This document shows positions 1 to 49,446 of a DNA stretch of 49,446 bases, in pieces. Within the stretch, counting starts at the first letter, position 1. Each line of letters begins with the position of its first letter. The DNA is taken from positions 1-49,446 of the forward strand of contig VAWK01000004.1 of the NCBI GenBank assembly GCA_005885515.1, read 5' to 3'. The translations under genes were made by a program, and so were the position numbers. This DNA comes from Actinomycetota bacterium (GTDB taxonomy: Bacteria > Actinomycetota > Thermoleophilia > Solirubrobacterales > Solirubrobacteraceae). The notes beneath the pieces were generated by a model. It saw only the letters and a program-made list of their open reading frames with translations, did no database searches and was not told the origin of the DNA.

Positions 1-63
1 TGCGACACCGCCAGTGTCCATATCCGCGGCGTGATCGGGCGGGCCAGCAAGGGCTCGTAGCCC

Positions 64-333
64 CTAGCAAATAGTCCGCGCGCCAGCCCATAGAGGCCCG
101 GCACGCCGAGCGATTACGGGAGATCGCCCGGGAAGGCGGCCCGCAGCGGCGGATCGCCGTACCGCCCGGGGTGTGATCGCGAGGTGGAACGAGGACGGGG
201 CTGCGATGAGCCCCGAAGCGCACGAAGCGTCCACCTTCGCGTGAGACGCACCCGACGGCTGGTGTCCCAGTCGAGCAATGACGAGGACGGCGAGCACGTT
301 CACCACGGGGATGGACGCGGCCACGTAGATCAT
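64..333 (-). CDS. Hypothetical small membrane protein
   Basis: An 89-codon ORF starting at ATG 333, with an AAGGAAG ribosome-binding sequence about 8 nt upstream. The first 22 residues (MIYVAASIPVVNVLAVLVIA) form one hydrophobic segment, so the product could be a single-pass membrane peptide. The remainder is Ala/Arg/Ser-rich and resembles translated non-coding GC-rich DNA, so the true gene may be shorter or absent. It lies downstream of two SnoaL-like genes on the same strand. The ribosome-binding sequence falls in an imperfect inverted repeat (339-363). I do not recognise a family. Confidence 0.3.
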   Translation of the reverse strand: MIYVAASIPVVNVLAVLVIARLGHQPSGASHAKVDASCASGLIAAPSSFHLAITPRAVRRSAAAGRLPGRSPVIARRAGPLWAGARTIC

Positions 334-368
334 GGCGAGCTTCCTTTCTCCGGTAAGGAAAGCTTGCC

Positions 369-658
369 TCACGGCACGGGGCGGGAGGTGAACGTTTTGT
401 GAACTCGGGCGCCCTTGAACGTCAAGAAGGAGCATCTCATCCTGGCGCCGGAGACGGGATCTCGCACGTGAAACGATTCCACAAGCGTCGTCCAGAAGTC
501 GATGATCGCTCTCGGCCCAACGCAGGTGAGCGGTCCGGGAAACTGGCGAGTGTTGTGCCACTCGGCGTCGGGGCGAAAGCAGTCCGAGGCCTCCCGGTAA
601 TCACCCGGATGACCGCCTCGAGCGCGCGGTTCACCAGCACGACATACGCCTCCGACAT
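369..658 (-). pseudogene. Frameshifted SnoaL-like (NTF2-fold) gene
   Basis: Translation from ATG 658 begins like a SnoaL-family protein (MSEAYVVLVNRALEAVIR), then loses homology. The next reading frame continues the fold with GDYREASDCFRPDAEWHN and then FPGPLTCVGPRAIIDFW, both typical SnoaL segments. The switch lies near 603-607 and fits loss of one base in an R-G-D codon run. The continuing frame ends at 369 with about 25 residues that no longer look like the family, so the 3' part is also decayed or truncated. The start follows the stop of the intact SnoaL-like gene by 3 nt, suggesting a former tandem pair in one operon. No function is expected for the broken product. Confidence 0.75.
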
Positions 659-661
659 CGC

Positions 662-1087
662 CTACCCCCGTTCCTCGGCGAGCCGTTCGGCAGCGGCGCG
701 GGCCTCGTCGATGCTGTCGGGATGCGCTGTCACGCGCGCCACCAGACCCTCCGCCCACGTGAACACCAAGGGCCTGCGCCGCGTCATCCCGCCACCTGCG
801 CTGCCGACCGGACGCGCCGTGAACCGGGTCACGACAAACACCACTCCGCCGCCAAGGTCAAGGATCTCGTCCGGCTGCATCTCATAGTCCTCGTAAGGGC
901 CGAGCCAATCTTCAAAGAAGCCACGGATCGCGGGCACGCCCTCGAAGCTGGTACCCAGGCTCACCGCCTCCCAGACGGCGTCGGGAGCGAAGAACTTCAT
1001 CACGGCGTCAAGATCACCGCGATTCACAGCCTCGAACGTGTCGCGCATCAGCTCGACCAGGTCGGGGGTCGCGGACTCCTCAACCAT
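662..1087 (-). CDS. SnoaL-like / NTF2-fold protein
   Basis: 141 residues from ATG 1087. A GTG at 1123 would add 12 unconvincing residues, so the ATG is preferred. The N-terminus (DLVELMRDTFEAVNRGDLDA) and the following FFAPDAVWEAV, GVPAIRGFFEDW and FVVTRFTARP segments are the standard layout of the SnoaL-like domain, a cone-shaped alpha+beta fold used by polyketide cyclases, isomerases and many uncharacterised proteins. Nothing in the sequence identifies the ligand or reaction. It is the first gene of a minus-strand pair with the frameshifted SnoaL copy and lies opposite the small ORF group at 1329-1848. Confidence 0.8.
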   Translation of the reverse strand: MVEESATPDLVELMRDTFEAVNRGDLDAVMKFFAPDAVWEAVSLGTSFEGVPAIRGFFEDWLGPYEDYEMQPDEILDLGGGVVFVVTRFTARPVGSAGGGMTRRRPLVFTWAEGLVARVTAHPDSIDEARAAAERLAEERG

Positions 1088-1158
1088 CGCCGCCCAGTAT
1101 CTCGCCTGCGGGACCAGGCGCACCGCAGTTTAGTTCGTCCCGCGGCCACCCCGAGGAG

Positions 1159-1164
1159 TAGAAT
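1159..1164 (+). promoter_or_regulatory. Candidate -10 element upstream of the small-ORF group
   Basis: TAGAAT matches the TAnnnT form seen before many genes here. A start of transcription about 7 nt downstream would give a leader of some 160 nt before the ORF at 1329. No clear -35 sequence is visible. A 34-codon ORF beginning at ATG 1163 overlaps this element and is probably not real. Confidence 0.3.
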
Positions 1165-1328
1165 GTGGATACCTACAAACAGCGGGGCCGCGTCGCGCAA
1201 ACGACCGGCCCCGTGGCACCGAGAGACTGGACTCCCGGCGCGTCGGCCACGATATCCCGCTTCGTAAGAACTTCGTGGCCTACTTCGTGGAGATCCTCGG
1301 AGCCTCCAATCGAACGGAGGAACCGACG

Positions 1329-1457
1329 ATGAGAACACAGACGCAAGTAACGCTCGACCGGACCCAGCGCGAAGCCATTCGCGGCGAGCTGGAGCTACGC
1401 TCGAACGGCTGGGGCGACTTCGGGGCCCCGGCGCTCGCCGTGACGGGTGGTGCGTGA
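1329..1457 (+). CDS. Small hypothetical protein, first of three coupled ORFs
   Basis: A 42-residue ORF whose ATG at 1329 has a strong GGAGGA ribosome-binding site 8 nt upstream. The segment VTLDRTQREAIRGELELR resembles the N-terminal helix of short actinobacterial proteins of the 'LTPEQREALY...' type, which often sit near phage or plasmid genes; that likeness is my impression only. The stop overlaps the next start (TGATG at 1455-1459), which suggests translational coupling. The short length and abrupt Gly/Ala end suggest a truncated copy. Confidence 0.45.
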   Translation: MRTQTQVTLDRTQREAIRGELELRSNGWGDFGAPALAVTGGA

Positions 1458-1747
1458 TGGCGATGACCGACGAGCAACGCGCGCGAGTACGGGATCTCTT
1501 GCAGCTTGTCTCGCGCACCATCGAGGCCAACCCGAGCTCGACGGCCCCGACGATTCGCACTCGCGCTCAGGTGAAACGGAAGGAGGGCGACATGGCGATC
1601 GGACTCCTCTTGCGCGGCGGGTTCATCGAGCGAAGTGTCGGCGCTGAGGAGACCTACCGCAGCGCCAAGCCCTACCGCGTGAGCAACGAGGCGCCGCGTG
1701 CAGCGTTCGGTGACACCCACGCGGCAGGGCAAGGAGGTGGTGGGTGA
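1457..1747 (+). CDS. Small hypothetical protein, possible DNA-binding
   Basis: 96 residues starting at ATG 1457, which overlaps the stop of the preceding ORF; a GTG one codon earlier (1454) is an alternative. Residues about 3-70 alternate short helices with basic residues (RARVRDLLQLVSRTIEANP, then RTRAQVKRKEGD and LLLRGGFIERS) and could form a winged-helix-like domain, but I cannot assign a family. The C-terminal 25 residues are Gly/Ala-rich. Its stop overlaps the ATG of the next ORF (TGATG), continuing the coupled arrangement. Possibly a remnant regulator of a lost mobile element. Confidence 0.45.
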   Translation: MAMTDEQRARVRDLLQLVSRTIEANPSSTAPTIRTRAQVKRKEGDMAIGLLLRGGFIERSVGAEETYRSAKPYRVSNEAPRAAFGDTHAAGQGGGG

Positions 1748-1848
1748 TGGCCGCCAAGCTCAAAAAGACACGGACGCCGGGCATCTTTAATGCACACGAG
1801 CTCCCTAAGACACACGAGCTCCATAAGAAACATCGAAGTCGTTCGTGA
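1747..1848 (+). pseudogene. Truncated tyrosine-integrase N-terminus (remnant)
   Basis: A 33-codon ORF with an ideal AAGGAGG site at 1731-1737. It begins MAAKLKKTRTPGIF, which looks like the first residues of actinobacterial phage-type tyrosine integrases (basic N-terminus followed by 'TRTPGI', before the arm-binding domain). After residue 14 the likeness stops and an 18-nt near-repeat encodes two THEL-type units, then a stop. No catalytic domain follows within the window. The strong ribosome-binding site on such a short reading frame supports decay of a once functional gene. Alternatively it is an unrelated basic mini-protein. Confidence 0.45.
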
Positions 1849-1948
1849 GAGGTTTCTCAGCGTAACGCGAGTCGCTATCGAAACGACGGTGCCGCCCTGG
1901 GCGGTCTTTGAGCCTCCGCCGAGGCGGCCTGCGCGACAGCGCGACCGT

Positions 1949-1954
1949 TAGGGT
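1949..1954 (+). promoter_or_regulatory. Candidate -10 element for the methyltransferase gene
   Basis: TAGGGT ends 30 nt before the ATG at 1985. Initiation about 7 nt downstream would leave a short leader carrying the AGGAGGG ribosome-binding site at 1974-1980. Confidence 0.4.
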
Positions 1955-1984
1955 GCGCAGGTCGGCAACGATTAGGAGGGAGCG

Positions 1985-2833
1985 ATGGCGATCGAACCGG
2001 AGGCGTATCGACAGCAGAGCCTTGAGACCTGGGGCGACATGGCGGCGGGATGGGAGAGCAGGCGCGAGTGGCTAATGCAGATCACGGCGCCGGTCAACGA
2101 CTGGCTGGTGCAGAACGCGGATCCTCAGCCCGGCCAGACCTTGCTCGAGATCGCCGCCGGTACCGGCGATTTGGGGTTCCGGCTGGCCGAGCGCGTGGGT
2201 GAGGCGGGGCGCGTCATCTCCACCGACTTCGCGCCGGAGATGGTCGACGTTGCGCGACGCAACGGCAACGCGCGCGGCCTTGCGAACGTCGAGTACCGGG
2301 CGCTGGACGCCGAGCGCTTGGACCTCGAGGACGAAAGTGTCGACGGCGTTGTGTGCCGCTGGGGATACATGCTCATGGCCGACCCGGCCGCTGCCCTAAA
2401 ACAGTCGCGGAGGGTGCTCAGGAGCGGTGGCCCGCTGTGCTTCGCCGTCTGGAGGACACCGGACGTCAACCCGTGGGCAGCCGTGCCCGCGGTCACGCTC
2501 GTTCAGCGCGGTCACATGCCCCCGCCCGAGCCTGGAGCGCCGGGGATGTTCGCAATGGGAGATGGCAACCGGACGGTCGAATTGGTCCGCGCGGGCGGCT
2601 TCGATGAGCCCAAATTGGAGGAGATCACGTTCGCGTTCAAGTATTCGGACGACGATGACTTTTGGGACGCGATCGTCCGCCTCGCGGGGCCACTGGCGCG
2701 CGCGATAAACGCGCTGCCTGAGCAGGAGCGGAGGGACACGCGCGCAGCGATCATCGACAACATCGCGCCGTTCCGGAATGACGACGGTTCGTTCACAATG
2801 CCCGCGTCTACCTGGGGCGTGGTCGCTCGCTGA
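1985..2833 (+). CDS. Class I SAM-dependent methyltransferase
   Basis: 282 residues with a clear AGGAGGG ribosome-binding site. The SAM-binding motif I is LLEIAAGTGDLGF (about residues 53-65), followed by the acidic end of strand 2 (STDFAPEMVDVA) and motif IV-type segments (GVVCRWGYMLMAD) typical of UbiE/Methyltransf_11 proteins. The C-terminal half (about 170-282) is a substrate lid with no recognisable signature, so the methyl acceptor is unknown. It stands alone, convergent with the GGDEF/HD-GYP gene; 41 bp separate them and contain a weak GGGCC/GGCCC hairpin. Confidence 0.88.
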   Translation: MAIEPEAYRQQSLETWGDMAAGWESRREWLMQITAPVNDWLVQNADPQPGQTLLEIAAGTGDLGFRLAERVGEAGRVISTDFAPEMVDVARRNGNARGLANVEYRALDAERLDLEDESVDGVVCRWGYMLMADPAAALKQSRRVLRSGGPLCFAVWRTPDVNPWAAVPAVTLVQRGHMPPPEPGAPGMFAMGDGNRTVELVRAGGFDEPKLEEITFAFKYSDDDDFWDAIVRLAGPLARAINALPEQERRDTRAAIIDNIAPFRNDDGSFTMPASTWGVVAR

Positions 2834-2874
2834 CGCAAGTCCGCGGGCCCTTGGCCCCCTGGGTAGTCGCGGGC

Positions 2875-5295
2875 CTAGCGCGCGTCCGAGTGCGCCCCAG
2901 CGGTCTCGTGCCGCGCCAGCACCTCGCGTAGCGAGGCCACCACTTCCTCTGCCGCCTGTGCGCGCGTGTCCGGCTGGGCGTGTGCCCGCCGCCTGGCTCT
3001 GCCGCGGGGGTCAATCGCGCGCAGCTCGTCGAGAAGCACCTCGACGACCTCGGGGTCGAACTGGCACCCGGCCTCGCGCCGAAGCTCGCGGCAGGCGGCA
3101 TCGTGGGCGCGCCGGGGGCGGTAGCAACGGTCGGTTGTCATCGCCTCATACGCGTCGCACGCCGCGATGATCCGCGCGCCCAGAGGGATGTCGGCTCCCG
3201 CTAGGCCGTCGGGATAGCCCTTCCCGTCCCAGCGCTCGTGGCTCGCGCGCACGAGCACGGCCACCGGGCGCAAGGCCGGCGCCGCGCTGAGGATGCGCTC
3301 GCCGAGGATCGTGTGCTGGTGCATGAACGCCCACTCCGCGTTGTCGAGGCCATGCGGCTTCTCGAGGATCGCATCGGGGATCCCAACCTTGCCGATGTCG
3401 TGCAGCTCGGCCGCGCGCGAGAGCTCGTCGAGCTCCTCCGCGGTCATCCCGAGCCGACGGCCCACGCGGAGGCACAGCTGAGCCACCTCGCTCGAATGGT
3501 CCTGAAGCGAGGGCTGCCGCGCGTGCATGATGCGCATGAGCACGTCGCGCGCCTGGTCGGCCGCCAGCGAGGGGCGGCGCTTCTTGCGCGCGTACATCCG
3601 TTGATCGGCGAGCTGCAGTGCGTAGTCCAGCGTGGACGCCTCGTGCGGAATCAGCACGGCGCCGTAGGAGGCGCCGACCGCGAACTTCTCACCGCGCTCT
3701 TCGAGCGCTGCCGCTGCGGCGCCGATCAGGCTGTGCAGCTCGCTGGATTGGGCACCGGCCAGCACGCAGAACTCGTCCCCACCCAGCCGGTACGCGGTCC
3801 CGTGGCTGCGGACCGCGTCGGCGAGCTTCGTGCCGAGGCGCGCGAGCACCGCGTCGCCGGCGAGGTGCCCAAAGGTGTCGTTGTAGTTCTTGAAGCCGTC
3901 GAGGTCGAACAGGATGAGCACTAGCGGCAGCGATTCGGATGCGTTCTCGCTCCGCTCGGCCAGGTCGGCCTGGAGCTTGCGCCGGTTGCCGAGTTTGGTA
4001 AGCGAGTCGGTGAGCGCCTGCTTGCGCAGCAGCTGATGGGCGACGATGTCGGTCGCAGCCTGCCGTGCCTGCTCCACGAGACCGCGCATGACGTCTTCCT
4101 CGTCGTCGCGAAACGCCCGGCCCTCCCGCGCCACCGCGAGCGCGCCACGGGCGCGGCCGGCGTCGCTCGAGAAACCGAGCGGCAGCGACAGCGCCCAGAT
4201 GCCGTCGCGCTCGACCTGCGATGCGTCCTCGTTTGCGAGCGTCCGCTCAACCGCCGCGTTCAGCGCGGGCGCCACACGGTCCGAGGTCGCGATCTCGACC
4301 ACTCGCGGCTGCTCCAGCCCGCGCAGCTCCAGGCGACCGGCGTCCGCGTCGAGCGCCTCGACGGAGCCGCGAAGCACGATGTCCGTGAGCGCCTCGAGAT
4401 CGAGCTTGGCGGCGAGCGCCTCGCCCAGGCGCCGCACTGCCGTCTGCAGGCGCGTGCGCTCGCGTGCGATGAGGTCCAGGCGGCGCTGTGCCTGGGCGAT
4501 GCGCTCGGTGCGCTCGCGTGAGATCAGCAGCAGCAGGGCGTTGAACGGGACCAACAGCAGGACCCCGGCGTGGTGACGGTGTGCCGCGTATGCGACGAGC
4601 AGTCCGAGCGGAGCGATGCAGGCGTCGATCACCCACACCACCCCGATCACCCGTATCTGCACGCGCGAGCGGATCCCGAGGATGGCCGACTCGCGCACCG
4701 TCGCCGTGACGAGGTCGACCACGCAGCCCGCGAGGAACGCGGCGGCGTACAGCAGCGGTGACAGCCGCACGCTCCCGTGGAAGGGACCGGCGGCCACCAG
4801 CACCGCCGCTGGGCCGAGGGTGTGCCAGGCGTCCGAGATGGCAAAGAACACGCGCTCTGGCTCCGCCCTCCGGACGGCCGCCAGCACGAGCGTCCCGAGC
4901 ACGAGGCTGCAAGCCGTGAGCAGCGGCACGGCCCCGGGCGGAAGCAGCAGCAGCATCGGCACGAGCACCATGTAGGAGGGCACCACGTAGCCTGCCCCGA
5001 TAGGGAACTTGATCAGGCACGACAGCGCATACAGGACCATCAGCCCGCCAGCCAGCAGCGGGTCTATCTGGTTGGAGCCCAGCGCGGACAGCGCCAGGGG
5101 GATGGCCAGCACGAGGAACAGCGTCGAGGCCGCTGTCTCGACGAGCAGCTCGCGACGGCTGACCCGTCGCGAGCGAGTTTTCCACGAGTCTTCGAGCAGG
5201 CGCTCCACCGGACGGGTGGAGCGCAGGTCCTCGAGCGTGGAGTCGGTCGTGGACGTGGCCTTGCTCATGGGAAAAGTGGGCGGCGTGCGTTCCAT
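2875..5295 (-). CDS. Membrane GGDEF + HD-GYP c-di-GMP signalling protein
   Basis: 806 residues. About residues 50-255 form a multi-helix membrane region; roughly 260-420 resembles a coiled linker and GAF-like sensor. A diguanylate cyclase domain follows with an intact GGDEF motif at about 505-509, then an HD-GYP phosphodiesterase domain with HDIGKVG (HD at about 632) and HERWDGKGYPDG (about 686-698). Both catalytic signatures are intact, so the protein could both make and break c-di-GMP; which activity dominates cannot be read from sequence. An ATG at 5268 is an alternative start. It lies 42 bp downstream of, and on the same strand as, the riboswitch-preceded secreted-protein gene, so read-through from that gene could place it under the same control. 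Confidence 0.93.
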   Translation of the reverse strand: MERTPPTFPMSKATSTTDSTLEDLRSTRPVERLLEDSWKTRSRRVSRRELLVETAASTLFLVLAIPLALSALGSNQIDPLLAGGLMVLYALSCLIKFPIGAGYVVPSYMVLVPMLLLLPPGAVPLLTACSLVLGTLVLAAVRRAEPERVFFAISDAWHTLGPAAVLVAAGPFHGSVRLSPLLYAAAFLAGCVVDLVTATVRESAILGIRSRVQIRVIGVVWVIDACIAPLGLLVAYAAHRHHAGVLLLVPFNALLLLISRERTERIAQAQRRLDLIARERTRLQTAVRRLGEALAAKLDLEALTDIVLRGSVEALDADAGRLELRGLEQPRVVEIATSDRVAPALNAAVERTLANEDASQVERDGIWALSLPLGFSSDAGRARGALAVAREGRAFRDDEEDVMRGLVEQARQAATDIVAHQLLRKQALTDSLTKLGNRRKLQADLAERSENASESLPLVLILFDLDGFKNYNDTFGHLAGDAVLARLGTKLADAVRSHGTAYRLGGDEFCVLAGAQSSELHSLIGAAAAALEERGEKFAVGASYGAVLIPHEASTLDYALQLADQRMYARKKRRPSLAADQARDVLMRIMHARQPSLQDHSSEVAQLCLRVGRRLGMTAEELDELSRAAELHDIGKVGIPDAILEKPHGLDNAEWAFMHQHTILGERILSAAPALRPVAVLVRASHERWDGKGYPDGLAGADIPLGARIIAACDAYEAMTTDRCYRPRRAHDAACRELRREAGCQFDPEVVEVLLDELRAIDPRGRARRRAHAQPDTRAQAAEEVVASLREVLARHETAGAHSDAR

Positions 5296-5337
5296 GCCGC
5301 CTACCCACTTCCCCTATCGGCCGATGTCGGCGTTTAC

Positions 5338-5955
5338 CTAACGCCTGTAGGGATCGATGTACAGGTTGTAGAGCTGGAAATCGCTCTTCTTCCCGCCCGC
5401 AACCAGCGTGAGCCGCAAAACCTGCCACCCGGTCACGTTTTCGGGCTGCAGGTTCACCGGGGTAGACAGCGTCCATGCCGTGCCGCTGCCGTGCACCTGT
5501 CCGGTGTTCTTGGGCTTTTCCCAAGTGGTTGTGCCTTCGTAGGAAACGTTGAGGTAAACGCCCTCGGAACCGGCCAGATCGCGCACGAGCGTGCGTGCCG
5601 TGGGATAAAGCGAGGTCACGCAGAAGCTCGGGCTGACAGCCTTCGAGCCGCTTGGCAGATCAAGCACGTAGCCCGTGCTGCCGTCTGCGAGCGTGGTCGT
5701 CTTGATCGACGCCCCGCCGCTGAGCGTCCACCCCGTCCCTTCGAAGTTGCCAGGCGTCTGCCCCGGCGCGAGCACGTAGTAGTTGTTGTCACCCGCGTCC
5801 TGGAACGGCTGCGTGAGCGTGGGTTCCTTGCACTGCGAGGTTTCCTTCGCCGGGGAAGTGGCGGCCTGCGCGGAAGCGGCTCCGAAGACGAGCAGCGCGG
5901 TGCAAGCAGCCACGACCCCGCTTGGGAACCTCCGAGGACGAACTATGTATGGCAT
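5338..5955 (-). CDS. Secreted protein controlled by a c-di-GMP riboswitch
   Basis: 205 residues with a Sec-type signal peptide: basic start, hydrophobic core (VVAACTALLVFGAASAQA), and likely cleavage after Ala-Gln-Ala near residue 31. The mature part is rich in Thr, Gly, Ser and aromatic residues and looks all-beta, with two cysteines (in TSQCKEP and SFCVTS). I recognise no catalytic motif; a surface, adhesin-like or matrix protein is possible. The ATG has an AAGGAGG site at 5963-5969. A GEMM-type riboswitch lies in the leader, so expression should respond to c-di-GMP, and the next gene encodes a c-di-GMP enzyme. Confidence 0.8.
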   Translation of the reverse strand: MPYIVRPRRFPSGVVAACTALLVFGAASAQAATSPAKETSQCKEPTLTQPFQDAGDNNYYVLAPGQTPGNFEGTGWTLSGGASIKTTTLADGSTGYVLDLPSGSKAVSPSFCVTSLYPTARTLVRDLAGSEGVYLNVSYEGTTTWEKPKNTGQVHGSGTAWTLSTPVNLQPENVTGWQVLRLTLVAGGKKSDFQLYNLYIDPYRR

Positions 5956-5960
5956 TCAGG

Positions 5961-5992
5961 GACCTCCTTGTCCGTGTCACGGAGACCGTGAC
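5961..5992 (-). promoter_or_regulatory. Riboswitch expression-platform hairpins around the RBS
   Basis: Between the aptamer and the start codon is a perfect 7-bp inverted repeat, GTCACGG / CCGTGAC with a 3-nt loop (5976-5992). Next comes a ribosome-binding site (AAGGAGG) flanked by GGAC...GTCC arms that could hide it in a small hairpin. No U-run follows the first hairpin, so control of translation seems likelier than termination. The switching mechanism is inference. Confidence 0.55.
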
Positions 5993-5999
5993 GGTTCGG

Positions 6000-6080
6000 G
6001 AGAGTCGGCAGCCGGGCGGTCTGCGGGAGATCCCTGGCTTTGCGTCCCCGCCTCGCGACGGGTTTGCCCTGAGCGACGTC
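6000..6080 (-). promoter_or_regulatory. Cyclic di-GMP-I (GEMM-I) riboswitch aptamer
   Basis: Read on the minus strand the leader contains AGGGCAAACC, then a stem CCCGTC-GCGA-GGCGGG closed by a GNRA tetraloop, then GGACGCAAAGCC, a second stem-loop, and a closing GGCTGCCGA. Order and spacing match the GEMM-I class (Rfam c-di-GMP-I): two conserved blocks flanking a GNRA-capped helix, and a second helix able to carry the tetraloop receptor. It lies about 50-120 nt upstream of the start codon of the secreted-protein gene and beside a GGDEF/HD-GYP gene, both fitting c-di-GMP sensing. The outer boundary (P1 stem) is approximate. Confidence 0.9.
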
Positions 6081-6166
6081 TGTTGACTTGTCAGCAGCAG
6101 ATCGGTGGCGCCGGCTGCCCGCATGAGTCGCGGCGGCCGCTGGTGGACAAAGGGCCGACGCGCGTG

Positions 6167-6183
6167 TCGTCCTTTTGGGACGA
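6167..6183 (-). terminator. Hairpin after the carboxypeptidase gene
   Basis: TCGTCC / GGACGA form a perfect 6-bp stem with a 5-nt loop, starting 5 nt after the stop of the M32 gene and before the riboswitch. There is no strong U-run, so it is a candidate factor-independent terminator or 3'-end stabilising structure only. Confidence 0.4.
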
Positions 6184-6188
6184 TGGCC

Positions 6189-7646
6189 CTACGGCGTGCG
6201 AGCCGCGAGCGGCGCCACGTAGCGCAGGAACGGCTCGATGTCCAGGCTGCGCCCTGTGGCCTGCCTGATCAGCGGAATCGTGTCCAGGCGCCGTCCGTAC
6301 CAGTGGACGTGCTCGGCCAGCCAGGCCTTGATCGGACCGACCTCGCCACGGCGCAGATCCTCTTCGCGCGGTCCGAGCTCGGACTCCATCGCCTCCCACA
6401 GCTGCGCCGCGATCAGGCAGCCCAGCGCGTAGCTTGGGAAGTAGCCGAAGCTGCCCGCGCCCCAGTGGATGTCCTGCAGGCAGCCCTGTGCGTCCGAGGG
6501 CACCTCGACCCCGAGCAGCCGTTGCATGCCATCGTGCCATGCGGCAGGCAGATCGATCACCGCGAGCTCGCCTTCGATCATCGCCAGCTCCAGTTCGAAG
6601 CGCAGGATGATGTGCAGCGGGTACGTCAGTGGATCGGCGCTGACCCGGATGAGCGAGGGTTCCACCGCGGTCAGCGTGGCGTGCAGGTCGGCGGGCGCGA
6701 GGGGGAAGCCCGCCCCCTCGAGCTCGCCCGCGAGCACCTCGGCGAACGCGGGGCTGCGGGCGACGTGGTTCTCCCAGAGCTTGCTCTGGGACTCGTGGAT
6801 CGACATCGACGTCCCGCGCCCGAGGTTGGTCCGCACCAGCGCGGGGTCTATCTGGCGCTCGTAGAGACCGTGGCCGTACTCGTGCAGCGAGCTCAGCAGC
6901 GACTCCACGTTGCCGTCGCTGTAGCGAGTCGTCAGGCGCGTGTCCGAGCGCCCGATCCAGGCGGTGAACGGGTGCGGCGCGACGTCCAGTCGCCAGCCCT
7001 GCTGATCGACGCCTACTCGCCGCAGCGTGTTCCTGACCGCCGTGTGCTGCACGTCTACCGGCACCGCGAGCTGGCGACGCGGCGAGTGGGCGCGCACCTG
7101 CTCCGCGAGCGGCGGCAGCGCCGCACCGAGGGCGCTGAACAGCTCCCGCAGCATCGCGGTCTCCAGGCCGAAGTCGTACTCGGCCAGCAGCTCCTGATAT
7201 GGGCCGGTGCCGCACTGTGTCAGGCACTCTCCGTATTGGCGCGCGAGCCCCACGTTGCGCTCGAGCGCGGGCGCGAAGCCTGCGAAATCATCGTTCGCCC
7301 GCGCGCGCCGCCAGCTCTCCTGGCCCTCGGCGTGGGCCCGGGAGCGCTCGGCGGCGAGATCCGCCGGTATGCGGCAAGATCGCTCCCACTCCCGTCGCGC
7401 CACGCGCACGATGTCGCGGTCGAGATCGCCCAGCTGCGCGACCTCGAGAGCGGCCAGCCATTCCCCGATCTCCTCGCCGGTCGCGCGTTCGTGCGCGAGC
7501 TGCGCCAGCGCACCCAGCTGGTTGGCCCTGGCCTCCGCGCCCCCGCTCGGCATCATCACCAGCTGATCCCACGTCGCGAGCATGTCCAGCGCGCCCAGGT
7601 CTGCGAGCTCGGCCATGCGCTCGCGCAACCGCTGCAGGGGATCCAC
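6189..7646 (-). CDS. M32 family metallocarboxypeptidase (carboxypeptidase Taq type)
   Basis: 485 residues from GTG 7646 (VDPLQRLRERMAELADLG), which matches the usual start of the family; a TTG at 7685 would add 13 residues. The zinc-binding HEYGH motif is at about 255-259, followed by GTSMSIHESQSKLWEN, a signature of M32 enzymes that supplies further active-site residues. M32 enzymes remove C-terminal residues from peptides in the cytoplasm, and no signal peptide is visible. The C-terminal half keeps the family segments (TYPLHIILRFELE, DIHWGAGSFGYFPSYALG). The gene is divergent from the YbdK-type gene. Confidence 0.95.
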   Translation of the reverse strand: MDPLQRLRERMAELADLGALDMLATWDQLVMMPSGGAEARANQLGALAQLAHERATGEEIGEWLAALEVAQLGDLDRDIVRVARREWERSCRIPADLAAERSRAHAEGQESWRRARANDDFAGFAPALERNVGLARQYGECLTQCGTGPYQELLAEYDFGLETAMLRELFSALGAALPPLAEQVRAHSPRRQLAVPVDVQHTAVRNTLRRVGVDQQGWRLDVAPHPFTAWIGRSDTRLTTRYSDGNVESLLSSLHEYGHGLYERQIDPALVRTNLGRGTSMSIHESQSKLWENHVARSPAFAEVLAGELEGAGFPLAPADLHATLTAVEPSLIRVSADPLTYPLHIILRFELELAMIEGELAVIDLPAAWHDGMQRLLGVEVPSDAQGCLQDIHWGAGSFGYFPSYALGCLIAAQLWEAMESELGPREEDLRRGEVGPIKAWLAEHVHWYGRRLDTIPLIRQATGRSLDIEPFLRYVAPLAARTP

Positions 7647-7828
7647 GCGGCCAAGGTTATTGCTCCAGCTCTGGTCGGCGCGCAATGCGACGCCCGTCTA
7701 CGAGGGCTCAGGCCGCCGGGCGCTCGCGCGCCTCGGAGTCTGAACGCGTCGGGGCGCGCACACAGCTGGCCGCATCGCGCCGACCGGGCTCGTGCAGAAA
7801 CGAGCCGAGGCGCCGCAGTTCGCGCGGG

Positions 7829-7834
7829 TAGGGT
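7829..7834 (+). promoter_or_regulatory. -10 element of leaderless type before the YbdK-like gene
   Basis: TAGGGT ends 6 nt before ATG 7841, placing the predicted transcription start at or next to the start codon. No ribosome-binding sequence is present, in keeping with a leaderless transcript. Confidence 0.5.
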
Positions 7835-7840
7835 GGCCTC

Positions 7841-8919
7841 ATGGAGCACCACTTTGTTGGGCCTCGGTACACGGTGGGGATCGAGGAGGAGCTGATGATC
7901 CTCAATTCCTCCTCGCTCGACCTGACCAACGCGATCGACTCGATCCTCGGCGCGGAGCCGCCATCGGGTGAGATCAAGCCGGAGTTCCTGGAGTCGGTCC
8001 TGGAGATCGCCACCGCGCCGTGTCCCGATGTGCCCGCGGTGGGCGCCGAGCTTGTGTCGCTGCGCGGACTCGCGCGCGACCGAGCGCGGGCTCGGAATCT
8101 CGAGATCGGGGCGGCCGGCACCCACCCGTTTGCCCGCTGGGAGGACCAGCGCGTCGTGAGCGACGATCGCTACCGCGGCCTCATTCGCTCGCTGGGCTTC
8201 GTGGCGCGGCAGGAGCTCGTGTTCGGGATGCACGTGCACGTCGGCATGGCCGACCCGCAGGAGGCGGTCTATGTCGCCAACGCGCTGCGCCCGCACATCC
8301 CGCTGCTCATCGCCCTGTCGGCCAACTCGCCGCTGTGATGTCCAGCCGCGTGCCAATCTTCAGGGCCTTTCCGCGGGTGGGCCTGCCGCCTCGATTCGAG
8401 GACTGGGCAGACTTCGAGCGTCGCGTAGAGACGCTCAGCGAGAGCGGGGTGATCGAGGACTACACGTTCCTGTGGTACGACGTGCGCCCACATCCACGCC
8501 TAGGCACGATCGAGATCAGGGCGATGGACTCCCAGACCCGCGTCGAGCACACGATCGCCCTGAGCGCGTTCGTGATCTCGCTCGTGAAGCTCCTCACCGA
8601 GCAGTTCGCCACGGGCGCGCCGTCGCCCGATCCGCCCTGGGAGATACTCGACGAGAACCGCTGGCTGGCCGCGCGCCACGGCCTCGAGGCCGAGCTGGTC
8701 GACCACCGCTCAGCGAGCCGCACCGGCGTCAGGCAGCTGACGGAGTCCTTGCTGAAGCGCCTCGCCCCGCACGCGAGCGAGCTCGGGTGCTCGCAGGAGC
8801 TGGATGGCATCCGCGATCTGTTGCGGGGCGGCAACGGAGCCCTGCGCCAGCAGATGGTCTACGAGGCCAACCACGACCTGCGCGAGCTGATGGCCGAAAT
8901 CGTGGCGCGAACCGCATAG
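7841..8919 (+). pseudogene. Interrupted YbdK-type carboxylate-amine ligase (GCS2 family)
   Basis: The first 165 codons (to TGA 8336-8338) encode the N-terminal half of a glutamate-cysteine-ligase-like protein (YTVGIEEELMILN, FGMHVHVGM, LLIALSANSP). The rest of the family continues in another frame as SSRVPIFRAFPRVGLPPRFEDW through to TAG at 8919. Family members have a W-R-G-x-x-T-G stretch between SANSPL and SSR-PIF; here it is missing, which fits an about 22-nt deletion that also shifts the frame. An ATG at 8338 overlaps the TGA (TGATG), so the second half could in principle be translated as a separate 193-residue chain. Loss of a conserved stretch argues for inactivation, or an assembly error. 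Confidence 0.85.
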
Positions 8920-9000
8920 GCGGCGCTGCGCCAGCTGCATAGGCGGCGCCGGGCCAACCGCATAGGCCGCGCTGGGCGGACTGCGTAGGCCGCGCTAGGG
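8914..9000 (+). repeat. 23-bp tandem repeat, about 3.8 copies
   Basis: Units begin at 8914, 8937, 8960 and 8983, each starting GCATAGGC or GCGTAGGC followed by sGCGCy and a more variable tail; spacing is exactly 23 bp. The first unit includes the stop codon of the broken ligase gene, and the last carries the TAGGGT promoter element of the GST-like gene. Copies differ at several positions, so the array is not brand new. Confidence 0.85.
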
Positions 9001-9001
9001 T
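8996..9001 (+). promoter_or_regulatory. -10 element before the GST-like gene
   Basis: TAGGGT lies in the last unit of the 23-bp repeat and ends 9 nt before GTG 9011, again a leaderless or near-leaderless spacing. This supports 9011 rather than 9002 as the start. Confidence 0.45.
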
Positions 9002-9010
9002 GTGCGAGCG

Positions 9011-9328
9011 GTGACGCTGTACACGTGCACCGATGGGAAGTCGCTCGGCGGTCTGCCCGCTCCGATCGCCCATCCCTGCGGCAGGGCCGCCAAAGCGCTC
9101 GACGACGCGGGCCACGCGTATGAGTGGAAGAAGGTCAAGGGCGGAACTCTGAAGTTCTGGACCTGGCCGAGCCGCGGGCGCGACCGCGCCGAGGTCGAGA
9201 AGCTCAGCGGACAGCGCGGCGTCCCGCTCCTGGTGCTCGACAGCGGCGAGGTCATCGTGGGCTCAGGCCCGATCGTGGAGTGGGCGCGCGCCAACCCGGC
9301 CACGCCGGCCCCGTCCCAGACCGCCTGA
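9011..9328 (+). CDS. Glutathione S-transferase N-terminal / thioredoxin-fold protein
   Basis: 105 residues beginning VTLYTCTDGKSLGG. The layout is a strand, a Cys-containing loop with another Cys at HPCGRAAKALDDAGHAYEW, then GVPLLVLDSGEVIVGSGPIVEWA, the cis-Pro and Glu/Ser substrate-anchoring part of GST N-domains. There is no C-terminal helical GST domain, so it is a stand-alone thioredoxin-fold protein. In its family such proteins act in thiol chemistry, but partner and substrate are unknown. An alternative GTG start at 9002 adds three residues. Confidence 0.75.
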   Translation: MTLYTCTDGKSLGGLPAPIAHPCGRAAKALDDAGHAYEWKKVKGGTLKFWTWPSRGRDRAEVEKLSGQRGVPLLVLDSGEVIVGSGPIVEWARANPATPAPSQTA

Positions 9329-9361
9329 CCGCCAGACCGCCCGAGCGCGCGTCCGCCGGGC

Positions 9362-9688
9362 TCACCCGCAGCTAGCGCGGATGATCGCGAGCGCAGCTGG
9401 AGGGTCGCGCGGCAGCTCCGCGAGCGCTCGCGCCAGCTCGGCGGCGGTGTCGATCGTCGGCCGGCGGCGCTCGAGGATCCAGCGCTCAAGCCAGCGAAGC
9501 GCCCACGCGTCGTAGGCATCGGGCTGCTGATCGGCGATCAGCGGCAGCAGGCCCAGCGCCAGCCGGAGGTCGAGTCGCCTGCCTGGCTGGCGGGTGAGCT
9601 CCTTGGCATACGCCAACGCAAAGTCCAGCTCACCGCGCTCGATCGCCCGTTCGAGCTCTCTGACTGGACGGTACGGCGCCTGGCTCAT
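9362..9688 (-). CDS. Conserved-looking hypothetical helical protein with SOS-type operator
   Basis: 108 residues from ATG 9688 (MSQAPYRPVRELERAIERGE); an in-frame ATG at 9706 would add six. The product looks wholly alpha-helical, with paired helices (ELDFALAYAKELTRQ, LALGLLPLIADQQ, ALRWLERWILERR), and resembles a small repeat or adaptor-like protein; no enzyme motif is seen. Its start codon lies directly beside a perfect SOS-box palindrome (9690-9703), so it may be LexA-controlled and act in the DNA-damage response. Function unknown. Confidence 0.6.
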   Translation of the reverse strand: MSQAPYRPVRELERAIERGELDFALAYAKELTRQPGRRLDLRLALGLLPLIADQQPDAYDAWALRWLERWILERRRPTIDTAAELARALAELPRDPPAALAIIRASCG

Positions 9689-9689
9689 G

Positions 9690-9703
9690 CGAACGTATGT
9701 TCG
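9690..9703 (-). promoter_or_regulatory. SOS box (LexA/DinR-type operator)
   Basis: CGAACGTATGTTCG matches the Gram-positive/actinobacterial LexA consensus CGAACrnryGTTyG at every position and sits in a longer inverted repeat, ATGCGAAC-gtat-GTTCGCAT (9687-9706). It lies between the cupin gene and the 9362-9688 gene and ends 1 nt before the latter's ATG, so it most likely controls that gene. A TTGACC hexamer about 18 nt further upstream could be a -35 element. Confidence 0.65.
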
Positions 9704-9711
9704 CATGAAGG

Positions 9712-10110
9712 TCAAGCGGCGCCGCTGCTTGCCCCCTCCTGCTGCTTGGCCGCGTGGCGACGAGCGTAGAGCTTCTGCGTGATCGTCATCGCTCCCGGGT
9801 GCCCGCGCCCGGGCCACGGCGTGAGCAGGAGCAGCAGTCGCGCCTTGCTGAGCGCCAGGACCTCGTGGCGCTCGCTCGGCTCGAGCTCGACCAGGAGCCC
9901 CGCGCCGCCGCGGACGCGCCCGCCGGCGGCCGTGGTCACCTCGATCTCACCGTCGATGACCACGATCCAGGCACGCTCGTGCACCTCGTGGTCGCGCAGC
10001 TTCTCCCCTTCAGCGAGGTCGAGCGCGAGCGCGCGCGCCTCGTCGCTGGAGGAGAGGATCTCCGGCAGCCGCGGCTTGAGATCCAGCTTGCTCGTCTGCC
10101 AGCTCTTCAT
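9712..10110 (-). CDS. Cupin-domain protein
   Basis: 132 residues from ATG 10110. The middle part has the small beta-barrel pattern of cupins (LAEGEKLRDHEVHERAWIVVIDGEIEVTTAAGG followed by GLLVELEPSERHEVLAL): the first motif H-x3-E... and the second motif's late His are visible, although the metal-ligand set looks incomplete. The C-terminus is a basic tail with no assignment. A TATCGT element (10119-10124) ends 8 nt before the start. Likely a small sensor or storage-type cupin; ligand unknown. Confidence 0.7.
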   Translation of the reverse strand: MKSWQTSKLDLKPRLPEILSSSDEARALALDLAEGEKLRDHEVHERAWIVVIDGEIEVTTAAGGRVRGGAGLLVELEPSERHEVLALSKARLLLLLTPWPGRGHPGAMTITQKLYARRHAAKQQEGASSGAA

Positions 10111-10118
10111 CGGCTGCG

Positions 10119-10124
10119 ACGATA
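10119..10124 (-). promoter_or_regulatory. -10 element before the cupin gene
   Basis: TATCGT ends 8 nt before ATG 10110, giving a leaderless or near-leaderless transcript. No ribosome-binding site is seen. Confidence 0.4.
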
Positions 10125-10148
10125 CTCCAAGCGCCGGGCCAGCATCCG

Positions 10149-10188
10149 CTGACCGCACCCCGGACTTCCTGACCGCTTCCCGGACTCT
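10149..10188 (+). repeat. 20-bp direct repeat, two copies
   Basis: Two adjacent 20-bp units, both of the form CTGACCGCnnCCCGGACTnn, fill most of the gap between the cupin gene and the membrane-protein gene at 10204. They may be an operator pair for the latter or a chance duplication. Confidence 0.6.
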
Positions 10189-10203
10189 GATACACCCCGC
10201 CGC

Positions 10204-11289
10204 ATGAGCAGCGCGCCGGGCCTGCCGAAGAACCCCGCACCCCCGCCCCGACCGCGGCGGCTTGGACTCAGGCACATCCTCGTGCCCGCCGTCGCGCTGG
10301 CGGTCGCCGGTCTGGTCGTGTTCGCGCTCTCGCGCCTGGACCTGCACGCGATCGGCCATGACCTGCTCACCGCCAGCCCGGGATGGGTGGCGCTGTCGCT
10401 GCTGCTTATGGCCCTGTCCCTGCTGTGCCGCTCGATCTCCTGGCAGCAGACGCTGCGCGCCGCCCTTCCCGATACGCATATCGCCTGGCCCTCGGTGGTC
10501 CGGGCGACGATGATCGGGGTGATGGGCTCAGCCGTGTTCCCGGGGCGCGTCGGCGAGCCCACGCGCGTGCTGGTGCTCGCGCGGCGGCTGGAGGGCCGCA
10601 CGCGCCACCTGCTCGCGGTCATCGCGGGGACCGTTTTCTCCCAGACTCTGATCAACCTGCTCGCGCTGGCGATCCTGGCCGCGGTCACGTTCAGCAGCGT
10701 CTCCATCTTCCACGGCCACGAAGCGGGGCTGGCGGGCGCGCTGGCGGTTCCTGCGCTGATCTGTCTCCTCGTGCTGGGCGGGCCCTCGCTGCTGCGGCTG
10801 GCCCGCCGCTCGCGCCTTGCGCGCGTGCGCCGCACGGCGATCGCCATCACGCGCCTGCTCGGTCTCGCGCGGCGCGGGCTGGCAGTGTTCACGCGCCCGC
10901 GACACGGGCTGCCTGCCGTCGCATCGCAGCTGCTGGCCTGGGCGCTGCAGTGGGGCTCCTGCTACATGGTCGTGCTCGCCCTGGGGCTGCAAAAGCAGGC
11001 GACTCCGGCGACCGCGGCCGCGATCCTGCTGGCGGTCAATGTGAGCGCGGTGCTGCCGGCGACGCCGTCGAACGTCGGCGTGTTCCAGGCCGCTTGCCTG
11101 GTCGTGCTCGCCGCGTACGGGGTCGGCGCCGGCCCGGGTCTCGCTTACGGGATCATCCTGCAGGCCGTCGAGGTCGTCACGGCGCTGGCGCTGGGCGCGC
11201 CCGCGCTGCTGGCCGAGGGCCTGAGCTGGCGCGACATACGCCGCATGCCGCCGGCGGCGCCGGAGGAGGTCACGGAGGAGGTCGTCTAG
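10204..11289 (+). CDS. LPG-synthase-TM-like membrane protein, candidate HpnL
   Basis: 361 residues with a basic, Pro-rich cytoplasmic start and about eight hydrophobic segments. It carries the signatures of the lysylphosphatidylglycerol-synthase transmembrane family (UPF0104): SAVFPGRVGEPTRVLVLARR (about 113-132) and LPATPSNVGVFQAACL (about 284-299). Members of this family are found as HpnL in hopanoid clusters. Here it ends 12 bp from hpnH and is convergent with the hopanoid operon, which favours a role in hopanoid transport or placement, though the family is broad and glycolipid roles also occur. No ribosome-binding site is evident. Confidence 0.8.
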   Translation: MSSAPGLPKNPAPPPRPRRLGLRHILVPAVALAVAGLVVFALSRLDLHAIGHDLLTASPGWVALSLLLMALSLLCRSISWQQTLRAALPDTHIAWPSVVRATMIGVMGSAVFPGRVGEPTRVLVLARRLEGRTRHLLAVIAGTVFSQTLINLLALAILAAVTFSSVSIFHGHEAGLAGALAVPALICLLVLGGPSLLRLARRSRLARVRRTAIAITRLLGLARRGLAVFTRPRHGLPAVASQLLAWALQWGSCYMVVLALGLQKQATPATAAAILLAVNVSAVLPATPSNVGVFQAACLVVLAAYGVGAGPGLAYGIILQAVEVVTALALGAPALLAEGLSWRDIRRMPPAAPEEVTEEVV

Positions 11290-11301
11290 CGAGCGCCCGG
11301 C

Positions 11302-12303
11302 TCAGCCGACCAGCGCGCGCAGCGACTGGCGCAGCGAACGGGTGGTTTGCAGGACCGCGGTGGGCTCGTAGCCGCAGTGGGCCATGCAGTTCTCGCAGCG
11401 CGGATCCCTGCCGCGCCCGTAGGCGCTCCAGTCGGTCGTCTCGATCAGCTCCTTGTAGGTGCTGGCATAGCCGTCGGCCATCAGGTAGCAGGGCCGCTGC
11501 CAGCCGAACAGCGAGTAGCTGGGGATTCCCCAGGCGGTGCAGTCGAATTCCGCCTTCCCTTCGAGGAAGTCGAGGAACAGCGGGCTGTGGTTCAGCCGCC
11601 AGCGCTTGCGCCGTCCCCCGGCGAAGGCCTCGCGGAACAGGCTGCGCGTCTGGGAGACGCCGAGGAAGTGCTCCTGGTCGGGCGCTTTCTCGTACGCGTA
11701 CGCCGGCGAGATCATCATCTCGTCGACCTCCAGCTCGTCGTTGAGGAAGTCCAGCACCTCGCGCACCGTCTTGGGCGAGTCGTGTGTGAAGAACGTGGTG
11801 TTGGTGGTCACGCGAAAGCCGCCGGCCTTGGCGACCCTGATCGCCGCCACCGCCTTGTCGAACACCCCCTCCCGTTCGACGGAGGCGTCGTGCCGCTCGC
11901 GCAGGCCATCGATGTGGATCGCCCACGCGAAGTACGGGTTCGGTGTGAAGTTGTGCAGCTTCTTCTCCAGCAGCAGCGCGTTGGTGCACAGGTAGACGAA
12001 CTTCTTGCGCGCCACCAGCTCGCCGGCGATGAGGTGGATCTCGGGGTGGATCAGCGGCTCGCCGCCTGCGATCGAGACCATCGGCGCGCCGCTCTCCTCG
12101 ATCGCGCTCACGGCCTGGTCCACCGACATGCGCTGGCGCAGCACGTGGTCGGGGTGCTGGATCTTGCCGCAGCCCGCGCACTCGAGGTTGCACTGGAACA
12201 GCGGCTCGAGCTCGACGAGCAGGGGGAACATCTCGCGTTTGGCCAGCCGCTGGCGCATCAGGTACCAGCCCATGCGCGCGCTCTGCCGGATCGTTACCGC
12301 CAT
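11302..12303 (-). CDS. hpnH: Adenosyl-hopene transferase HpnH (radical SAM)
   Basis: 333 residues from ATG 12303. The radical-SAM cluster motif C-x3-C-x2-C is at about 38, 42 and 45 (FQCNLECAGC), followed by VSIAGGEPLIHPEI, the SAM-contacting GGEP segment. A C-terminal Cys group (DPRCENCMAHCGYEP) is typical of HpnH. The enzyme joins the 5'-deoxyadenosyl group to diploptene to make adenosylhopane, the first step toward extended bacteriohopanepolyols. It is the last gene of the hopanoid run, 10 bp after hpnG, which handles the next reaction. Confidence 0.96.
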   Translation of the reverse strand: MAVTIRQSARMGWYLMRQRLAKREMFPLLVELEPLFQCNLECAGCGKIQHPDHVLRQRMSVDQAVSAIEESGAPMVSIAGGEPLIHPEIHLIAGELVARKKFVYLCTNALLLEKKLHNFTPNPYFAWAIHIDGLRERHDASVEREGVFDKAVAAIRVAKAGGFRVTTNTTFFTHDSPKTVREVLDFLNDELEVDEMMISPAYAYEKAPDQEHFLGVSQTRSLFREAFAGGRRKRWRLNHSPLFLDFLEGKAEFDCTAWGIPSYSLFGWQRPCYLMADGYASTYKELIETTDWSAYGRGRDPRCENCMAHCGYEPTAVLQTTRSLRQSLRALVG

Positions 12304-12313
12304 CGCGCCTACC

Positions 12314-12904
12314 TTACCCGCCCGGCACCCAGCCGTGAACCGCGGCGGCGGCCACGCGACGTAGCGCCGCCGCGGCCGTGGGCGCAGAGATCGCGATCCC
12401 CGGCCGCAGCAGCTCGCGACTGGGGCTGTCGAGCACCACCCGCACCACGCCAAACGGACGCCCGGCCGCTCCGGGCGCGAGCCAGGCGGACTCCATGTCG
12501 ACCGCGATCGCGCCGGCGGCGTGTAGCTGGGCGCGCCGCTCCCCGAGCGCCAGGCGAGCCACGCTCACGACCGCCCCGCAACGCACGCGCATCCCCTGGC
12601 CCGCTACCGCCGCTGCCAGCTCGCCCGCGCCATCGCAGCGGATGCGCTCGCCGTCGTCGCGGTCGTCCGTCGTCGCCCACACCTCCGTGGCGACCACCAC
12701 GTCGCCGGGTCGCGCGCGCTCGTCGAGGCCGCCGCAGAAGCCGAGCACGAGCAGGGCGTCGCCCGGCTCGGACATCAGCGTGGCGGCCGCGGCGCGCGAG
12801 CGCCTGGCGCCCATGCCGGTCCGGTGCACGCTCGCGCCGCGCGCCGCCGAGCGGATCAGCGCCGCCTCGAGGCGCATCGGCGAGGCGATCAGCAGCGAGC
12901 CCAT
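12314..12904 (-). CDS. hpnG: Adenosylhopane nucleosidase HpnG
   Basis: 196 residues, a compact nucleoside-phosphorylase fold: HRTGMGARRS (nucleoside/phosphate loop), LLVLGFCGGLDERARPGDVVVATEVW, and AGAIAVDMESAW with the conserved substrate-binding Met-Glu. HpnG removes adenine from adenosylhopane to give ribosylhopane or its phosphate, on the route to bacteriohopanetetrol. The position between hpnE and hpnH supports HpnG rather than an MTA/SAH nucleosidase. It starts 2 bp after the hpnE stop. Confidence 0.92.
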   Translation of the reverse strand: MGSLLIASPMRLEAALIRSAARGASVHRTGMGARRSRAAAATLMSEPGDALLVLGFCGGLDERARPGDVVVATEVWATTDDRDDGERIRCDGAGELAAAVAGQGMRVRCGAVVSVARLALGERRAQLHAAGAIAVDMESAWLAPGAAGRPFGVVRVVLDSPSRELLRPGIAISAPTAAAALRRVAAAAVHGWVPGG

Positions 12905-12906
12905 GC

Positions 12907-14304
12907 CTACGCGCGCGTTCCCGACAGCGCCGCCGAGGCGATCGCCGGATCAGCACTGGCCGGCGGGGCGGGCTCGAGCTGCAGCTCATCCAGCGCCGCC
13001 CGGGCGGCCGCGTGGCCGCTCAACACGGCCCCCTCGAGCGTCGCCGGCCAGCCGGTGTCGGTCCACGCGCCCGCCAGGAACAGGCCCGGGACAGACGTGC
13101 GCGTGCCCGGTCGCAGCGCGGCCGTCCCGGGTGCAGCGCGAAAGGTCGCGGCATGCTCGCGCGTCACCATGAAACGCTCGACCTTCGCCGCGCGCGCCCG
13201 CGGCAGCAACTCGCGCAGGGCGGGCAGGTAGGTCTCGCGCAGGGCGTCCACGCTCATCTGCATCTCTCGCTCCGCGCACGACAGCGACACCGCGAGATAC
13301 TGGCATCCCGGCGGGACCCCACCGGCAGCAGTGCGGTCGAGCACGTACTGCACCGGGGTGCGGACCCCGGCCGCGAACGGCTCCTCGCACACGACCCGGT
13401 CGTAGACGACGTGCAGGTTCACGATCGGCGAGCTCTCCAGCGCGCCGAGCCTGCGCGCGGTGTCGGGCAGCAGCGTCGCCAGCATCGCGGCGGCGCGCGC
13501 GTGCGGAAGCGCGACGATCGCCGCGTCGGCGCCCAGCGCGTCCGCCGGGCGGCGCACGACCAGGCCCGGATTGGCCTTCTGCAGCCTCTCGGCGCGCCAG
13601 CCGAGCAGGACCTCGACGCCGGCTCCGGCCAGCGCCCGTTCGGCAGGCTCGCCGATCGTCCGGCTCAGCGGTGCGGCGTGGAACCCGATATCGCCGGCAT
13701 CCGCTCGCGACAGCAGCGCGGTGTGGAACACGAACGCGCCGAGCGCGAGCGATGCTCCGGCGGCTGGGGCGTTCAGGGTCGGGCGCACGATCACGTCCCA
13801 CAGGGCCTGCACCTCGTCCGTGCCCTGACCATGCCGCGCCAGCCAGTCGGCGAACGTGACGCGATCGAGCTCGCGCCGGCTCAGGTCAAGCCGCGCGAGC
13901 GCCATCGCCGTGCGGCCCGCGCGCAGGCGCTGGGCCAGCGTCAGGTGGCGGTAGCGCGCGAGCGAGCCCGCCATGTGCAGCGGAGCCGGGAGGATCCCGC
14001 GGCGCAGCTCTGCCTTCCGCGCCCCGGGGCTCAGCACGGGAACGCTGAGCCGGTGCTGGAGGAAGACGTTGGGCTCACTGCCCAGACGTGCCAGCAGCGC
14101 GCGATAGGCGCCGCAGCAACGCATGAACACGTGCTGGCCATTGTCGAGCTGCATGCCGTCTCGCTCGAACGAGTACGCGGCCCCACCCAGCCTGCGCCTG
14201 ACCTCGACCAGGCTCACCCGCGCACCCGCAGCCGCGCAGTCCAGCGCCGCCGCGATCCCCGCCAGGCCGCCGCCGATCACCACGATGCGGCGCCCTGCGC
14301 TCAC
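12907..14304 (-). CDS. hpnE: Squalene-forming FAD-dependent oxidoreductase HpnE
   Basis: 465 residues from GTG 14304, which overlaps the hpnD stop as GTGA. The N-terminal FAD motif is IVVIGGGLAGIAAALDCAAAG (GxGxxG), followed by GGAAYSFERDGMQLDNGQHVFM, a typical squalene-associated desaturase segment; the C-terminal FAD-contact region is FLAGAWTDTGWPATLEGAVLSG. HpnE converts hydroxysqualene to squalene in the HpnCDE route that replaces squalene synthase. The context between hpnD and hpnG leaves little doubt. Confidence 0.95.
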   Translation of the reverse strand: MSAGRRIVVIGGGLAGIAAALDCAAAGARVSLVEVRRRLGGAAYSFERDGMQLDNGQHVFMRCCGAYRALLARLGSEPNVFLQHRLSVPVLSPGARKAELRRGILPAPLHMAGSLARYRHLTLAQRLRAGRTAMALARLDLSRRELDRVTFADWLARHGQGTDEVQALWDVIVRPTLNAPAAGASLALGAFVFHTALLSRADAGDIGFHAAPLSRTIGEPAERALAGAGVEVLLGWRAERLQKANPGLVVRRPADALGADAAIVALPHARAAAMLATLLPDTARRLGALESSPIVNLHVVYDRVVCEEPFAAGVRTPVQYVLDRTAAGGVPPGCQYLAVSLSCAEREMQMSVDALRETYLPALRELLPRARAAKVERFMVTREHAATFRAAPGTAALRPGTRTSVPGLFLAGAWTDTGWPATLEGAVLSGHAAARAALDELQLEPAPPASADPAIASAALSGTRA

Positions 14305-15350
14305 CGGCGCCCGCCGATCGCCTCGCCCGCGCCCGCGCGCCTGCGGCGAGTGCGCGCCTCGGAGGCCAGCATGCTGCTCGCCGCCACCCACGCCTTCTCC
14401 CACGGTGCGAGCGCCACGCGCCGGGCGAGCGCCCGCTCAGGATCGGCGGCGATACGCTCGAGCAGCCGCTCGTAGATGCCGGCCATCGCCAGCACGCAGG
14501 CGGCGCTGCGCCGGTCCACGAGCCCCGCCAGCGCGATGCCGCGGTCGAACCATTGCCGCGCTCGCTCGGCCTCGAAGCGCACCAGGGCCGAAAGCCGGCT
14601 GGCATCCGCCGCGCCCGGCGCGGAGCCGTTGCCGTTCCTGCCCCTGGCGCGCGTATCCCCGTTCGTGTCGGCGCCAGCGGAGCTCGTGCCGCTTGCGACC
14701 GCTGCCAGCACGAGCGGCCCCCCCTGCCCTGCCGCGGCCACCAGCCCGAAGCGCCGCAGGTCCTCGGCCGGAAGGTACATGCGGCCGCTCTCGGCGTCCT
14801 CGCGCAGGTCGCGCAGGATGTTCGTCAGCTGCATCGCCACGCCCAGGTCGTCGGCGAGCGCCTGCGCATCTGCTGCCCGGGACGCGTGCCGTGAACGAAG
14901 CTCGAACACGGCCAGGCACAGGCGCCCGATCGCGCCTGCCACGCGCCGGCAGTACAGCAGCAGATCCTCAAAGCGCTCATAGGAGCAGCCGGCCACGTCC
15001 ATGCGCACTCCCTCGATCAGCTCGCCGAGCGCGTCGACCGGCAGCGCGAAGCGGGCGCTGGCGTCCCGCAGCGCCACGATCACCGGGTCCGGGCTTGCGC
15101 GCTGCGCGCGCCCGGGCGCCAGCTGATCGAGCGCGCGCGCCTGCTGCTCGAGCTGCTCGAGCTTCTGCCGGGGCTCGAGCTCGCCGTCGCCGATGTCGTC
15201 CACGTGGCGCGCGAAGGCGTACACGGCGCACATCGCCCGGCGCTTGGTCGCGGGCAGCAGACGTATGCCGTAGTAGAAGTTGGCCGCGCGCGCGCGTGTG
15301 ATCGCTTCGCAGCGCTTGTATGCCGCGGCGACGTCGGCCGCCTCGCTCAC
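14301..15350 (-). CDS. hpnD: Presqualene diphosphate synthase HpnD
   Basis: 349 residues from GTG 15350, overlapping the hpnC stop (GTGA). It has the trans-isoprenyl-diphosphate head-to-head synthase fold with both Asp-rich motifs: VDDIGD (about 50-55) and DDLGVAMQLTNILRDLREDAE (about 167 on), followed by GRMYLPAEDLRRFG. HpnD condenses two farnesyl diphosphates to presqualene diphosphate. A low-complexity insertion of about 45 residues rich in Gly, Ala, Ser and Asn (about 225-270) sits after the second motif in a region likely to be a loop. Confidence 0.95.
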   Translation of the reverse strand: MSEAADVAAAYKRCEAITRARAANFYYGIRLLPATKRRAMCAVYAFARHVDDIGDGELEPRQKLEQLEQQARALDQLAPGRAQRASPDPVIVALRDASARFALPVDALGELIEGVRMDVAGCSYERFEDLLLYCRRVAGAIGRLCLAVFELRSRHASRAADAQALADDLGVAMQLTNILRDLREDAESGRMYLPAEDLRRFGLVAAAGQGGPLVLAAVASGTSSAGADTNGDTRARGRNGNGSAPGAADASRLSALVRFEAERARQWFDRGIALAGLVDRRSAACVLAMAGIYERLLERIAADPERALARRVALAPWEKAWVAASSMLASEARTRRRRAGAGEAIGGRR

Positions 15351-16225
15351 GGTCCGCCCCGCTTCAACAGCACGCGCGCCAGTGCCAGGGCGCGACGCCC
15401 ACGACCGGGACGCGGCGGCCCGAAGCGGACGTCATAGCCCGCGCGCACGATCGCCTCGAGCGCGGCCCCCCCGCCGGCCACGAAACCGGCCACCGCCAGG
15501 CGCGCGCGCCCGCGCAGCTGACCGGCCAGCGGCTGCCCGGCGCCCAGCAGGCCGCGCGCGCGCGCCAGCTCGAAGGTCAGCACCGCTCGCAGCGGCTCGG
15601 GCAGCGGCGTATCCCGGCCGGGCTCGGCACCCCCGAGCAGCTCCGGGGCGCAGCCGAAGCGCCGCAGGTCCTCCGCGGGGATGTAGACGCGCCCGGCCTC
15701 GTAGTCCTCGACCACGTCCTGGCAATGCTCGATCAGCTGCAGCGCCGTGCAGATCGAGTCCGACAGGGCGATCCGCTCTGGCGTGGCCGCTCCCAGCACC
15801 CTGAGCACGAGCTCTCCGACCGGGTTGGCGGACAGCGCGCAGTAGCCGCGCAGCTGCTCCCACGTCTCATAGCGCCCCACCCGCTGGTCGATGCGGTTGG
15901 CCTCGATCAGCCGCGCGAACGGCTCGCGCGGCAGCGCACAGTCGCGCAGCGTGCGCTGCAGCCGCACCAGCAGCGGGTGCTGGGCGCTCCCCTCAAACGC
16001 GCGGTCGAGCTCGGCCTCGAGCCAATCCAGCGCGGCCATGCGGTCGCCTGGCGCCGCGTCGCCGAGCTCGTCGACCAGGCGCGCGAAGCCGTAGATCGCC
16101 AGCAGGTGCGCGCGCACGCGCCGCGGCAGCAGCCTGCTCGCGACCGGGAAGTTCTCGCCCCCGGCGCGCGCCATCACGGCGCCGGCGCTGGGGGCGGCGG
16201 TCGTCGACCCCGCCGGAGCGCTCAC
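15347..16225 (-). CDS. hpnC: Hydroxysqualene synthase HpnC
   Basis: 292 residues from GTG 16225, overlapping the shc stop (GTGA). The start region (GGENFPVASRLLPRRVRAHLLAIYGFARLVDELGD) is typical of HpnC, including the first Asp-rich motif in the form DELGD. The second is degenerate (EHCQDVVEDYEAGRVYIPAEDL), as usual in HpnC compared with HpnD. The enzyme turns presqualene diphosphate into hydroxysqualene. The next gene, hpnD, makes its substrate. Confidence 0.95.
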   Translation of the reverse strand: MSAPAGSTTAAPSAGAVMARAGGENFPVASRLLPRRVRAHLLAIYGFARLVDELGDAAPGDRMAALDWLEAELDRAFEGSAQHPLLVRLQRTLRDCALPREPFARLIEANRIDQRVGRYETWEQLRGYCALSANPVGELVLRVLGAATPERIALSDSICTALQLIEHCQDVVEDYEAGRVYIPAEDLRRFGCAPELLGGAEPGRDTPLPEPLRAVLTFELARARGLLGAGQPLAGQLRGRARLAVAGFVAGGGAALEAIVRAGYDVRFGPPRPGRGRRALALARVLLKRGGP

Positions 16226-18123
16226 CCCTCTGACAGGCAGCGTCCGAGCGCGCTGATCGGAAACGCGAGCCGGTAGAGGTGGTAGTTGATGTAGTAGTCC
16301 GACGGAAAGCCCGTGCCCGTGTACTGCGGCTCGTTCCAGCCCCCGTCCGGGCGCTGCGTCTCCACCAGCCACCGAATGCCGCGCTGCACGAGCTCGCCAC
16401 GCTCTCCGGCGGCGTGCAGCGCCAGCAGTGCCCACGCGGTCTGCGAGGCCGTGCTCGCGCCGCGGCCGATCCACTTCTCATCGTCGTAGGAGCGCGGGTC
16501 CTCGCCCCAGCCGCCGTCGTCGTTCTGATGCTCGCCGAGCCATCGCACCGCGCGGCGGATGCTCTCGTGCGCCGGGTCGACGCCGGCGGCGATCAGCGCC
16601 GGCACGACCGCGCCCGTGCCGTACACGTGGTTGATGCCCCAGCGGCCAAACCACGAGCCGCCGCGCTCCTGATGCTCGAGCAGCCACGCCACGGCCCCCT
16701 GGGTCACCGGCTCCTCGCGGCGCCCGAGCGCGGCCAGCATCTCCACCGCGTGCGCGGTCACGTCGGCGCTCGGCTCGTCGATCACCTCGCCGAAGTCCAG
16801 AAACGGCAGCTCGCGCACGAGCTCGCGGGTGTTCTCCGCGTCGAATGCCCCCCAGCCCCCGCCGGAGGTCTGCATGCCTTCCACCCAGACGCGGGCGCGC
16901 TCGATCGCCGCTTCGCTGGCAACGCCCTCGACGCGGCGCAGCCCCAGCACGACCTCGGCCGTGTCGTCGACGTCGGGGTAGTTGACGTTTGCGAACTCGA
17001 ACGCCCAGCCGCCGGGCTCGAGCCGCGGCCGGGCGATCGACCAGTCTCCGCGGCCGCGCACCTCCTCGCCGAGCAGCCACCGCGCGGCGCGCACGAGCGC
17101 GGGATGTTCGGCGGCCACGCCGGCGTCGCGCAGGGCGATGATCGCCAGCGCCGTGTCCCACACCGGTGACTGGCACGCTTCCAGGCGCCGGCTCGGGCCC
17201 GCGGGCGCGCCCACGCCGCGCGAGTCGTCGCGGTCCTCGTACATGAAGCCCTCGAGGCCTTCGAGGCCCCGCCGCATGACCGGATGCTCGAGCGGATAGC
17301 CGCACAGGTGCAGCGCCATCAGCGAGTAGACCCACGGCGGCTGGATCCCGCCCCACGAGCCGTCGGCCTCCTGGCGGCGAACGATCCAGCGCTCCGCGCG
17401 ATCCAGCGCGAGCCTGCGCAGCGGAGGCAGCGGTCGCCGCTCATAAGCGCCGAGCGCGCGGTCGAGCCGCGCCAACCAGGCCGCCCGGCCTCCGGGCGCC
17501 CGGCCCCCGCCGGCGGCTCGCCCGGAGCCGTGCAGCTCGGCGAGGTCGAACGGCAGCCGCCGTGATGGCCGGTGCGCTTTGACCAGCGACAGCGCCACGA
17601 TCGTCTGGCGCGCCCAGCAGGCGAAGTCATAGATGTTCAGCGGAACCCACGAGGGCAGCAGCACGACCTCGGGCGGCAGGGCCGGCACCTGCTCCCACGG
17701 CCACAGGCCGAACAGCGCGAGCCATACGTGCGTGAACACGCGCGCGCCCTGCAAGCCGCCGCTCTGGCGGATGAAGCTCGCCGCCGCGCGCATGTGCTCG
17801 GCATCGGGCGCGTCGCCGGCCAGCCGCAGCGCCCAGTAGGCCTCGATCGTGGTGGACAGCTCGCCGGGACCACCGTAGAAGTTGGCCCACGTGCCGTCGG
17901 CGCGCTGCTGGGAGCGGATCCACTCCGCCGAGCGCCGCGTCTCGTCCTCGGTCCGAATCCCCAGGAACTCGCGCAGGAGCATGTCCTCGGCGTCCATCGT
18001 GACGTTCGTCTGCAGCTCGCCCTGCCACCAGCCGCCCTCGTTCTGGAGCGCGAGCAGGCGCTCGCATGCGAGCTCGAGCGCGACCCTTGCCCGGCTGGGC
18101 GCCTCCACCGCCGACGAAGCCAC
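16222..18123 (-). CDS. shc: Squalene-hopene cyclase
   Basis: 633 residues from GTG 18123. The catalytic DxDDTA motif is intact as DVDDTA at about 384-389. Several QW repeats are visible (QRADGTW, QEADGSWGG, QNDDGGWGE, QRPDGGWNEP), ending in YYINYHLYRLAFPISALGR, the normal C-terminus. It is a monotopic membrane enzyme that cyclises squalene to hopene and hopanol. A TAGGTT element ends 6 nt upstream of the GTG, so shc may have its own leaderless promoter besides read-through from the glycosyltransferase genes 49 bp upstream. Confidence 0.98.
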   Translation of the reverse strand: MASSAVEAPSRARVALELACERLLALQNEGGWWQGELQTNVTMDAEDMLLREFLGIRTEDETRRSAEWIRSQQRADGTWANFYGGPGELSTTIEAYWALRLAGDAPDAEHMRAAASFIRQSGGLQGARVFTHVWLALFGLWPWEQVPALPPEVVLLPSWVPLNIYDFACWARQTIVALSLVKAHRPSRRLPFDLAELHGSGRAAGGGRAPGGRAAWLARLDRALGAYERRPLPPLRRLALDRAERWIVRRQEADGSWGGIQPPWVYSLMALHLCGYPLEHPVMRRGLEGLEGFMYEDRDDSRGVGAPAGPSRRLEACQSPVWDTALAIIALRDAGVAAEHPALVRAARWLLGEEVRGRGDWSIARPRLEPGGWAFEFANVNYPDVDDTAEVVLGLRRVEGVASEAAIERARVWVEGMQTSGGGWGAFDAENTRELVRELPFLDFGEVIDEPSADVTAHAVEMLAALGRREEPVTQGAVAWLLEHQERGGSWFGRWGINHVYGTGAVVPALIAAGVDPAHESIRRAVRWLGEHQNDDGGWGEDPRSYDDEKWIGRGASTASQTAWALLALHAAGERGELVQRGIRWLVETQRPDGGWNEPQYTGTGFPSDYYINYHLYRLAFPISALGRCLSEG

Positions 18124-18129
18124 GGCGGA

Positions 18130-18135
18130 AACCTA
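18130..18135 (-). promoter_or_regulatory. -10 element before shc
   Basis: TAGGTT ends 6 nt before the GTG start of shc, identical in spacing to the elements before ALDH, SDR, YraN and YbdK-like genes in this window. It could give an internal, leaderless hopanoid transcript. Confidence 0.5.
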
Positions 18136-18172
18136 AAGCTTTTCGAAGACGGACGACATCTGCGCGATGCAC

Positions 18173-19684
18173 TTAACCGCGCGCCGCGGCGGAGGTTACG
18201 TGCGCGCCCGCAGGCACTAGCACCTCGGGGCGGGCGCGCGTGATCACGTGGCGGCGCAGCGCGGCCTGCGAGACCGTCCGCGCGGACGGCGCCAGAAACC
18301 GGTACACGATCAGGCCGTCGACGTTCAGCCGCTGCGTGAGGCCGAAGCCCGCCGCGGGCGGGCTGCCCGCCGAGGCGCGCAGCGGCGCGTAGCCCGTCTC
18401 GTCGATCTCGGCCACGCTGACCGAGGAGCCGCGGCGCAGGTTGCGCAGTCCCGGCAGGTAGTACTCGAGCGGCGCGGCGCCGAGCTCGACCGTGGTGAGC
18501 GCGCGCGCCGCGCTCCCCCGCCGCAGCGCGTGAGCTACCCCGCGCCAGTTGCCCCGTTGCAGGCGCGGGCTGAGGTCGACGTCGACCGACACGGCCAGGA
18601 AGGCCAGCGCGCCCGCCGCGGCAAGCGCCCACGTCGCGCGGCCCGTCCCCGGCGCCGCGAGCAGGACCGCCACGGCGGCGGTCACGGGGATCATCGCCGC
18701 GAGCAGGTTGCGCGGGGCCAGGTAGTCCGCCCCCATCACGGCCAGCGCGAGCGGGATGAGGATGCCGCAGCCGGCGATCAGCGGCGCGCCCAGCGCTCCG
18801 GCGCCGCCGCCGGCGTGGCGCAGCTGCCACGCGCCCAGCGCCGAACCCGCGAGCAGCGGCAGCGCCACCAGCAGCTCGACGCCGTGTCCGAGCGGCGCTC
18901 CGGAGTAGCCGGTCAGGTAGTACTGCGGGATCGCCTGCAGGCGACTCGAAAGGGCCCAGCGGCCGATCCACTGCGTGCCGTGGCCGCCCTGGGCGACGAT
19001 CAGCGGCACCAGCACCAGCCCGACGAGCGCGAGCACGGCGATCGCGCCCAGCGCGGCGCGCCGGCTCGCGCGCTCGCGCAGCAGCCACAGCGCCATCCCG
19101 GCCAGCAGGAACGCCGAGAAGTAGTGGGTCAGCAGCGCCAGCGCCCCGCTCAGCGCGAAGGCCGCCATGCGACTCCGGGTCGGCTCGCGCCGGGCGCGCA
19201 GGCAGCACAGCATCGCCACGGCGCACGTCAGCGCGAACAGCGCGTATACGCGCGCCTCCTGCGAGTACCACACGAACAGCGGGTTGACCGCCACGAGCGC
19301 CGCGCAGGCGAGCGCGCAGCGCCGGCCCGCGAGCTCGCGGCCGATCGCCCACGCGACGGCGACCGTGGCGATCCCCGCCAGCGCCGAGGGCAGGCGCAGC
19401 GCGACCTCCCCGTCCCCGAACAGGCGCACGTCGAGCCACGCGAGCAGATACCACAGCGGCGGCGAGTTCTCCGTGTGCACCACGCTGTGCAGCGTCGCGC
19501 CGAGGCCGGCGTGAAGCACGTGCACGGGCGTGAACGCCTCGTCGTACCAGAAGCTCTGCAGGCCGAGCGTCGACAGGCGCAGCGCCACGGCGAGCACGAG
19601 CACCGCCGCCAGCGGCGACCAGGCGCGCAGCTGCCCGCGCGCGGGCGCGCTTGACACCCCCGCCTTGTAGGCGACGGCGCTCAC
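18173..19684 (-). CDS. GT39-type (PMT/ArnT-like) membrane glycosyltransferase
   Basis: 503 residues from GTG 19684, which overlaps the stop of the preceding gene (GTGA). About eleven hydrophobic helices occupy residues 20-360, with a soluble C-terminal part. The first outer loop carries SFWYDEAFTPVH, the Asp-Glu motif used by polyprenyl-phosphate-sugar-dependent transferases of the GT39/ArnT group, and later NPLFVWYSQEARVYALF, also typical. Donor probably a polyprenyl-phosphate sugar such as mannose; acceptor unknown. Its position directly upstream of shc suggests a glycolipid or cell-envelope role linked to hopanoid membranes, which is inference. Confidence 0.85.
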   Translation of the reverse strand: MSAVAYKAGVSSAPARGQLRAWSPLAAVLVLAVALRLSTLGLQSFWYDEAFTPVHVLHAGLGATLHSVVHTENSPPLWYLLAWLDVRLFGDGEVALRLPSALAGIATVAVAWAIGRELAGRRCALACAALVAVNPLFVWYSQEARVYALFALTCAVAMLCCLRARREPTRSRMAAFALSGALALLTHYFSAFLLAGMALWLLRERASRRAALGAIAVLALVGLVLVPLIVAQGGHGTQWIGRWALSSRLQAIPQYYLTGYSGAPLGHGVELLVALPLLAGSALGAWQLRHAGGGAGALGAPLIAGCGILIPLALAVMGADYLAPRNLLAAMIPVTAAVAVLLAAPGTGRATWALAAAGALAFLAVSVDVDLSPRLQRGNWRGVAHALRRGSAARALTTVELGAAPLEYYLPGLRNLRRGSSVSVAEIDETGYAPLRASAGSPPAAGFGLTQRLNVDGLIVYRFLAPSARTVSQAALRRHVITRARPEVLVPAGAHVTSAAARG

Positions 19685-20166
19685 GGCGGGCAGCGGTGCT
19701 CCGCCGCCGCCGGCCCGAAGCACGCGTAGCGGTAGCGGCGCACGTTCTCGACCCGCGGCGGCAGGTACCAGCCGCCGCTCACGCTGCGCCGCCCCGAGCG
19801 GACCGGCCCCATCATCTGCAGGCACAGCTGCACGCGTGCTTTGGGAGCGCCGGGCGCGGTGTTGCCGCACACCACGTCGCGTGTGCTCTGCCCGCGTACG
19901 TCCTGGTTGATGTTCAAGTTGCGGTAGTCGTGACGCGTGTACGCCCGCCAGGTGCGCAGGTCGGCGGTCAGACGGTGGTTGACGTGCGTCTGGCGCACCA
20001 GGTCGTTGACCGTGGCGGTCGCCAGCAGGAGCCCCGCGAGCACCAGCACGCTGGCCTCCAGCAGCCCCAGTCGGCCGCCCGCGGCGAGCCTCGCCGCCGG
20101 CCGGCGCAGCCACCCGGGCGCCCCGCCCGGCAGGCCGCGCCCGGTCGGTCCCGCGGCGCTGCTCAC
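19681..20166 (-). CDS. Single-pass membrane protein of unknown function
   Basis: 161 residues from GTG 20166, overlapping the stop of the preceding glycosyltransferase gene by GTGA. One hydrophobic segment (LLEASVLVLAGLLLATATV, about 40-58) is followed by an outside domain of about 100 residues with Cys residues (VVCGNT, QLCLQMM, YACFGP, HRCPP) that could form disulphides. No family recognised. GTGA overlaps on both sides tie it to two glycosyltransferases, so it may be an accessory subunit. Confidence 0.7.
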   Translation of the reverse strand: MSSAAGPTGRGLPGGAPGWLRRPAARLAAGGRLGLLEASVLVLAGLLLATATVNDLVRQTHVNHRLTADLRTWRAYTRHDYRNLNINQDVRGQSTRDVVCGNTAPGAPKARVQLCLQMMGPVRSGRRSVSGGWYLPPRVENVRRYRYACFGPAAAEHRCPP

Positions 20167-21485
20167 GACACCGGCGCCAGCAGCGGCGCTGTCTGGTGAA
20201 CGATGAACATCGCCTGAACCGCGAGCGTGGCCACCAGCAGGCGGCGGTCGCGGGTGACCGCCGCGAGCGGCAGCGGCCACAGGATGTACCACGCGAGCAG
20301 CCACGTGCTCGTCACCGCGATCGCCAGCAGCGTCCAGCCGGCGGCGGCGATCCAGTCAAAGCCGCGCCAGGTCCGCCACAGCAGGTGCGCGACGATCACC
20401 ACCAGCGCCGCTTTGAGCAGGTCGTGGTCGACAGGGAACACGCCCGGCTTGCCGAACAGGTGCGCGATCTCGGTCGGAAAGCTGTCGCTCGAGACGAACG
20501 CGGCGTCGCGATTCAGCGCGGCGATGAGATCGAGGCCGTGCGCTCCAAACGCTGCCACGGCCATCACCGCGCCCAGCCCCAGCGCGACCGCCGCGCCCAG
20601 CAGCTGCGCCCGCGCATGTCGCGCGCGCCGCGCGAGCAACATGAACGGCAACAGCGCCGCGACCGTGACCTTCACCAGGGCGCCCGCCACCACAGACGCG
20701 GCCGCCGCCGCGTCCCGGCCGCCGAGCGTGAGGCTCACGGCGGCCATCATCGCCGCGAGCATGATCAGGTCGTTGTGCGCGCCGCCCAGCCCGTAGATGA
20801 CGTACAGCGGATTGGCGCCGACCGCCACGATCGCTATCACCGGATCGAGCTGGCGGGCGCGGGCGCAGCGCCAAACCAGCCACAGCGTGGCGGCGCTCGC
20901 GAGCAGCGCCTCGAGCTTCATCCCCCACAGCGCGCCCCGCAGCCCGAGCGGGGCGAGCGGGTAGGAGAGCAGCGTGTACAGCGGTCCATAGGCGGTCGCG
21001 ACGTGCTTCCAGTCCTGGCCCACGTAGCGGTAGACGGGGTCGTGGTAGATCGCGATCGGACCGTGCACGTACGGGTTCAGGCCGTGCTCGACGCCCATGC
21101 GCGCATACGCGATGTAGCTGAACACATCGGTCGAGAGCAGGATCGGCCCCGCGAAGATGATCGCGTGCAGCGCGCCGATCAGGACCAGCGCCGCGCGTTT
21201 CGAGAGCGCCCGCGCGAGCGCCAGCAGCCCGGCGTAGGCGCCCGTGAACACCAGCAGCAGGATCAGCAGGTCGCGGTATTCCAGGCGCTGGCCGACGCCG
21301 CGCAGCCAGCTGGCGATGTCGGGCGAGGTGGGGACGAGCGGACGGTGGCCCTCGGCCGCGTCGAGCACGAGCTTGGCGGCGACCGCCACCAGCACGAGCG
21401 CGAGCGCCCCAGCCAGCGCCGGCGCCCATTGCTCCGAGCGCGCGGGGGCGACGCGCGGCTCGCGCCGCTCGATGGCGACGCTCAC
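20163..21485 (-). CDS. MptA/MptB-like polyprenol-phosphate-mannose-dependent glycosyltransferase
   Basis: 440 residues from GTG 21485, with 10-12 predicted membrane helices. The segment ILLSTDVFSYIAYARMGVEHGLNPYVHGP (from about residue 117) contains the Asp and the N-P-Y loop found in GT87-like/MptB alpha-1,6-mannosyltransferases, which use decaprenyl-phosphate mannose to extend mannan cores on the outer face of the membrane. A later GANPLYVIYGLGGAHNDLIML matches the same group. In this operon it lies between ALDH and two further membrane proteins, ahead of the hopanoid genes. Confidence 0.8.
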   Translation of the reverse strand: MSVAIERREPRVAPARSEQWAPALAGALALVLVAVAAKLVLDAAEGHRPLVPTSPDIASWLRGVGQRLEYRDLLILLLVFTGAYAGLLALARALSKRAALVLIGALHAIIFAGPILLSTDVFSYIAYARMGVEHGLNPYVHGPIAIYHDPVYRYVGQDWKHVATAYGPLYTLLSYPLAPLGLRGALWGMKLEALLASAATLWLVWRCARARQLDPVIAIVAVGANPLYVIYGLGGAHNDLIMLAAMMAAVSLTLGGRDAAAAASVVAGALVKVTVAALLPFMLLARRARHARAQLLGAAVALGLGAVMAVAAFGAHGLDLIAALNRDAAFVSSDSFPTEIAHLFGKPGVFPVDHDLLKAALVVIVAHLLWRTWRGFDWIAAAGWTLLAIAVTSTWLLAWYILWPLPLAAVTRDRRLLVATLAVQAMFIVHQTAPLLAPVS

Positions 21486-21515
21486 GACGCCGCGGCGCTC
21501 ACGAACGCGCGCGAC

Positions 21516-23015
21516 TCACAGGCCCGTCCACACGGTCTTCGTTTCGAGGTATGCCTCGAGCCCCTCGTGACCGTGCTCGCGACCGACGCCCGAGGCCTTG
21601 AAGCCGCCGAACGGCGTGGAGGCCTCGACCAGCCCCCAGGTGTTGACGTACACCGTGCCCGCGCGCAGCATCGCGGCCAGCCGGTGGGCGTTGCCGACGT
21701 CACGGGTCCACACGCCGGCCGCCAGCCCGTACTGGTTGTCGTTGGCGCGGGCCGCAACCTCCTCGAGCGTTTCATACGGAGACGCCACCAGCACGGGCCC
21801 GAAGATCTCCTCGCGCGCGATGCGCAACTCGTCGGAGGTGCTGCTGAACAGCGTCGGCGCAACGAAGTAGCCGCCACTGTCGGTCAGCGCTGCCTGCCCG
21901 CCGGTGAGCAGCTCTGCGCCCTCGGCCTGGCCCGACTCGATGTAGCCCAGCACACGGTCGCGCTGCTCGGCCGACACGAGCGGCCCGAGCTGGGTGTCGG
22001 GCTGAAGCCCCGGTCCCAGCCGCGTGGCCCCCGCCTGCGCGGCCAGCGCGCTCAAGACCTCATCGAATCGCTCCGCCGGCGCGAACAGCCGCGAGCCGGC
22101 GTTGCACGCCTGGCCGGAGTTGAAGTAGATGGCCTGGAAGGATCCCGCCACCGCGGCGTCGATGTCGGCGTCGGCGAGGATGATGTTCGGCGACTTCCCG
22201 CCCAGCTCGAGCGTCACGCGCTTGAGCGCGCCGCCGGCCTTCGCGCCGATCTCGCGACCGACCTCGGTCGAGCCGGTGAAGGCGATCTTGTCCACGCCGG
22301 CGTGCTCCACGAGCGCCGCGCCGGTGCTGCCGTCGCCGGTGAGCACGTTCAGCACGCCGGGCGGGAAGCCGACCTCGAGGGCAAGCTCGCCCAGGCGCAG
22401 CGCGCTCAGCGGCGTCTGCTCGGCGGGCTTTAGCACGATCGTGCAGCCCGCGGCGAGCGCCGGCGAGATCTTCCACGCGGCCATCAGCACGGGGAAGTTC
22501 CAGGGGATCACCTGCGCGCACACGCCCACGGGCTCGCGACGGGTGTAGCAGTGCATGTTGGGCACGCTCACCGGCAGCACGCCGCCCTCGATCTTGGTGG
22601 GCCAGCCGGCGAAGTAGCGCAGGTGCGCGACCGCGCCCGCGACGTCCACGTGCTGCGCGAGCGTGACGGGCTTGCCGTTGTCCAGCGACTCGATCTGGGC
22701 GAGCTCCTCGGCGCGCTCTTCGACCGCCGCCGCCAGCGCCAGCATCAGCCGCTCGCGTCCCGCTGCCGGCATCGAGGCCCAGGGGCCATCCTCGAGGGCG
22801 GTGCGCGCGGCCGCCACCGCTCGCTCCACGTCTTGGGCGCCCGCGTGCGCCACGTGCGCGATCTCGCGCCCGGTCGCGGGGTCGAGCGTGGCGAACGTGT
22901 GCCCGTCGGAGGCCTCGACGCGCTCGGCACCGATCAGCAGACGGTGGTCGTTGGAGATGAACTCGCGCGCCGCAGCGCCGAGACCGTCGGGAAGTGAGAT
23001 CGTCGCAGTGGTCAT
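21516..23015 (-). CDS. NAD(P)-dependent aldehyde dehydrogenase
   Basis: 499 residues, a full-length ALDH. Motifs: PWNFPVLMAAWKISPALAAG (cofactor site), FTGSTEVGREI (Rossmann loop), LELGGKSPNI with the general-base Glu, FNSGQACNAGSR with catalytic Cys near 304, and EEIFGPVL. Broad ALDH families cannot be assigned a substrate by sequence. As the likely first gene of the run leading into shc and hpnC-H, it could oxidise an aldehyde intermediate of side-chain chemistry, but detoxification is equally possible. A TAGGCT element ends 6 nt before the ATG, so the mRNA is probably leaderless. Confidence 0.95.
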   Translation of the reverse strand: MTTATISLPDGLGAAAREFISNDHRLLIGAERVEASDGHTFATLDPATGREIAHVAHAGAQDVERAVAAARTALEDGPWASMPAAGRERLMLALAAAVEERAEELAQIESLDNGKPVTLAQHVDVAGAVAHLRYFAGWPTKIEGGVLPVSVPNMHCYTRREPVGVCAQVIPWNFPVLMAAWKISPALAAGCTIVLKPAEQTPLSALRLGELALEVGFPPGVLNVLTGDGSTGAALVEHAGVDKIAFTGSTEVGREIGAKAGGALKRVTLELGGKSPNIILADADIDAAVAGSFQAIYFNSGQACNAGSRLFAPAERFDEVLSALAAQAGATRLGPGLQPDTQLGPLVSAEQRDRVLGYIESGQAEGAELLTGGQAALTDSGGYFVAPTLFSSTSDELRIAREEIFGPVLVASPYETLEEVAARANDNQYGLAAGVWTRDVGNAHRLAAMLRAGTVYVNTWGLVEASTPFGGFKASGVGREHGHEGLEAYLETKTVWTGL

Positions 23016-23021
23016 GGGCTG

Positions 23022-23065
23022 AGCCTACCTGAGGCGACTCGGTCGCGAAAGCCACGCTCTAGAAT
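23022..23065. promoter_or_regulatory. Divergent promoter pair, ALDH/hopanoid operon and GT87 gene
   Basis: The 59-bp gap holds two -10-type hexamers: TAGGCT on the minus strand (23022-23027, 6 nt from the ALDH ATG) and TAGAAT on the plus strand (23060-23065, 9 nt from the TTG of the GT87-like gene). The -35 regions would overlap, so the two directions may be regulated together. Confidence 0.5.
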
Positions 23066-23074
23066 GGGCGCGCT

Positions 23075-24361
23075 TTGCCTCCGCTGCGCGACAGCCTCGA
23101 GAGGCTGCGCTCGCGCCGGCGCTGGCCCAGGGGTCCGCTGCTGATGGCCGCCGGCGTGCTCGCGGGCGGCGTGCTGCTTCGGCTGCCGGTGTTCGCGTAC
23201 GGCGGGCCGGCCACGCAGCGGGCGTTCAACAGCTACATCTTCCAGCATCCGGGGTCCTACTCGGATATCTCATCGCTGTATTTCCGCGACCGGCTGTGGC
23301 TGCACCCGGTCCCCTACTTCGACTACAAATTCGAGTACCCGGTCGTGACGGGCGCGTTCGTGTGGCTGCTGAGCTTCGTCCACTCCAGCGTGACGAGCTA
23401 CACGCTGGCCTCGGCAGCGGTCCTGGTTGCGCTCGGGCTCGCCACGGTGTGGCTCGTTGCCGCCTACGAAGGCTCGAAGGTGTGGCTGCTGGCGGCGGCG
23501 CCGGTGCTCGGGCTGGATGCCGTGCTGAACTGGGACCTGCTCGCGATCGCCTTCACCGCCGCGGCGCTGGTGGCCTACCGGCGAGATCGCGACGGCTGGG
23601 CGGGGGGTCTGCTGGCGGCGGCGGTGTGGGCGAAGCTGTTCCCGCTGCTGCTGCTGCCGGTGATCGTCCTGGCGCGCGTGCGCGAACGCAAGTGGCGAAG
23701 CCTCGGCCGCGGCCTGCTGTCGTTCGGGCTCCTCAGCGCTGCCGTCAACCTGCCGGTCATGCTCCAGCGGACGGCTGCGGGCGGCGGCTTCGTCGTTCGC
23801 TCGGGGTGGGCCTACTTCTATACGTTCAACGAGCACCGGCGCGACGTCGGCGGCCTGTGGTGGTTCTTCGGCTGGCTGCACCCCAAAGCGCCCGAACTAA
23901 ATCGCCTCAGCGCGCTGCTGCTGGTGCTCGCGATCGGCGTCGTGGCGGCCGCGATGCTGCTCGGCTCGCGACGCGTGCCGCCGCACAGGCTCATCGCTCC
24001 CGCGTTCCTGGCGCTGCTCGCATGGTTTGTGTTCATCAACCGGGTCTACAGTCCGCAGTTCGGGCTCTGGGTGGTGCTGTTGCTGGCGATCGCCGGCGCA
24101 CCTCTGTGGCTGGCGATCGGTTTCATCGTCATCGACACGGCCTTCTACATCGTGGTCTGGCTCGGCTTCCAGGTGGCCACCCACTCGTACTTCGTCAACT
24201 TCACGCGCCCGGCGGCCGGTGCGCGAGAGGTGGTGCTGCTCGCATGCGTGGCCTGGGGGATCCAGCGATTGGCTCGGGCGGCGCCGCCGCTGAGGCCCAC
24301 CGCCCAGGCGGGCTGGGAGCGTCTGGAGCGCACGCTCGCCGCCGCCCCCAGCTCGCCCTGA
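23075..24361 (+). CDS. GT87-like (DUF2029) membrane glycosyltransferase
   Basis: 428 residues starting at TTG 23075; the codon is supported by the TAGAAT element 9 nt upstream and the basic start before the first helix. About ten hydrophobic helices. Signatures of the GT87/DUF2029 group: SLYFRDRLWLHPVPYFDYKFEYPVVTGAF with acidic and aromatic residues in the first outer loop, VLNWDLLAIAFTAAALVAYRRDRDGWAGG, and FINRVYSPQFGLWVVLLL. Such enzymes transfer mannose or related sugars from polyprenyl phosphates on the outer membrane face. It is followed 11 bp later by a GH76 gene, suggesting a mannan build-and-trim pair. Confidence 0.83.
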   Translation: MPPLRDSLERLRSRRRWPRGPLLMAAGVLAGGVLLRLPVFAYGGPATQRAFNSYIFQHPGSYSDISSLYFRDRLWLHPVPYFDYKFEYPVVTGAFVWLLSFVHSSVTSYTLASAAVLVALGLATVWLVAAYEGSKVWLLAAAPVLGLDAVLNWDLLAIAFTAAALVAYRRDRDGWAGGLLAAAVWAKLFPLLLLPVIVLARVRERKWRSLGRGLLSFGLLSAAVNLPVMLQRTAAGGGFVVRSGWAYFYTFNEHRRDVGGLWWFFGWLHPKAPELNRLSALLLVLAIGVVAAAMLLGSRRVPPHRLIAPAFLALLAWFVFINRVYSPQFGLWVVLLLAIAGAPLWLAIGFIVIDTAFYIVVWLGFQVATHSYFVNFTRPAAGAREVVLLACVAWGIQRLARAAPPLRPTAQAGWERLERTLAAAPSSP

Positions 24362-24372
24362 AGCGAAAGCAG

Positions 24373-25635
24373 ATGCGCACCTCGGCGACACGCTCGCAGC
24401 TGCTTTGCCCACCCCGCGGCGGGCGGGCCGCCGGGCGCGGGCGCGTTCGCCTTGCGCGTGCGCCGCGCCCCGCCTCGCCGCGCGTGCCCCGCCTGATCGC
24501 CGCCGCCGTGCTCGCGGCCTCGCTGTGGATGCTCGTCGGCCCGTGCCGCGCCGGGGCTCAGGCTGCAGTGAACGCCGAACGCGCGCTGCGCTCCTACGCG
24601 GCCATGCAGCAGCAGTTCTACATGCCCTACCACCACCTGTATCGGGGCGAAGAAACGGAAAGCGCGCAGGAATACGCCTTTCTGTGGCCTTTCAGCCAAG
24701 CGCTGGCCGCCACCACCGCGATCGCGGGCATCCCGTCGCTCGGGCGCAAGTACCGCGGCGCGGTGCGCGAACACCTGAGCGGCCTGCGCTCGTACTGGAA
24801 CCGGCGATCCAAGCCGCCCGGCTATGAGGGCGGCGCGCTCGCGTCGGGGGGCGCGGAAGAGTTCTACGACGACAACGAGTGGGTGGGACTGCAGCTGCTG
24901 CGCGCGTTTCGCATGCTCGGCGACCGTGCACTGCTGGCCAAGGCGGTGGAAGCCTTCCGCCTGGTTGTCGGCGGCTGGGACGGCAACCCGCGCCACCCCT
25001 GCCCGGGGGGCGTTTGGCGGGTGCGGGGCACGCGGGAGCTCGAGCGCAACACGGTCAGCAACGCGCCGGGGGCGGAGCTCGGCGTCGAGCTCTACCAGAT
25101 CTCCCGCCGCGGCTACTACCTGCGGTGGGCCAAACGCATGTACCACTGGGTACGGCTGTGCCTGCGCGAAGGCAGCGGCCTGTACGCCGACAACATCGAC
25201 CTGTCGGGCACGATCGACAGAACCGTGTGGATCTACAACCAGGGGACGATGCTCGGCGCCGAGGTGCTGCTCTACCAGGCGACCGGCGATGCGCGCTACC
25301 TGGTGCGCGCGCAGGAAACGGCCGCCACGACGATGGCCTACTTCACCATGGCGCAGCTGGAAGGTCAGCCCCCGTTCTTCGTGGCGGTCTTCGCCGACAA
25401 CCTGATGCGCCTGAACGCGGTCGCGCCCAACCCTTCGTACCCCGCCTACCTGCAGCAGTACGCCGATCACGCCTGGAGCACCTTCCTGGACTCGGAAAGC
25501 GGGCTGTTCGAATTTCACGAACGCGAAGCGACGCTGCTCTTGCAGCAGGCGGCGATGACGCAGCTGTTCGCCTACCTGAGCTGGGATCGGACTTGGTATA
25601 TGCCGCCGCGCCGCCTGCCGCCGAGCCGCCGCTGA
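24373..25635 (+). CDS. GH76-type alpha-1,6-mannanase-like secreted protein
   Basis: 420 residues from ATG 24373. A long basic N-region leads to a hydrophobic core (LIAAAVLAASLWMLVG), likely a signal peptide or anchor ending near residue 60. The mature part is an (alpha/alpha)6-barrel-type sequence with paired catalytic aspartates in EEFYDDNEWVGLQLLRAF (about D166-D167), the hallmark of GH76, and later IYNQGTMLGAEVLLYQATGD. GH76 enzymes cut or transglycosylate alpha-1,6-mannan. Next to a GT87-like transferase it probably remodels a cell-surface mannan or lipomannan. Confidence 0.85.
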   Translation: MRTSATRSQLLCPPRGGRAAGRGRVRLARAPRPASPRVPRLIAAAVLAASLWMLVGPCRAGAQAAVNAERALRSYAAMQQQFYMPYHHLYRGEETESAQEYAFLWPFSQALAATTAIAGIPSLGRKYRGAVREHLSGLRSYWNRRSKPPGYEGGALASGGAEEFYDDNEWVGLQLLRAFRMLGDRALLAKAVEAFRLVVGGWDGNPRHPCPGGVWRVRGTRELERNTVSNAPGAELGVELYQISRRGYYLRWAKRMYHWVRLCLREGSGLYADNIDLSGTIDRTVWIYNQGTMLGAEVLLYQATGDARYLVRAQETAATTMAYFTMAQLEGQPPFFVAVFADNLMRLNAVAPNPSYPAYLQQYADHAWSTFLDSESGLFEFHEREATLLLQQAAMTQLFAYLSWDRTWYMPPRRLPPSRR

Positions 25636-25641
25636 ACGGCC

Positions 25642-26676
25642 CTACGGGCGCAGCACGATCTTCAGCGCCTCGCGCCGGTCGTACAGCGCGTAGGCCTCGG
25701 GCGCTTCCTGCAGGGCCATGTGGTGCGTGACAAGCGGCGACGGATCGAGCACGCCGGCCGACATCAGCGCGAGCACGCTGTCGACGTGGCCGAGCACGTT
25801 GGCGTGCCCCGAGCACAGGCGCAGCGCCTTGATCCACAGCAGGCCCATGTGCACCTCGCAGCGCTCGGCGTACACGCCGACCGCCTGCACGGTGCCGCGC
25901 TTGCGCGTCAGGCGCAGCGCGAGCTCGAGCGCGCGCGGATCGCCGACGGCGTCGATGCACACGTCCACGCCGCGCCCCTCGGTCAGCTCGCGCGCGGCCG
26001 CGCGCGGGTCCCCATCGCTCAGGTGCACCGGGTGAGCGCCGAACGATCGCGCCATCTCCAGGCGCGCGGGCACCGAGTCGACCGCGAGCACGTGCGCGGC
26101 GCCCGCGGCGCGCGCCGCCTGCACGGCGCACAGCCCGACGGGCCCGAGCCCGAGCACGGCGGCGACCTCGCCGGCGCGCATGCCGCTCTCGAGCACGGCG
26201 TGGTAGCCGGTGCCCATCACGTCACCAGCGAACAGGGCCACCTCGTCGCTCATGCCCGCGGGCAGCCGCCGCAGCACGAGGTCGGCGTTCGGCACCAGCG
26301 CCTGCTCGGCCTGCGTGCCCGGCAGCGAGCCCAGGGTCGCGCCGTGCCCGAACGTGCGCGAGTGATCGCACTTGTGAAACCAGCCCCGCCGGCAGAAGAA
26401 GCAACGCCCGCACGCCGTCTGAAAGCAGCCCAGCACGCGGTCGCCGGCGCTCACCGAGTCCACCTGATCGCCGGCCGCGATCACCGTGCCCACGTACTCG
26501 TGCCCGATCGTGAAGCCCCGCTCGATCTTCACGCGCCCGTGGTAGATGTGCAGGTCTGAGCCGCACACGCCGCTGGCCTCGATGCGCACGATCGCGTCGC
26601 GCGGATCTTCGATGCGCGGCTCCGGGACCTCGCTTACGAGCACCTCGCCGGGCGCCTGGAAGGTGACAGCGCGCAT
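25642..26676 (-). CDS. Zinc-dependent alcohol dehydrogenase (MDR family)
   Basis: 344 residues. Catalytic zinc ligands lie in ASGVCGSDLHIYHG and TIGHEYVGTVIAAGD; a structural-zinc type Cys group is present (FQTACGRCFFCRRGWFHKC); the NAD(P) site is VLGLGPVGLCAVQAARAAGA. The glycine-rich, threonine-dehydrogenase-like layout gives no reliable substrate. It is convergent with the GH76 gene (6 bp gap) and divergent from the SDR gene. A TAGGGT element (26686-26691) ends 9 nt before the ATG. Confidence 0.94.
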   Translation of the reverse strand: MRAVTFQAPGEVLVSEVPEPRIEDPRDAIVRIEASGVCGSDLHIYHGRVKIERGFTIGHEYVGTVIAAGDQVDSVSAGDRVLGCFQTACGRCFFCRRGWFHKCDHSRTFGHGATLGSLPGTQAEQALVPNADLVLRRLPAGMSDEVALFAGDVMGTGYHAVLESGMRAGEVAAVLGLGPVGLCAVQAARAAGAAHVLAVDSVPARLEMARSFGAHPVHLSDGDPRAAARELTEGRGVDVCIDAVGDPRALELALRLTRKRGTVQAVGVYAERCEVHMGLLWIKALRLCSGHANVLGHVDSVLALMSAGVLDPSPLVTHHMALQEAPEAYALYDRREALKIVLRP

Positions 26677-26685
26677 GCGCCGCCC

Positions 26686-26730
26686 ACCCTAGAGGACCGC
26701 CTCATCGAGGCGCCCGCTCGGGGGTATGCT
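26686..26730. promoter_or_regulatory. Divergent promoter pair, alcohol dehydrogenase and SDR genes
   Basis: The 60-bp gap contains TAGGGT on the minus strand (26686-26691, 9 nt from ATG 26676) and TATGCT on the plus strand (26725-26730, 6 nt from ATG 26737). Neither gene has a ribosome-binding site, in keeping with leaderless starts. Confidence 0.5.
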
Positions 26731-26736
26731 GCGCTG

Positions 26737-27600
26737 ATGGCCGAGCCCTCCGAGGCGGTGCTGATAACCGGTTGCTCGTCGGGCATTGGGCGGGCAACCG
26801 CGCTGCGCCTGGCAGGCGCGGGCTGGACCGTGTACGCGTCGGCGCGGCGGCCGGAGTCGCTCGCGCAGCTGGCGGACGCCGGCTGCAGGACGTTGGCGCT
26901 AGACGTGACCGACGAGGGCTCGATGCGCGGCGCCGTGGAGCGCGTGGAGCAGGAGTGCGGCGCGGTCGGCGTGCTGGTCAACAACGCCGGCTACAGCCAG
27001 AGCGGCGCGATCGAGACGGTGCCGATGGACGCGGCGCGGCGCCAGTTCGAGACCAACGTGTTCGGCGTGGTGCGCCTGATCCAGCTGGTGCTGCCGAAGA
27101 TGCGCGCGCAGCGCTGGGGCAAGATCGTCAACGTCGGCTCGATGGGCGGCCGGCTCACGTTTCCGGGCGGCGGCCACTACCACGCGACCAAGCACGCCCT
27201 GGAGGCGATCTCCGACGCGCTTCGCTTCGAGCTGCGCGGCTTCGGCATCGACGTGATCCTGCTCGAGCCGGGGCTGATCACGACCGAGTTCGGAAACGCC
27301 GCCGCCGCGAGCATGGCGCGCGGAAGCTCCCCGCCGGCGCACGACGGGGCCGATCCCTACGGCGAGTTCAACGCCGCCGTGGGGGCCGTCACGCAGGGTG
27401 CCTACGACGGTCCGATGCGGCGCCTGGGCGCCGGACCCGAGCGCGTGGCGCGCACCATCGAGCGTGCGCTGCGCCGCCGCCGCGCGCCGACGCGGATAGT
27501 GATCACCCCCTCGGCCAAGCTGACGATCGCGCTGCGGCGCATGCTCAGCGACCGCGCGTGGGACGCGGCGATGCGCCAGCAGTTCCCGCAGCCGCGCTAG
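26737..27600 (+). CDS. Short-chain dehydrogenase/reductase
   Basis: 287 residues of classical SDR form: LITGCSSGIGRATALRLA (TGxxxGxG cofactor loop), LVNNAGYSQSG, NVGSMGGR with the active Ser, and HYHATKHALEAISDALRFEL with the Tyr-x3-Lys pair (Y, K). The C-terminal part (190-287) is the substrate lobe. Substrate unknown. Its TAG stop shares the CTAG palindrome at 27597-27600 with the stop of the convergent EAL gene. Confidence 0.94.
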   Translation: MAEPSEAVLITGCSSGIGRATALRLAGAGWTVYASARRPESLAQLADAGCRTLALDVTDEGSMRGAVERVEQECGAVGVLVNNAGYSQSGAIETVPMDAARRQFETNVFGVVRLIQLVLPKMRAQRWGKIVNVGSMGGRLTFPGGGHYHATKHALEAISDALRFELRGFGIDVILLEPGLITTEFGNAAAASMARGSSPPAHDGADPYGEFNAAVGAVTQGAYDGPMRRLGAGPERVARTIERALRRRRAPTRIVITPSAKLTIALRRMLSDRAWDAAMRQQFPQPR

Positions 27601-28475
27601 ACCGGCGCCAGCGCGCGCGGGCGCCCCACGTGGAAGCCCTGGGCGTAGTCGACGCCCAGCTCGCGCAGCAGCCGCATCGTGGGCCGGTCGCGTACGAACT
27701 CGGCGATCGTGCTGAAGCCCATCCCCCGCGCCAGGCCGACGAGCGCGCGCACCACGAGCTGGTCGTGCGCCGAGCGCGGCAGGCCGCTGATGAAGTCCCC
27801 GTCGATCTTCAGGTAGGAGAACGGCAGGTGCTTCAGGTAGTGCAGCGCGCCGAAGCCCGCGCCGAAGTCATCGAGTGCGACGGCGCAGCCGAGCGCCTGC
27901 GCGCTCGCGCAGAACGCCTTCGCCTGGTGCATATCGCAGATCGAGGCGGTCTCGGTCAGCTCGATCACTAGCCGCGACGGGGACGCCCCGTGATGGGCGA
28001 GCCGCCGCTGGATGTAGCCCAGCATGCGCTCGTCGCTCACCGACAGCGCGGACAGGTTGACCGCGATCCTCGCGCCGCTGGCCGGGCCGGCGCGCCCGAG
28101 CACGGCCGCGACCTTGTCCAGCACCATGCGATCGATGTCGCCGATCAGGCCGTGGCGCTCGGCCGCCGGCAGGAACGCGGCGGGTGCAATCGGCGGCGCA
28201 TCCGCCTCGTCGGCGAGGCGCACGAGCGCCTCGTGATGGGAGACGACCCCGTCGCGCAGCGAGACGATCGGCTGGTAGTGCAGCACGAAGCGGTCCTGGC
28301 GCAGTGCGCGCCGCAGCCGCCCGAGCCACGCGCGCCGCGCAATGCCCGTGGCAGAGCAGCGGGCGGACAGGCCCGCTCGCCGGGCGGCCAGCCCGAGGTG
28401 GCGGTCCTGCGCGGGCGCCGGCGCGACTGTGAAGAGCACGCGCGAGGTGGCGTCGGCAACGGTGCAGCTGGGCAT
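27597..28475 (-). CDS. EAL-domain (c-di-GMP phosphodiesterase-like) protein
   Basis: 292 residues, essentially one EAL domain after about 55 unassigned N-terminal residues. Visible motifs: FVLHYQPIVSL, HEALVRL (EAL), IAVNLSALS (Asn), VIELTETA (Glu), VALDDFGAGFGAL (Asp-Asp), YLKIDGDF (Lys) and YAQGFHVGRP (Gln). The usual EGVE segment is changed to AEFVRD: the first Glu is kept, the second is Arg, so activity may be altered. There is no attached sensor domain. It probably degrades or binds c-di-GMP, linking to the GGDEF/HD-GYP protein and riboswitch at the other end of the window. Confidence 0.9.
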   Translation of the reverse strand: MPSCTVADATSRVLFTVAPAPAQDRHLGLAARRAGLSARCSATGIARRAWLGRLRRALRQDRFVLHYQPIVSLRDGVVSHHEALVRLADEADAPPIAPAAFLPAAERHGLIGDIDRMVLDKVAAVLGRAGPASGARIAVNLSALSVSDERMLGYIQRRLAHHGASPSRLVIELTETASICDMHQAKAFCASAQALGCAVALDDFGAGFGALHYLKHLPFSYLKIDGDFISGLPRSAHDQLVVRALVGLARGMGFSTIAEFVRDRPTMRLLRELGVDYAQGFHVGRPRALAPV

Positions 28476-28513
28476 CTAGGCGACGGTGTTCGACGGGCCG
28501 CCGCGCTCCCCTG

Positions 28514-28528
28514 CGCGCGGATCGCGCG
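28514..28528 (-). terminator. GC hairpin after the FtsW/RodA-type gene
   Basis: CGCGCG-GAT-CGCGCG can fold into a 6-bp stem just past the stop of the SEDS gene on the minus strand. There is no U-run, so this is only a candidate 3'-end structure. Confidence 0.25.
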
Positions 28529-28532
28529 GCGT

Positions 28533-29900
28533 TCAGCCGGGCCGCGCAGGCGCGTACGGGCGCCGAGCGCGGTCGGAGACCACGAGCAGCAGCCCCAGCA
28601 GCACGAAGTTCATCACCACGGAGGAGCCGCCGTAGGCCACCAGGGGCATCGTCACCCCGGTCAGCGGGATAACACGCGTGACGCCGCCGACGATCACGAA
28701 CACCTGCATCGCGACCACGAACGCGAGCCCCACCGCGAGCAGCTTGGAGAAGGAGTCGCGCGCGAGCGCCGCGGTCTTCAGGCCGCGCGCCACGAACAGC
28801 AGGTAGGTGAGCAGCAGGGCGGTGGCGCCGGCGAGCCCCAGCTCGTTGACGATCACCGCGTAGATGGTGTCGCTTTCGGGAACCGGCAGGATCGGCGTGC
28901 CGTGGTGGGGGAGCCGCAGCAGCGACTGGTCGAACCCGGTCCCGAGCAGGCCGCCGTCGGCCTGCGCGAACAGCGACTGCGCGAGCTGGTAGCTGCCGCC
29001 CACCGGCGTGTTGTACAGATGCGGGTCGAAGGGGTGTTCCCACGCCAGCACCCGCGCGTGCACGTGGCTGACGTGCCCGGCCACGAACCAGGCGCCGACC
29101 GCGAACAGCACCAGGCCGATGAGCGGAAACGAGAAGCGTCCCGTGGCCACGTAGAGGAGCGCCAGGAAGGCGCCGTAGAACATCAGCGAGGTGCCGAGCT
29201 CGCGCGTCAACAGCAACGTCGCCATCGCGGCCCCCCACACGATCAGCATCGGGCCGAACTGCTTCATCGGCGGGATCGTCAGCCCGAGCACGCGGCGTCC
29301 CGCGGTCACGAGCAGCTGCCGGTTGTCGCGCAGGTAGCTGGCCAGGAAGATGACGATCGCGATCTTGGACAGCTCGGAGGGCTGGAACGAGACGCCGCCG
29401 ACGTGGATCGCCAGGTAGGCGCCGTTGACCTGCCGCCCGATCCCCGGCAGCCGCGGCAGCACTGTCATCGCGATGCCGACCGCCGCGATCGTGTAGCGGT
29501 AGCGCTCGAGCACGCCCAGTCCACGACGGCGCAGCGCGAAGATGGTCGCGGCGAACAGCGCCAGGCCGACGACCATCCATTGCGCCTGCTGGCGGGCCAG
29601 CACGGGATCGATGCGGTAGACCATCACGATGCCGATGCTGGCCAGCACGGCGGCGAGCGGGAACAGGTAGGGGTCGGCGTGCGGCAGCGAGCGGCGGATC
29701 ACAATGTGCGCCGCCACGCACAGACCGAGAAAGATCGCGCCGTAGGTCAGCGACAGGTTGGAGGCGTGATTGAGCGTGACGTTGGTCGACGCCCGCGGGG
29801 AGTTGTTTTCCGCCTGGATGAAGATCGCGGCAAAGCCGGCCGTGACCAGCAGCGCCGCCGGCACGAGGCCGAGCAGCTCGCGGTTGCGGGCGCTGAACAT
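28533..29900 (-). CDS. FtsW/RodA/SpoVE (SEDS) peptidoglycan polymerase
   Basis: 455 residues with about ten to twelve membrane helices. Family signatures: GAYLAIHVGGVSFQPSELSKIAIVIFLASYL (the FQPSE motif), the catalytic-loop region with ARVLAWEHPFDPHLYNTPVGGSYQLAQSLFA, ESDTIYAVIVNELGLAGA and PLTGVTMPLVAYGGSSVVMNF. SEDS proteins polymerise glycan strands from lipid II with a partner class B PBP; no PBP gene is adjacent, which is unusual for actinobacterial ftsW/rodA pairs. The divergent neighbour encodes an LCP ligase, another wall-assembly function. FtsW versus RodA cannot be decided here. Confidence 0.94.
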   Translation of the reverse strand: MFSARNRELLGLVPAALLVTAGFAAIFIQAENNSPRASTNVTLNHASNLSLTYGAIFLGLCVAAHIVIRRSLPHADPYLFPLAAVLASIGIVMVYRIDPVLARQQAQWMVVGLALFAATIFALRRRGLGVLERYRYTIAAVGIAMTVLPRLPGIGRQVNGAYLAIHVGGVSFQPSELSKIAIVIFLASYLRDNRQLLVTAGRRVLGLTIPPMKQFGPMLIVWGAAMATLLLTRELGTSLMFYGAFLALLYVATGRFSFPLIGLVLFAVGAWFVAGHVSHVHARVLAWEHPFDPHLYNTPVGGSYQLAQSLFAQADGGLLGTGFDQSLLRLPHHGTPILPVPESDTIYAVIVNELGLAGATALLLTYLLFVARGLKTAALARDSFSKLLAVGLAFVVAMQVFVIVGGVTRVIPLTGVTMPLVAYGGSSVVMNFVLLGLLLVVSDRARRPYAPARPG

Positions 29901-29907
29901 CAGCCCG

Positions 29908-29913
29908 AGGGTA
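29908..29913 (-). promoter_or_regulatory. -10 element before the FtsW/RodA-type gene
   Basis: TACCCT ends 7 nt before the ATG at 29900; no ribosome-binding site is present, again suggesting a leaderless transcript. Confidence 0.4.
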
Positions 29914-30037
29914 GCCGCCCGGACGGCGCGCGGGCGCCGGGGCGATCGCTACGCTGCTTCCCAGCAGCCGCGTCCCCGCCGGGCGGTGCGGGGTTCGGGG
30001 CGGCGCATGGCCGTGATGAGCTGCCCTTGCAAACCCC

Positions 30038-31558
30038 ATGGATGAACAGCGACCGCCGGCGCTGTGGCGGGGCATGTGGAAGCGCTTCCTGATCGCCGGC
30101 GTGGCGATCGCGCTGCTGAGCGGCGGGGCCACGGCCACGGTGGCGCTGAACACGGTGAGCGGTATCGCGGCGGAGGTTTTCCCGAGGACGATCCGGGTGC
30201 CGAAGGGCGTGGTCACCCCGGTCTACAGCGGCGGCCCGCAGACCTTTCTGATCCTCGGCTCGGACCGGCGCCAGCGGGCCAGGAACGCCTTCGATCGCAA
30301 CGACCCGCCGCACAGCGACACGATGCTGCTGGTGCGCTTCGACCCCGCACAGGGGCAGACCTCTGTGCTGTCGATACCGCGCGACCTCGAGGTCAACATC
30401 ACCGCGCCCGGCGGGCAGTACTACCCGAACCAGAAGATCAACGCCGCCTACACGATCGGCAGCAGGCTGGGCGGCGTGCGGGGGGCGATGGTGCTGGCCG
30501 CGGAAACGATCGAGCACCAGGTGTTTCCCACGCTGAAGCTGAACGGCATCGTGGACGTGAACTTCGCCGGCTTCATCAACGTGGTCGACACGCTCGGCTG
30601 CGTGTACGTGAACGTCGACCACCGCTACTACCACGTCAACGGGACGGCGGCCGAAAACTACTCGGAAATCAACCTCCAGCCCGGCTACCAGAAGCTGTGC
30701 TACCAGAACGCGCTGAGCTACGTGCGCTACCGCCACGAAGACTCGGATTTCGTGCGCGTGGCGCGCCAGCAGGACTTCCTGCGCGACCTGCGCGAGCAGA
30801 TCTCGCCCGAAGACGTGCTCGGCCAGATCGACACCGTTGCCAAGGCGGTCGGGGGCGCGATCGCGACCACCTTTCACGACTCCGCCGGCCAGCTGATCGA
30901 GCTGGCCAAGCTGGTCGCCTTCTCGCAGGGCAAGCCGTTGCGCCAGGTCAAATTCCAGGCGCTCAACGCCAACGCCCAGCTGGGCGGCGGCTCCTATGTG
31001 ACCACCACGCCGGAACTCGCGCAGGCGACGTTGAACGACTTCTTGCACGGCGCCCAGCACCCGAAGCTGCCCGACAGCGCGGCGCTGGCTCGCGCCACGC
31101 CGCGCGGCCGCCGCGGCTCCGCCAGCTTCTCGCCGGCCGCGATCGGCCTGTACCCCGTCGCGGCCGGCAGCAGGCCGTCGGGAGTTCCGTTCCCGGTCCT
31201 GTACCCCACGCTGCAGGCCGGCTCCGCGGTGCCGCAGGGGGTGCGCAGCTATCAGGTGCGCGACCGCGAAGGGCACCTGCGCCACGCCTACGTGGGCGTG
31301 TGGCGGCAGAACTCCGCCGGCGGCTACTACAACTTCGAGGGCAGCGACTGGCTGAACCCGCCGCTGATCGATCACCCCGAGCAGACGCGCAAGATCGACG
31401 GTCGCACCTACCTGCTGTTTGCCGACGGAGGCCACCTGCACACGATCGCCTGGCACGAGGGAGGGGCGCTGTACTGGCTCACCAACACGCTGCTGGAGGA
31501 CCTCTCGAACCAGCAGATGCTCGCGATCGCCCGCTCTGCGCGGCCGCTGCTGCGGTGA
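30038..31558 (+). CDS. LytR-CpsA-Psr (LCP) family cell-wall ligase
   Basis: 506 residues. One N-terminal membrane segment (FLIAGVAIALLSGGATATVAL, about 16-36) places the rest outside. The LCP domain (about 65-250) shows FLILGSDRRQ, SDTMLLVRFDP, VLSIPRDLEVNI with the catalytic Arg/Asp, KINAAYTIG, and the C-terminal Arg-rich helix YRHEDSDFVRVARQQDFLR. LCP enzymes transfer polyprenyl-linked glycopolymers to peptidoglycan. A further region of about 200 residues follows and looks like an extracellular beta-rich domain unlike the LytR_C type I know. No clear ribosome-binding site; the ATG at 30038 is chosen because it precedes the anchor. Confidence 0.92.
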   Translation: MDEQRPPALWRGMWKRFLIAGVAIALLSGGATATVALNTVSGIAAEVFPRTIRVPKGVVTPVYSGGPQTFLILGSDRRQRARNAFDRNDPPHSDTMLLVRFDPAQGQTSVLSIPRDLEVNITAPGGQYYPNQKINAAYTIGSRLGGVRGAMVLAAETIEHQVFPTLKLNGIVDVNFAGFINVVDTLGCVYVNVDHRYYHVNGTAAENYSEINLQPGYQKLCYQNALSYVRYRHEDSDFVRVARQQDFLRDLREQISPEDVLGQIDTVAKAVGGAIATTFHDSAGQLIELAKLVAFSQGKPLRQVKFQALNANAQLGGGSYVTTTPELAQATLNDFLHGAQHPKLPDSAALARATPRGRRGSASFSPAAIGLYPVAAGSRPSGVPFPVLYPTLQAGSAVPQGVRSYQVRDREGHLRHAYVGVWRQNSAGGYYNFEGSDWLNPPLIDHPEQTRKIDGRTYLLFADGGHLHTIAWHEGGALYWLTNTLLEDLSNQQMLAIARSARPLLR

Positions 31559-31568
31559 GCGCGCCGCC

Positions 31569-31991
31569 CTACGCCGGTGCCCGCGGCGCGCCGTCGAGCG
31601 CCGCGTTGACGAGCGCGTCGGCGTTGGCGTTGCGCGCGCGCGGAACGGTGCGGATCGACCAGCGCTCGAACTCCCCGAGCGCCTGCAGCGCGGCGCCGTG
31701 CAGGGGGCGCAGCGCCTCGTGCTTGACCTTGTAGGCGCCCGTCACCTGCCTGGCGATCAGCTCGGAGTCGCCCACGACCTCGACCTCGCTGGCGCCCAGC
31801 TCGCGCGCCGTGCGCAGGCCGAGCAGCAACGCCTGGTACTCGGCCACGTTGTTGGTGGCCGTGCCGAGCAGCTCGACGCGCTCCGCCAGCACCTCGCCCT
31901 CGGGCGTGCTGATCACGCACGCGCCGGCGGCCGGGCCGGGATTGCCGCGGGCGCCGCCGTCGACGTGCACGATCAGGCGGGTGGCGTTCAC
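31569..31991 (-). CDS. RNase HI family protein
   Basis: 140 residues from GTG 31991. Active-site pattern of the RNase H fold: VHVDGGARGNPGPAA (first Asp), TNNVAEYQALLLGL (Glu), VVGDSELIARQ (Asp) and ARNANADALVNAAL (last Asp). This compact form resembles the RNase HI-like proteins of actinobacteria and archaea that lack the basic protrusion. It would cut RNA in RNA-DNA hybrids. Convergent with the LCP gene, 10 bp apart. Confidence 0.93.
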   Translation of the reverse strand: MNATRLIVHVDGGARGNPGPAAGACVISTPEGEVLAERVELLGTATNNVAEYQALLLGLRTARELGASEVEVVGDSELIARQVTGAYKVKHEALRPLHGAALQALGEFERWSIRTVPRARNANADALVNAALDGAPRAPA

Positions 31992-32013
31992 GCTGCGAGC
32001 GGCCGGATGCGCG

Positions 32014-32256
32014 CTAGGAGGATGCGCGCGCGAGCGGCGGCATGTCCCCGGGCACGCGCGCGCGGCGGCGGTCGCGCACGACGCGCCGCTGGGCGCCGGC
32101 CTGTGGCGGCGGCGCGGCCGAGCGGCCCCGGCGCGAGCGCCGGTCGAAGCGGCGCCGGTCGACGATCACGGTGACGTTGTCCTCGTTCTCGTAGTAGGCG
32201 GACAGCTTCGGATACAGCTCATCGGCCAGCGGTCTCGGTACGACGCAGTAGATCAT
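32014..32256 (-). CDS. Conserved-looking hypothetical protein
   Basis: 80 residues. The first 40 (MIYCVVPRPLADELYPKLSA through NVTVIVDRRRFDRR) alternate strand and helix and look like a structured domain; the rest is an Arg/Pro/Ala-rich basic tail that could bind nucleic acid. I have the impression of a small protein recurring in this bacterial group but cannot name a family. A TAACAT element (32267-32272) ends 10 nt before the ATG. The next gene downstream encodes RNase HI. Confidence 0.6.
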   Translation of the reverse strand: MIYCVVPRPLADELYPKLSAYYENEDNVTVIVDRRRFDRRSRRGRSAAPPPQAGAQRRVVRDRRRARVPGDMPPLARASS

Positions 32257-32302
32257 CGCGCGAGCGATGTTACCCGCAGGCGGCGCAGAAGCAAAACGCT
32301 GA

Positions 32303-33028
32303 TCAGACCTGTGCGGCGATCAGCGACAGCGCGCCCTGCTGGTCGGCGAGCGCGTTGCCGATCCGCTCGCCCCGGTCGAGCTCGTCGAGCGTGCGGCCCT
32401 GGGCGGTCATGCGAGCCTGCGGCGGCTGCTCGTCGAGGTCGACGCGGTAGCGGTACCAGCACAGCTCCCAGGCGACCACGATCGTGACCAGGCCGAGGTC
32501 GTGATCGAGCTGCGCGCTCACCTCCGGCGCCCCCAGCGAGCGCGCGAGGCTTGCGGTCCGGCGCGGATACTCGCCGCGGTTGAAGACCTCGAGCGCCAGC
32601 TCGAGCGGCCCCGCGGGTGGGGCCTGGCCCTCCTCGGCGCTCGACCGCCCGCTCGGCCCCGGCGTGGCGCCGGCGTCGCCGGGCGCAAGCAGCTCCTCGG
32701 CCGTCGGCCCACGAGCATCCTCGCCCGGCCCCACCGCCAGGCGCGCGGCGAGCGCCGGCCCGCGGCCTGCGGGCCGCGCCGCGTCACGCAGCCTTCCCAG
32801 CAGGCCTCCCGAACGCCGGCTGCGCACCACGGGCGGGCTCACGGCCTGCTCCTCGCCGCCGCCGCGGGGCCACCCGTGATGGGCGGCGCGCGGCGCGCAC
32901 AGCTCGCACACCGTTTGCGGGGCTCCGTCGGCGAGGAACATCTCCGGCTGCTCGCCGCGCAGGAGCCTGCGTCCGCACACGTAGCAGGCGACGTCGGGCT
33001 GCGAGGTGACGATCGCGCGCGTGCTCAT
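32303..33028 (-). CDS. Zinc-ribbon-like hypothetical protein
   Basis: 241 residues from ATG 33028. Two C-x2-C pairs (ACYVCGRRLL and TVCELCAPR, about residues 16-45) suggest a small zinc-binding knuckle. A disordered Pro/Gly/Arg-rich linker of about 90 residues follows. The C-terminal third (PLELALEVFNRGEYPRRTASLARSLGAP to the end) looks folded and contains VTIVVAWELCWYRYRVDL. No enzyme motif; role unknown. A TACTCT element ends 7 nt before the start. Confidence 0.65.
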   Translation of the reverse strand: MSTRAIVTSQPDVACYVCGRRLLRGEQPEMFLADGAPQTVCELCAPRAAHHGWPRGGGEEQAVSPPVVRSRRSGGLLGRLRDAARPAGRGPALAARLAVGPGEDARGPTAEELLAPGDAGATPGPSGRSSAEEGQAPPAGPLELALEVFNRGEYPRRTASLARSLGAPEVSAQLDHDLGLVTIVVAWELCWYRYRVDLDEQPPQARMTAQGRTLDELDRGERIGNALADQQGALSLIAAQV

Positions 33029-33035
33029 CGGCTGC

Positions 33036-33041
33036 AGAGTA
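33036..33041 (-). promoter_or_regulatory. -10 element before the zinc-ribbon gene
   Basis: TACTCT ends 7 nt before ATG 33028, the same leaderless geometry seen elsewhere in the window. Confidence 0.4.
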
Positions 33042-33077
33042 CAGGCACGCCGCAATCAGCGGAGCGCTGTGCGCAAT

Positions 33078-33093
33078 TTGCGAACTTTCGCAA
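33078..33093. repeat. Perfect inverted repeat, possible operator
   Basis: TTGCGAA-CT-TTCGCAA: 7-bp arms with a 2-bp spacer. It lies upstream of the zinc-ribbon gene's -10 element and just past the EF-G-like stop. The very short spacer is better for a dimeric regulator site than for an RNA hairpin. It does not match the SOS-box consensus. Confidence 0.45.
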
Positions 33094-33105
33094 CCGCGCT
33101 TGCGC

Positions 33106-35133
33106 TCAGGCGTGGGTCGCGGCGCGCTCCTCGGAGGCCTGCTCGACGATCTTCTGCGCGAGATGGCCGGGGACCTCCTCGTAGCGCAGGAACTCGAGCG
33201 TGTAGTCGCCCTGGCCGCCGGTGATCGAGCGCAGGTCGGGCGCGTAGGTGAGCATCTCCGCCATCGGCACCTCGGCCTTGATCTCGGTCATCGCGCCGCT
33301 CGGCTCCATGCCCTGCGGGCGCCCGCGGCGGCTGTTGAGATCGCCGATCACGTCGCCCACGTAGGCCTCGGGCACCGACAGCGTCACCAGCATGATCGGC
33401 TCGAGCAGCACGGGGTTGGCCTGTTCGAGCGCCTGCTTCATCGCCTGGATGCCGGCGAGCTTGAAGGCGATCTCGGAGGAGACGGGGTAGCCTGCGAGCA
33501 CGCCGCTCTCCATCGCCTCGCGCACGCCCTTCTCCACGGCGGGTATGAACGAGCTCGGGATCACGCCTCCCTTGATCTTGTCCACAAATTCGAACCCGTC
33601 GGCGGAGTCGGCCAGCGGCTCGACCTCGATGTGGCAGTCGCCGAACTGCCCGCGGCCGCCGGACTGCTTCTTGTGGCGCCCGTGCGCGGTGGCCGTGCCG
33701 CGGATCGTCTCCTGGTAGGGCACGCGCGGCGGCTTCAGCGTGACTTCCACGCCGAAGCGCTCGCGCAGGCGGTCGACGATCACTTCGACGTGCACCTGCG
33801 AGAGGCCGGCGACGATCTGATCGCCGGTCTGCTGGTCGCGGTGCAGGTCGATCGTGGGGTCCTCCTCCTGCAGGCGCCGCAGCGAGGCGAGCACCTTCTC
33901 CTCATCGCCCCTGCTCTTGGGCTCCACGGCGAAGGCCATCACCGGCGCGGGCAGCTTCAGGCGCGGCATCTCGATCGGCTCATCGCGGGAGGCGAGCCAG
34001 TCGCCGGCGCGCGTCTCCTTGAGCTTGGCCACCGCGCCGATGTCGCCGGGGCCGAACTCCTGCACGTGCACTACCTCCTTGCCGGCGAACGTGATCAGCT
34101 GGCCGATCCGCTCCTTGGCGTGCGCGCGGGTGTTGAGCACCTGGCTTTCGGCGCGCAGCACCCCCTGATACACGCGCAGCAGGTTGATTCGGCCCGCGAA
34201 CTGGTCGGCGCGAGTCTTGAACACGTATGCGAACAGCTCGGCGTCCTCGACCGGCGAGAGCTCCAGCTCGCCGACCTGGAGCGCCCCGTGCTTCACCGGC
34301 GAGGGCAGATCCTCGACGATCGCGTCCAGCAGCCGCGAGGTGCCGAGGTTGCGGGTGGCCACGCCGCACACGACGGGGAAGATTTTGCCGTGGTTGGTGC
34401 CCTCCTTGAGCGCGCCCACGACCTCCTCGTGGGAGATCTCCTCGCCTTCCAGGTAGCGCTCCATCAGCGCGTCGGAGACTTCGCACACCTCGTCCATCAG
34501 CTTCTCCCGGTACTCCTGTGCGAGGGCGGCGTGCGCGTCGGGGATCGGGATCTCGCTGAAGCCGCCCTTGGCCGCGGACTCCTGGCGGAACGCCTTCATG
34601 TCGACCAGGTCGACGATGCCCTCGATCTCGTGCTCGGCGCCGATCGGGATCTCGGTGGCGACGACGTGCGAGCCGAACGATTTCTTGAGCTGCTCGAGCG
34701 TGCGGAAGAAGTCGGCGCGCTCGCGGTCGAGCATGTTCACGAACAGCATCCGCGCGATGTCCAGCTCGGCCGCGCGCGCCCACAGCCGCGCGGTGGAGAC
34801 CTCGACGCCCATGACGGCGTTGACGACGAAGATGGCCGACTCGCACACGCGCAGCGCGCCCAGCGCGTCGGCCACGAAGCTGGGCTCGCCGGGAGTGTCC
34901 AGCAGGTTGATCTTGCGCTCGTGCCAGTCGAACGAGCTGAGCGCAGCCGAGATCGACATCTGCCGCGCCTGCTCGTCGGGGTCGGAGTCCGAGACGGTGC
35001 TGCCGTCGGGGACGGTGCCGAGGCGGGTGGTGACGCCGGCCTCGAACAGCAGCGCCTCGTGCAATGTGGTCTTCCCGGCGCCGCGATGGCCGACGAGGGC
35101 GACGTTGCGAATCCGGTCCGCAGCTGGATGCAT
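33106..35133 (-). CDS. EF-G-like translational GTPase (EF-G2 type)
   Basis: 675 residues from ATG 35133, chosen because AAGGAGAGAG lies just upstream and the family start (IRNVALVGHRGAGKTTL) follows; an ATG at 35163 overlaps the promoter. It has the P-loop GHRGAGKTTL, DTPG (G3), and NMLDRERADF in place of the usual NKxD G4 motif. The switch I region (ARQMSISAALSSFDW) also differs from canonical EF-G (RGITI). Domains II-V are present, including the domain IV segment (ATAHGRHKKQSGGRGQFGDC). It is an EF-G paralogue of unclear role, not the main FusA, which usually sits with rpsL/rpsG/tuf. Confidence 0.93.
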   Translation of the reverse strand: MHPAADRIRNVALVGHRGAGKTTLHEALLFEAGVTTRLGTVPDGSTVSDSDPDEQARQMSISAALSSFDWHERKINLLDTPGEPSFVADALGALRVCESAIFVVNAVMGVEVSTARLWARAAELDIARMLFVNMLDRERADFFRTLEQLKKSFGSHVVATEIPIGAEHEIEGIVDLVDMKAFRQESAAKGGFSEIPIPDAHAALAQEYREKLMDEVCEVSDALMERYLEGEEISHEEVVGALKEGTNHGKIFPVVCGVATRNLGTSRLLDAIVEDLPSPVKHGALQVGELELSPVEDAELFAYVFKTRADQFAGRINLLRVYQGVLRAESQVLNTRAHAKERIGQLITFAGKEVVHVQEFGPGDIGAVAKLKETRAGDWLASRDEPIEMPRLKLPAPVMAFAVEPKSRGDEEKVLASLRRLQEEDPTIDLHRDQQTGDQIVAGLSQVHVEVIVDRLRERFGVEVTLKPPRVPYQETIRGTATAHGRHKKQSGGRGQFGDCHIEVEPLADSADGFEFVDKIKGGVIPSSFIPAVEKGVREAMESGVLAGYPVSSEIAFKLAGIQAMKQALEQANPVLLEPIMLVTLSVPEAYVGDVIGDLNSRRGRPQGMEPSGAMTEIKAEVPMAEMLTYAPDLRSITGGQGDYTLEFLRYEEVPGHLAQKIVEQASEERAATHA

Positions 35134-35158
35134 TGCTCTCTCCTTGTCGGGTGCGAGC

Positions 35159-35164
35159 ACCATA
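35159..35164 (-). promoter_or_regulatory. -10 element before the EF-G-like gene
   Basis: TATGGT ends 25 nt before ATG 35133. A start about 7 nt downstream leaves a short leader carrying the AAGGAGAGAG ribosome-binding site, unlike the leaderless genes around it. Confidence 0.45.
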
Positions 35165-35301
35165 GCGCCCCCACCCCGGCCACGCCACCAGGCGCCGCCG
35201 CCGCCGCAGCGTCATTCCAGACGCCACCCGCCAGGCCGGCCGGCCATGCTCCGCGGCGCCGCCGGGCAGCGCGCGGGCCAGCCAGCAGGACCGCGCGCGG
35301 G

Positions 35302-36087
35302 TCAGTCCTCGAAGGACTCTTCCTGCATGCGCGAGCGCAGCCGCAGCACGGCCTTGGTGTGCATCTGGGAGACGCGCGACTCGGTCACGCCGAGCACCTC
35401 GCCGATCTCGCGCAGGGTGAGCGCCTCGTAGTAGTAGAGGGCGATCACCAGCTTCTCGCGCTCGGGCAGGCGGGCGATCGACTCGGCGATGCGATCCTTC
35501 AGGTCGCCCACGTCGAGCGATCTGGCGGGGTCGGGCGCGCCGGGATCTTCGATCGTGTCCATCAACGACACCTGATCGCCGCTCGAGTCCGACACGCTCC
35601 AGAGCTCGTCCAGCGCGACCATGGAGGAGTGCGAGATGGCGATCAGCGACTCGTTCAGCTCGTCCACGGTGATGCCCAGCTCGGCGGCGACCTCGGCGTC
35701 GGTGGGCGTGCGCTGCAGCGAGTTCTCTAGCTTTGCGTTCGCCCGCTCGAGTTCGCGCGCGCGCGACCGCACGCTTCGCGGGACCCAGTCCATCGCGCGC
35801 AGCTCGTCGATGATCGCCCCCTTGATGCGCATGATGGCGTAGGTCTCGAACTTGATGTCCCTCGATAGATCAAACCGCTCGATCGCCGAGATCAGCCCCA
35901 CCAGGCCGTAGGAGATGAGGTCCGCCTCCTCGACGTGCGGCGGCAGGCCGGCGGCGGTGCGGCCGGCCACGTACTTGACCAGCGGGGAGTAGGCGACGAC
36001 CAGCCGCTCGCGCACTCGCGGGTCGCCCTCGGACTTGTAGCGCCGCCACAGTTCCCGCAGCTCGATCGGCTTAACGTTGGTCTCCAG
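35302..36087 (-). CDS. WhiG/FliA-type sigma factor
   Basis: 261 residues. Region 2: LVVAYSPLVKYVAGRTAAGLPPHVEEADLISYGLVGLISAIERFD and FETYAIMRIKGAIIDELRAMDWVPRSVR; region 3: RTPTDAEVAAELGITVDEL; region 4: LPEREKLVIALYYYEALTLREIGEVLGVTESRVSQMHTKAVLRLR, all as in WhiG/FliA/SigF-like sigma-28 factors. No flagellar or sporulation genes are nearby, so the regulon is unknown. No ATG, GTG or TTG fits the family N-terminus; a CTG at 36087 has a GGGGAGG site 5-6 nt upstream, so I place the start there. It directly follows the Xer gene (14 bp). Confidence 0.92.
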   Translation of the reverse strand: METNVKPIELRELWRRYKSEGDPRVRERLVVAYSPLVKYVAGRTAAGLPPHVEEADLISYGLVGLISAIERFDLSRDIKFETYAIMRIKGAIIDELRAMDWVPRSVRSRARELERANAKLENSLQRTPTDAEVAAELGITVDELNESLIAISHSSMVALDELWSVSDSSGDQVSLMDTIEDPGAPDPARSLDVGDLKDRIAESIARLPEREKLVIALYYYEALTLREIGEVLGVTESRVSQMHTKAVLRLRSRMQEESFED

Positions 36088-36101
36088 GGTTGCCTCCCCT
36101 G

Positions 36102-37175
36102 TCAGGCCCGAGGGTGGCTGCGCGCGTAGGCGCTCTTGAGCCTGGCTGACTCTACCCGAGTGTAAATCTGGGTGCTCGACACGCTGGCGTGGCCGAGCAG
36201 CTCCTGAATGGCTCGCAGATCGGCTCCTCCGTCGAGCAGGTGCGTGGCGAAGCTGTGCCTGAGCGCGTGTGGCGAGATCGCGCCTGCGCCGCGCTCGCCG
36301 AGCGCGCCGGCGTGCGCGATCCAGGCCGCGAGCCTGCGGCGCACGTCGCTCGTGCCGAGCGGGCGGCCGGTCTTGGACAGGAACAGGGCCTCCGCGGCGC
36401 CTGAGGGCGGCGCCGCTGCGGCCGGGCTGGCCGCGTGCCGGCCGGCCCCGCCCCTGGCGGAGGCCGGGCTGGCGGCCAGCGCCGGGCGCGCCCGCTCCAG
36501 GTAGGAGCGCACGGCGGCCATCGCCGGCTCGCCCACCGGCACGAAGCGCGTCTTGCGACCCTTGCCCTCGACCCGCAGCTGCTCGCCGTCGTGGTCGACG
36601 TCGCTGCACCTCAGCGTCACCAGCTCCTCGGCGCGCAGTCCGCACGCGTAGGCGAGCTCGAACATCGCCCGGTCGCGCACCTGCAACGCGCCGCCGGCCG
36701 GGATCGAGTTCAGCAGCTGTGCCGCCTCGCGCGCGCTCAACACGCGCGGCAGGTGCGAGGGCCGCCGCGGCGTGGACACCAGCTCGGCCGGGTTTTCCCC
36801 GATCAGCCCGTGCTCGCGCTGGCTGGCGAACAGGGCGCGGATGGCGGCCAGCTTGCGCGCGGTCGTCCTGGCCGCGGCTCCGCGCGCGGACAGCTCGGCG
36901 ACGTAGCGGCGCACCTCCTTGGCGCTGACCTCGCCTGGCGCCCAGCCGCGGGAGCTGGCCCAGCGCGCGAATCCTTGCACGTCGCCAGCATAGGCGCGGC
37001 GCGTGCGCTCGGCGGCATCGCGCCGGCGGAGGTCGTGCTCGAGCAGCTCCAGCGCCGCGGCCCAGGCGCACTCGGCGGGCGACGGGGCCCGCGGGCGATC
37101 GTCATCGGGCGCCAGCTGAGCTCTCCGTCGCCCGGCGTCCGGGTGGCCGCGGTCGGGCTGTGCGTTGGAGGCCAC
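36102..37175 (-). CDS. XerC/XerD-type tyrosine recombinase
   Basis: 357 residues from GTG 37175; the start is uncertain because the first 45 residues are unassigned. The N-terminal SAM-like domain (LELLEHDLRRRDAAERTRRAYAGDVQGFARWA) is followed by the catalytic domain with ACGLRAEELVTL (Arg I), KGRKTRFVPVG (Lys), ISPHALRHSFATHLLDGGAD (His-x2-Arg), LLGHASVSSTQIYTRV (His, nucleophilic Tyr). An Ala/Gly/Ser-rich insertion of about 30 residues lies between the Lys and His-Arg motifs. Such enzymes resolve chromosome dimers at dif; no dif site is recognisable nearby. A neighbouring sigma-factor gene suggests ordinary chromosomal context rather than a phage. Confidence 0.92.
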   Translation of the reverse strand: MASNAQPDRGHPDAGRRRAQLAPDDDRPRAPSPAECAWAAALELLEHDLRRRDAAERTRRAYAGDVQGFARWASSRGWAPGEVSAKEVRRYVAELSARGAAARTTARKLAAIRALFASQREHGLIGENPAELVSTPRRPSHLPRVLSAREAAQLLNSIPAGGALQVRDRAMFELAYACGLRAEELVTLRCSDVDHDGEQLRVEGKGRKTRFVPVGEPAMAAVRSYLERARPALAASPASARGGAGRHAASPAAAAPPSGAAEALFLSKTGRPLGTSDVRRRLAAWIAHAGALGERGAGAISPHALRHSFATHLLDGGADLRAIQELLGHASVSSTQIYTRVESARLKSAYARSHPRA

Positions 37176-37232
37176 GAGCGCTACTTCGCCCCCCGCGGCG
37201 CGCGCCCTGCCGGGCCGGGCACGCGCGGGCGA

Positions 37233-37238
37233 TAGATT
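37233..37238 (+). promoter_or_regulatory. -10 element before the alpha/beta-hydrolase gene
   Basis: TAGATT ends 8 nt before ATG 37247; no ribosome-binding site, consistent with a leaderless transcript. Confidence 0.45.
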
Positions 37239-37246
37239 GCCTGTGC

Positions 37247-38185
37247 ATGGCGACGACACCGCTGAGCGGATATGACCGCGCCGGCAGCGCGCAGCAGGCG
37301 CTCGCGTACGGGCCGACGGGGCGCTCGCCCTGGCTCGAGGTCGATTGGCGCCGTCACCAGCGCTGGCTGAGCGTGGACGGCCAGGCGGTGAACACGATCG
37401 AGCTCGGCGAGGGGCGGCAGCCGATCGTGTTCGTGCACGGCCTGTCGGGCTCGTGGCCCAACTGGCTCGAGCAGCTGCCGGTGCTGGCGCGCGATCACCG
37501 CGTGCTGGCGCTGGATCTGCCGGGCTTCGGCCATTCGCCGATGCCCGCAAGCGAGATCTCGATCCCCGGTTACGCGCGCCTGCTCGACGGCCTGCTCGCG
37601 CAGCGCGGGATCGACGCGGCGGTGGTGGTGGGCAGCTCGATGGGGGGACTCATCGGCGCGGAGCTGGCGATCTCCTTCCCCCAGCGCGTGGAGCGGCTGG
37701 TGCTGGTGTCGGCGGTGGGTCTGTCCACCTACAACGAGCCGCGTGCCACTCGCGCGATCCCGGCGCTGCGCCGGTTGGAGCGCATTCTCGCGGGCACCAC
37801 GGCGTGGGTGGCATCGCACGCCGATGCGGCCACGCGGCGGCCGCGCCTGCGCGACGCGACGCTGAGCGTGGTCGTACGCCACCCGGGCCGTCTGCCGGCG
37901 GCGCTTGCGGCCGAGCAGGTGCGTGGCGGGGGGACGCCCGGCTTCTTGCGCGCGCTGCAGGCGCTGCTGGGTTACGACATACGCGCGCGTTTGCCCGAGA
38001 TCGCCTGCCCCACGCTGATCGTGTGGGGCGATCGCGATCTGCTGATCAGCGTGCGCGACGCCGACGTGTTCGCGGAGCTGATCCCGGACTCGCGCAAGGT
38101 GATCTACGAGGACACGGGCCACCTGGCGATGCTGGAGCGCCCGCAGGCGTTCAACGCGCTGCTGAAAGAGTTCCTGGCCGAGTAG
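37247..38185 (+). CDS. Alpha/beta-hydrolase
   Basis: 312 residues. The nucleophile elbow is VVGSSMGGLIGAELA (G-x-S-x-G, Ser about 128), the acid is in LIVWGDRDLLIS, and the His is in YEDTGHLAMLERP. The oxyanion region is VFVHGLSGSWPNW and LDLPGFGHSPMP. This is the standard soluble esterase/haloperoxidase-like fold and could be a lipase, a ring-cleavage hydrolase or a carboxylesterase; the substrate is not readable. It is divergent from the Xer gene and convergent with ilvD, with only 4 bp between stops. Confidence 0.93.
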   Translation: MATTPLSGYDRAGSAQQALAYGPTGRSPWLEVDWRRHQRWLSVDGQAVNTIELGEGRQPIVFVHGLSGSWPNWLEQLPVLARDHRVLALDLPGFGHSPMPASEISIPGYARLLDGLLAQRGIDAAVVVGSSMGGLIGAELAISFPQRVERLVLVSAVGLSTYNEPRATRAIPALRRLERILAGTTAWVASHADAATRRPRLRDATLSVVVRHPGRLPAALAAEQVRGGGTPGFLRALQALLGYDIRARLPEIACPTLIVWGDRDLLISVRDADVFAELIPDSRKVIYEDTGHLAMLERPQAFNALLKEFLAE

Positions 38186-38189
38186 CGCC

Positions 38190-39875
38190 TCAGCGCGCCA
38201 CGGCTCCCTCGGCCGCGCTGCCGACTAGCTTGGCGTACTTTTGGATCGCCAGCTCGACGTGGTTCGGCGGGCTCGGCGCGTACGCCGACAGCCGCTCGGC
38301 GAGCTCCTGCTCTGACAGGTCCACGTCGATGCGCCGGGAGTCGACGTCGATGATCACCCGATCGCCGTCCTCGAGCGCCGCGATCGGCCCGCCCCTGGCC
38401 GCCTCGGGCGCGATGTGCGCGGCCATCAAGCCGTGCGTGGCGCCCGAGAAGCGCCCGTCGGTGATGAGCGCCACCGATTCGCCCCGCCCCTCGCCCACGA
38501 GCGCCGCGGTGACGGCGAGCATCTCGCGCATGCCCGGCCCTCCGGCCGGTCCCTCGTTGCGGATCACCACCACGTCGCCCTCCTCGATCTGATCGGCGAG
38601 CACAGCGGCCATGGCCGCCTCCTCGCGCTCGAAGACGCGCGCGGGACCGGTGTGCTGGCGTCGCTCGTGTCCGGCGAGCTTGACGACGCAGCCTTCGGGA
38701 GCGAGGTTTCCGCGCAGGATCGCAAAGCCGCCGGTGGGCTGCAGGGGATCGTCCAGCGGCCGCACGACCCGCTGGCCCTCGGTCTCCGGCGCCTCGGCGG
38801 CGTGTTCGCCGATCGTGCGCCCGGTGACCGTCTCCGCATCGCTGTTGAGAACGCCGGCCTGCAGCATGCGCTTGAGCACCAGCGGCACGCCGCCCGCCTC
38901 ATACAGGTCGGTGGCGACGTACTGGCCGCCGGGCTGCAGATCGCACAGCAGCGGCGTGCGCTCGGAGATCGCGTCGAACTCGTCGATCTGCAGCGGCACT
39001 CCCATTTCCCTGGCGACGGCGAGCAGGTGAAGCACGCCGTTTGTCGAGCCGCCGCTCATCGCAACGGCGGCGATCGCGTTCTCGAGCGCCGGCTTGGTGA
39101 CGATCTCGCTGGGGCGCTGGCCGCGGCGCAGGACGTCCATCACCAGTTCGCCGCACTCGCGCGCAACCTCGAGCTTGCGGCCGTCTTCTGCGGGGACCAT
39201 CGAAGAGCCCGCCGGCGAGATGCCCAGGGCCTCGAAGACCATCGCCATGGTGTTGGCGGTGAACTGCCCTCCGCACGCCCCCGCGCCGGGCGAGGCGACC
39301 TCCTCCAGTTCGTGCAGCTCGGCCTCGGTGATCTTGCCGGCGGCATACGAGCCGACGGCCTCGAACACCTGCATCACGGTGACGTCGTGCCCCTTGAAGT
39401 GCCCGGGCCGGATCGAGCCGCCGTACAGCATCAGTCCGGGTATGTCCAGGCGCGCCAGCGCCATCACCGAGCCGGGGATGGTCTTGTCGCAGCCGGAGAT
39501 GGCGATGAGCGCGTCGAAGTCGTGCGCCGAGGCGACCAGCTCGATCGAGTCGGCGATCAGCTCGCGCGAGACCAGCGAGGCGCGCATGCCGGGCGTGCCC
39601 ATCGTGATGCCGTCGGAGATCGCGATCGTGTTGAGCTCCATCGGCGTGCCGCCGGCGGCGCGAATGCCTTCCTTGACCTTGGCGGCCAGGACGCGGTGGT
39701 TGAAGTTGCAGGGCATGGTCTCGATCCACGAGTGCGCGACACCGACGATCGGCTTTTGAAGATCCTCGGCGGAGTAGCCGATTCCGTGCAGGTAGGCGCG
39801 CGCGGCTGCCCGCTGCGGCCCCTCGGTGAGGGCGCGGCTGCGGTGCTTGACGTCGAACTGGGCGCCGTTGCTCAC
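38190..39875 (-). CDS. ilvD: Dihydroxy-acid dehydratase
   Basis: 561 residues from GTG 39875, which overlaps the stop of the preceding gene (GTGA). Iron-sulphur-ligand cysteines appear in [22 protein letters not shown] and [16 protein letters not shown]; other IlvD/Edd signatures are [17 protein letters not shown] and [14 protein letters not shown]. It makes the 2-keto acids of valine, isoleucine and leucine synthesis from the dihydroxy acids. The lack of Edd-specific neighbours and the [20 protein letters not shown] start fit IlvD. No other branched-chain genes are adjacent. Confidence 0.96.
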
Positions 39876-40507
39876 GCGGCAGGCACACCCTCGGCCTGCC
39901 GACCGGCCGCCACCGGCCGGCCCCCCGCGCGCTCCCGCTCCCATCGCGCCAGGCGCTGCAGGTCGCGGCGGATCAGATCGGGATCGATCTGACGTCCGGG
40001 CAGGTGCATGTTGGCGCCGTTGATGAGGCCACGCTCGTCGGCGGTCAGCGCCATCCACTTGGCCAGCACGTCATCGGAGTCGGGCAGCCGCGAGCTGCCG
40101 TATGGCTTGGAGTGATCGGGGAACGCAACGCAGTACTCGTTGAGCAGCGCGCCGGTGTGGGGCACGAAGGCGACGATCGGCCGGTGCGGGTAGATCAGAT
40201 ACGCGTACGCGGCGCCGGGCCCGTCGCGATCGCCGAGCCGGCCCCACACGCGCAGGAACCCGAGGTCGCGGTACATCGCCCAGTCCTCGGGCTCGATGCA
40301 CGATCGCAGCAGCTCGCGCGCGCGATGCTCAGCGCGCAGCTCGCGGCCGGGGTCATACGCGACCAGCGCGGGGCCGCGCAGCGACGCGTGCCGGCGCGCA
40401 CGCCAGGAGCCGAGCGCCGCCTTGGCCAGCTCCGTCGCCCGCGGCCGGCCGAGCTCGCAAAGCAACGCGACGAGCACGACCGCCGCGGTGCCCAGCGCGA
40501 GCGCCAC
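39872..40507 (-). CDS. Hypothetical protein with N-terminal membrane segment
   Basis: 211 residues from GTG 40507. One hydrophobic N-terminal helix ([19 protein letters not shown]) and a soluble domain of about 180 residues with conserved-looking aromatic patches ([29 protein letters not shown], then [14 protein letters not shown]). No family assigned. It overlaps ilvD by GTGA, so the two are probably cotranslated, although a metabolic link is not evident. Confidence 0.7.
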
Positions 40508-40509
40508 GA

Positions 40510-40815
40510 CTAGAGAGCTGTCCGCTTTGCGCTGCTCGCGCCCGGCGAGGCTCCACGCGCGGCCGGCGCGGCCCCACCCGCAGCCCTGGGGAAGAAGATC
40601 ACGCGCTCGGCGTCGCGCGGCACGTCATCAAAGCTCTTCACCAGCTCGGCCTCGCGGCGGCCATCACGGCTCGCGGTCGGAACGGCGGCCCACAGGCCGG
40701 CGTCGAGCTCGCGGCGGAACGCCTCGATCAGCTCGCGTTCCTGCTCGGGCACCTCGATGTCCCCCTCGGCGAGCAGGATCTCCCCATGACCCGGCTTGAG
40801 GCGCAGCAACTTCAT
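40510..40815 (-). CDS. Small hypothetical protein
   Basis: 101 residues from ATG 40815. The first 75 are mixed alpha/beta (MKLLRLKPGHGEILLAEGDI through DDVPRDAERVIFFPRA), the rest Ala/Pro-rich and probably disordered. CATAAT ends 9 nt before the start, a plausible -10. It ends 2 bp before the start of the membrane-anchored gene leading into ilvD, so the three may form an operon. No function assigned. Confidence 0.6.
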   Translation of the reverse strand: MKLLRLKPGHGEILLAEGDIEVPEQERELIEAFRRELDAGLWAAVPTASRDGRREAELVKSFDDVPRDAERVIFFPRAAGGAAPAARGASPGASSAKRTAL

Positions 40816-40852
40816 CGCCCGAGGATTATGACAAACACGTGCCGCCGAACTC

Positions 40853-41701
40853 TCAGGCCAGGCGCATGCGCGCGAGGTCGAGAACGTCGACCGGGCCGGC
40901 GCCGGCGCCCAGATCGCGCAGGCCGCGGCCGATCGCGGCGCCCGCGAGAGCGCGCGCCGTGCGCGCGGCCTGCAGGCGAGAATGGCCCAGCGCGAGCTGC
41001 GCCGCGAGCACTGAGGAATGCGTGCAGCCCGAGCCGTGCGCCGCGCCGTCGGGGTGATGCTGGCCGGTGAGCGTGACGATGCCGGCCTCGTCATCGGCGT
41101 CGAGCAGCAGGTCGACCGTGCGCGCGCGGTGCCCGCCGGTGAGCACCACGCAGCGCGGCCCCTGCGCGAGCACGGCACGGATCAGCTGCTCCGCTTCTGC
41201 CTGCTCGGCGCCGCTGTCGCCGTCACTCCGCGACCCCCGGCGCTCGGCGGGTCCGCCGGCGAGGGCGCGCGCCTCGGGCAGGTTGGGGGTGAGCACGGTT
41301 GCGCGCGGCAGGATCTCTTCGATCAACACGCGCCGGGCGTCTGGCTCGAGCAGCTCGGCGCCGGACTCGGCGACCATCACGGGGTCGACCACGACCGGCG
41401 TGTCGGCGGGCAGCTCACGCAGCGCGCGCGCCACCGCGCGCGCGGTCTGGGCCGTGCCGAGCATGCCGACCTTGACCGCGTCGGCGCCGATGTCGCCGAG
41501 CACGGCGCGCACCTGGGCGAGGATGACCTCGGGCGGCAGCGGGTGGATGGCGCTCACGCCGACGGTGCTCTGCGCGGTGATCGCGGTGATCGCGCAGGTG
41601 CCGTGCACGCCGCAGCGGGCGAACGCCTTCAGATCGGCCTGAATGCCGGCGCCGCCGCCGGAGTCCGAGCCGGCGATCGCGAGCGCGGTGCGCGGCGTCA
41701 T
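40853..41701 (-). CDS. thiD: Hydroxymethylpyrimidine (phosphate) kinase ThiD
   Basis: 282 residues, a ribokinase-fold enzyme with ALAIAGSDSGGGAGIQADLKAFA (HMP site), VKVGMLGTAQT, VVDPVMVAESGAELL, ATVLTPNLPEARAL and HGSGCTHSSVLAAQLALG (anion hole and catalytic region). It phosphorylates HMP and HMP-P in thiamine synthesis. A short insertion (ERRGSRSDGDSGAEQAEAE) sits mid-protein. No other thi gene or TPP riboswitch is visible. A GGCGGGAGGG ribosome-binding site precedes the ATG, and a 28-codon ORF lies 17 bp upstream. Confidence 0.95.
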   Translation of the reverse strand: MTPRTALAIAGSDSGGGAGIQADLKAFARCGVHGTCAITAITAQSTVGVSAIHPLPPEVILAQVRAVLGDIGADAVKVGMLGTAQTARAVARALRELPADTPVVVDPVMVAESGAELLEPDARRVLIEEILPRATVLTPNLPEARALAGGPAERRGSRSDGDSGAEQAEAEQLIRAVLAQGPRCVVLTGGHRARTVDLLLDADDEAGIVTLTGQHHPDGAAHGSGCTHSSVLAAQLALGHSRLQAARTARALAGAAIGRGLRDLGAGAGPVDVLDLARMRLA

Positions 41702-41718
41702 CCCTCCCGCCCCGCCTC

Positions 41719-41805
41719 CTACGCCGACAGCCCTACGGCGTCGACCGCCTCGTGCCAGCTGACGGCGAACGACCTTCTGACGATCTCCACGTTGTCCTGC
41801 GCCAT
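41719..41805 (-). pseudogene. 28-codon SnoaL-like remnant (N- and C-terminal ends fused)
   Basis: The ORF reads MAQDNVEIVRRSFAV followed by SWHEAVDAVGLSA and a stop. The first part is a typical SnoaL-like N-terminus ('M-x-x-x-NVEIVRR-F'); the second resembles the C-terminal end of the same family ('EALEAVGLS'). The middle of about 100 residues is gone, in frame, as if by an internal deletion. It could also be a leader peptide upstream of thiD that merely looks similar. A GGGAG sequence precedes the ATG. Confidence 0.5.
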
Positions 41806-41830
41806 CTCCCGCCCAGTATCGCGCAGCCGG

Positions 41831-42226
41831 TCATTCGGCCGGCTTCACTGCAGCAGCGGCACGAATGCCGGCACGAGGGGGTTTTGTGAAGATCGCGTAG
41901 CTGCCGATCGCGGTCACGAGCAGGCGCCCGTCCTCGTGTCGCACCTCCGATCTCATCACGGCGTTGCTGCGATTCCGCCGGTCGAGTTCGGTGCGGCAGA
42001 TCAGCTCGCCCTCGGTGGCGGTCTGGACGTAGTTGATCGAGATGCTGATCGTCGCGATGCGCTCGGGGCGCGTCGTCTGCGCCCACAGCGTGGAGCCCAT
42101 GCAGTAGTCCACCATCGCGTACGTGACCACGCCCGAAAGCAGCCCCCCGGCGTTGATCAGCTCGGGTCTGATCTGCAGCCGGACGGTCTGCGGATCGTCC
42201 CAGCGGATGCCCATGAACGCGGACAC
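41831..42226 (-). CDS. Hotdog-fold thioesterase (PaaI-like)
   Basis: 131 residues from GTG 42226; ATG 42214 is an alternative. The fold signature LIRPELINAGGLLSGVVTYAMVDYCMGSTLW-type run is visible (residues about 18-47), with the glycine-rich turn and the acidic residue (Asp in MVDYCMG) in the catalytic helix, then ATISISINYVQTATEGEL and RRNRSNAVMRSEVRHEDGRLL. Likely acyl-CoA or other thioester hydrolysis in the cytoplasm. The substrate cannot be inferred; no neighbour gives a pathway. Confidence 0.82.
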   Translation of the reverse strand: MSAFMGIRWDDPQTVRLQIRPELINAGGLLSGVVTYAMVDYCMGSTLWAQTTRPERIATISISINYVQTATEGELICRTELDRRNRSNAVMRSEVRHEDGRLLVTAIGSYAIFTKPPRAGIRAAAAVKPAE

Positions 42227-42420
42227 GCCGTCGAGTGACCCAGCCGGGCCGGTCGAGGCGCGCCGGTGCGCGGAAGAGCCGGCCGGGCCTGGTGCGGGGC
42301 GTACCACCCGCGAGAGGCTACGCGAGCGGATCCACGCGCGCGCGGCGGCTGACCGCCCGATCGCGTCCAACGCCGGCGCGCTCGTGTCGCGGATCCGACC
42401 GCGCTCTCGCATGCGGCCGC

Positions 42421-42426
42421 TAGCGT
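42421..42426 (+). promoter_or_regulatory. -10 element before yraN
   Basis: TAGCGT ends 6 nt before ATG 42433; leaderless geometry. Confidence 0.45.
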
Positions 42427-42432
42427 GACGCG

Positions 42433-42867
42433 ATGCGAGCGGAGACCGGCCCCGCCGAGAAGGATCACGCTCCCGGCCGTGACCCGCGCCGGGAGCTGGG
42501 CCGCCTCGGTGAGACGCTCGCCGCGGCGCACTTGCAGCGGCTCGGCTTTGAGGTGCTCGCGCGCAACGTGCGCACGCGTCATGGCGAGATCGACATGATC
42601 GCCTTCGACGGGCACACGCTGGTGTTCGCCGAGATAAAGACGCGGCGCGCGCCCATGCGCCAGCGCGAGATCCGCCCAGATCAGGAACCCCTGCACGGGC
42701 TGCGAGCGAGTCAGCGGGCGCGCCTGCGAAGGCTGGCAGCCGCGTGGCTGAGCGAGCGGCCCGCGGGCCTGCCGTTCGCCCGCGCGGTCCGCTTCGACGC
42801 GCTCGGGGTGGTGGTCGATCAGAGCGGCGCCCTGCGGCGCCTGCAGCACGTGGAGCAGGCGTGGTGA
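42433..42867 (+). CDS. yraN: YraN / UPF0102 family nuclease-fold protein
   Basis: 144 residues. LGRLGETLAAAHLQRLGFEVLARNVRTRHGEIDMIAFDGHTLVFAEIKTRR carries the family pattern: GE, then GEIDMIA (Asp) and E-x-K, the active residues of the restriction-endonuclease-like fold. UPF0102 genes often lie beside rnhB in the trmD-rplS-lepB-rnhB region, and here yraN is convergent with rnhB. Its role is thought to be related to Holliday-junction or DNA processing but is poorly defined. Confidence 0.9.
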   Translation: MRAETGPAEKDHAPGRDPRRELGRLGETLAAAHLQRLGFEVLARNVRTRHGEIDMIAFDGHTLVFAEIKTRRAPMRQREIRPDQEPLHGLRASQRARLRRLAAAWLSERPAGLPFARAVRFDALGVVVDQSGALRRLQHVEQAW

Positions 42868-42937
42868 GCAGGCGCAGGTGGCAACCCACCGGCGGTGGCA
42901 ACGGCGAGCGCCTCAGCCAGGCGACAGCCGCGCGCCG

Positions 42938-43657
42938 CTACAGCGCCAGCTGCTGGTAGGCCAGCGACTGGAAGGACATGCGGTGCAGCGGCGAGACGCC
43001 CTGCCGCAGGATCGCCTCGCGATGTTCGGGCGTCGAGTAGCCGACGTGATCGGCAAAGCTCCACCCCGGGTGCTGCGAGTCGGCGTGGCGCATGTAGCGG
43101 TCGCGCGTGACCTTGGCCACGATCGACGCCGCGGCGATCGCGGCACTGGTGGCGTCGCCGTCCACGATCGCGCGCTGCGGGCGGCCGAAGTCCGGCACCG
43201 AGAAGCCGTCGAGCAGGCACACGACCTCGCCGGCGACGTCGTTCGTGACAGCGCTGACGGCGTCGCGCAGCGCGGCCAGGTTGGTCTTGTGCAGGCCGCG
43301 CGAATCGATGCCACGCACACAGCGGCACACGATCGCCACCCGCGCGGCGCTGCGCAGCACCAGCGGAAACAGCTCCTCGCGCGCCTCGCAGGTGTGCTGC
43401 TTGGAGTCGTTCAGCGCGCTGAGCGCGCGCAGCTCGCGGGTCGTGAGCGCGCCGTAGTCGAACAGCACGCCGGACGCGACCAGCGGTCCGGCCAGGGACC
43501 CGCGTCCAGCCTCGTCGGCGCCGGCCACCAGCCGGCTGCCGAGACGGCGGTCGAAGGCGAACAGCCGCCGCCCGCTCGACTGGCGGCGGGCGTGGCGCTG
43601 GCCGCGCGCGGAGACCTGCGACGGTCGCGGGGCCTCGATTGCGTCCGCCGCGGGCAC
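42938..43657 (-). CDS. rnhB: Ribonuclease HII
   Basis: 239 residues from GTG 43657, 13 bp after the lepB stop. Active-site motifs: GADEAGRGSLAGPLVASGVLFD (first Asp-Glu), LNDSKQHTCEAREELF, CLLDGFSVPDFGR (Asp) and AAASIVAKVTRDRYM (late Asp region typical of HII). It removes ribonucleotides and RNA primers from DNA. The N-terminal 40 residues are basic and unassigned, so the real start may be at a later GTG (VSARGQ). Confidence 0.93.
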   Translation of the reverse strand: MPAADAIEAPRPSQVSARGQRHARRQSSGRRLFAFDRRLGSRLVAGADEAGRGSLAGPLVASGVLFDYGALTTRELRALSALNDSKQHTCEAREELFPLVLRSAARVAIVCRCVRGIDSRGLHKTNLAALRDAVSAVTNDVAGEVVCLLDGFSVPDFGRPQRAIVDGDATSAAIAAASIVAKVTRDRYMRHADSQHPGWSFADHVGYSTPEHREAILRQGVSPLHRMSFQSLAYQQLAL

Positions 43658-43670
43658 GTGCGCCGGGCGG

Positions 43671-44285
43671 CTAGAGGATCCCGATGCGATCGGGGGGCCA
43701 GTAGGTGGCGAATGCCCCTCCGATGATCCACCCCCTGGGGACCGGGCCCCAGAACCTGCTGTCATCGGATTCGCCACGGTTGTCGCCCATCATGAACCAG
43801 TGTCCGGCGGGAATCTTGATCGGAGTGGGGAGGTTGCACACGGCCGTGCCCCCGCAGGGCCTGATGTAGTGGTCGGGCTCGCGCTTGCCGTTGCGGATCA
43901 CGTGTCCTTCCACGATCTTGATCACATCGCCAGGGCCGGCGACGATACGCTTGATGAAGTACGTGCTCGAGCGCCTCGATTCGGCCTCCGAGCAAGCCGC
44001 TCCGGTCAGTCGGGGCACGCCGCAGACCTCCTGCTGGGCGCTCTGGGGCGGATTGAACACCGCGATCTCGCCCACGTGCGGATCGCCGAAGTGCATCCCG
44101 ATGCGATCGACCAGCACGCGCTGTCCGATCGCCAGCGTGGGCTCCATCGAGCCGCTCGGAATGCGATACGGCTTGACGATCCACGCCTGGATGCCCAGCG
44201 CGAGGCCGATCGCGACTGCGATGATCACGACGAGCTCGATGATCGAGTTCGTCGTGGATTTCTTGCGCTTCGCCCGGGTGCTCAC
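43671..44285 (-). CDS. lepB: Signal peptidase I
   Basis: 204 residues from GTG 44285, overlapping the rplS stop (GTGA). One N-terminal membrane anchor ([21 protein letters not shown]), catalytic Ser in [11 protein letters not shown] (about 46), catalytic Lys in [12 protein letters not shown] (about 112), and the closing [17 protein letters not shown] box. It cleaves Sec and Tat signal peptides outside the membrane. Standard position between rplS and rnhB. Confidence 0.96.
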
Positions 44286-45025
44286 GCCGGCTCGTCGGCC
44301 GCCTGGACGTCCCCCTCGGCTTCGGCAGGGTCGCTCGAGGGGCCGGCGCCATCGGCGCGGTCGGGCCCCTCGGCGCTGCCCTCCTCTGCTGCGGGCGCCT
44401 CGGCCTCGGTGCGCGCCGCGGCCGCATCGGCGCCCGCGCCGTCCGCCGCGCCGGTCTCCGCTGCGGCGGCTGTCGCGCCCGCATCTGCCTGGCCCGCATC
44501 GGCGCCGGCGGCGACCGCGGCCTGCTTGCCGTCGGCCTGCTCCTGCGCCGGCTGGGCGGGCTCGGCCTGGCCGGCGCCGTCGGCTTCCTGGATCACCGCC
44601 TCCTCAGCTGTGAGCCCCTCGGCGTCGGTGGCCCCGGCCGGCTCTTCCAGCAGGCCAGGCTCGACCGCCTCCTCAGGACCGGTGTAGCGGCGCTCGCGCA
44701 CGCGCGCCCGCTTGCCGACGCGGTCTCGAAGGTAGTACAGCTTGGCGCGGCGCACGTCGCCCCGAGCAGCCAGCTCGACCCGCTCGATCTTGGGCGAGTG
44801 CACGGGAAACGAGCGCTCCACGCCCACGCCGAAGGACTGCTTGCGCACCGTGAACGTCTCTCGGGCTCCATGTCCCTGGCGCTTGATCACTACCCCCTCG
44901 AAGACCTGGATCCGGCGGCGGGAGCCCTCGATGACCTGGAAGTGGACCTTCACGCGGTCTCCGGGCGCGAAGCTCGGTAGGCGCCGCAGCTGCGCGCGCT
45001 CGATTGTTTCGATGACGCTGCTCAT
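44282..45025 (-). CDS. rplS: Ribosomal protein L19 with long acidic C-terminal extension
   Basis: 247 residues from ATG 45025. Residues 1 to about 115 are a normal L19 ([88 protein letters not shown]). The remaining 130 residues are almost entirely Ala, Glu, Asp, Gly and Gln with no basic clusters, giving a strongly acidic, probably unstructured tail. Bacterial L19 is normally about 115-120 residues. The tail is in frame through to a stop that overlaps lepB, so it is not a frameshift artefact by this evidence. The 154-bp gap upstream has a TACCAT element (45091-45096) that may serve as a promoter. Confidence 0.95.
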
Positions 45026-45179
45026 GGCTTGACGAGGGCGCGCGATGATGACCGTGGCCCGCAACGGGGTTCGGACAGCGCGGGGAACCCATGGTAGCGG
45101 ACGCCCTCCACGCCACAGCGGCGAGCCGGCGAGAGGGTGCGCAACCGGCCGATCGCCCGCGGCGGGGGGCGGGGCGGCC

Positions 45180-45875
45180 TCAATCCGCGGCGTCGCCTCC
45201 CAGTCGCTGGGCACGTTCGCGGCTGCGCTCCCGGCGCCACTGAGCGATGCGCTCGTGATGGCCCGACAGCAGCACCTCGGGCACGCGCCAGCCGCGGTGC
45301 TCCGCTGGCCGCGTGTAGTGCGGGTACTCGGGGTCGCCGCCAAGGCTTGAGCTGAAGGACTCCTCGGCGCTCGAGCTGGCGTCGCCGAGCGCGCCTGGGA
45401 GCTTGCGCAGGACGGCGTCGCACAGGACCATCGCGGCGAGCTCCCCGCCGGAGAGCACGTAGCGGCCGATCGAGACCTCGTCGCTTGCGAAGTGCTCGAT
45501 GATGCGCTCGTCGAACCCCTCATAGCGCGCGCAAAGAAGCGTGAGCGCGGGCTCGGCGGCAAGCTCATCCACGAGCTCATCGTCGAGCAACCTGCCGCCG
45601 GGCGTGAGCGCGATCACGCGCCGCTGGGCGCGCAGCTCCACCGGGTCCAGCTGGTAATGCGCGCGCAGCGCGCTGTCGACCACGTCCACGCGCAGCAGCA
45701 TCCCGGCGCCGCCGCCGAACGGCGTGTCGTCGACCTGGCCGCCGCTGAGCGGCGTGTGATCGCGGAAGTTCACGCGCTCAAAGCGCACCTTCCCGGCGAG
45801 AGCATTGCGGACGTGGCGCTGGGCGGTGAACCAGTCGAACCACTCGGGAAACAGCGTGAACACGTCAATCTCCAC
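45180..45875 (-). CDS. trmD: tRNA (guanine37-N1)-methyltransferase
   Basis: 231 residues from GTG 45875, with GAGGAGGCG upstream. TrmD signatures: [61 protein letters not shown] (trefoil-knot SAM site) and [27 protein letters not shown]. It methylates G37 of tRNAs to prevent +1 frameshifting. The gene overlaps the rimM end by 11 nt. Confidence 0.96.
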
Positions 45876-46410
45876 CGTCGCCTCCTCGGTCCTGGCGCGA
45901 GGGCGCGGGCGGCAGGGTGTCGGCGAGGAAGTCGACGTCCACCTCGATGCGCCGCTCGCCCGCGTCAATGCGAAGCACCGCGTCTTTGACGACCGGGACC
46001 AGCACCGATCCGGCGCCTCTCGCGCACTGCACCTCGAGCGCCTCGCACGAGGGCAGCTCGATCAGCCGGCTCACGCTCCCGATCAGCCGAGTGCCGGCGT
46101 GCACCTCGCAGCCCACCAGTTCGTGGGCCCACCATTCGCCATCCTGCAGCACGGGCGCCGCGTCTTGCGGAACGGTCAGCGCGAGGCCTCGAAGGCGCTG
46201 CGCGGCCTCGCGATCGGCCACGCCCTCGAGCGCCACGATCGGATGCCGGTCGGTGCCGGCGCGGCGGATTATCGCGGCCGCGCGCTCGCCCACGGTCACC
46301 GTGCTTCCGAGCGCGAGCAGCCGAGCTCGCGCTCGCGTCACGTAGAAGCTGCCGTCCAGCCCATGCGGACGCCCCACGCGACCGGCCTGCAGCGGCGGCG
46401 CCTCGCTCAC
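45865..46410 (-). CDS. rimM: 16S rRNA processing protein RimM
   Basis: 181 residues from GTG 46410. LQAGRVGRPHGLDGSFYV is the RimM N-terminal motif; WWAHELVGCEVHAGTRLIGSVSRLIELPSCEALEV (PRC barrel part) and SVLVPVVKDAVLRIDAGERRIEVDVDFLAD follow. It assists 30S head assembly together with S19. Order rpsP-khpA-rimM-trmD-rplS is the conserved one. Confidence 0.95.
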   Translation of the reverse strand: MSEAPPLQAGRVGRPHGLDGSFYVTRARARLLALGSTVTVGERAAAIIRRAGTDRHPIVALEGVADREAAQRLRGLALTVPQDAAPVLQDGEWWAHELVGCEVHAGTRLIGSVSRLIELPSCEALEVQCARGAGSVLVPVVKDAVLRIDAGERRIEVDVDFLADTLPPAPSRQDRGGDGGD

Positions 46411-46453
46411 CGGCAGCTCACCCGCATGGTCGCGTGTCGGTCGTCGCGCGCGG

Positions 46454-46732
46454 TCAATCGACGATGTCGACGACCACGTGGCAGCCCTCTCCCGTGGCCG
46501 CGGCTTTCACCACCGTGCGCAGCGCCTGTGCCGTGCGCCCGGCGCGACCGATCACCCTCCCGTAGTCGGCAGGCGCCACGCTCAGCTCCAGCACGATCGT
46601 CCCGTCGTCGCCCTCGAACGGCTCGACGGACACCTCGTCGGGCTCATCGACCAGTCCTTCCGCCAGGTACTCCAGCAGTTCCCGCGGCACCTCCGCCGCT
46701 GCCAACGCGCTGGACGGTCCCTGATCGCTCAT
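46454..46732 (-). CDS. khpA: KH-domain RNA-binding protein KhpA
   Basis: 92 residues. A single KH domain with GRVIGRAGRTAQALRTVVKAAA holding the GxxG loop (GRAG) used for RNA binding. Its usual place is between rpsP and rimM, as here. In Gram-positive bacteria KhpA works with KhpB/EloR in RNA-based control of cell elongation; whether a KhpB exists elsewhere is unknown. Confidence 0.93.
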   Translation of the reverse strand: MSDQGPSSALAAAEVPRELLEYLAEGLVDEPDEVSVEPFEGDDGTIVLELSVAPADYGRVIGRAGRTAQALRTVVKAAATGEGCHVVVDIVD

Positions 46733-46772
46733 GCCCGTGCTCGTGGGCTCGCGAGGCCTGCCGGCCGGGCCG

Positions 46773-47027
46773 CTAGCCGCCAGGGGCCTCGATCCCCTTG
46801 ATGCGCAGCAGCTTGCGCACCGTGTCCGACGGCTGGGCTCCGTGCGCGAGCCAGCTGCGCGCCCGGTCCTCGTCGAGGACGATCGTGGACGGCTCCGTGC
46901 GTGCGTTGTAGTGGCCGATCGTCTCGATCACGCGCCCATCCCGCGGGGAGCGCTGGTCGGCGACGACGACGCGCCACAGTGGATCCTTCTTGCCGCCCAC
47001 TCGCGTGAGCCTCAGCCTGACCGCCAC
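46773..47027 (-). CDS. rpsP: Ribosomal protein S16
   Basis: 84 residues from GTG 47027 with GAGAGGA upstream. [39 protein letters not shown] is the typical start of S16, followed by the conserved [21 protein letters not shown]. Part of the small ribosomal subunit. The 205-bp gap to ffh holds the inverted and tandem repeats listed separately. Confidence 0.97.
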
Positions 47028-47073
47028 CTGTTCCTCTCTGCTCGATCGCTGCTTGCCAGGCAGCTTAGACGGT

Positions 47074-47095
47074 GCGCGCGGCCAAGGCCGCGCGC
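47074..47095. repeat. Perfect 10-bp inverted repeat between ffh and rpsP
   Basis: GCGCGCGGCC-AA-GGCCGCGCGC. The arms could form a very stable hairpin in the mRNA running from ffh to rpsP, although the 2-nt loop would have to open to at least 4 nt. There is no U-run, so it may act as an attenuator, processing site or terminator lacking a poly-U. Confidence 0.55.
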
Positions 47096-47149
47096 GCGGC
47101 GGGCTCGCCGTCCACCCGCCGCCGGCGACCGCGCCCAGTGAACCCGCGT

Positions 47150-47253
47150 TTGGCGGACGCCGCGCATCAAGGCGGACGTCAGCGGACGCCGCACATCAAG
47201 GCGGACGTCAGCGTACGCCGCACATCAGGGCCTCACCGGACGCTGCGCATCAG
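47150..47253 (-). repeat. Tandem copies of the ffh 3' end
   Basis: The last 21 bp of ffh (47233-47253, coding for L-M-R-S-V-R-stop) recur downstream at 47208-47228, 47179-47199 and 47150-47170 with 2-4 changes each. Copies are spaced 29 bp apart (25 bp between the first copy and ffh itself). Each copy again reads L-M-x-G-V-R, two of them followed by TGA. The shape suggests that the gene end was duplicated repeatedly. Confidence 0.85.
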
Positions 47254-48567
47254 CGCGGCCAGGTCCGGCATCCTGCCGCGGCCTACCTGCCGCATCAGCT
47301 CGCGCATCTGGCCAAACTGTTTCACCAGCGCGCTGACCTGCTGAACGCTCGTGCCCGAGCCGCGCGCGATGCGCAGTCGGCGCGATCCCTTGATCAGCTC
47401 CGGCCGGCGGCGCTCCTCCGCGGTCATCGACAGGATGATCGCCTCCAGCCGGTCGAGCTCGTGCTCGTCCACGTTCGCGTTTTGCAGCTGCGCCGCGCCC
47501 AGGCCGGGGATCATCCCCAGCAGGCCGGTCAGCGGTCCCATGCGCCGGATCGCCTTGAGCTGCTCGAGGAAGTCGTCCAGCCCGAGCTGGTTGCGGCGCA
47601 GCTTGCGCTCGAGCTCCACTGCGCGCTCCTGCTCCAGCCCTCGCTCGGCGCGCTCGATCAGGCCCATCACGTCGCCCATGCCGAGAATCCGCTGCGCCAT
47701 GCGCTCGGCGTGGAAGCGCTCGAACTGCTCCAGCGCCTCGCCCGTGGACACGTACACGATCGGCGTCCCGGTTACGGCCTTCACGGACAGCGCCGCACCG
47801 CCCCGGGCGTCGCCATCGAGCTTTGTCATCACCACCCCGTCGAGCGGCACGGTGTCGGCGAAGGCTTCGGCCACGCCTGCCGCGTCCTGACCGGTCATGG
47901 CATCCACGACCAGCAGCACGTGCTGGGGCTTGGTGGCCGCGCGCATGCGCGCCAGCTCATCCATCATCGCCTCATCCACGTGCAGTCGCCCGCTGGTGTC
48001 GACGATCAGCACGTCGCGGCCCTCGCGCTCGGCGCGCTGCCTCGCCCAGCTCGCGACCTCCACCGGGTCGCGCTCGGTTCCCTGCTCGTAGACCTCGGCG
48101 CCCGCCTGCGCGCCTAGCTTGGTCAGCTGCTCGACGGCCGCCGGCCGGTACACGTCGCACGCCGCCACGGCCACCGCCGAGCCGTGCTCGGCGTGCAGGT
48201 GCCTGGCGAGCTTGGCGGTCGCCGTCGTCTTGCCCGAGCCCTGCAGCCCCGCCATCAGGATCACGGTGGGCGCCCGCGCGGAGAAGATCAGCTCCTCGGG
48301 CGCGCGCCCCATCAGCGAGGTCAGCTCCTCGGCCACGAGCTTTATCACCTGCTGGCCCGGGTTCAGGCCGCCGATGACGCCCGCGCCCAGGCAGCGCTCC
48401 TTCAGCTGGGATGTGAACTGCCGCGCGACCTTGAAGTTGACGTCCGCCTCCAGCAGCGCGAGGCGGATCTCGCGCATCGCCGCGTCGACGTCTTGCTCGC
48501 TGAGCGTGCCGCGATTGCGGACCTCGGCGAGCGTTCCCTGCAACCTGCCGGCGAGCGCGTCAAACAC
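47233..48567 (-). CDS. ffh: Signal recognition particle protein Ffh
   Basis: 444 residues. N-domain (1-90), G-domain with ILMAGLQGSGKTTATAKLARHL (P-loop), DVYRPAAVEQL, IVDTSGRLHVDEAMM and TKLDGDARGGAALS, then the Met-rich M-domain (about 300-430) with GMGDVMGLIERAE and GSGTSVQQVSALVKQFGQMREL. It binds signal sequences and 4.5S RNA and docks with FtsY. The C-terminus ends in DLAALMRSVR; the coding sequence for those last residues is repeated downstream. First gene of the rpsP-trmD-rplS region. Confidence 0.97.
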   Translation of the reverse strand: MFDALAGRLQGTLAEVRNRGTLSEQDVDAAMREIRLALLEADVNFKVARQFTSQLKERCLGAGVIGGLNPGQQVIKLVAEELTSLMGRAPEELIFSARAPTVILMAGLQGSGKTTATAKLARHLHAEHGSAVAVAACDVYRPAAVEQLTKLGAQAGAEVYEQGTERDPVEVASWARQRAEREGRDVLIVDTSGRLHVDEAMMDELARMRAATKPQHVLLVVDAMTGQDAAGVAEAFADTVPLDGVVMTKLDGDARGGAALSVKAVTGTPIVYVSTGEALEQFERFHAERMAQRILGMGDVMGLIERAERGLEQERAVELERKLRRNQLGLDDFLEQLKAIRRMGPLTGLLGMIPGLGAAQLQNANVDEHELDRLEAIILSMTAEERRRPELIKGSRRLRIARGSGTSVQQVSALVKQFGQMRELMRQVGRGRMPDLAALMRSVR

Positions 48568-48618
48568 GCAACCGATTCTCGCAGCCCGCCGGCGCGGGCC
48601 GGTCAGGCACCGGACACC

Positions 48619-49446
48619 TCAGGGCTTGGCGCCGTCATCGGGCGGCGGCGGCGGCGCGGGGCCACCGGCGCGACGGGCAAGCGCCTCGCCGATGCCGCCG
48701 AACGCGGCGGCGAACTCCGACGGCACGACGAACACCTTGTTGGCGTCCCCTTCGGCGAGCTGGGGGAGCATCTGCAGGTATTCGTAGCTCAGCAGCTCGC
48801 GATCGGGTTTGCCCTCATGGATCGCCGTGAAGACGGTGTCGATCGCCTTCGCTTCGCCCTCGGCGCGCAGGATCGCCGCCTGGCGCTCGCCCTCGGCCGT
48901 CAGCACCGCCGCCTGCTTGGCGCCTTCGGCGGTCAGGATCTGCGCCTGCTTCTCGCCTTCCGCGGTGAGGATCGCTGCGCGGCGATCGCGCTCGGCGCGC
49001 ATCTGCTTCTCCATCGCGGTCTTTATGTCGGGCGGCGGGTCGACCGACTTGATCTCCACGCGGTTGATCCTGATGCCCCACTTCCCGGTCGCCTCGTCGA
49101 GCACCGTGCGCAGCTCGGTGTTGACGTTCTCGCGCGAGGTCAGCGTGTCCTCCAGCGTGAGGCCGCCGATGACGTTGCGCAGGGTCGTCACCGTGAGCTG
49201 CTCGATCGCCTGCAGCGGGCTCGCGATCTCGTACGTCGCCGAGCGAAGTACAGCACCGTCTCGATCGCCACGACCACGTTGTCCTCCGTGATCACCGGCT
49301 GGGGAGAGAAATTGACGACCTGCTCGCGCAGGTCCACGAGCGGGCGCACGCGTTCGATGAACGGCGTCACGATCGTCAGGCCCGGTTCGAGCGTGCGGCT
49401 GTAGCGGCCCAGCCGCTCCACGACCCCGGCCCGCGCCTGGGGGATC
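48619..49446 (-). pseudogene. SPFH/band-7 (stomatin/HflK-C-like) gene, interrupted and cut by the window edge
   Basis: From the window edge the reading [33 protein letters not shown] runs through [29 protein letters not shown], then the frame breaks near 49240. The adjacent frame resumes with [34 protein letters not shown] and continues to 48619. Family members carry a Q-V-T-D-P-R stretch at the break; it is missing, which fits a 16-nt deletion. After the domain come repeated AEGEKQAQIL-type heptads (coiled coil) and a Pro-rich end. The intact protein would be a membrane-anchored oligomeric scaffold. The true start lies outside the window. Confidence 0.85.

What the first reader, a model, noticed from the sequence alone, without database searches (positions are those of the whole stretch)
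6000..6080. c-di-GMP-I (GEMM) riboswitch upstream of an unknown secreted protein
The minus-strand leader has AGGGCAAACC, a GNRA-capped stem (CCCGTC/GGCGGG with GCGA) and GGACGCAAAGCC in the order of GEMM-I aptamers. It precedes a signal-peptide protein of unknown function, so c-di-GMP would control secretion of something specific. This gives a direct handle on what the messenger does in this organism.
Basis: partly seen in the sequence, partly recalled or inferred. Interest (0 to 1): 0.75.

Follow-up and report, generated by a model that had tools for sequence, protein, structure and literature searches.

The report
c-di-GMP switch for a secreted protein
A soil actinobacterium carries an RNA sensor for the bacterial messenger c-di-GMP in front of a gene for an exported protein that looks like a carbohydrate-binding module; the sensor is of a known kind, but the exported protein belongs to a family I could not name, whose genes often sit beside enzymes that make or break the same messenger.

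Summary
The finding is right. Window 6077-6003 (-) is a c-di-GMP-I (GEMM-I) aptamer: RF03167 "c-di-GMP-I-GGC" 63.5 bits, E 9e-13; RF01051 58.0 bits, gathering 35. The GGC label misleads: its consensus has G where the canonical model and the window have A (Vc2 A47); 154 of 154 aptamers examined have A. The genome has five aptamers; three precede the three copies found of the secreted protein. That protein has no Pfam, NCBIfam or PDB sequence match; its predicted fold resembles carbohydrate-binding modules. In the genus 12 of 14 members follow an aptamer; outside it 4 of 24 examined. 29 of 38 family loci carry parts of a GGDEF/HD-GYP-type membrane enzyme within 1.5 kb, against 0 of 28 controls; in the window it is the next gene. 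Genes behind aptamers are mostly exported: 100 of 114, against 13 of 45 window genes. Folding with swap controls favours a translational ON switch; binding and direction are untested. Known kind of switch; the regulon and secreted family seem new.

The parts
6003..6077 (-). c-di-GMP-I (GEMM-I) aptamer; contact positions G20 = 6068, A47 = 6041, C92 = 6008 (Vc2 numbering; C92 placed partly by recall)
   Evidence: RF03167 63.5 bits, RF01051 58.0 bits; numbering from passages
6074..6077 (-). P1 5' strand GUCG, able to pair with CGAC at 6007-6004
   Evidence: read; used as constraint
6042..6067 (-). P2 with GCGA tetraloop at 6056-6053
   Evidence: alignment; pairs listed
6010..6039 (-). P3 (with one A-C mismatch); its 5' strand CCAGGGATCTCC (6037-6026) is also complementary to the Shine-Dalgarno region
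   Evidence: pairs listed; minimum-free-energy fold
5999..6006 (-). GACUCUCC: 3' strand of P1 plus a CUCC able to pair with the Shine-Dalgarno GGAG/GUC (second possible anti-Shine-Dalgarno)
   Evidence: GACCUC/GAGGUC at the same place in the G405, G387 and G208 leaders
5976..5992 (-). hairpin GUCACGG-UCU-CCGUGAC between aptamer and ribosome-binding site
   Evidence: folds; a hairpin of different sequence at the same place in the G387 leader
5957..5967 (-). Shine-Dalgarno region GGAGGUCCCUG
   Evidence: GGAGGUCC invariant in six aligned leaders
5338..5955 (-). secreted 205-aa protein, predicted carbohydrate-binding-module-like beta-sandwich, one of three paralogues found
5270..5314 (-). strong hairpin between the secreted gene and the enzyme gene (possible attenuator or terminator)
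   Evidence: -37 kcal/mol for 5345-5270, z -4.05; the pattern scan did not list it
2875..5268 (-). membrane protein with GGDEF and HD-GYP-type HD domains (the ORF opens at 5295; a start at 5268 is more likely by comparison with S. soli)
   Evidence: Pfam GGDEF 1.2e-33, HD_5 2.2e-37; orthologue behind the homologue in Solirubrobacter soli L043
6149..6172 (-). imperfect palindrome within GGACGACACGCGCGTCGGCCCTTT (candidate operator)

Best explanation
It is a c-di-GMP-I riboswitch with a canonical binding pocket in the leader of a gene for an exported, carbohydrate-binding-module-like protein. Most likely it acts on translation and turns the gene ON. Without ligand the leader hides the Shine-Dalgarno sequence: the P3 5' strand, or the P1 3' strand plus the CUCC after it, pairs with GGAGGUC(CCUG). 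High c-di-GMP would then raise a matrix or adhesion protein; in relatives the same kind of aptamer precedes other exported proteins (pilin-like proteins, glycoside hydrolases, proteases and more). Shown by computation: the aptamer, its pocket bases, the paralogue pattern, the genes behind sister aptamers and the neighbourhood with c-di-GMP enzymes. Inferred: ligand binding, the ON direction, the translational level and the matrix role.
For: Aptamer. Base A at position 47 in 154 of 154 aptamers examined, GCGAAG in 0 of 154. The three copies of the protein found in the genome start 47-48 nt behind an aptamer. 12 of 14 family members in the genus follow an aptamer. Free leader: Shine-Dalgarno core unpaired 0.00 in the three window-type leaders; 0.67, 0.24 and 0.53 when P1 and anchor pairs of P2 and P3 are forced (0.67, 0.23, 0.51). 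Of the 28 of 45 genus leaders with a GGAG well placed for such a test, 16 open, 1 closes and 11 change little when the aptamer is forced. Against leaders with downstream parts swapped between genes, native leaders hide the site more and open more: 0 of 40 swaps as extreme for either; with two near-identical leaders dropped (26 leaders), 3 of 300 and 2 of 300. Exported-looking genes behind aptamers 100 of 114 against 13 of 45. Fold.
Against: No binding or expression data. Nearest-neighbour energies put the aptamer fold 10-14 kcal/mol above the free fold for the three window-type leaders (10.7-14.8) and 4-17 for the 28 leaders; the model holds no tertiary or ligand energy and no co-transcriptional folding, so this is weak but unfavourable. 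With P2 and P3 but not P1 forced the site stays hidden (0.00-0.01). The duplex between P3 and the Shine-Dalgarno region is not a general rule: swap tests were not significant (genus and class together 1037 of 5000, genus 700, class 2671), and for the window alone it is 8 of 5000 against composition shuffles but 242 of 5000 against random GC-rich flanks. Class I switches in C. difficile appear to be OFF switches (PMC11477304, passage cut at its start). The likeness to carbohydrate-binding modules is by fold only (TM-score by query length 0.47 for the best hit).
Confidence: 0.68

Rival explanations
1. Same riboswitch, but an OFF switch: c-di-GMP closes P1 and lets the local structure with CUCC:GGAG hide the Shine-Dalgarno site, so the secreted protein is made at low c-di-GMP, for example for dispersal.
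For: The sequence after the aptamer folded on its own pairs CUCC with GGAG in the C30 and C39 leaders, though not in C68. C. difficile class I switches appear to be OFF, one of them before a secreted protease (PMC11477304 passages).
Against: Forcing the aptamer raises predicted site accessibility in all three window-type leaders and in 16 of 28 leaders, and lowers it in 1 of 28; swap controls.
Confidence: 0.22
2. It is a true member of the c-di-GMP-I-GGC variant class and may prefer another ligand.
For: RF03167 outscores RF01051 at this place (63.5 against 58.0 bits).
Against: The RF03167 consensus has GACGCGAAgCc, the RF01051 consensus GACGCAAAgCc, the window GACGCAAAGCC; 154 of 154 aptamers examined have A there.
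Confidence: 0.05
3. A degenerate aptamer: the sequence is kept by duplication of the cassette but no longer regulates.
For: The three cassettes are near identical in the aptamer (0-1 differences), as recent copies or gene conversion would give; P3 has an A-C mismatch.
Against: The proteins have diverged to 62-69% identity with the window copy while the aptamer stayed nearly unchanged; contact bases, GNRA loop and P1 are intact; the association recurs in other species.
Confidence: 0.05

Closest known systems
Vibrio cholerae Vc1 riboswitch before gbpA (PMC4744006, passages seen)
   Same: Class I c-di-GMP aptamer in the leader of a secreted protein that aids colonisation of surfaces; reported to act as an ON switch; contact residues G, A, C conserved
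   Different: There the start codon lies 244 bp after the transcription start and no apparent terminator or anti-Shine-Dalgarno was seen; here the ATG lies 122 nt after the aptamer start, a candidate anti-Shine-Dalgarno is visible and a c-di-GMP enzyme gene follows. The two secreted proteins were not compared
Rfam RF03167 c-di-GMP-I-GGC aptamer
   Same: Best-scoring model over the whole aptamer
   Different: Lacks the model's G at the position of Vc2 A47
C. difficile c-di-GMP riboswitch network (PMC11477304, passages seen)
   Same: Riboswitches control adhesins, a secreted protease and type IV pili, kinds of genes also found behind aptamers here
   Different: There class I and class II aptamers share the tasks, and class I appears to be OFF; here only class I was looked for and the predicted direction is ON
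Carbohydrate-binding modules (CBM4, CBM6, CBM22, porphyran CBM 8xmz)
   Same: Predicted beta-sandwich fold: best hit 8xmz_A E 5.6e-6, TM-score by target length 0.65
   Different: No sequence match in PDB (0 at E up to 1), Pfam or, for the window protein, NCBIfam; sugar binding untested. Some non-CBM beta-sandwich proteins are also among the hits

Membership tests
c-di-GMP-I riboswitch aptamer (RF01051) | Covariance-model score over gathering cut-off | tested here: met
   58.0 bits against 35
c-di-GMP-I riboswitch aptamer (RF01051) | Ligand contacts G20, A47, C92 | tested here: met
   G at 6068, A at 6041, C at 6008 (position names from passages; C92 register partly recalled)
c-di-GMP-I riboswitch aptamer (RF01051) | GNRA loop on P2 and the C44-G83 interhelical pair | tested here: met
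   GCGA at 6056-6053; C at 6044 and a bulged G at 6017, read from the alignment and the pairs; docking itself not tested
c-di-GMP-I riboswitch aptamer (RF01051) | Binds c-di-GMP and changes gene expression | not testable with these tools
   needs probing or a reporter assay
c-di-GMP-I-GGC variant (RF03167) | Score over gathering cut-off | tested here: met
   63.5 bits against 59
c-di-GMP-I-GGC variant (RF03167) | G at the position of Vc2 A47 (that the name GGC stands for bases 20/47/92 is recalled, not read) | tested here: not met
   A at 6041; consensus letters; GCGAAG in 0 of 154 aptamers
cyclic AMP-GMP sensing GEMM-I variants | A at position 20 (recalled) | tested here: not met
   G at 6068 in the window; by a pattern count 45 of 45 genus and 108 of 109 class aptamers have G
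Carbohydrate-binding module families | Sequence membership of a described family | tested here: not met
   no match (dedicated CBM libraries were not available)
Carbohydrate-binding module families | Beta-sandwich fold | tested here: met
   model mean pLDDT 84.5, Foldseek hits; a second look with VIA-align was not available

The most novel reading that the evidence does not exclude
The secreted protein and the neighbouring membrane GGDEF/HD-GYP enzyme form a closed c-di-GMP module: the enzyme sets c-di-GMP, the riboswitch reads it to make the secreted carbohydrate-binding-like protein, and that protein works outside the cell as sensing partner or ligand of the enzyme's membrane domain, so that contact with a polysaccharide or surface feeds back on c-di-GMP. 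The neighbourhood is kept in most loci that have no riboswitch, and in one relative (G363) a gene matching the enzyme's membrane and GAF parts lies on another contig but shares a palindromic element with the secreted gene.
Probability: 0.2. Interest if true: 0.75.

Novelty: new member of a known kind. Interest (0 to 1): 0.45.

Why it matters
What c-di-GMP does in this mostly uncultured actinobacterial class seems little described in the papers I could search (0 papers; one search lists one on a sigma/anti-sigma c-di-GMP switch that mentions the class, seen as a listing only). The aptamers found here mark a candidate regulon: exported CBM-like proteins, prepilin-like proteins, glycoside hydrolases and a polysaccharide lyase, subtilases, CAP proteins, collagen-like and camelysin-like proteins, and two c-di-GMP enzymes. 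It also gives an unnamed secreted family a functional context, next to c-di-GMP enzymes, that can be tested directly.

Tried and rejected
Duplex test of Shine-Dalgarno regions against their own aptamers: no signal (34 leaders kept of 48 after dropping similar ones, starts up to 60 nt: whole aptamer 2495 of 5000 swaps as good, P3 1037, P2 1631). A narrower test on 19 short-spacer genus leaders gave 46 of 10000 for the P3 3' half, with 5599 for the P3 5' half and 1824 for P2; relatedness of the leaders can inflate it.

The idea that the secreted family always has the riboswitch: rejected. Outside the genus 4 of 24 loci examined, the best-scoring ones, one per genome, have one (L202, L203, L205, L225), and the Solirubrobacter soli locus has none.

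The GGC label: rejected on its diagnostic base. A first count of this base gave G in 15 of 45 and 39 of 109; that was a misplaced pattern in leaders reading GGCGCAAAG. One search printed T for the three window-type aptamers for a like reason, and the last-match counter printed C or T for 14 aptamers for a like reason; their letters are listed there and each contains GCAAA. The plain letter count (154 of 154 with GCA at this place, 0 of 154 with GCGAAG) is the one used; one search agrees with it. The count of C at position 92 is weak, since its pattern could only return C or no match; a match was found in all 154.

Sigma-70-type promoter near the leader: none found. Sequence relatives: none in PDB, none in Pfam for the window protein, only chance-level single-member hits in NCBIfam.

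Papers: the 2017 paper that (by recall) named the GGC variant and the 2015 cyclic AMP-GMP paper are not held.

Full report
What was checked. The parent model RF01051 matches the same place at 58.0 bits (cut-off 35). Neither family is found in the 14 control genomes.

Which kind of aptamer. In the RF03167 alignment the consensus reads GACGCGAAgCc where the window reads GACGCAAAGCC; in the RF01051 alignment of a sister aptamer the consensus reads GACGCAAAgCc. The differing base is A47 in Vc2 numbering, one of the ligand contacts G20, A47, C92 (passages of PMC4744006 and PMC3764141). That 'GGC' stands for these three bases is my recollection; the naming paper is not held. I examined 154 aptamers: the 45 listed for the genus and 109 others from the class, taken from the best-scoring part of the capped list. 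All 154 have A there and 0 contain GCGAAG (one search agrees). By a pattern count position 20 is G in 45 of 45 and 108 of 109. The pocket is that of an ordinary c-di-GMP-I aptamer, so I do not file it under the GGC variant.

The genome. The window lies in a 2.69-Mb assembly (92% complete) with five such aptamers; four pass the RF03167 cut-off and all five pass that of RF01051. The one relative of the secreted protein found in genome contigs, a search for close relatives only, is in Solirubrobacter soli (class Thermoleophilia), so the host is probably of that class; the genome itself is unnamed. RF03167 matches occur in 165 of 399 class genomes searched, in 125 over the cut-off, and in 20 of 24 genus genomes, in 18 over the cut-off.

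The secreted protein. The 205-aa ORF 5955-5338 starts 47 nt behind the aptamer. The search of the genome finds two further copies (69% and 62% identity), each 47-48 nt behind its own nearly identical aptamer. The other two aptamers precede a GHL15-type glycosyl-hydrolase gene, with what look like exopolysaccharide genes behind it by my reading of the ORFs, and a very short ORF followed by cysK- and cysE-like genes (names by my reading). The secreted protein has no Pfam match at E 0.01, no NCBIfam match at E 1 and its family profile has no PDB sequence match at E 1. A 15-member alignment shows 13 invariant columns including two cysteines and two tryptophans. The AlphaFold2 model (mean pLDDT 84.5; the first 40 residues poorly placed) is a beta-sandwich, and Foldseek's top PDB hits are mostly carbohydrate-binding modules (8xmz E 5.6e-6, CBM4-2, CBM36, CBM6, CBM22), with MAM domains, phage tailspikes and other beta-sandwich proteins among them. 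The best hit's TM-score by query length is 0.47, so this is likeness of fold, not proof of sugar binding.

Association with the aptamer. In the genus the family has 14 matches in 9 of 24 genomes; 12 of 14 lie directly behind an aptamer listed. For the two others (L197, L201) cmscan finds none. Outside the genus the tie is loose: 4 of 24 loci examined (L202-L225, the best-scoring, one per genome) have an aptamer. The family occurs in 91 of 399 class genomes. In a phylum-wide draw it is in 9 of 396, two of the nine outside the class and one of those a fragment.

Association with c-di-GMP enzymes. The next gene in the window encodes a membrane protein with GGDEF and HD-GYP-type domains. The same pair is adjacent in S. 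soli, G405 and G387. tblastn with the enzyme's membrane, GAF, GGDEF and HD-GYP parts finds at least one of them in 29 of 38 family loci (+-1.5 kb where the contig allows), HD-GYP in 20, GGDEF in 6, the membrane part in 19; in two loci (L223, L224) and in L193 only the membrane part was seen. L191/L198 overlap and L223/L224 gave identical hits. In 28 aptamer loci of the same flank size from outside the family and genus it finds 0. HD_5 domains number 0-14 per genome in 21 relatives, so roughly 1% of such windows would hold one by chance (my estimate). Layouts differ: enzyme downstream in tandem, or upstream and divergent. Two of the window genome's own three copies (C39, C68) have no enzyme beside them (L011, L012). 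In G363, where the secreted gene has no aptamer, a palindrome GGACGACACGCGTGTCGTCC lies upstream of it, and a near copy lies upstream of a gene on another contig whose membrane and GAF parts are 56% and 60% identical to the enzyme's; the rest of that gene lies beyond the stretch held. The pattern search is loose: 13 matches in 24 genomes against 6 for the reversed control. The window has an imperfect copy at 6149-6172.

The regulon. Of 154 leaders, 146 had a callable ORF start within 150 nt (8 had none); 114 had strong codon bias, and 100 of these 114 have a hydrophobic N-terminal stretch by a simple hydropathy rule, against 13 of 45 genes called in the window. The 32 weaker calls were left out of the count, and the rule does not tell signal peptides from membrane segments. 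The largest clusters are prepilin-like proteins (15; named by the GFTLxELLVV motif, my reading), subtilases (15), the window's family (14), long secreted proteins with glycosidase-like parts (14) and GHL15-like proteins (10). Pfam scans of 30 of the 33 representatives I had listed gave Peptidase_S8, CAP, GHL15, GH5, GH26 and GH42-type, polysaccharide lyase, beta-helix, camelysin-like, GGDEF and HD domains among others, and collagen just under its cut-off; 10 of 30 had no match at E 0.001.

How it likely works. Folded alone, all three window-type leaders pair the P3 5' strand CCAGGGAUCUCC with GGAGGUCCCUG, leaving the GGAGG core unpaired with probability 0.00. With P1 and anchor pairs of P2 and P3 forced it becomes 0.67, 0.24 and 0.53. 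With P1 left out it stays hidden (0.00-0.01), probably through the P1 3' strand plus CUCC. In leaders of three other species (G405, G387, G208) the same place reads GACCUC and the Shine-Dalgarno region GAGGUC, so closing P1 and freeing the site look coupled. Of the 45 genus leaders, 28 had a GGAG placed for the test; 16 open, 1 closes and 11 change little when the aptamer is forced. Because any forced helix frees some sequence, I swapped downstream parts between leaders: native leaders hide the site more (0.231 against 0.300) and open more (0.152 against 0.080), with 0 of 40 swaps as extreme. With two near-identical leaders dropped and 300 swaps, 3 and 2 were as extreme. No terminator-like site on the minus strand was found by the pattern scan of 5200-6300. 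I therefore favour a translational ON switch. Against this: the forced aptamer fold is 10-14 kcal/mol less stable in the model for the three leaders, the duplex tests on the wider set are flat, and the window duplex is only moderately unusual (8 of 5000 shuffles, 242 of 5000 random flanks).

Comparison with the known. The nearest worked example I saw is V. cholerae Vc1-gbpA, a class I switch before a secreted colonisation factor, reported as ON (PMC4744006, passages). The kinds of target resemble the C. difficile network (PMC11477304, passages). No paper in the library holds Thermoleophilia, riboswitch and c-di-GMP together. The listings showed none on this regulon, but searches listed 20 of 158, 20 of 21 and 10 of 36 papers. 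Most subscription papers are not held, so absence from print is not shown.

Verdict. An ordinary, well-supported riboswitch in a little-studied class, with a coherent candidate regulon and a secreted family, often beside c-di-GMP enzymes, that the family libraries searched do not describe.

Noticed in passing
window 6149-6172 (-); L246, L247, L252, L254: Palindromic element GGACGACACGCG(C/T)GTCG(G/T)CC upstream of two of the aptamer cassettes (a diverged copy before the third); in G363 it lies before the secreted gene and before a gene on another contig that matches the enzyme's membrane and GAF parts, so it may be a shared operator.
   Followed up: partly
G000:C79:43994-44074 (L005, L009): A c-di-GMP-I aptamer (RF01051 61.2 bits) precedes a tiny ORF followed by cysK- and cysE-like genes, an unusual target for c-di-GMP (gene names by reading the ORFs).
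   Followed up: no
L081, L092, L093, L103, L104 and other genus leaders: Some genus aptamers replace the P2 internal loop AAA/GAC by ACC/CTC, ACA/CTC or similar. All 11 genus members of the cluster of long secreted proteins with glycosidase-like parts have such a loop, AC in its first two bases; it may be an aptamer subtype.
   Followed up: partly
window 5270-5314: Very stable hairpin between the secreted gene and the enzyme gene, with a UUUU inside its 3' arm; the upstream ATG at 5295 lies in its loop region.
   Followed up: partly
L162 (G228:C11:196459-197707): Two aptamers about 1.2 kb apart, each before a related gene; the second encodes a polysaccharide-lyase-like protein.
   Followed up: no
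L133 (G040:C1) and L094 (G288:C2): Aptamers 58 and 20 nt before GGDEF and HD-domain genes, suggesting feedback on c-di-GMP turnover.
   Followed up: no
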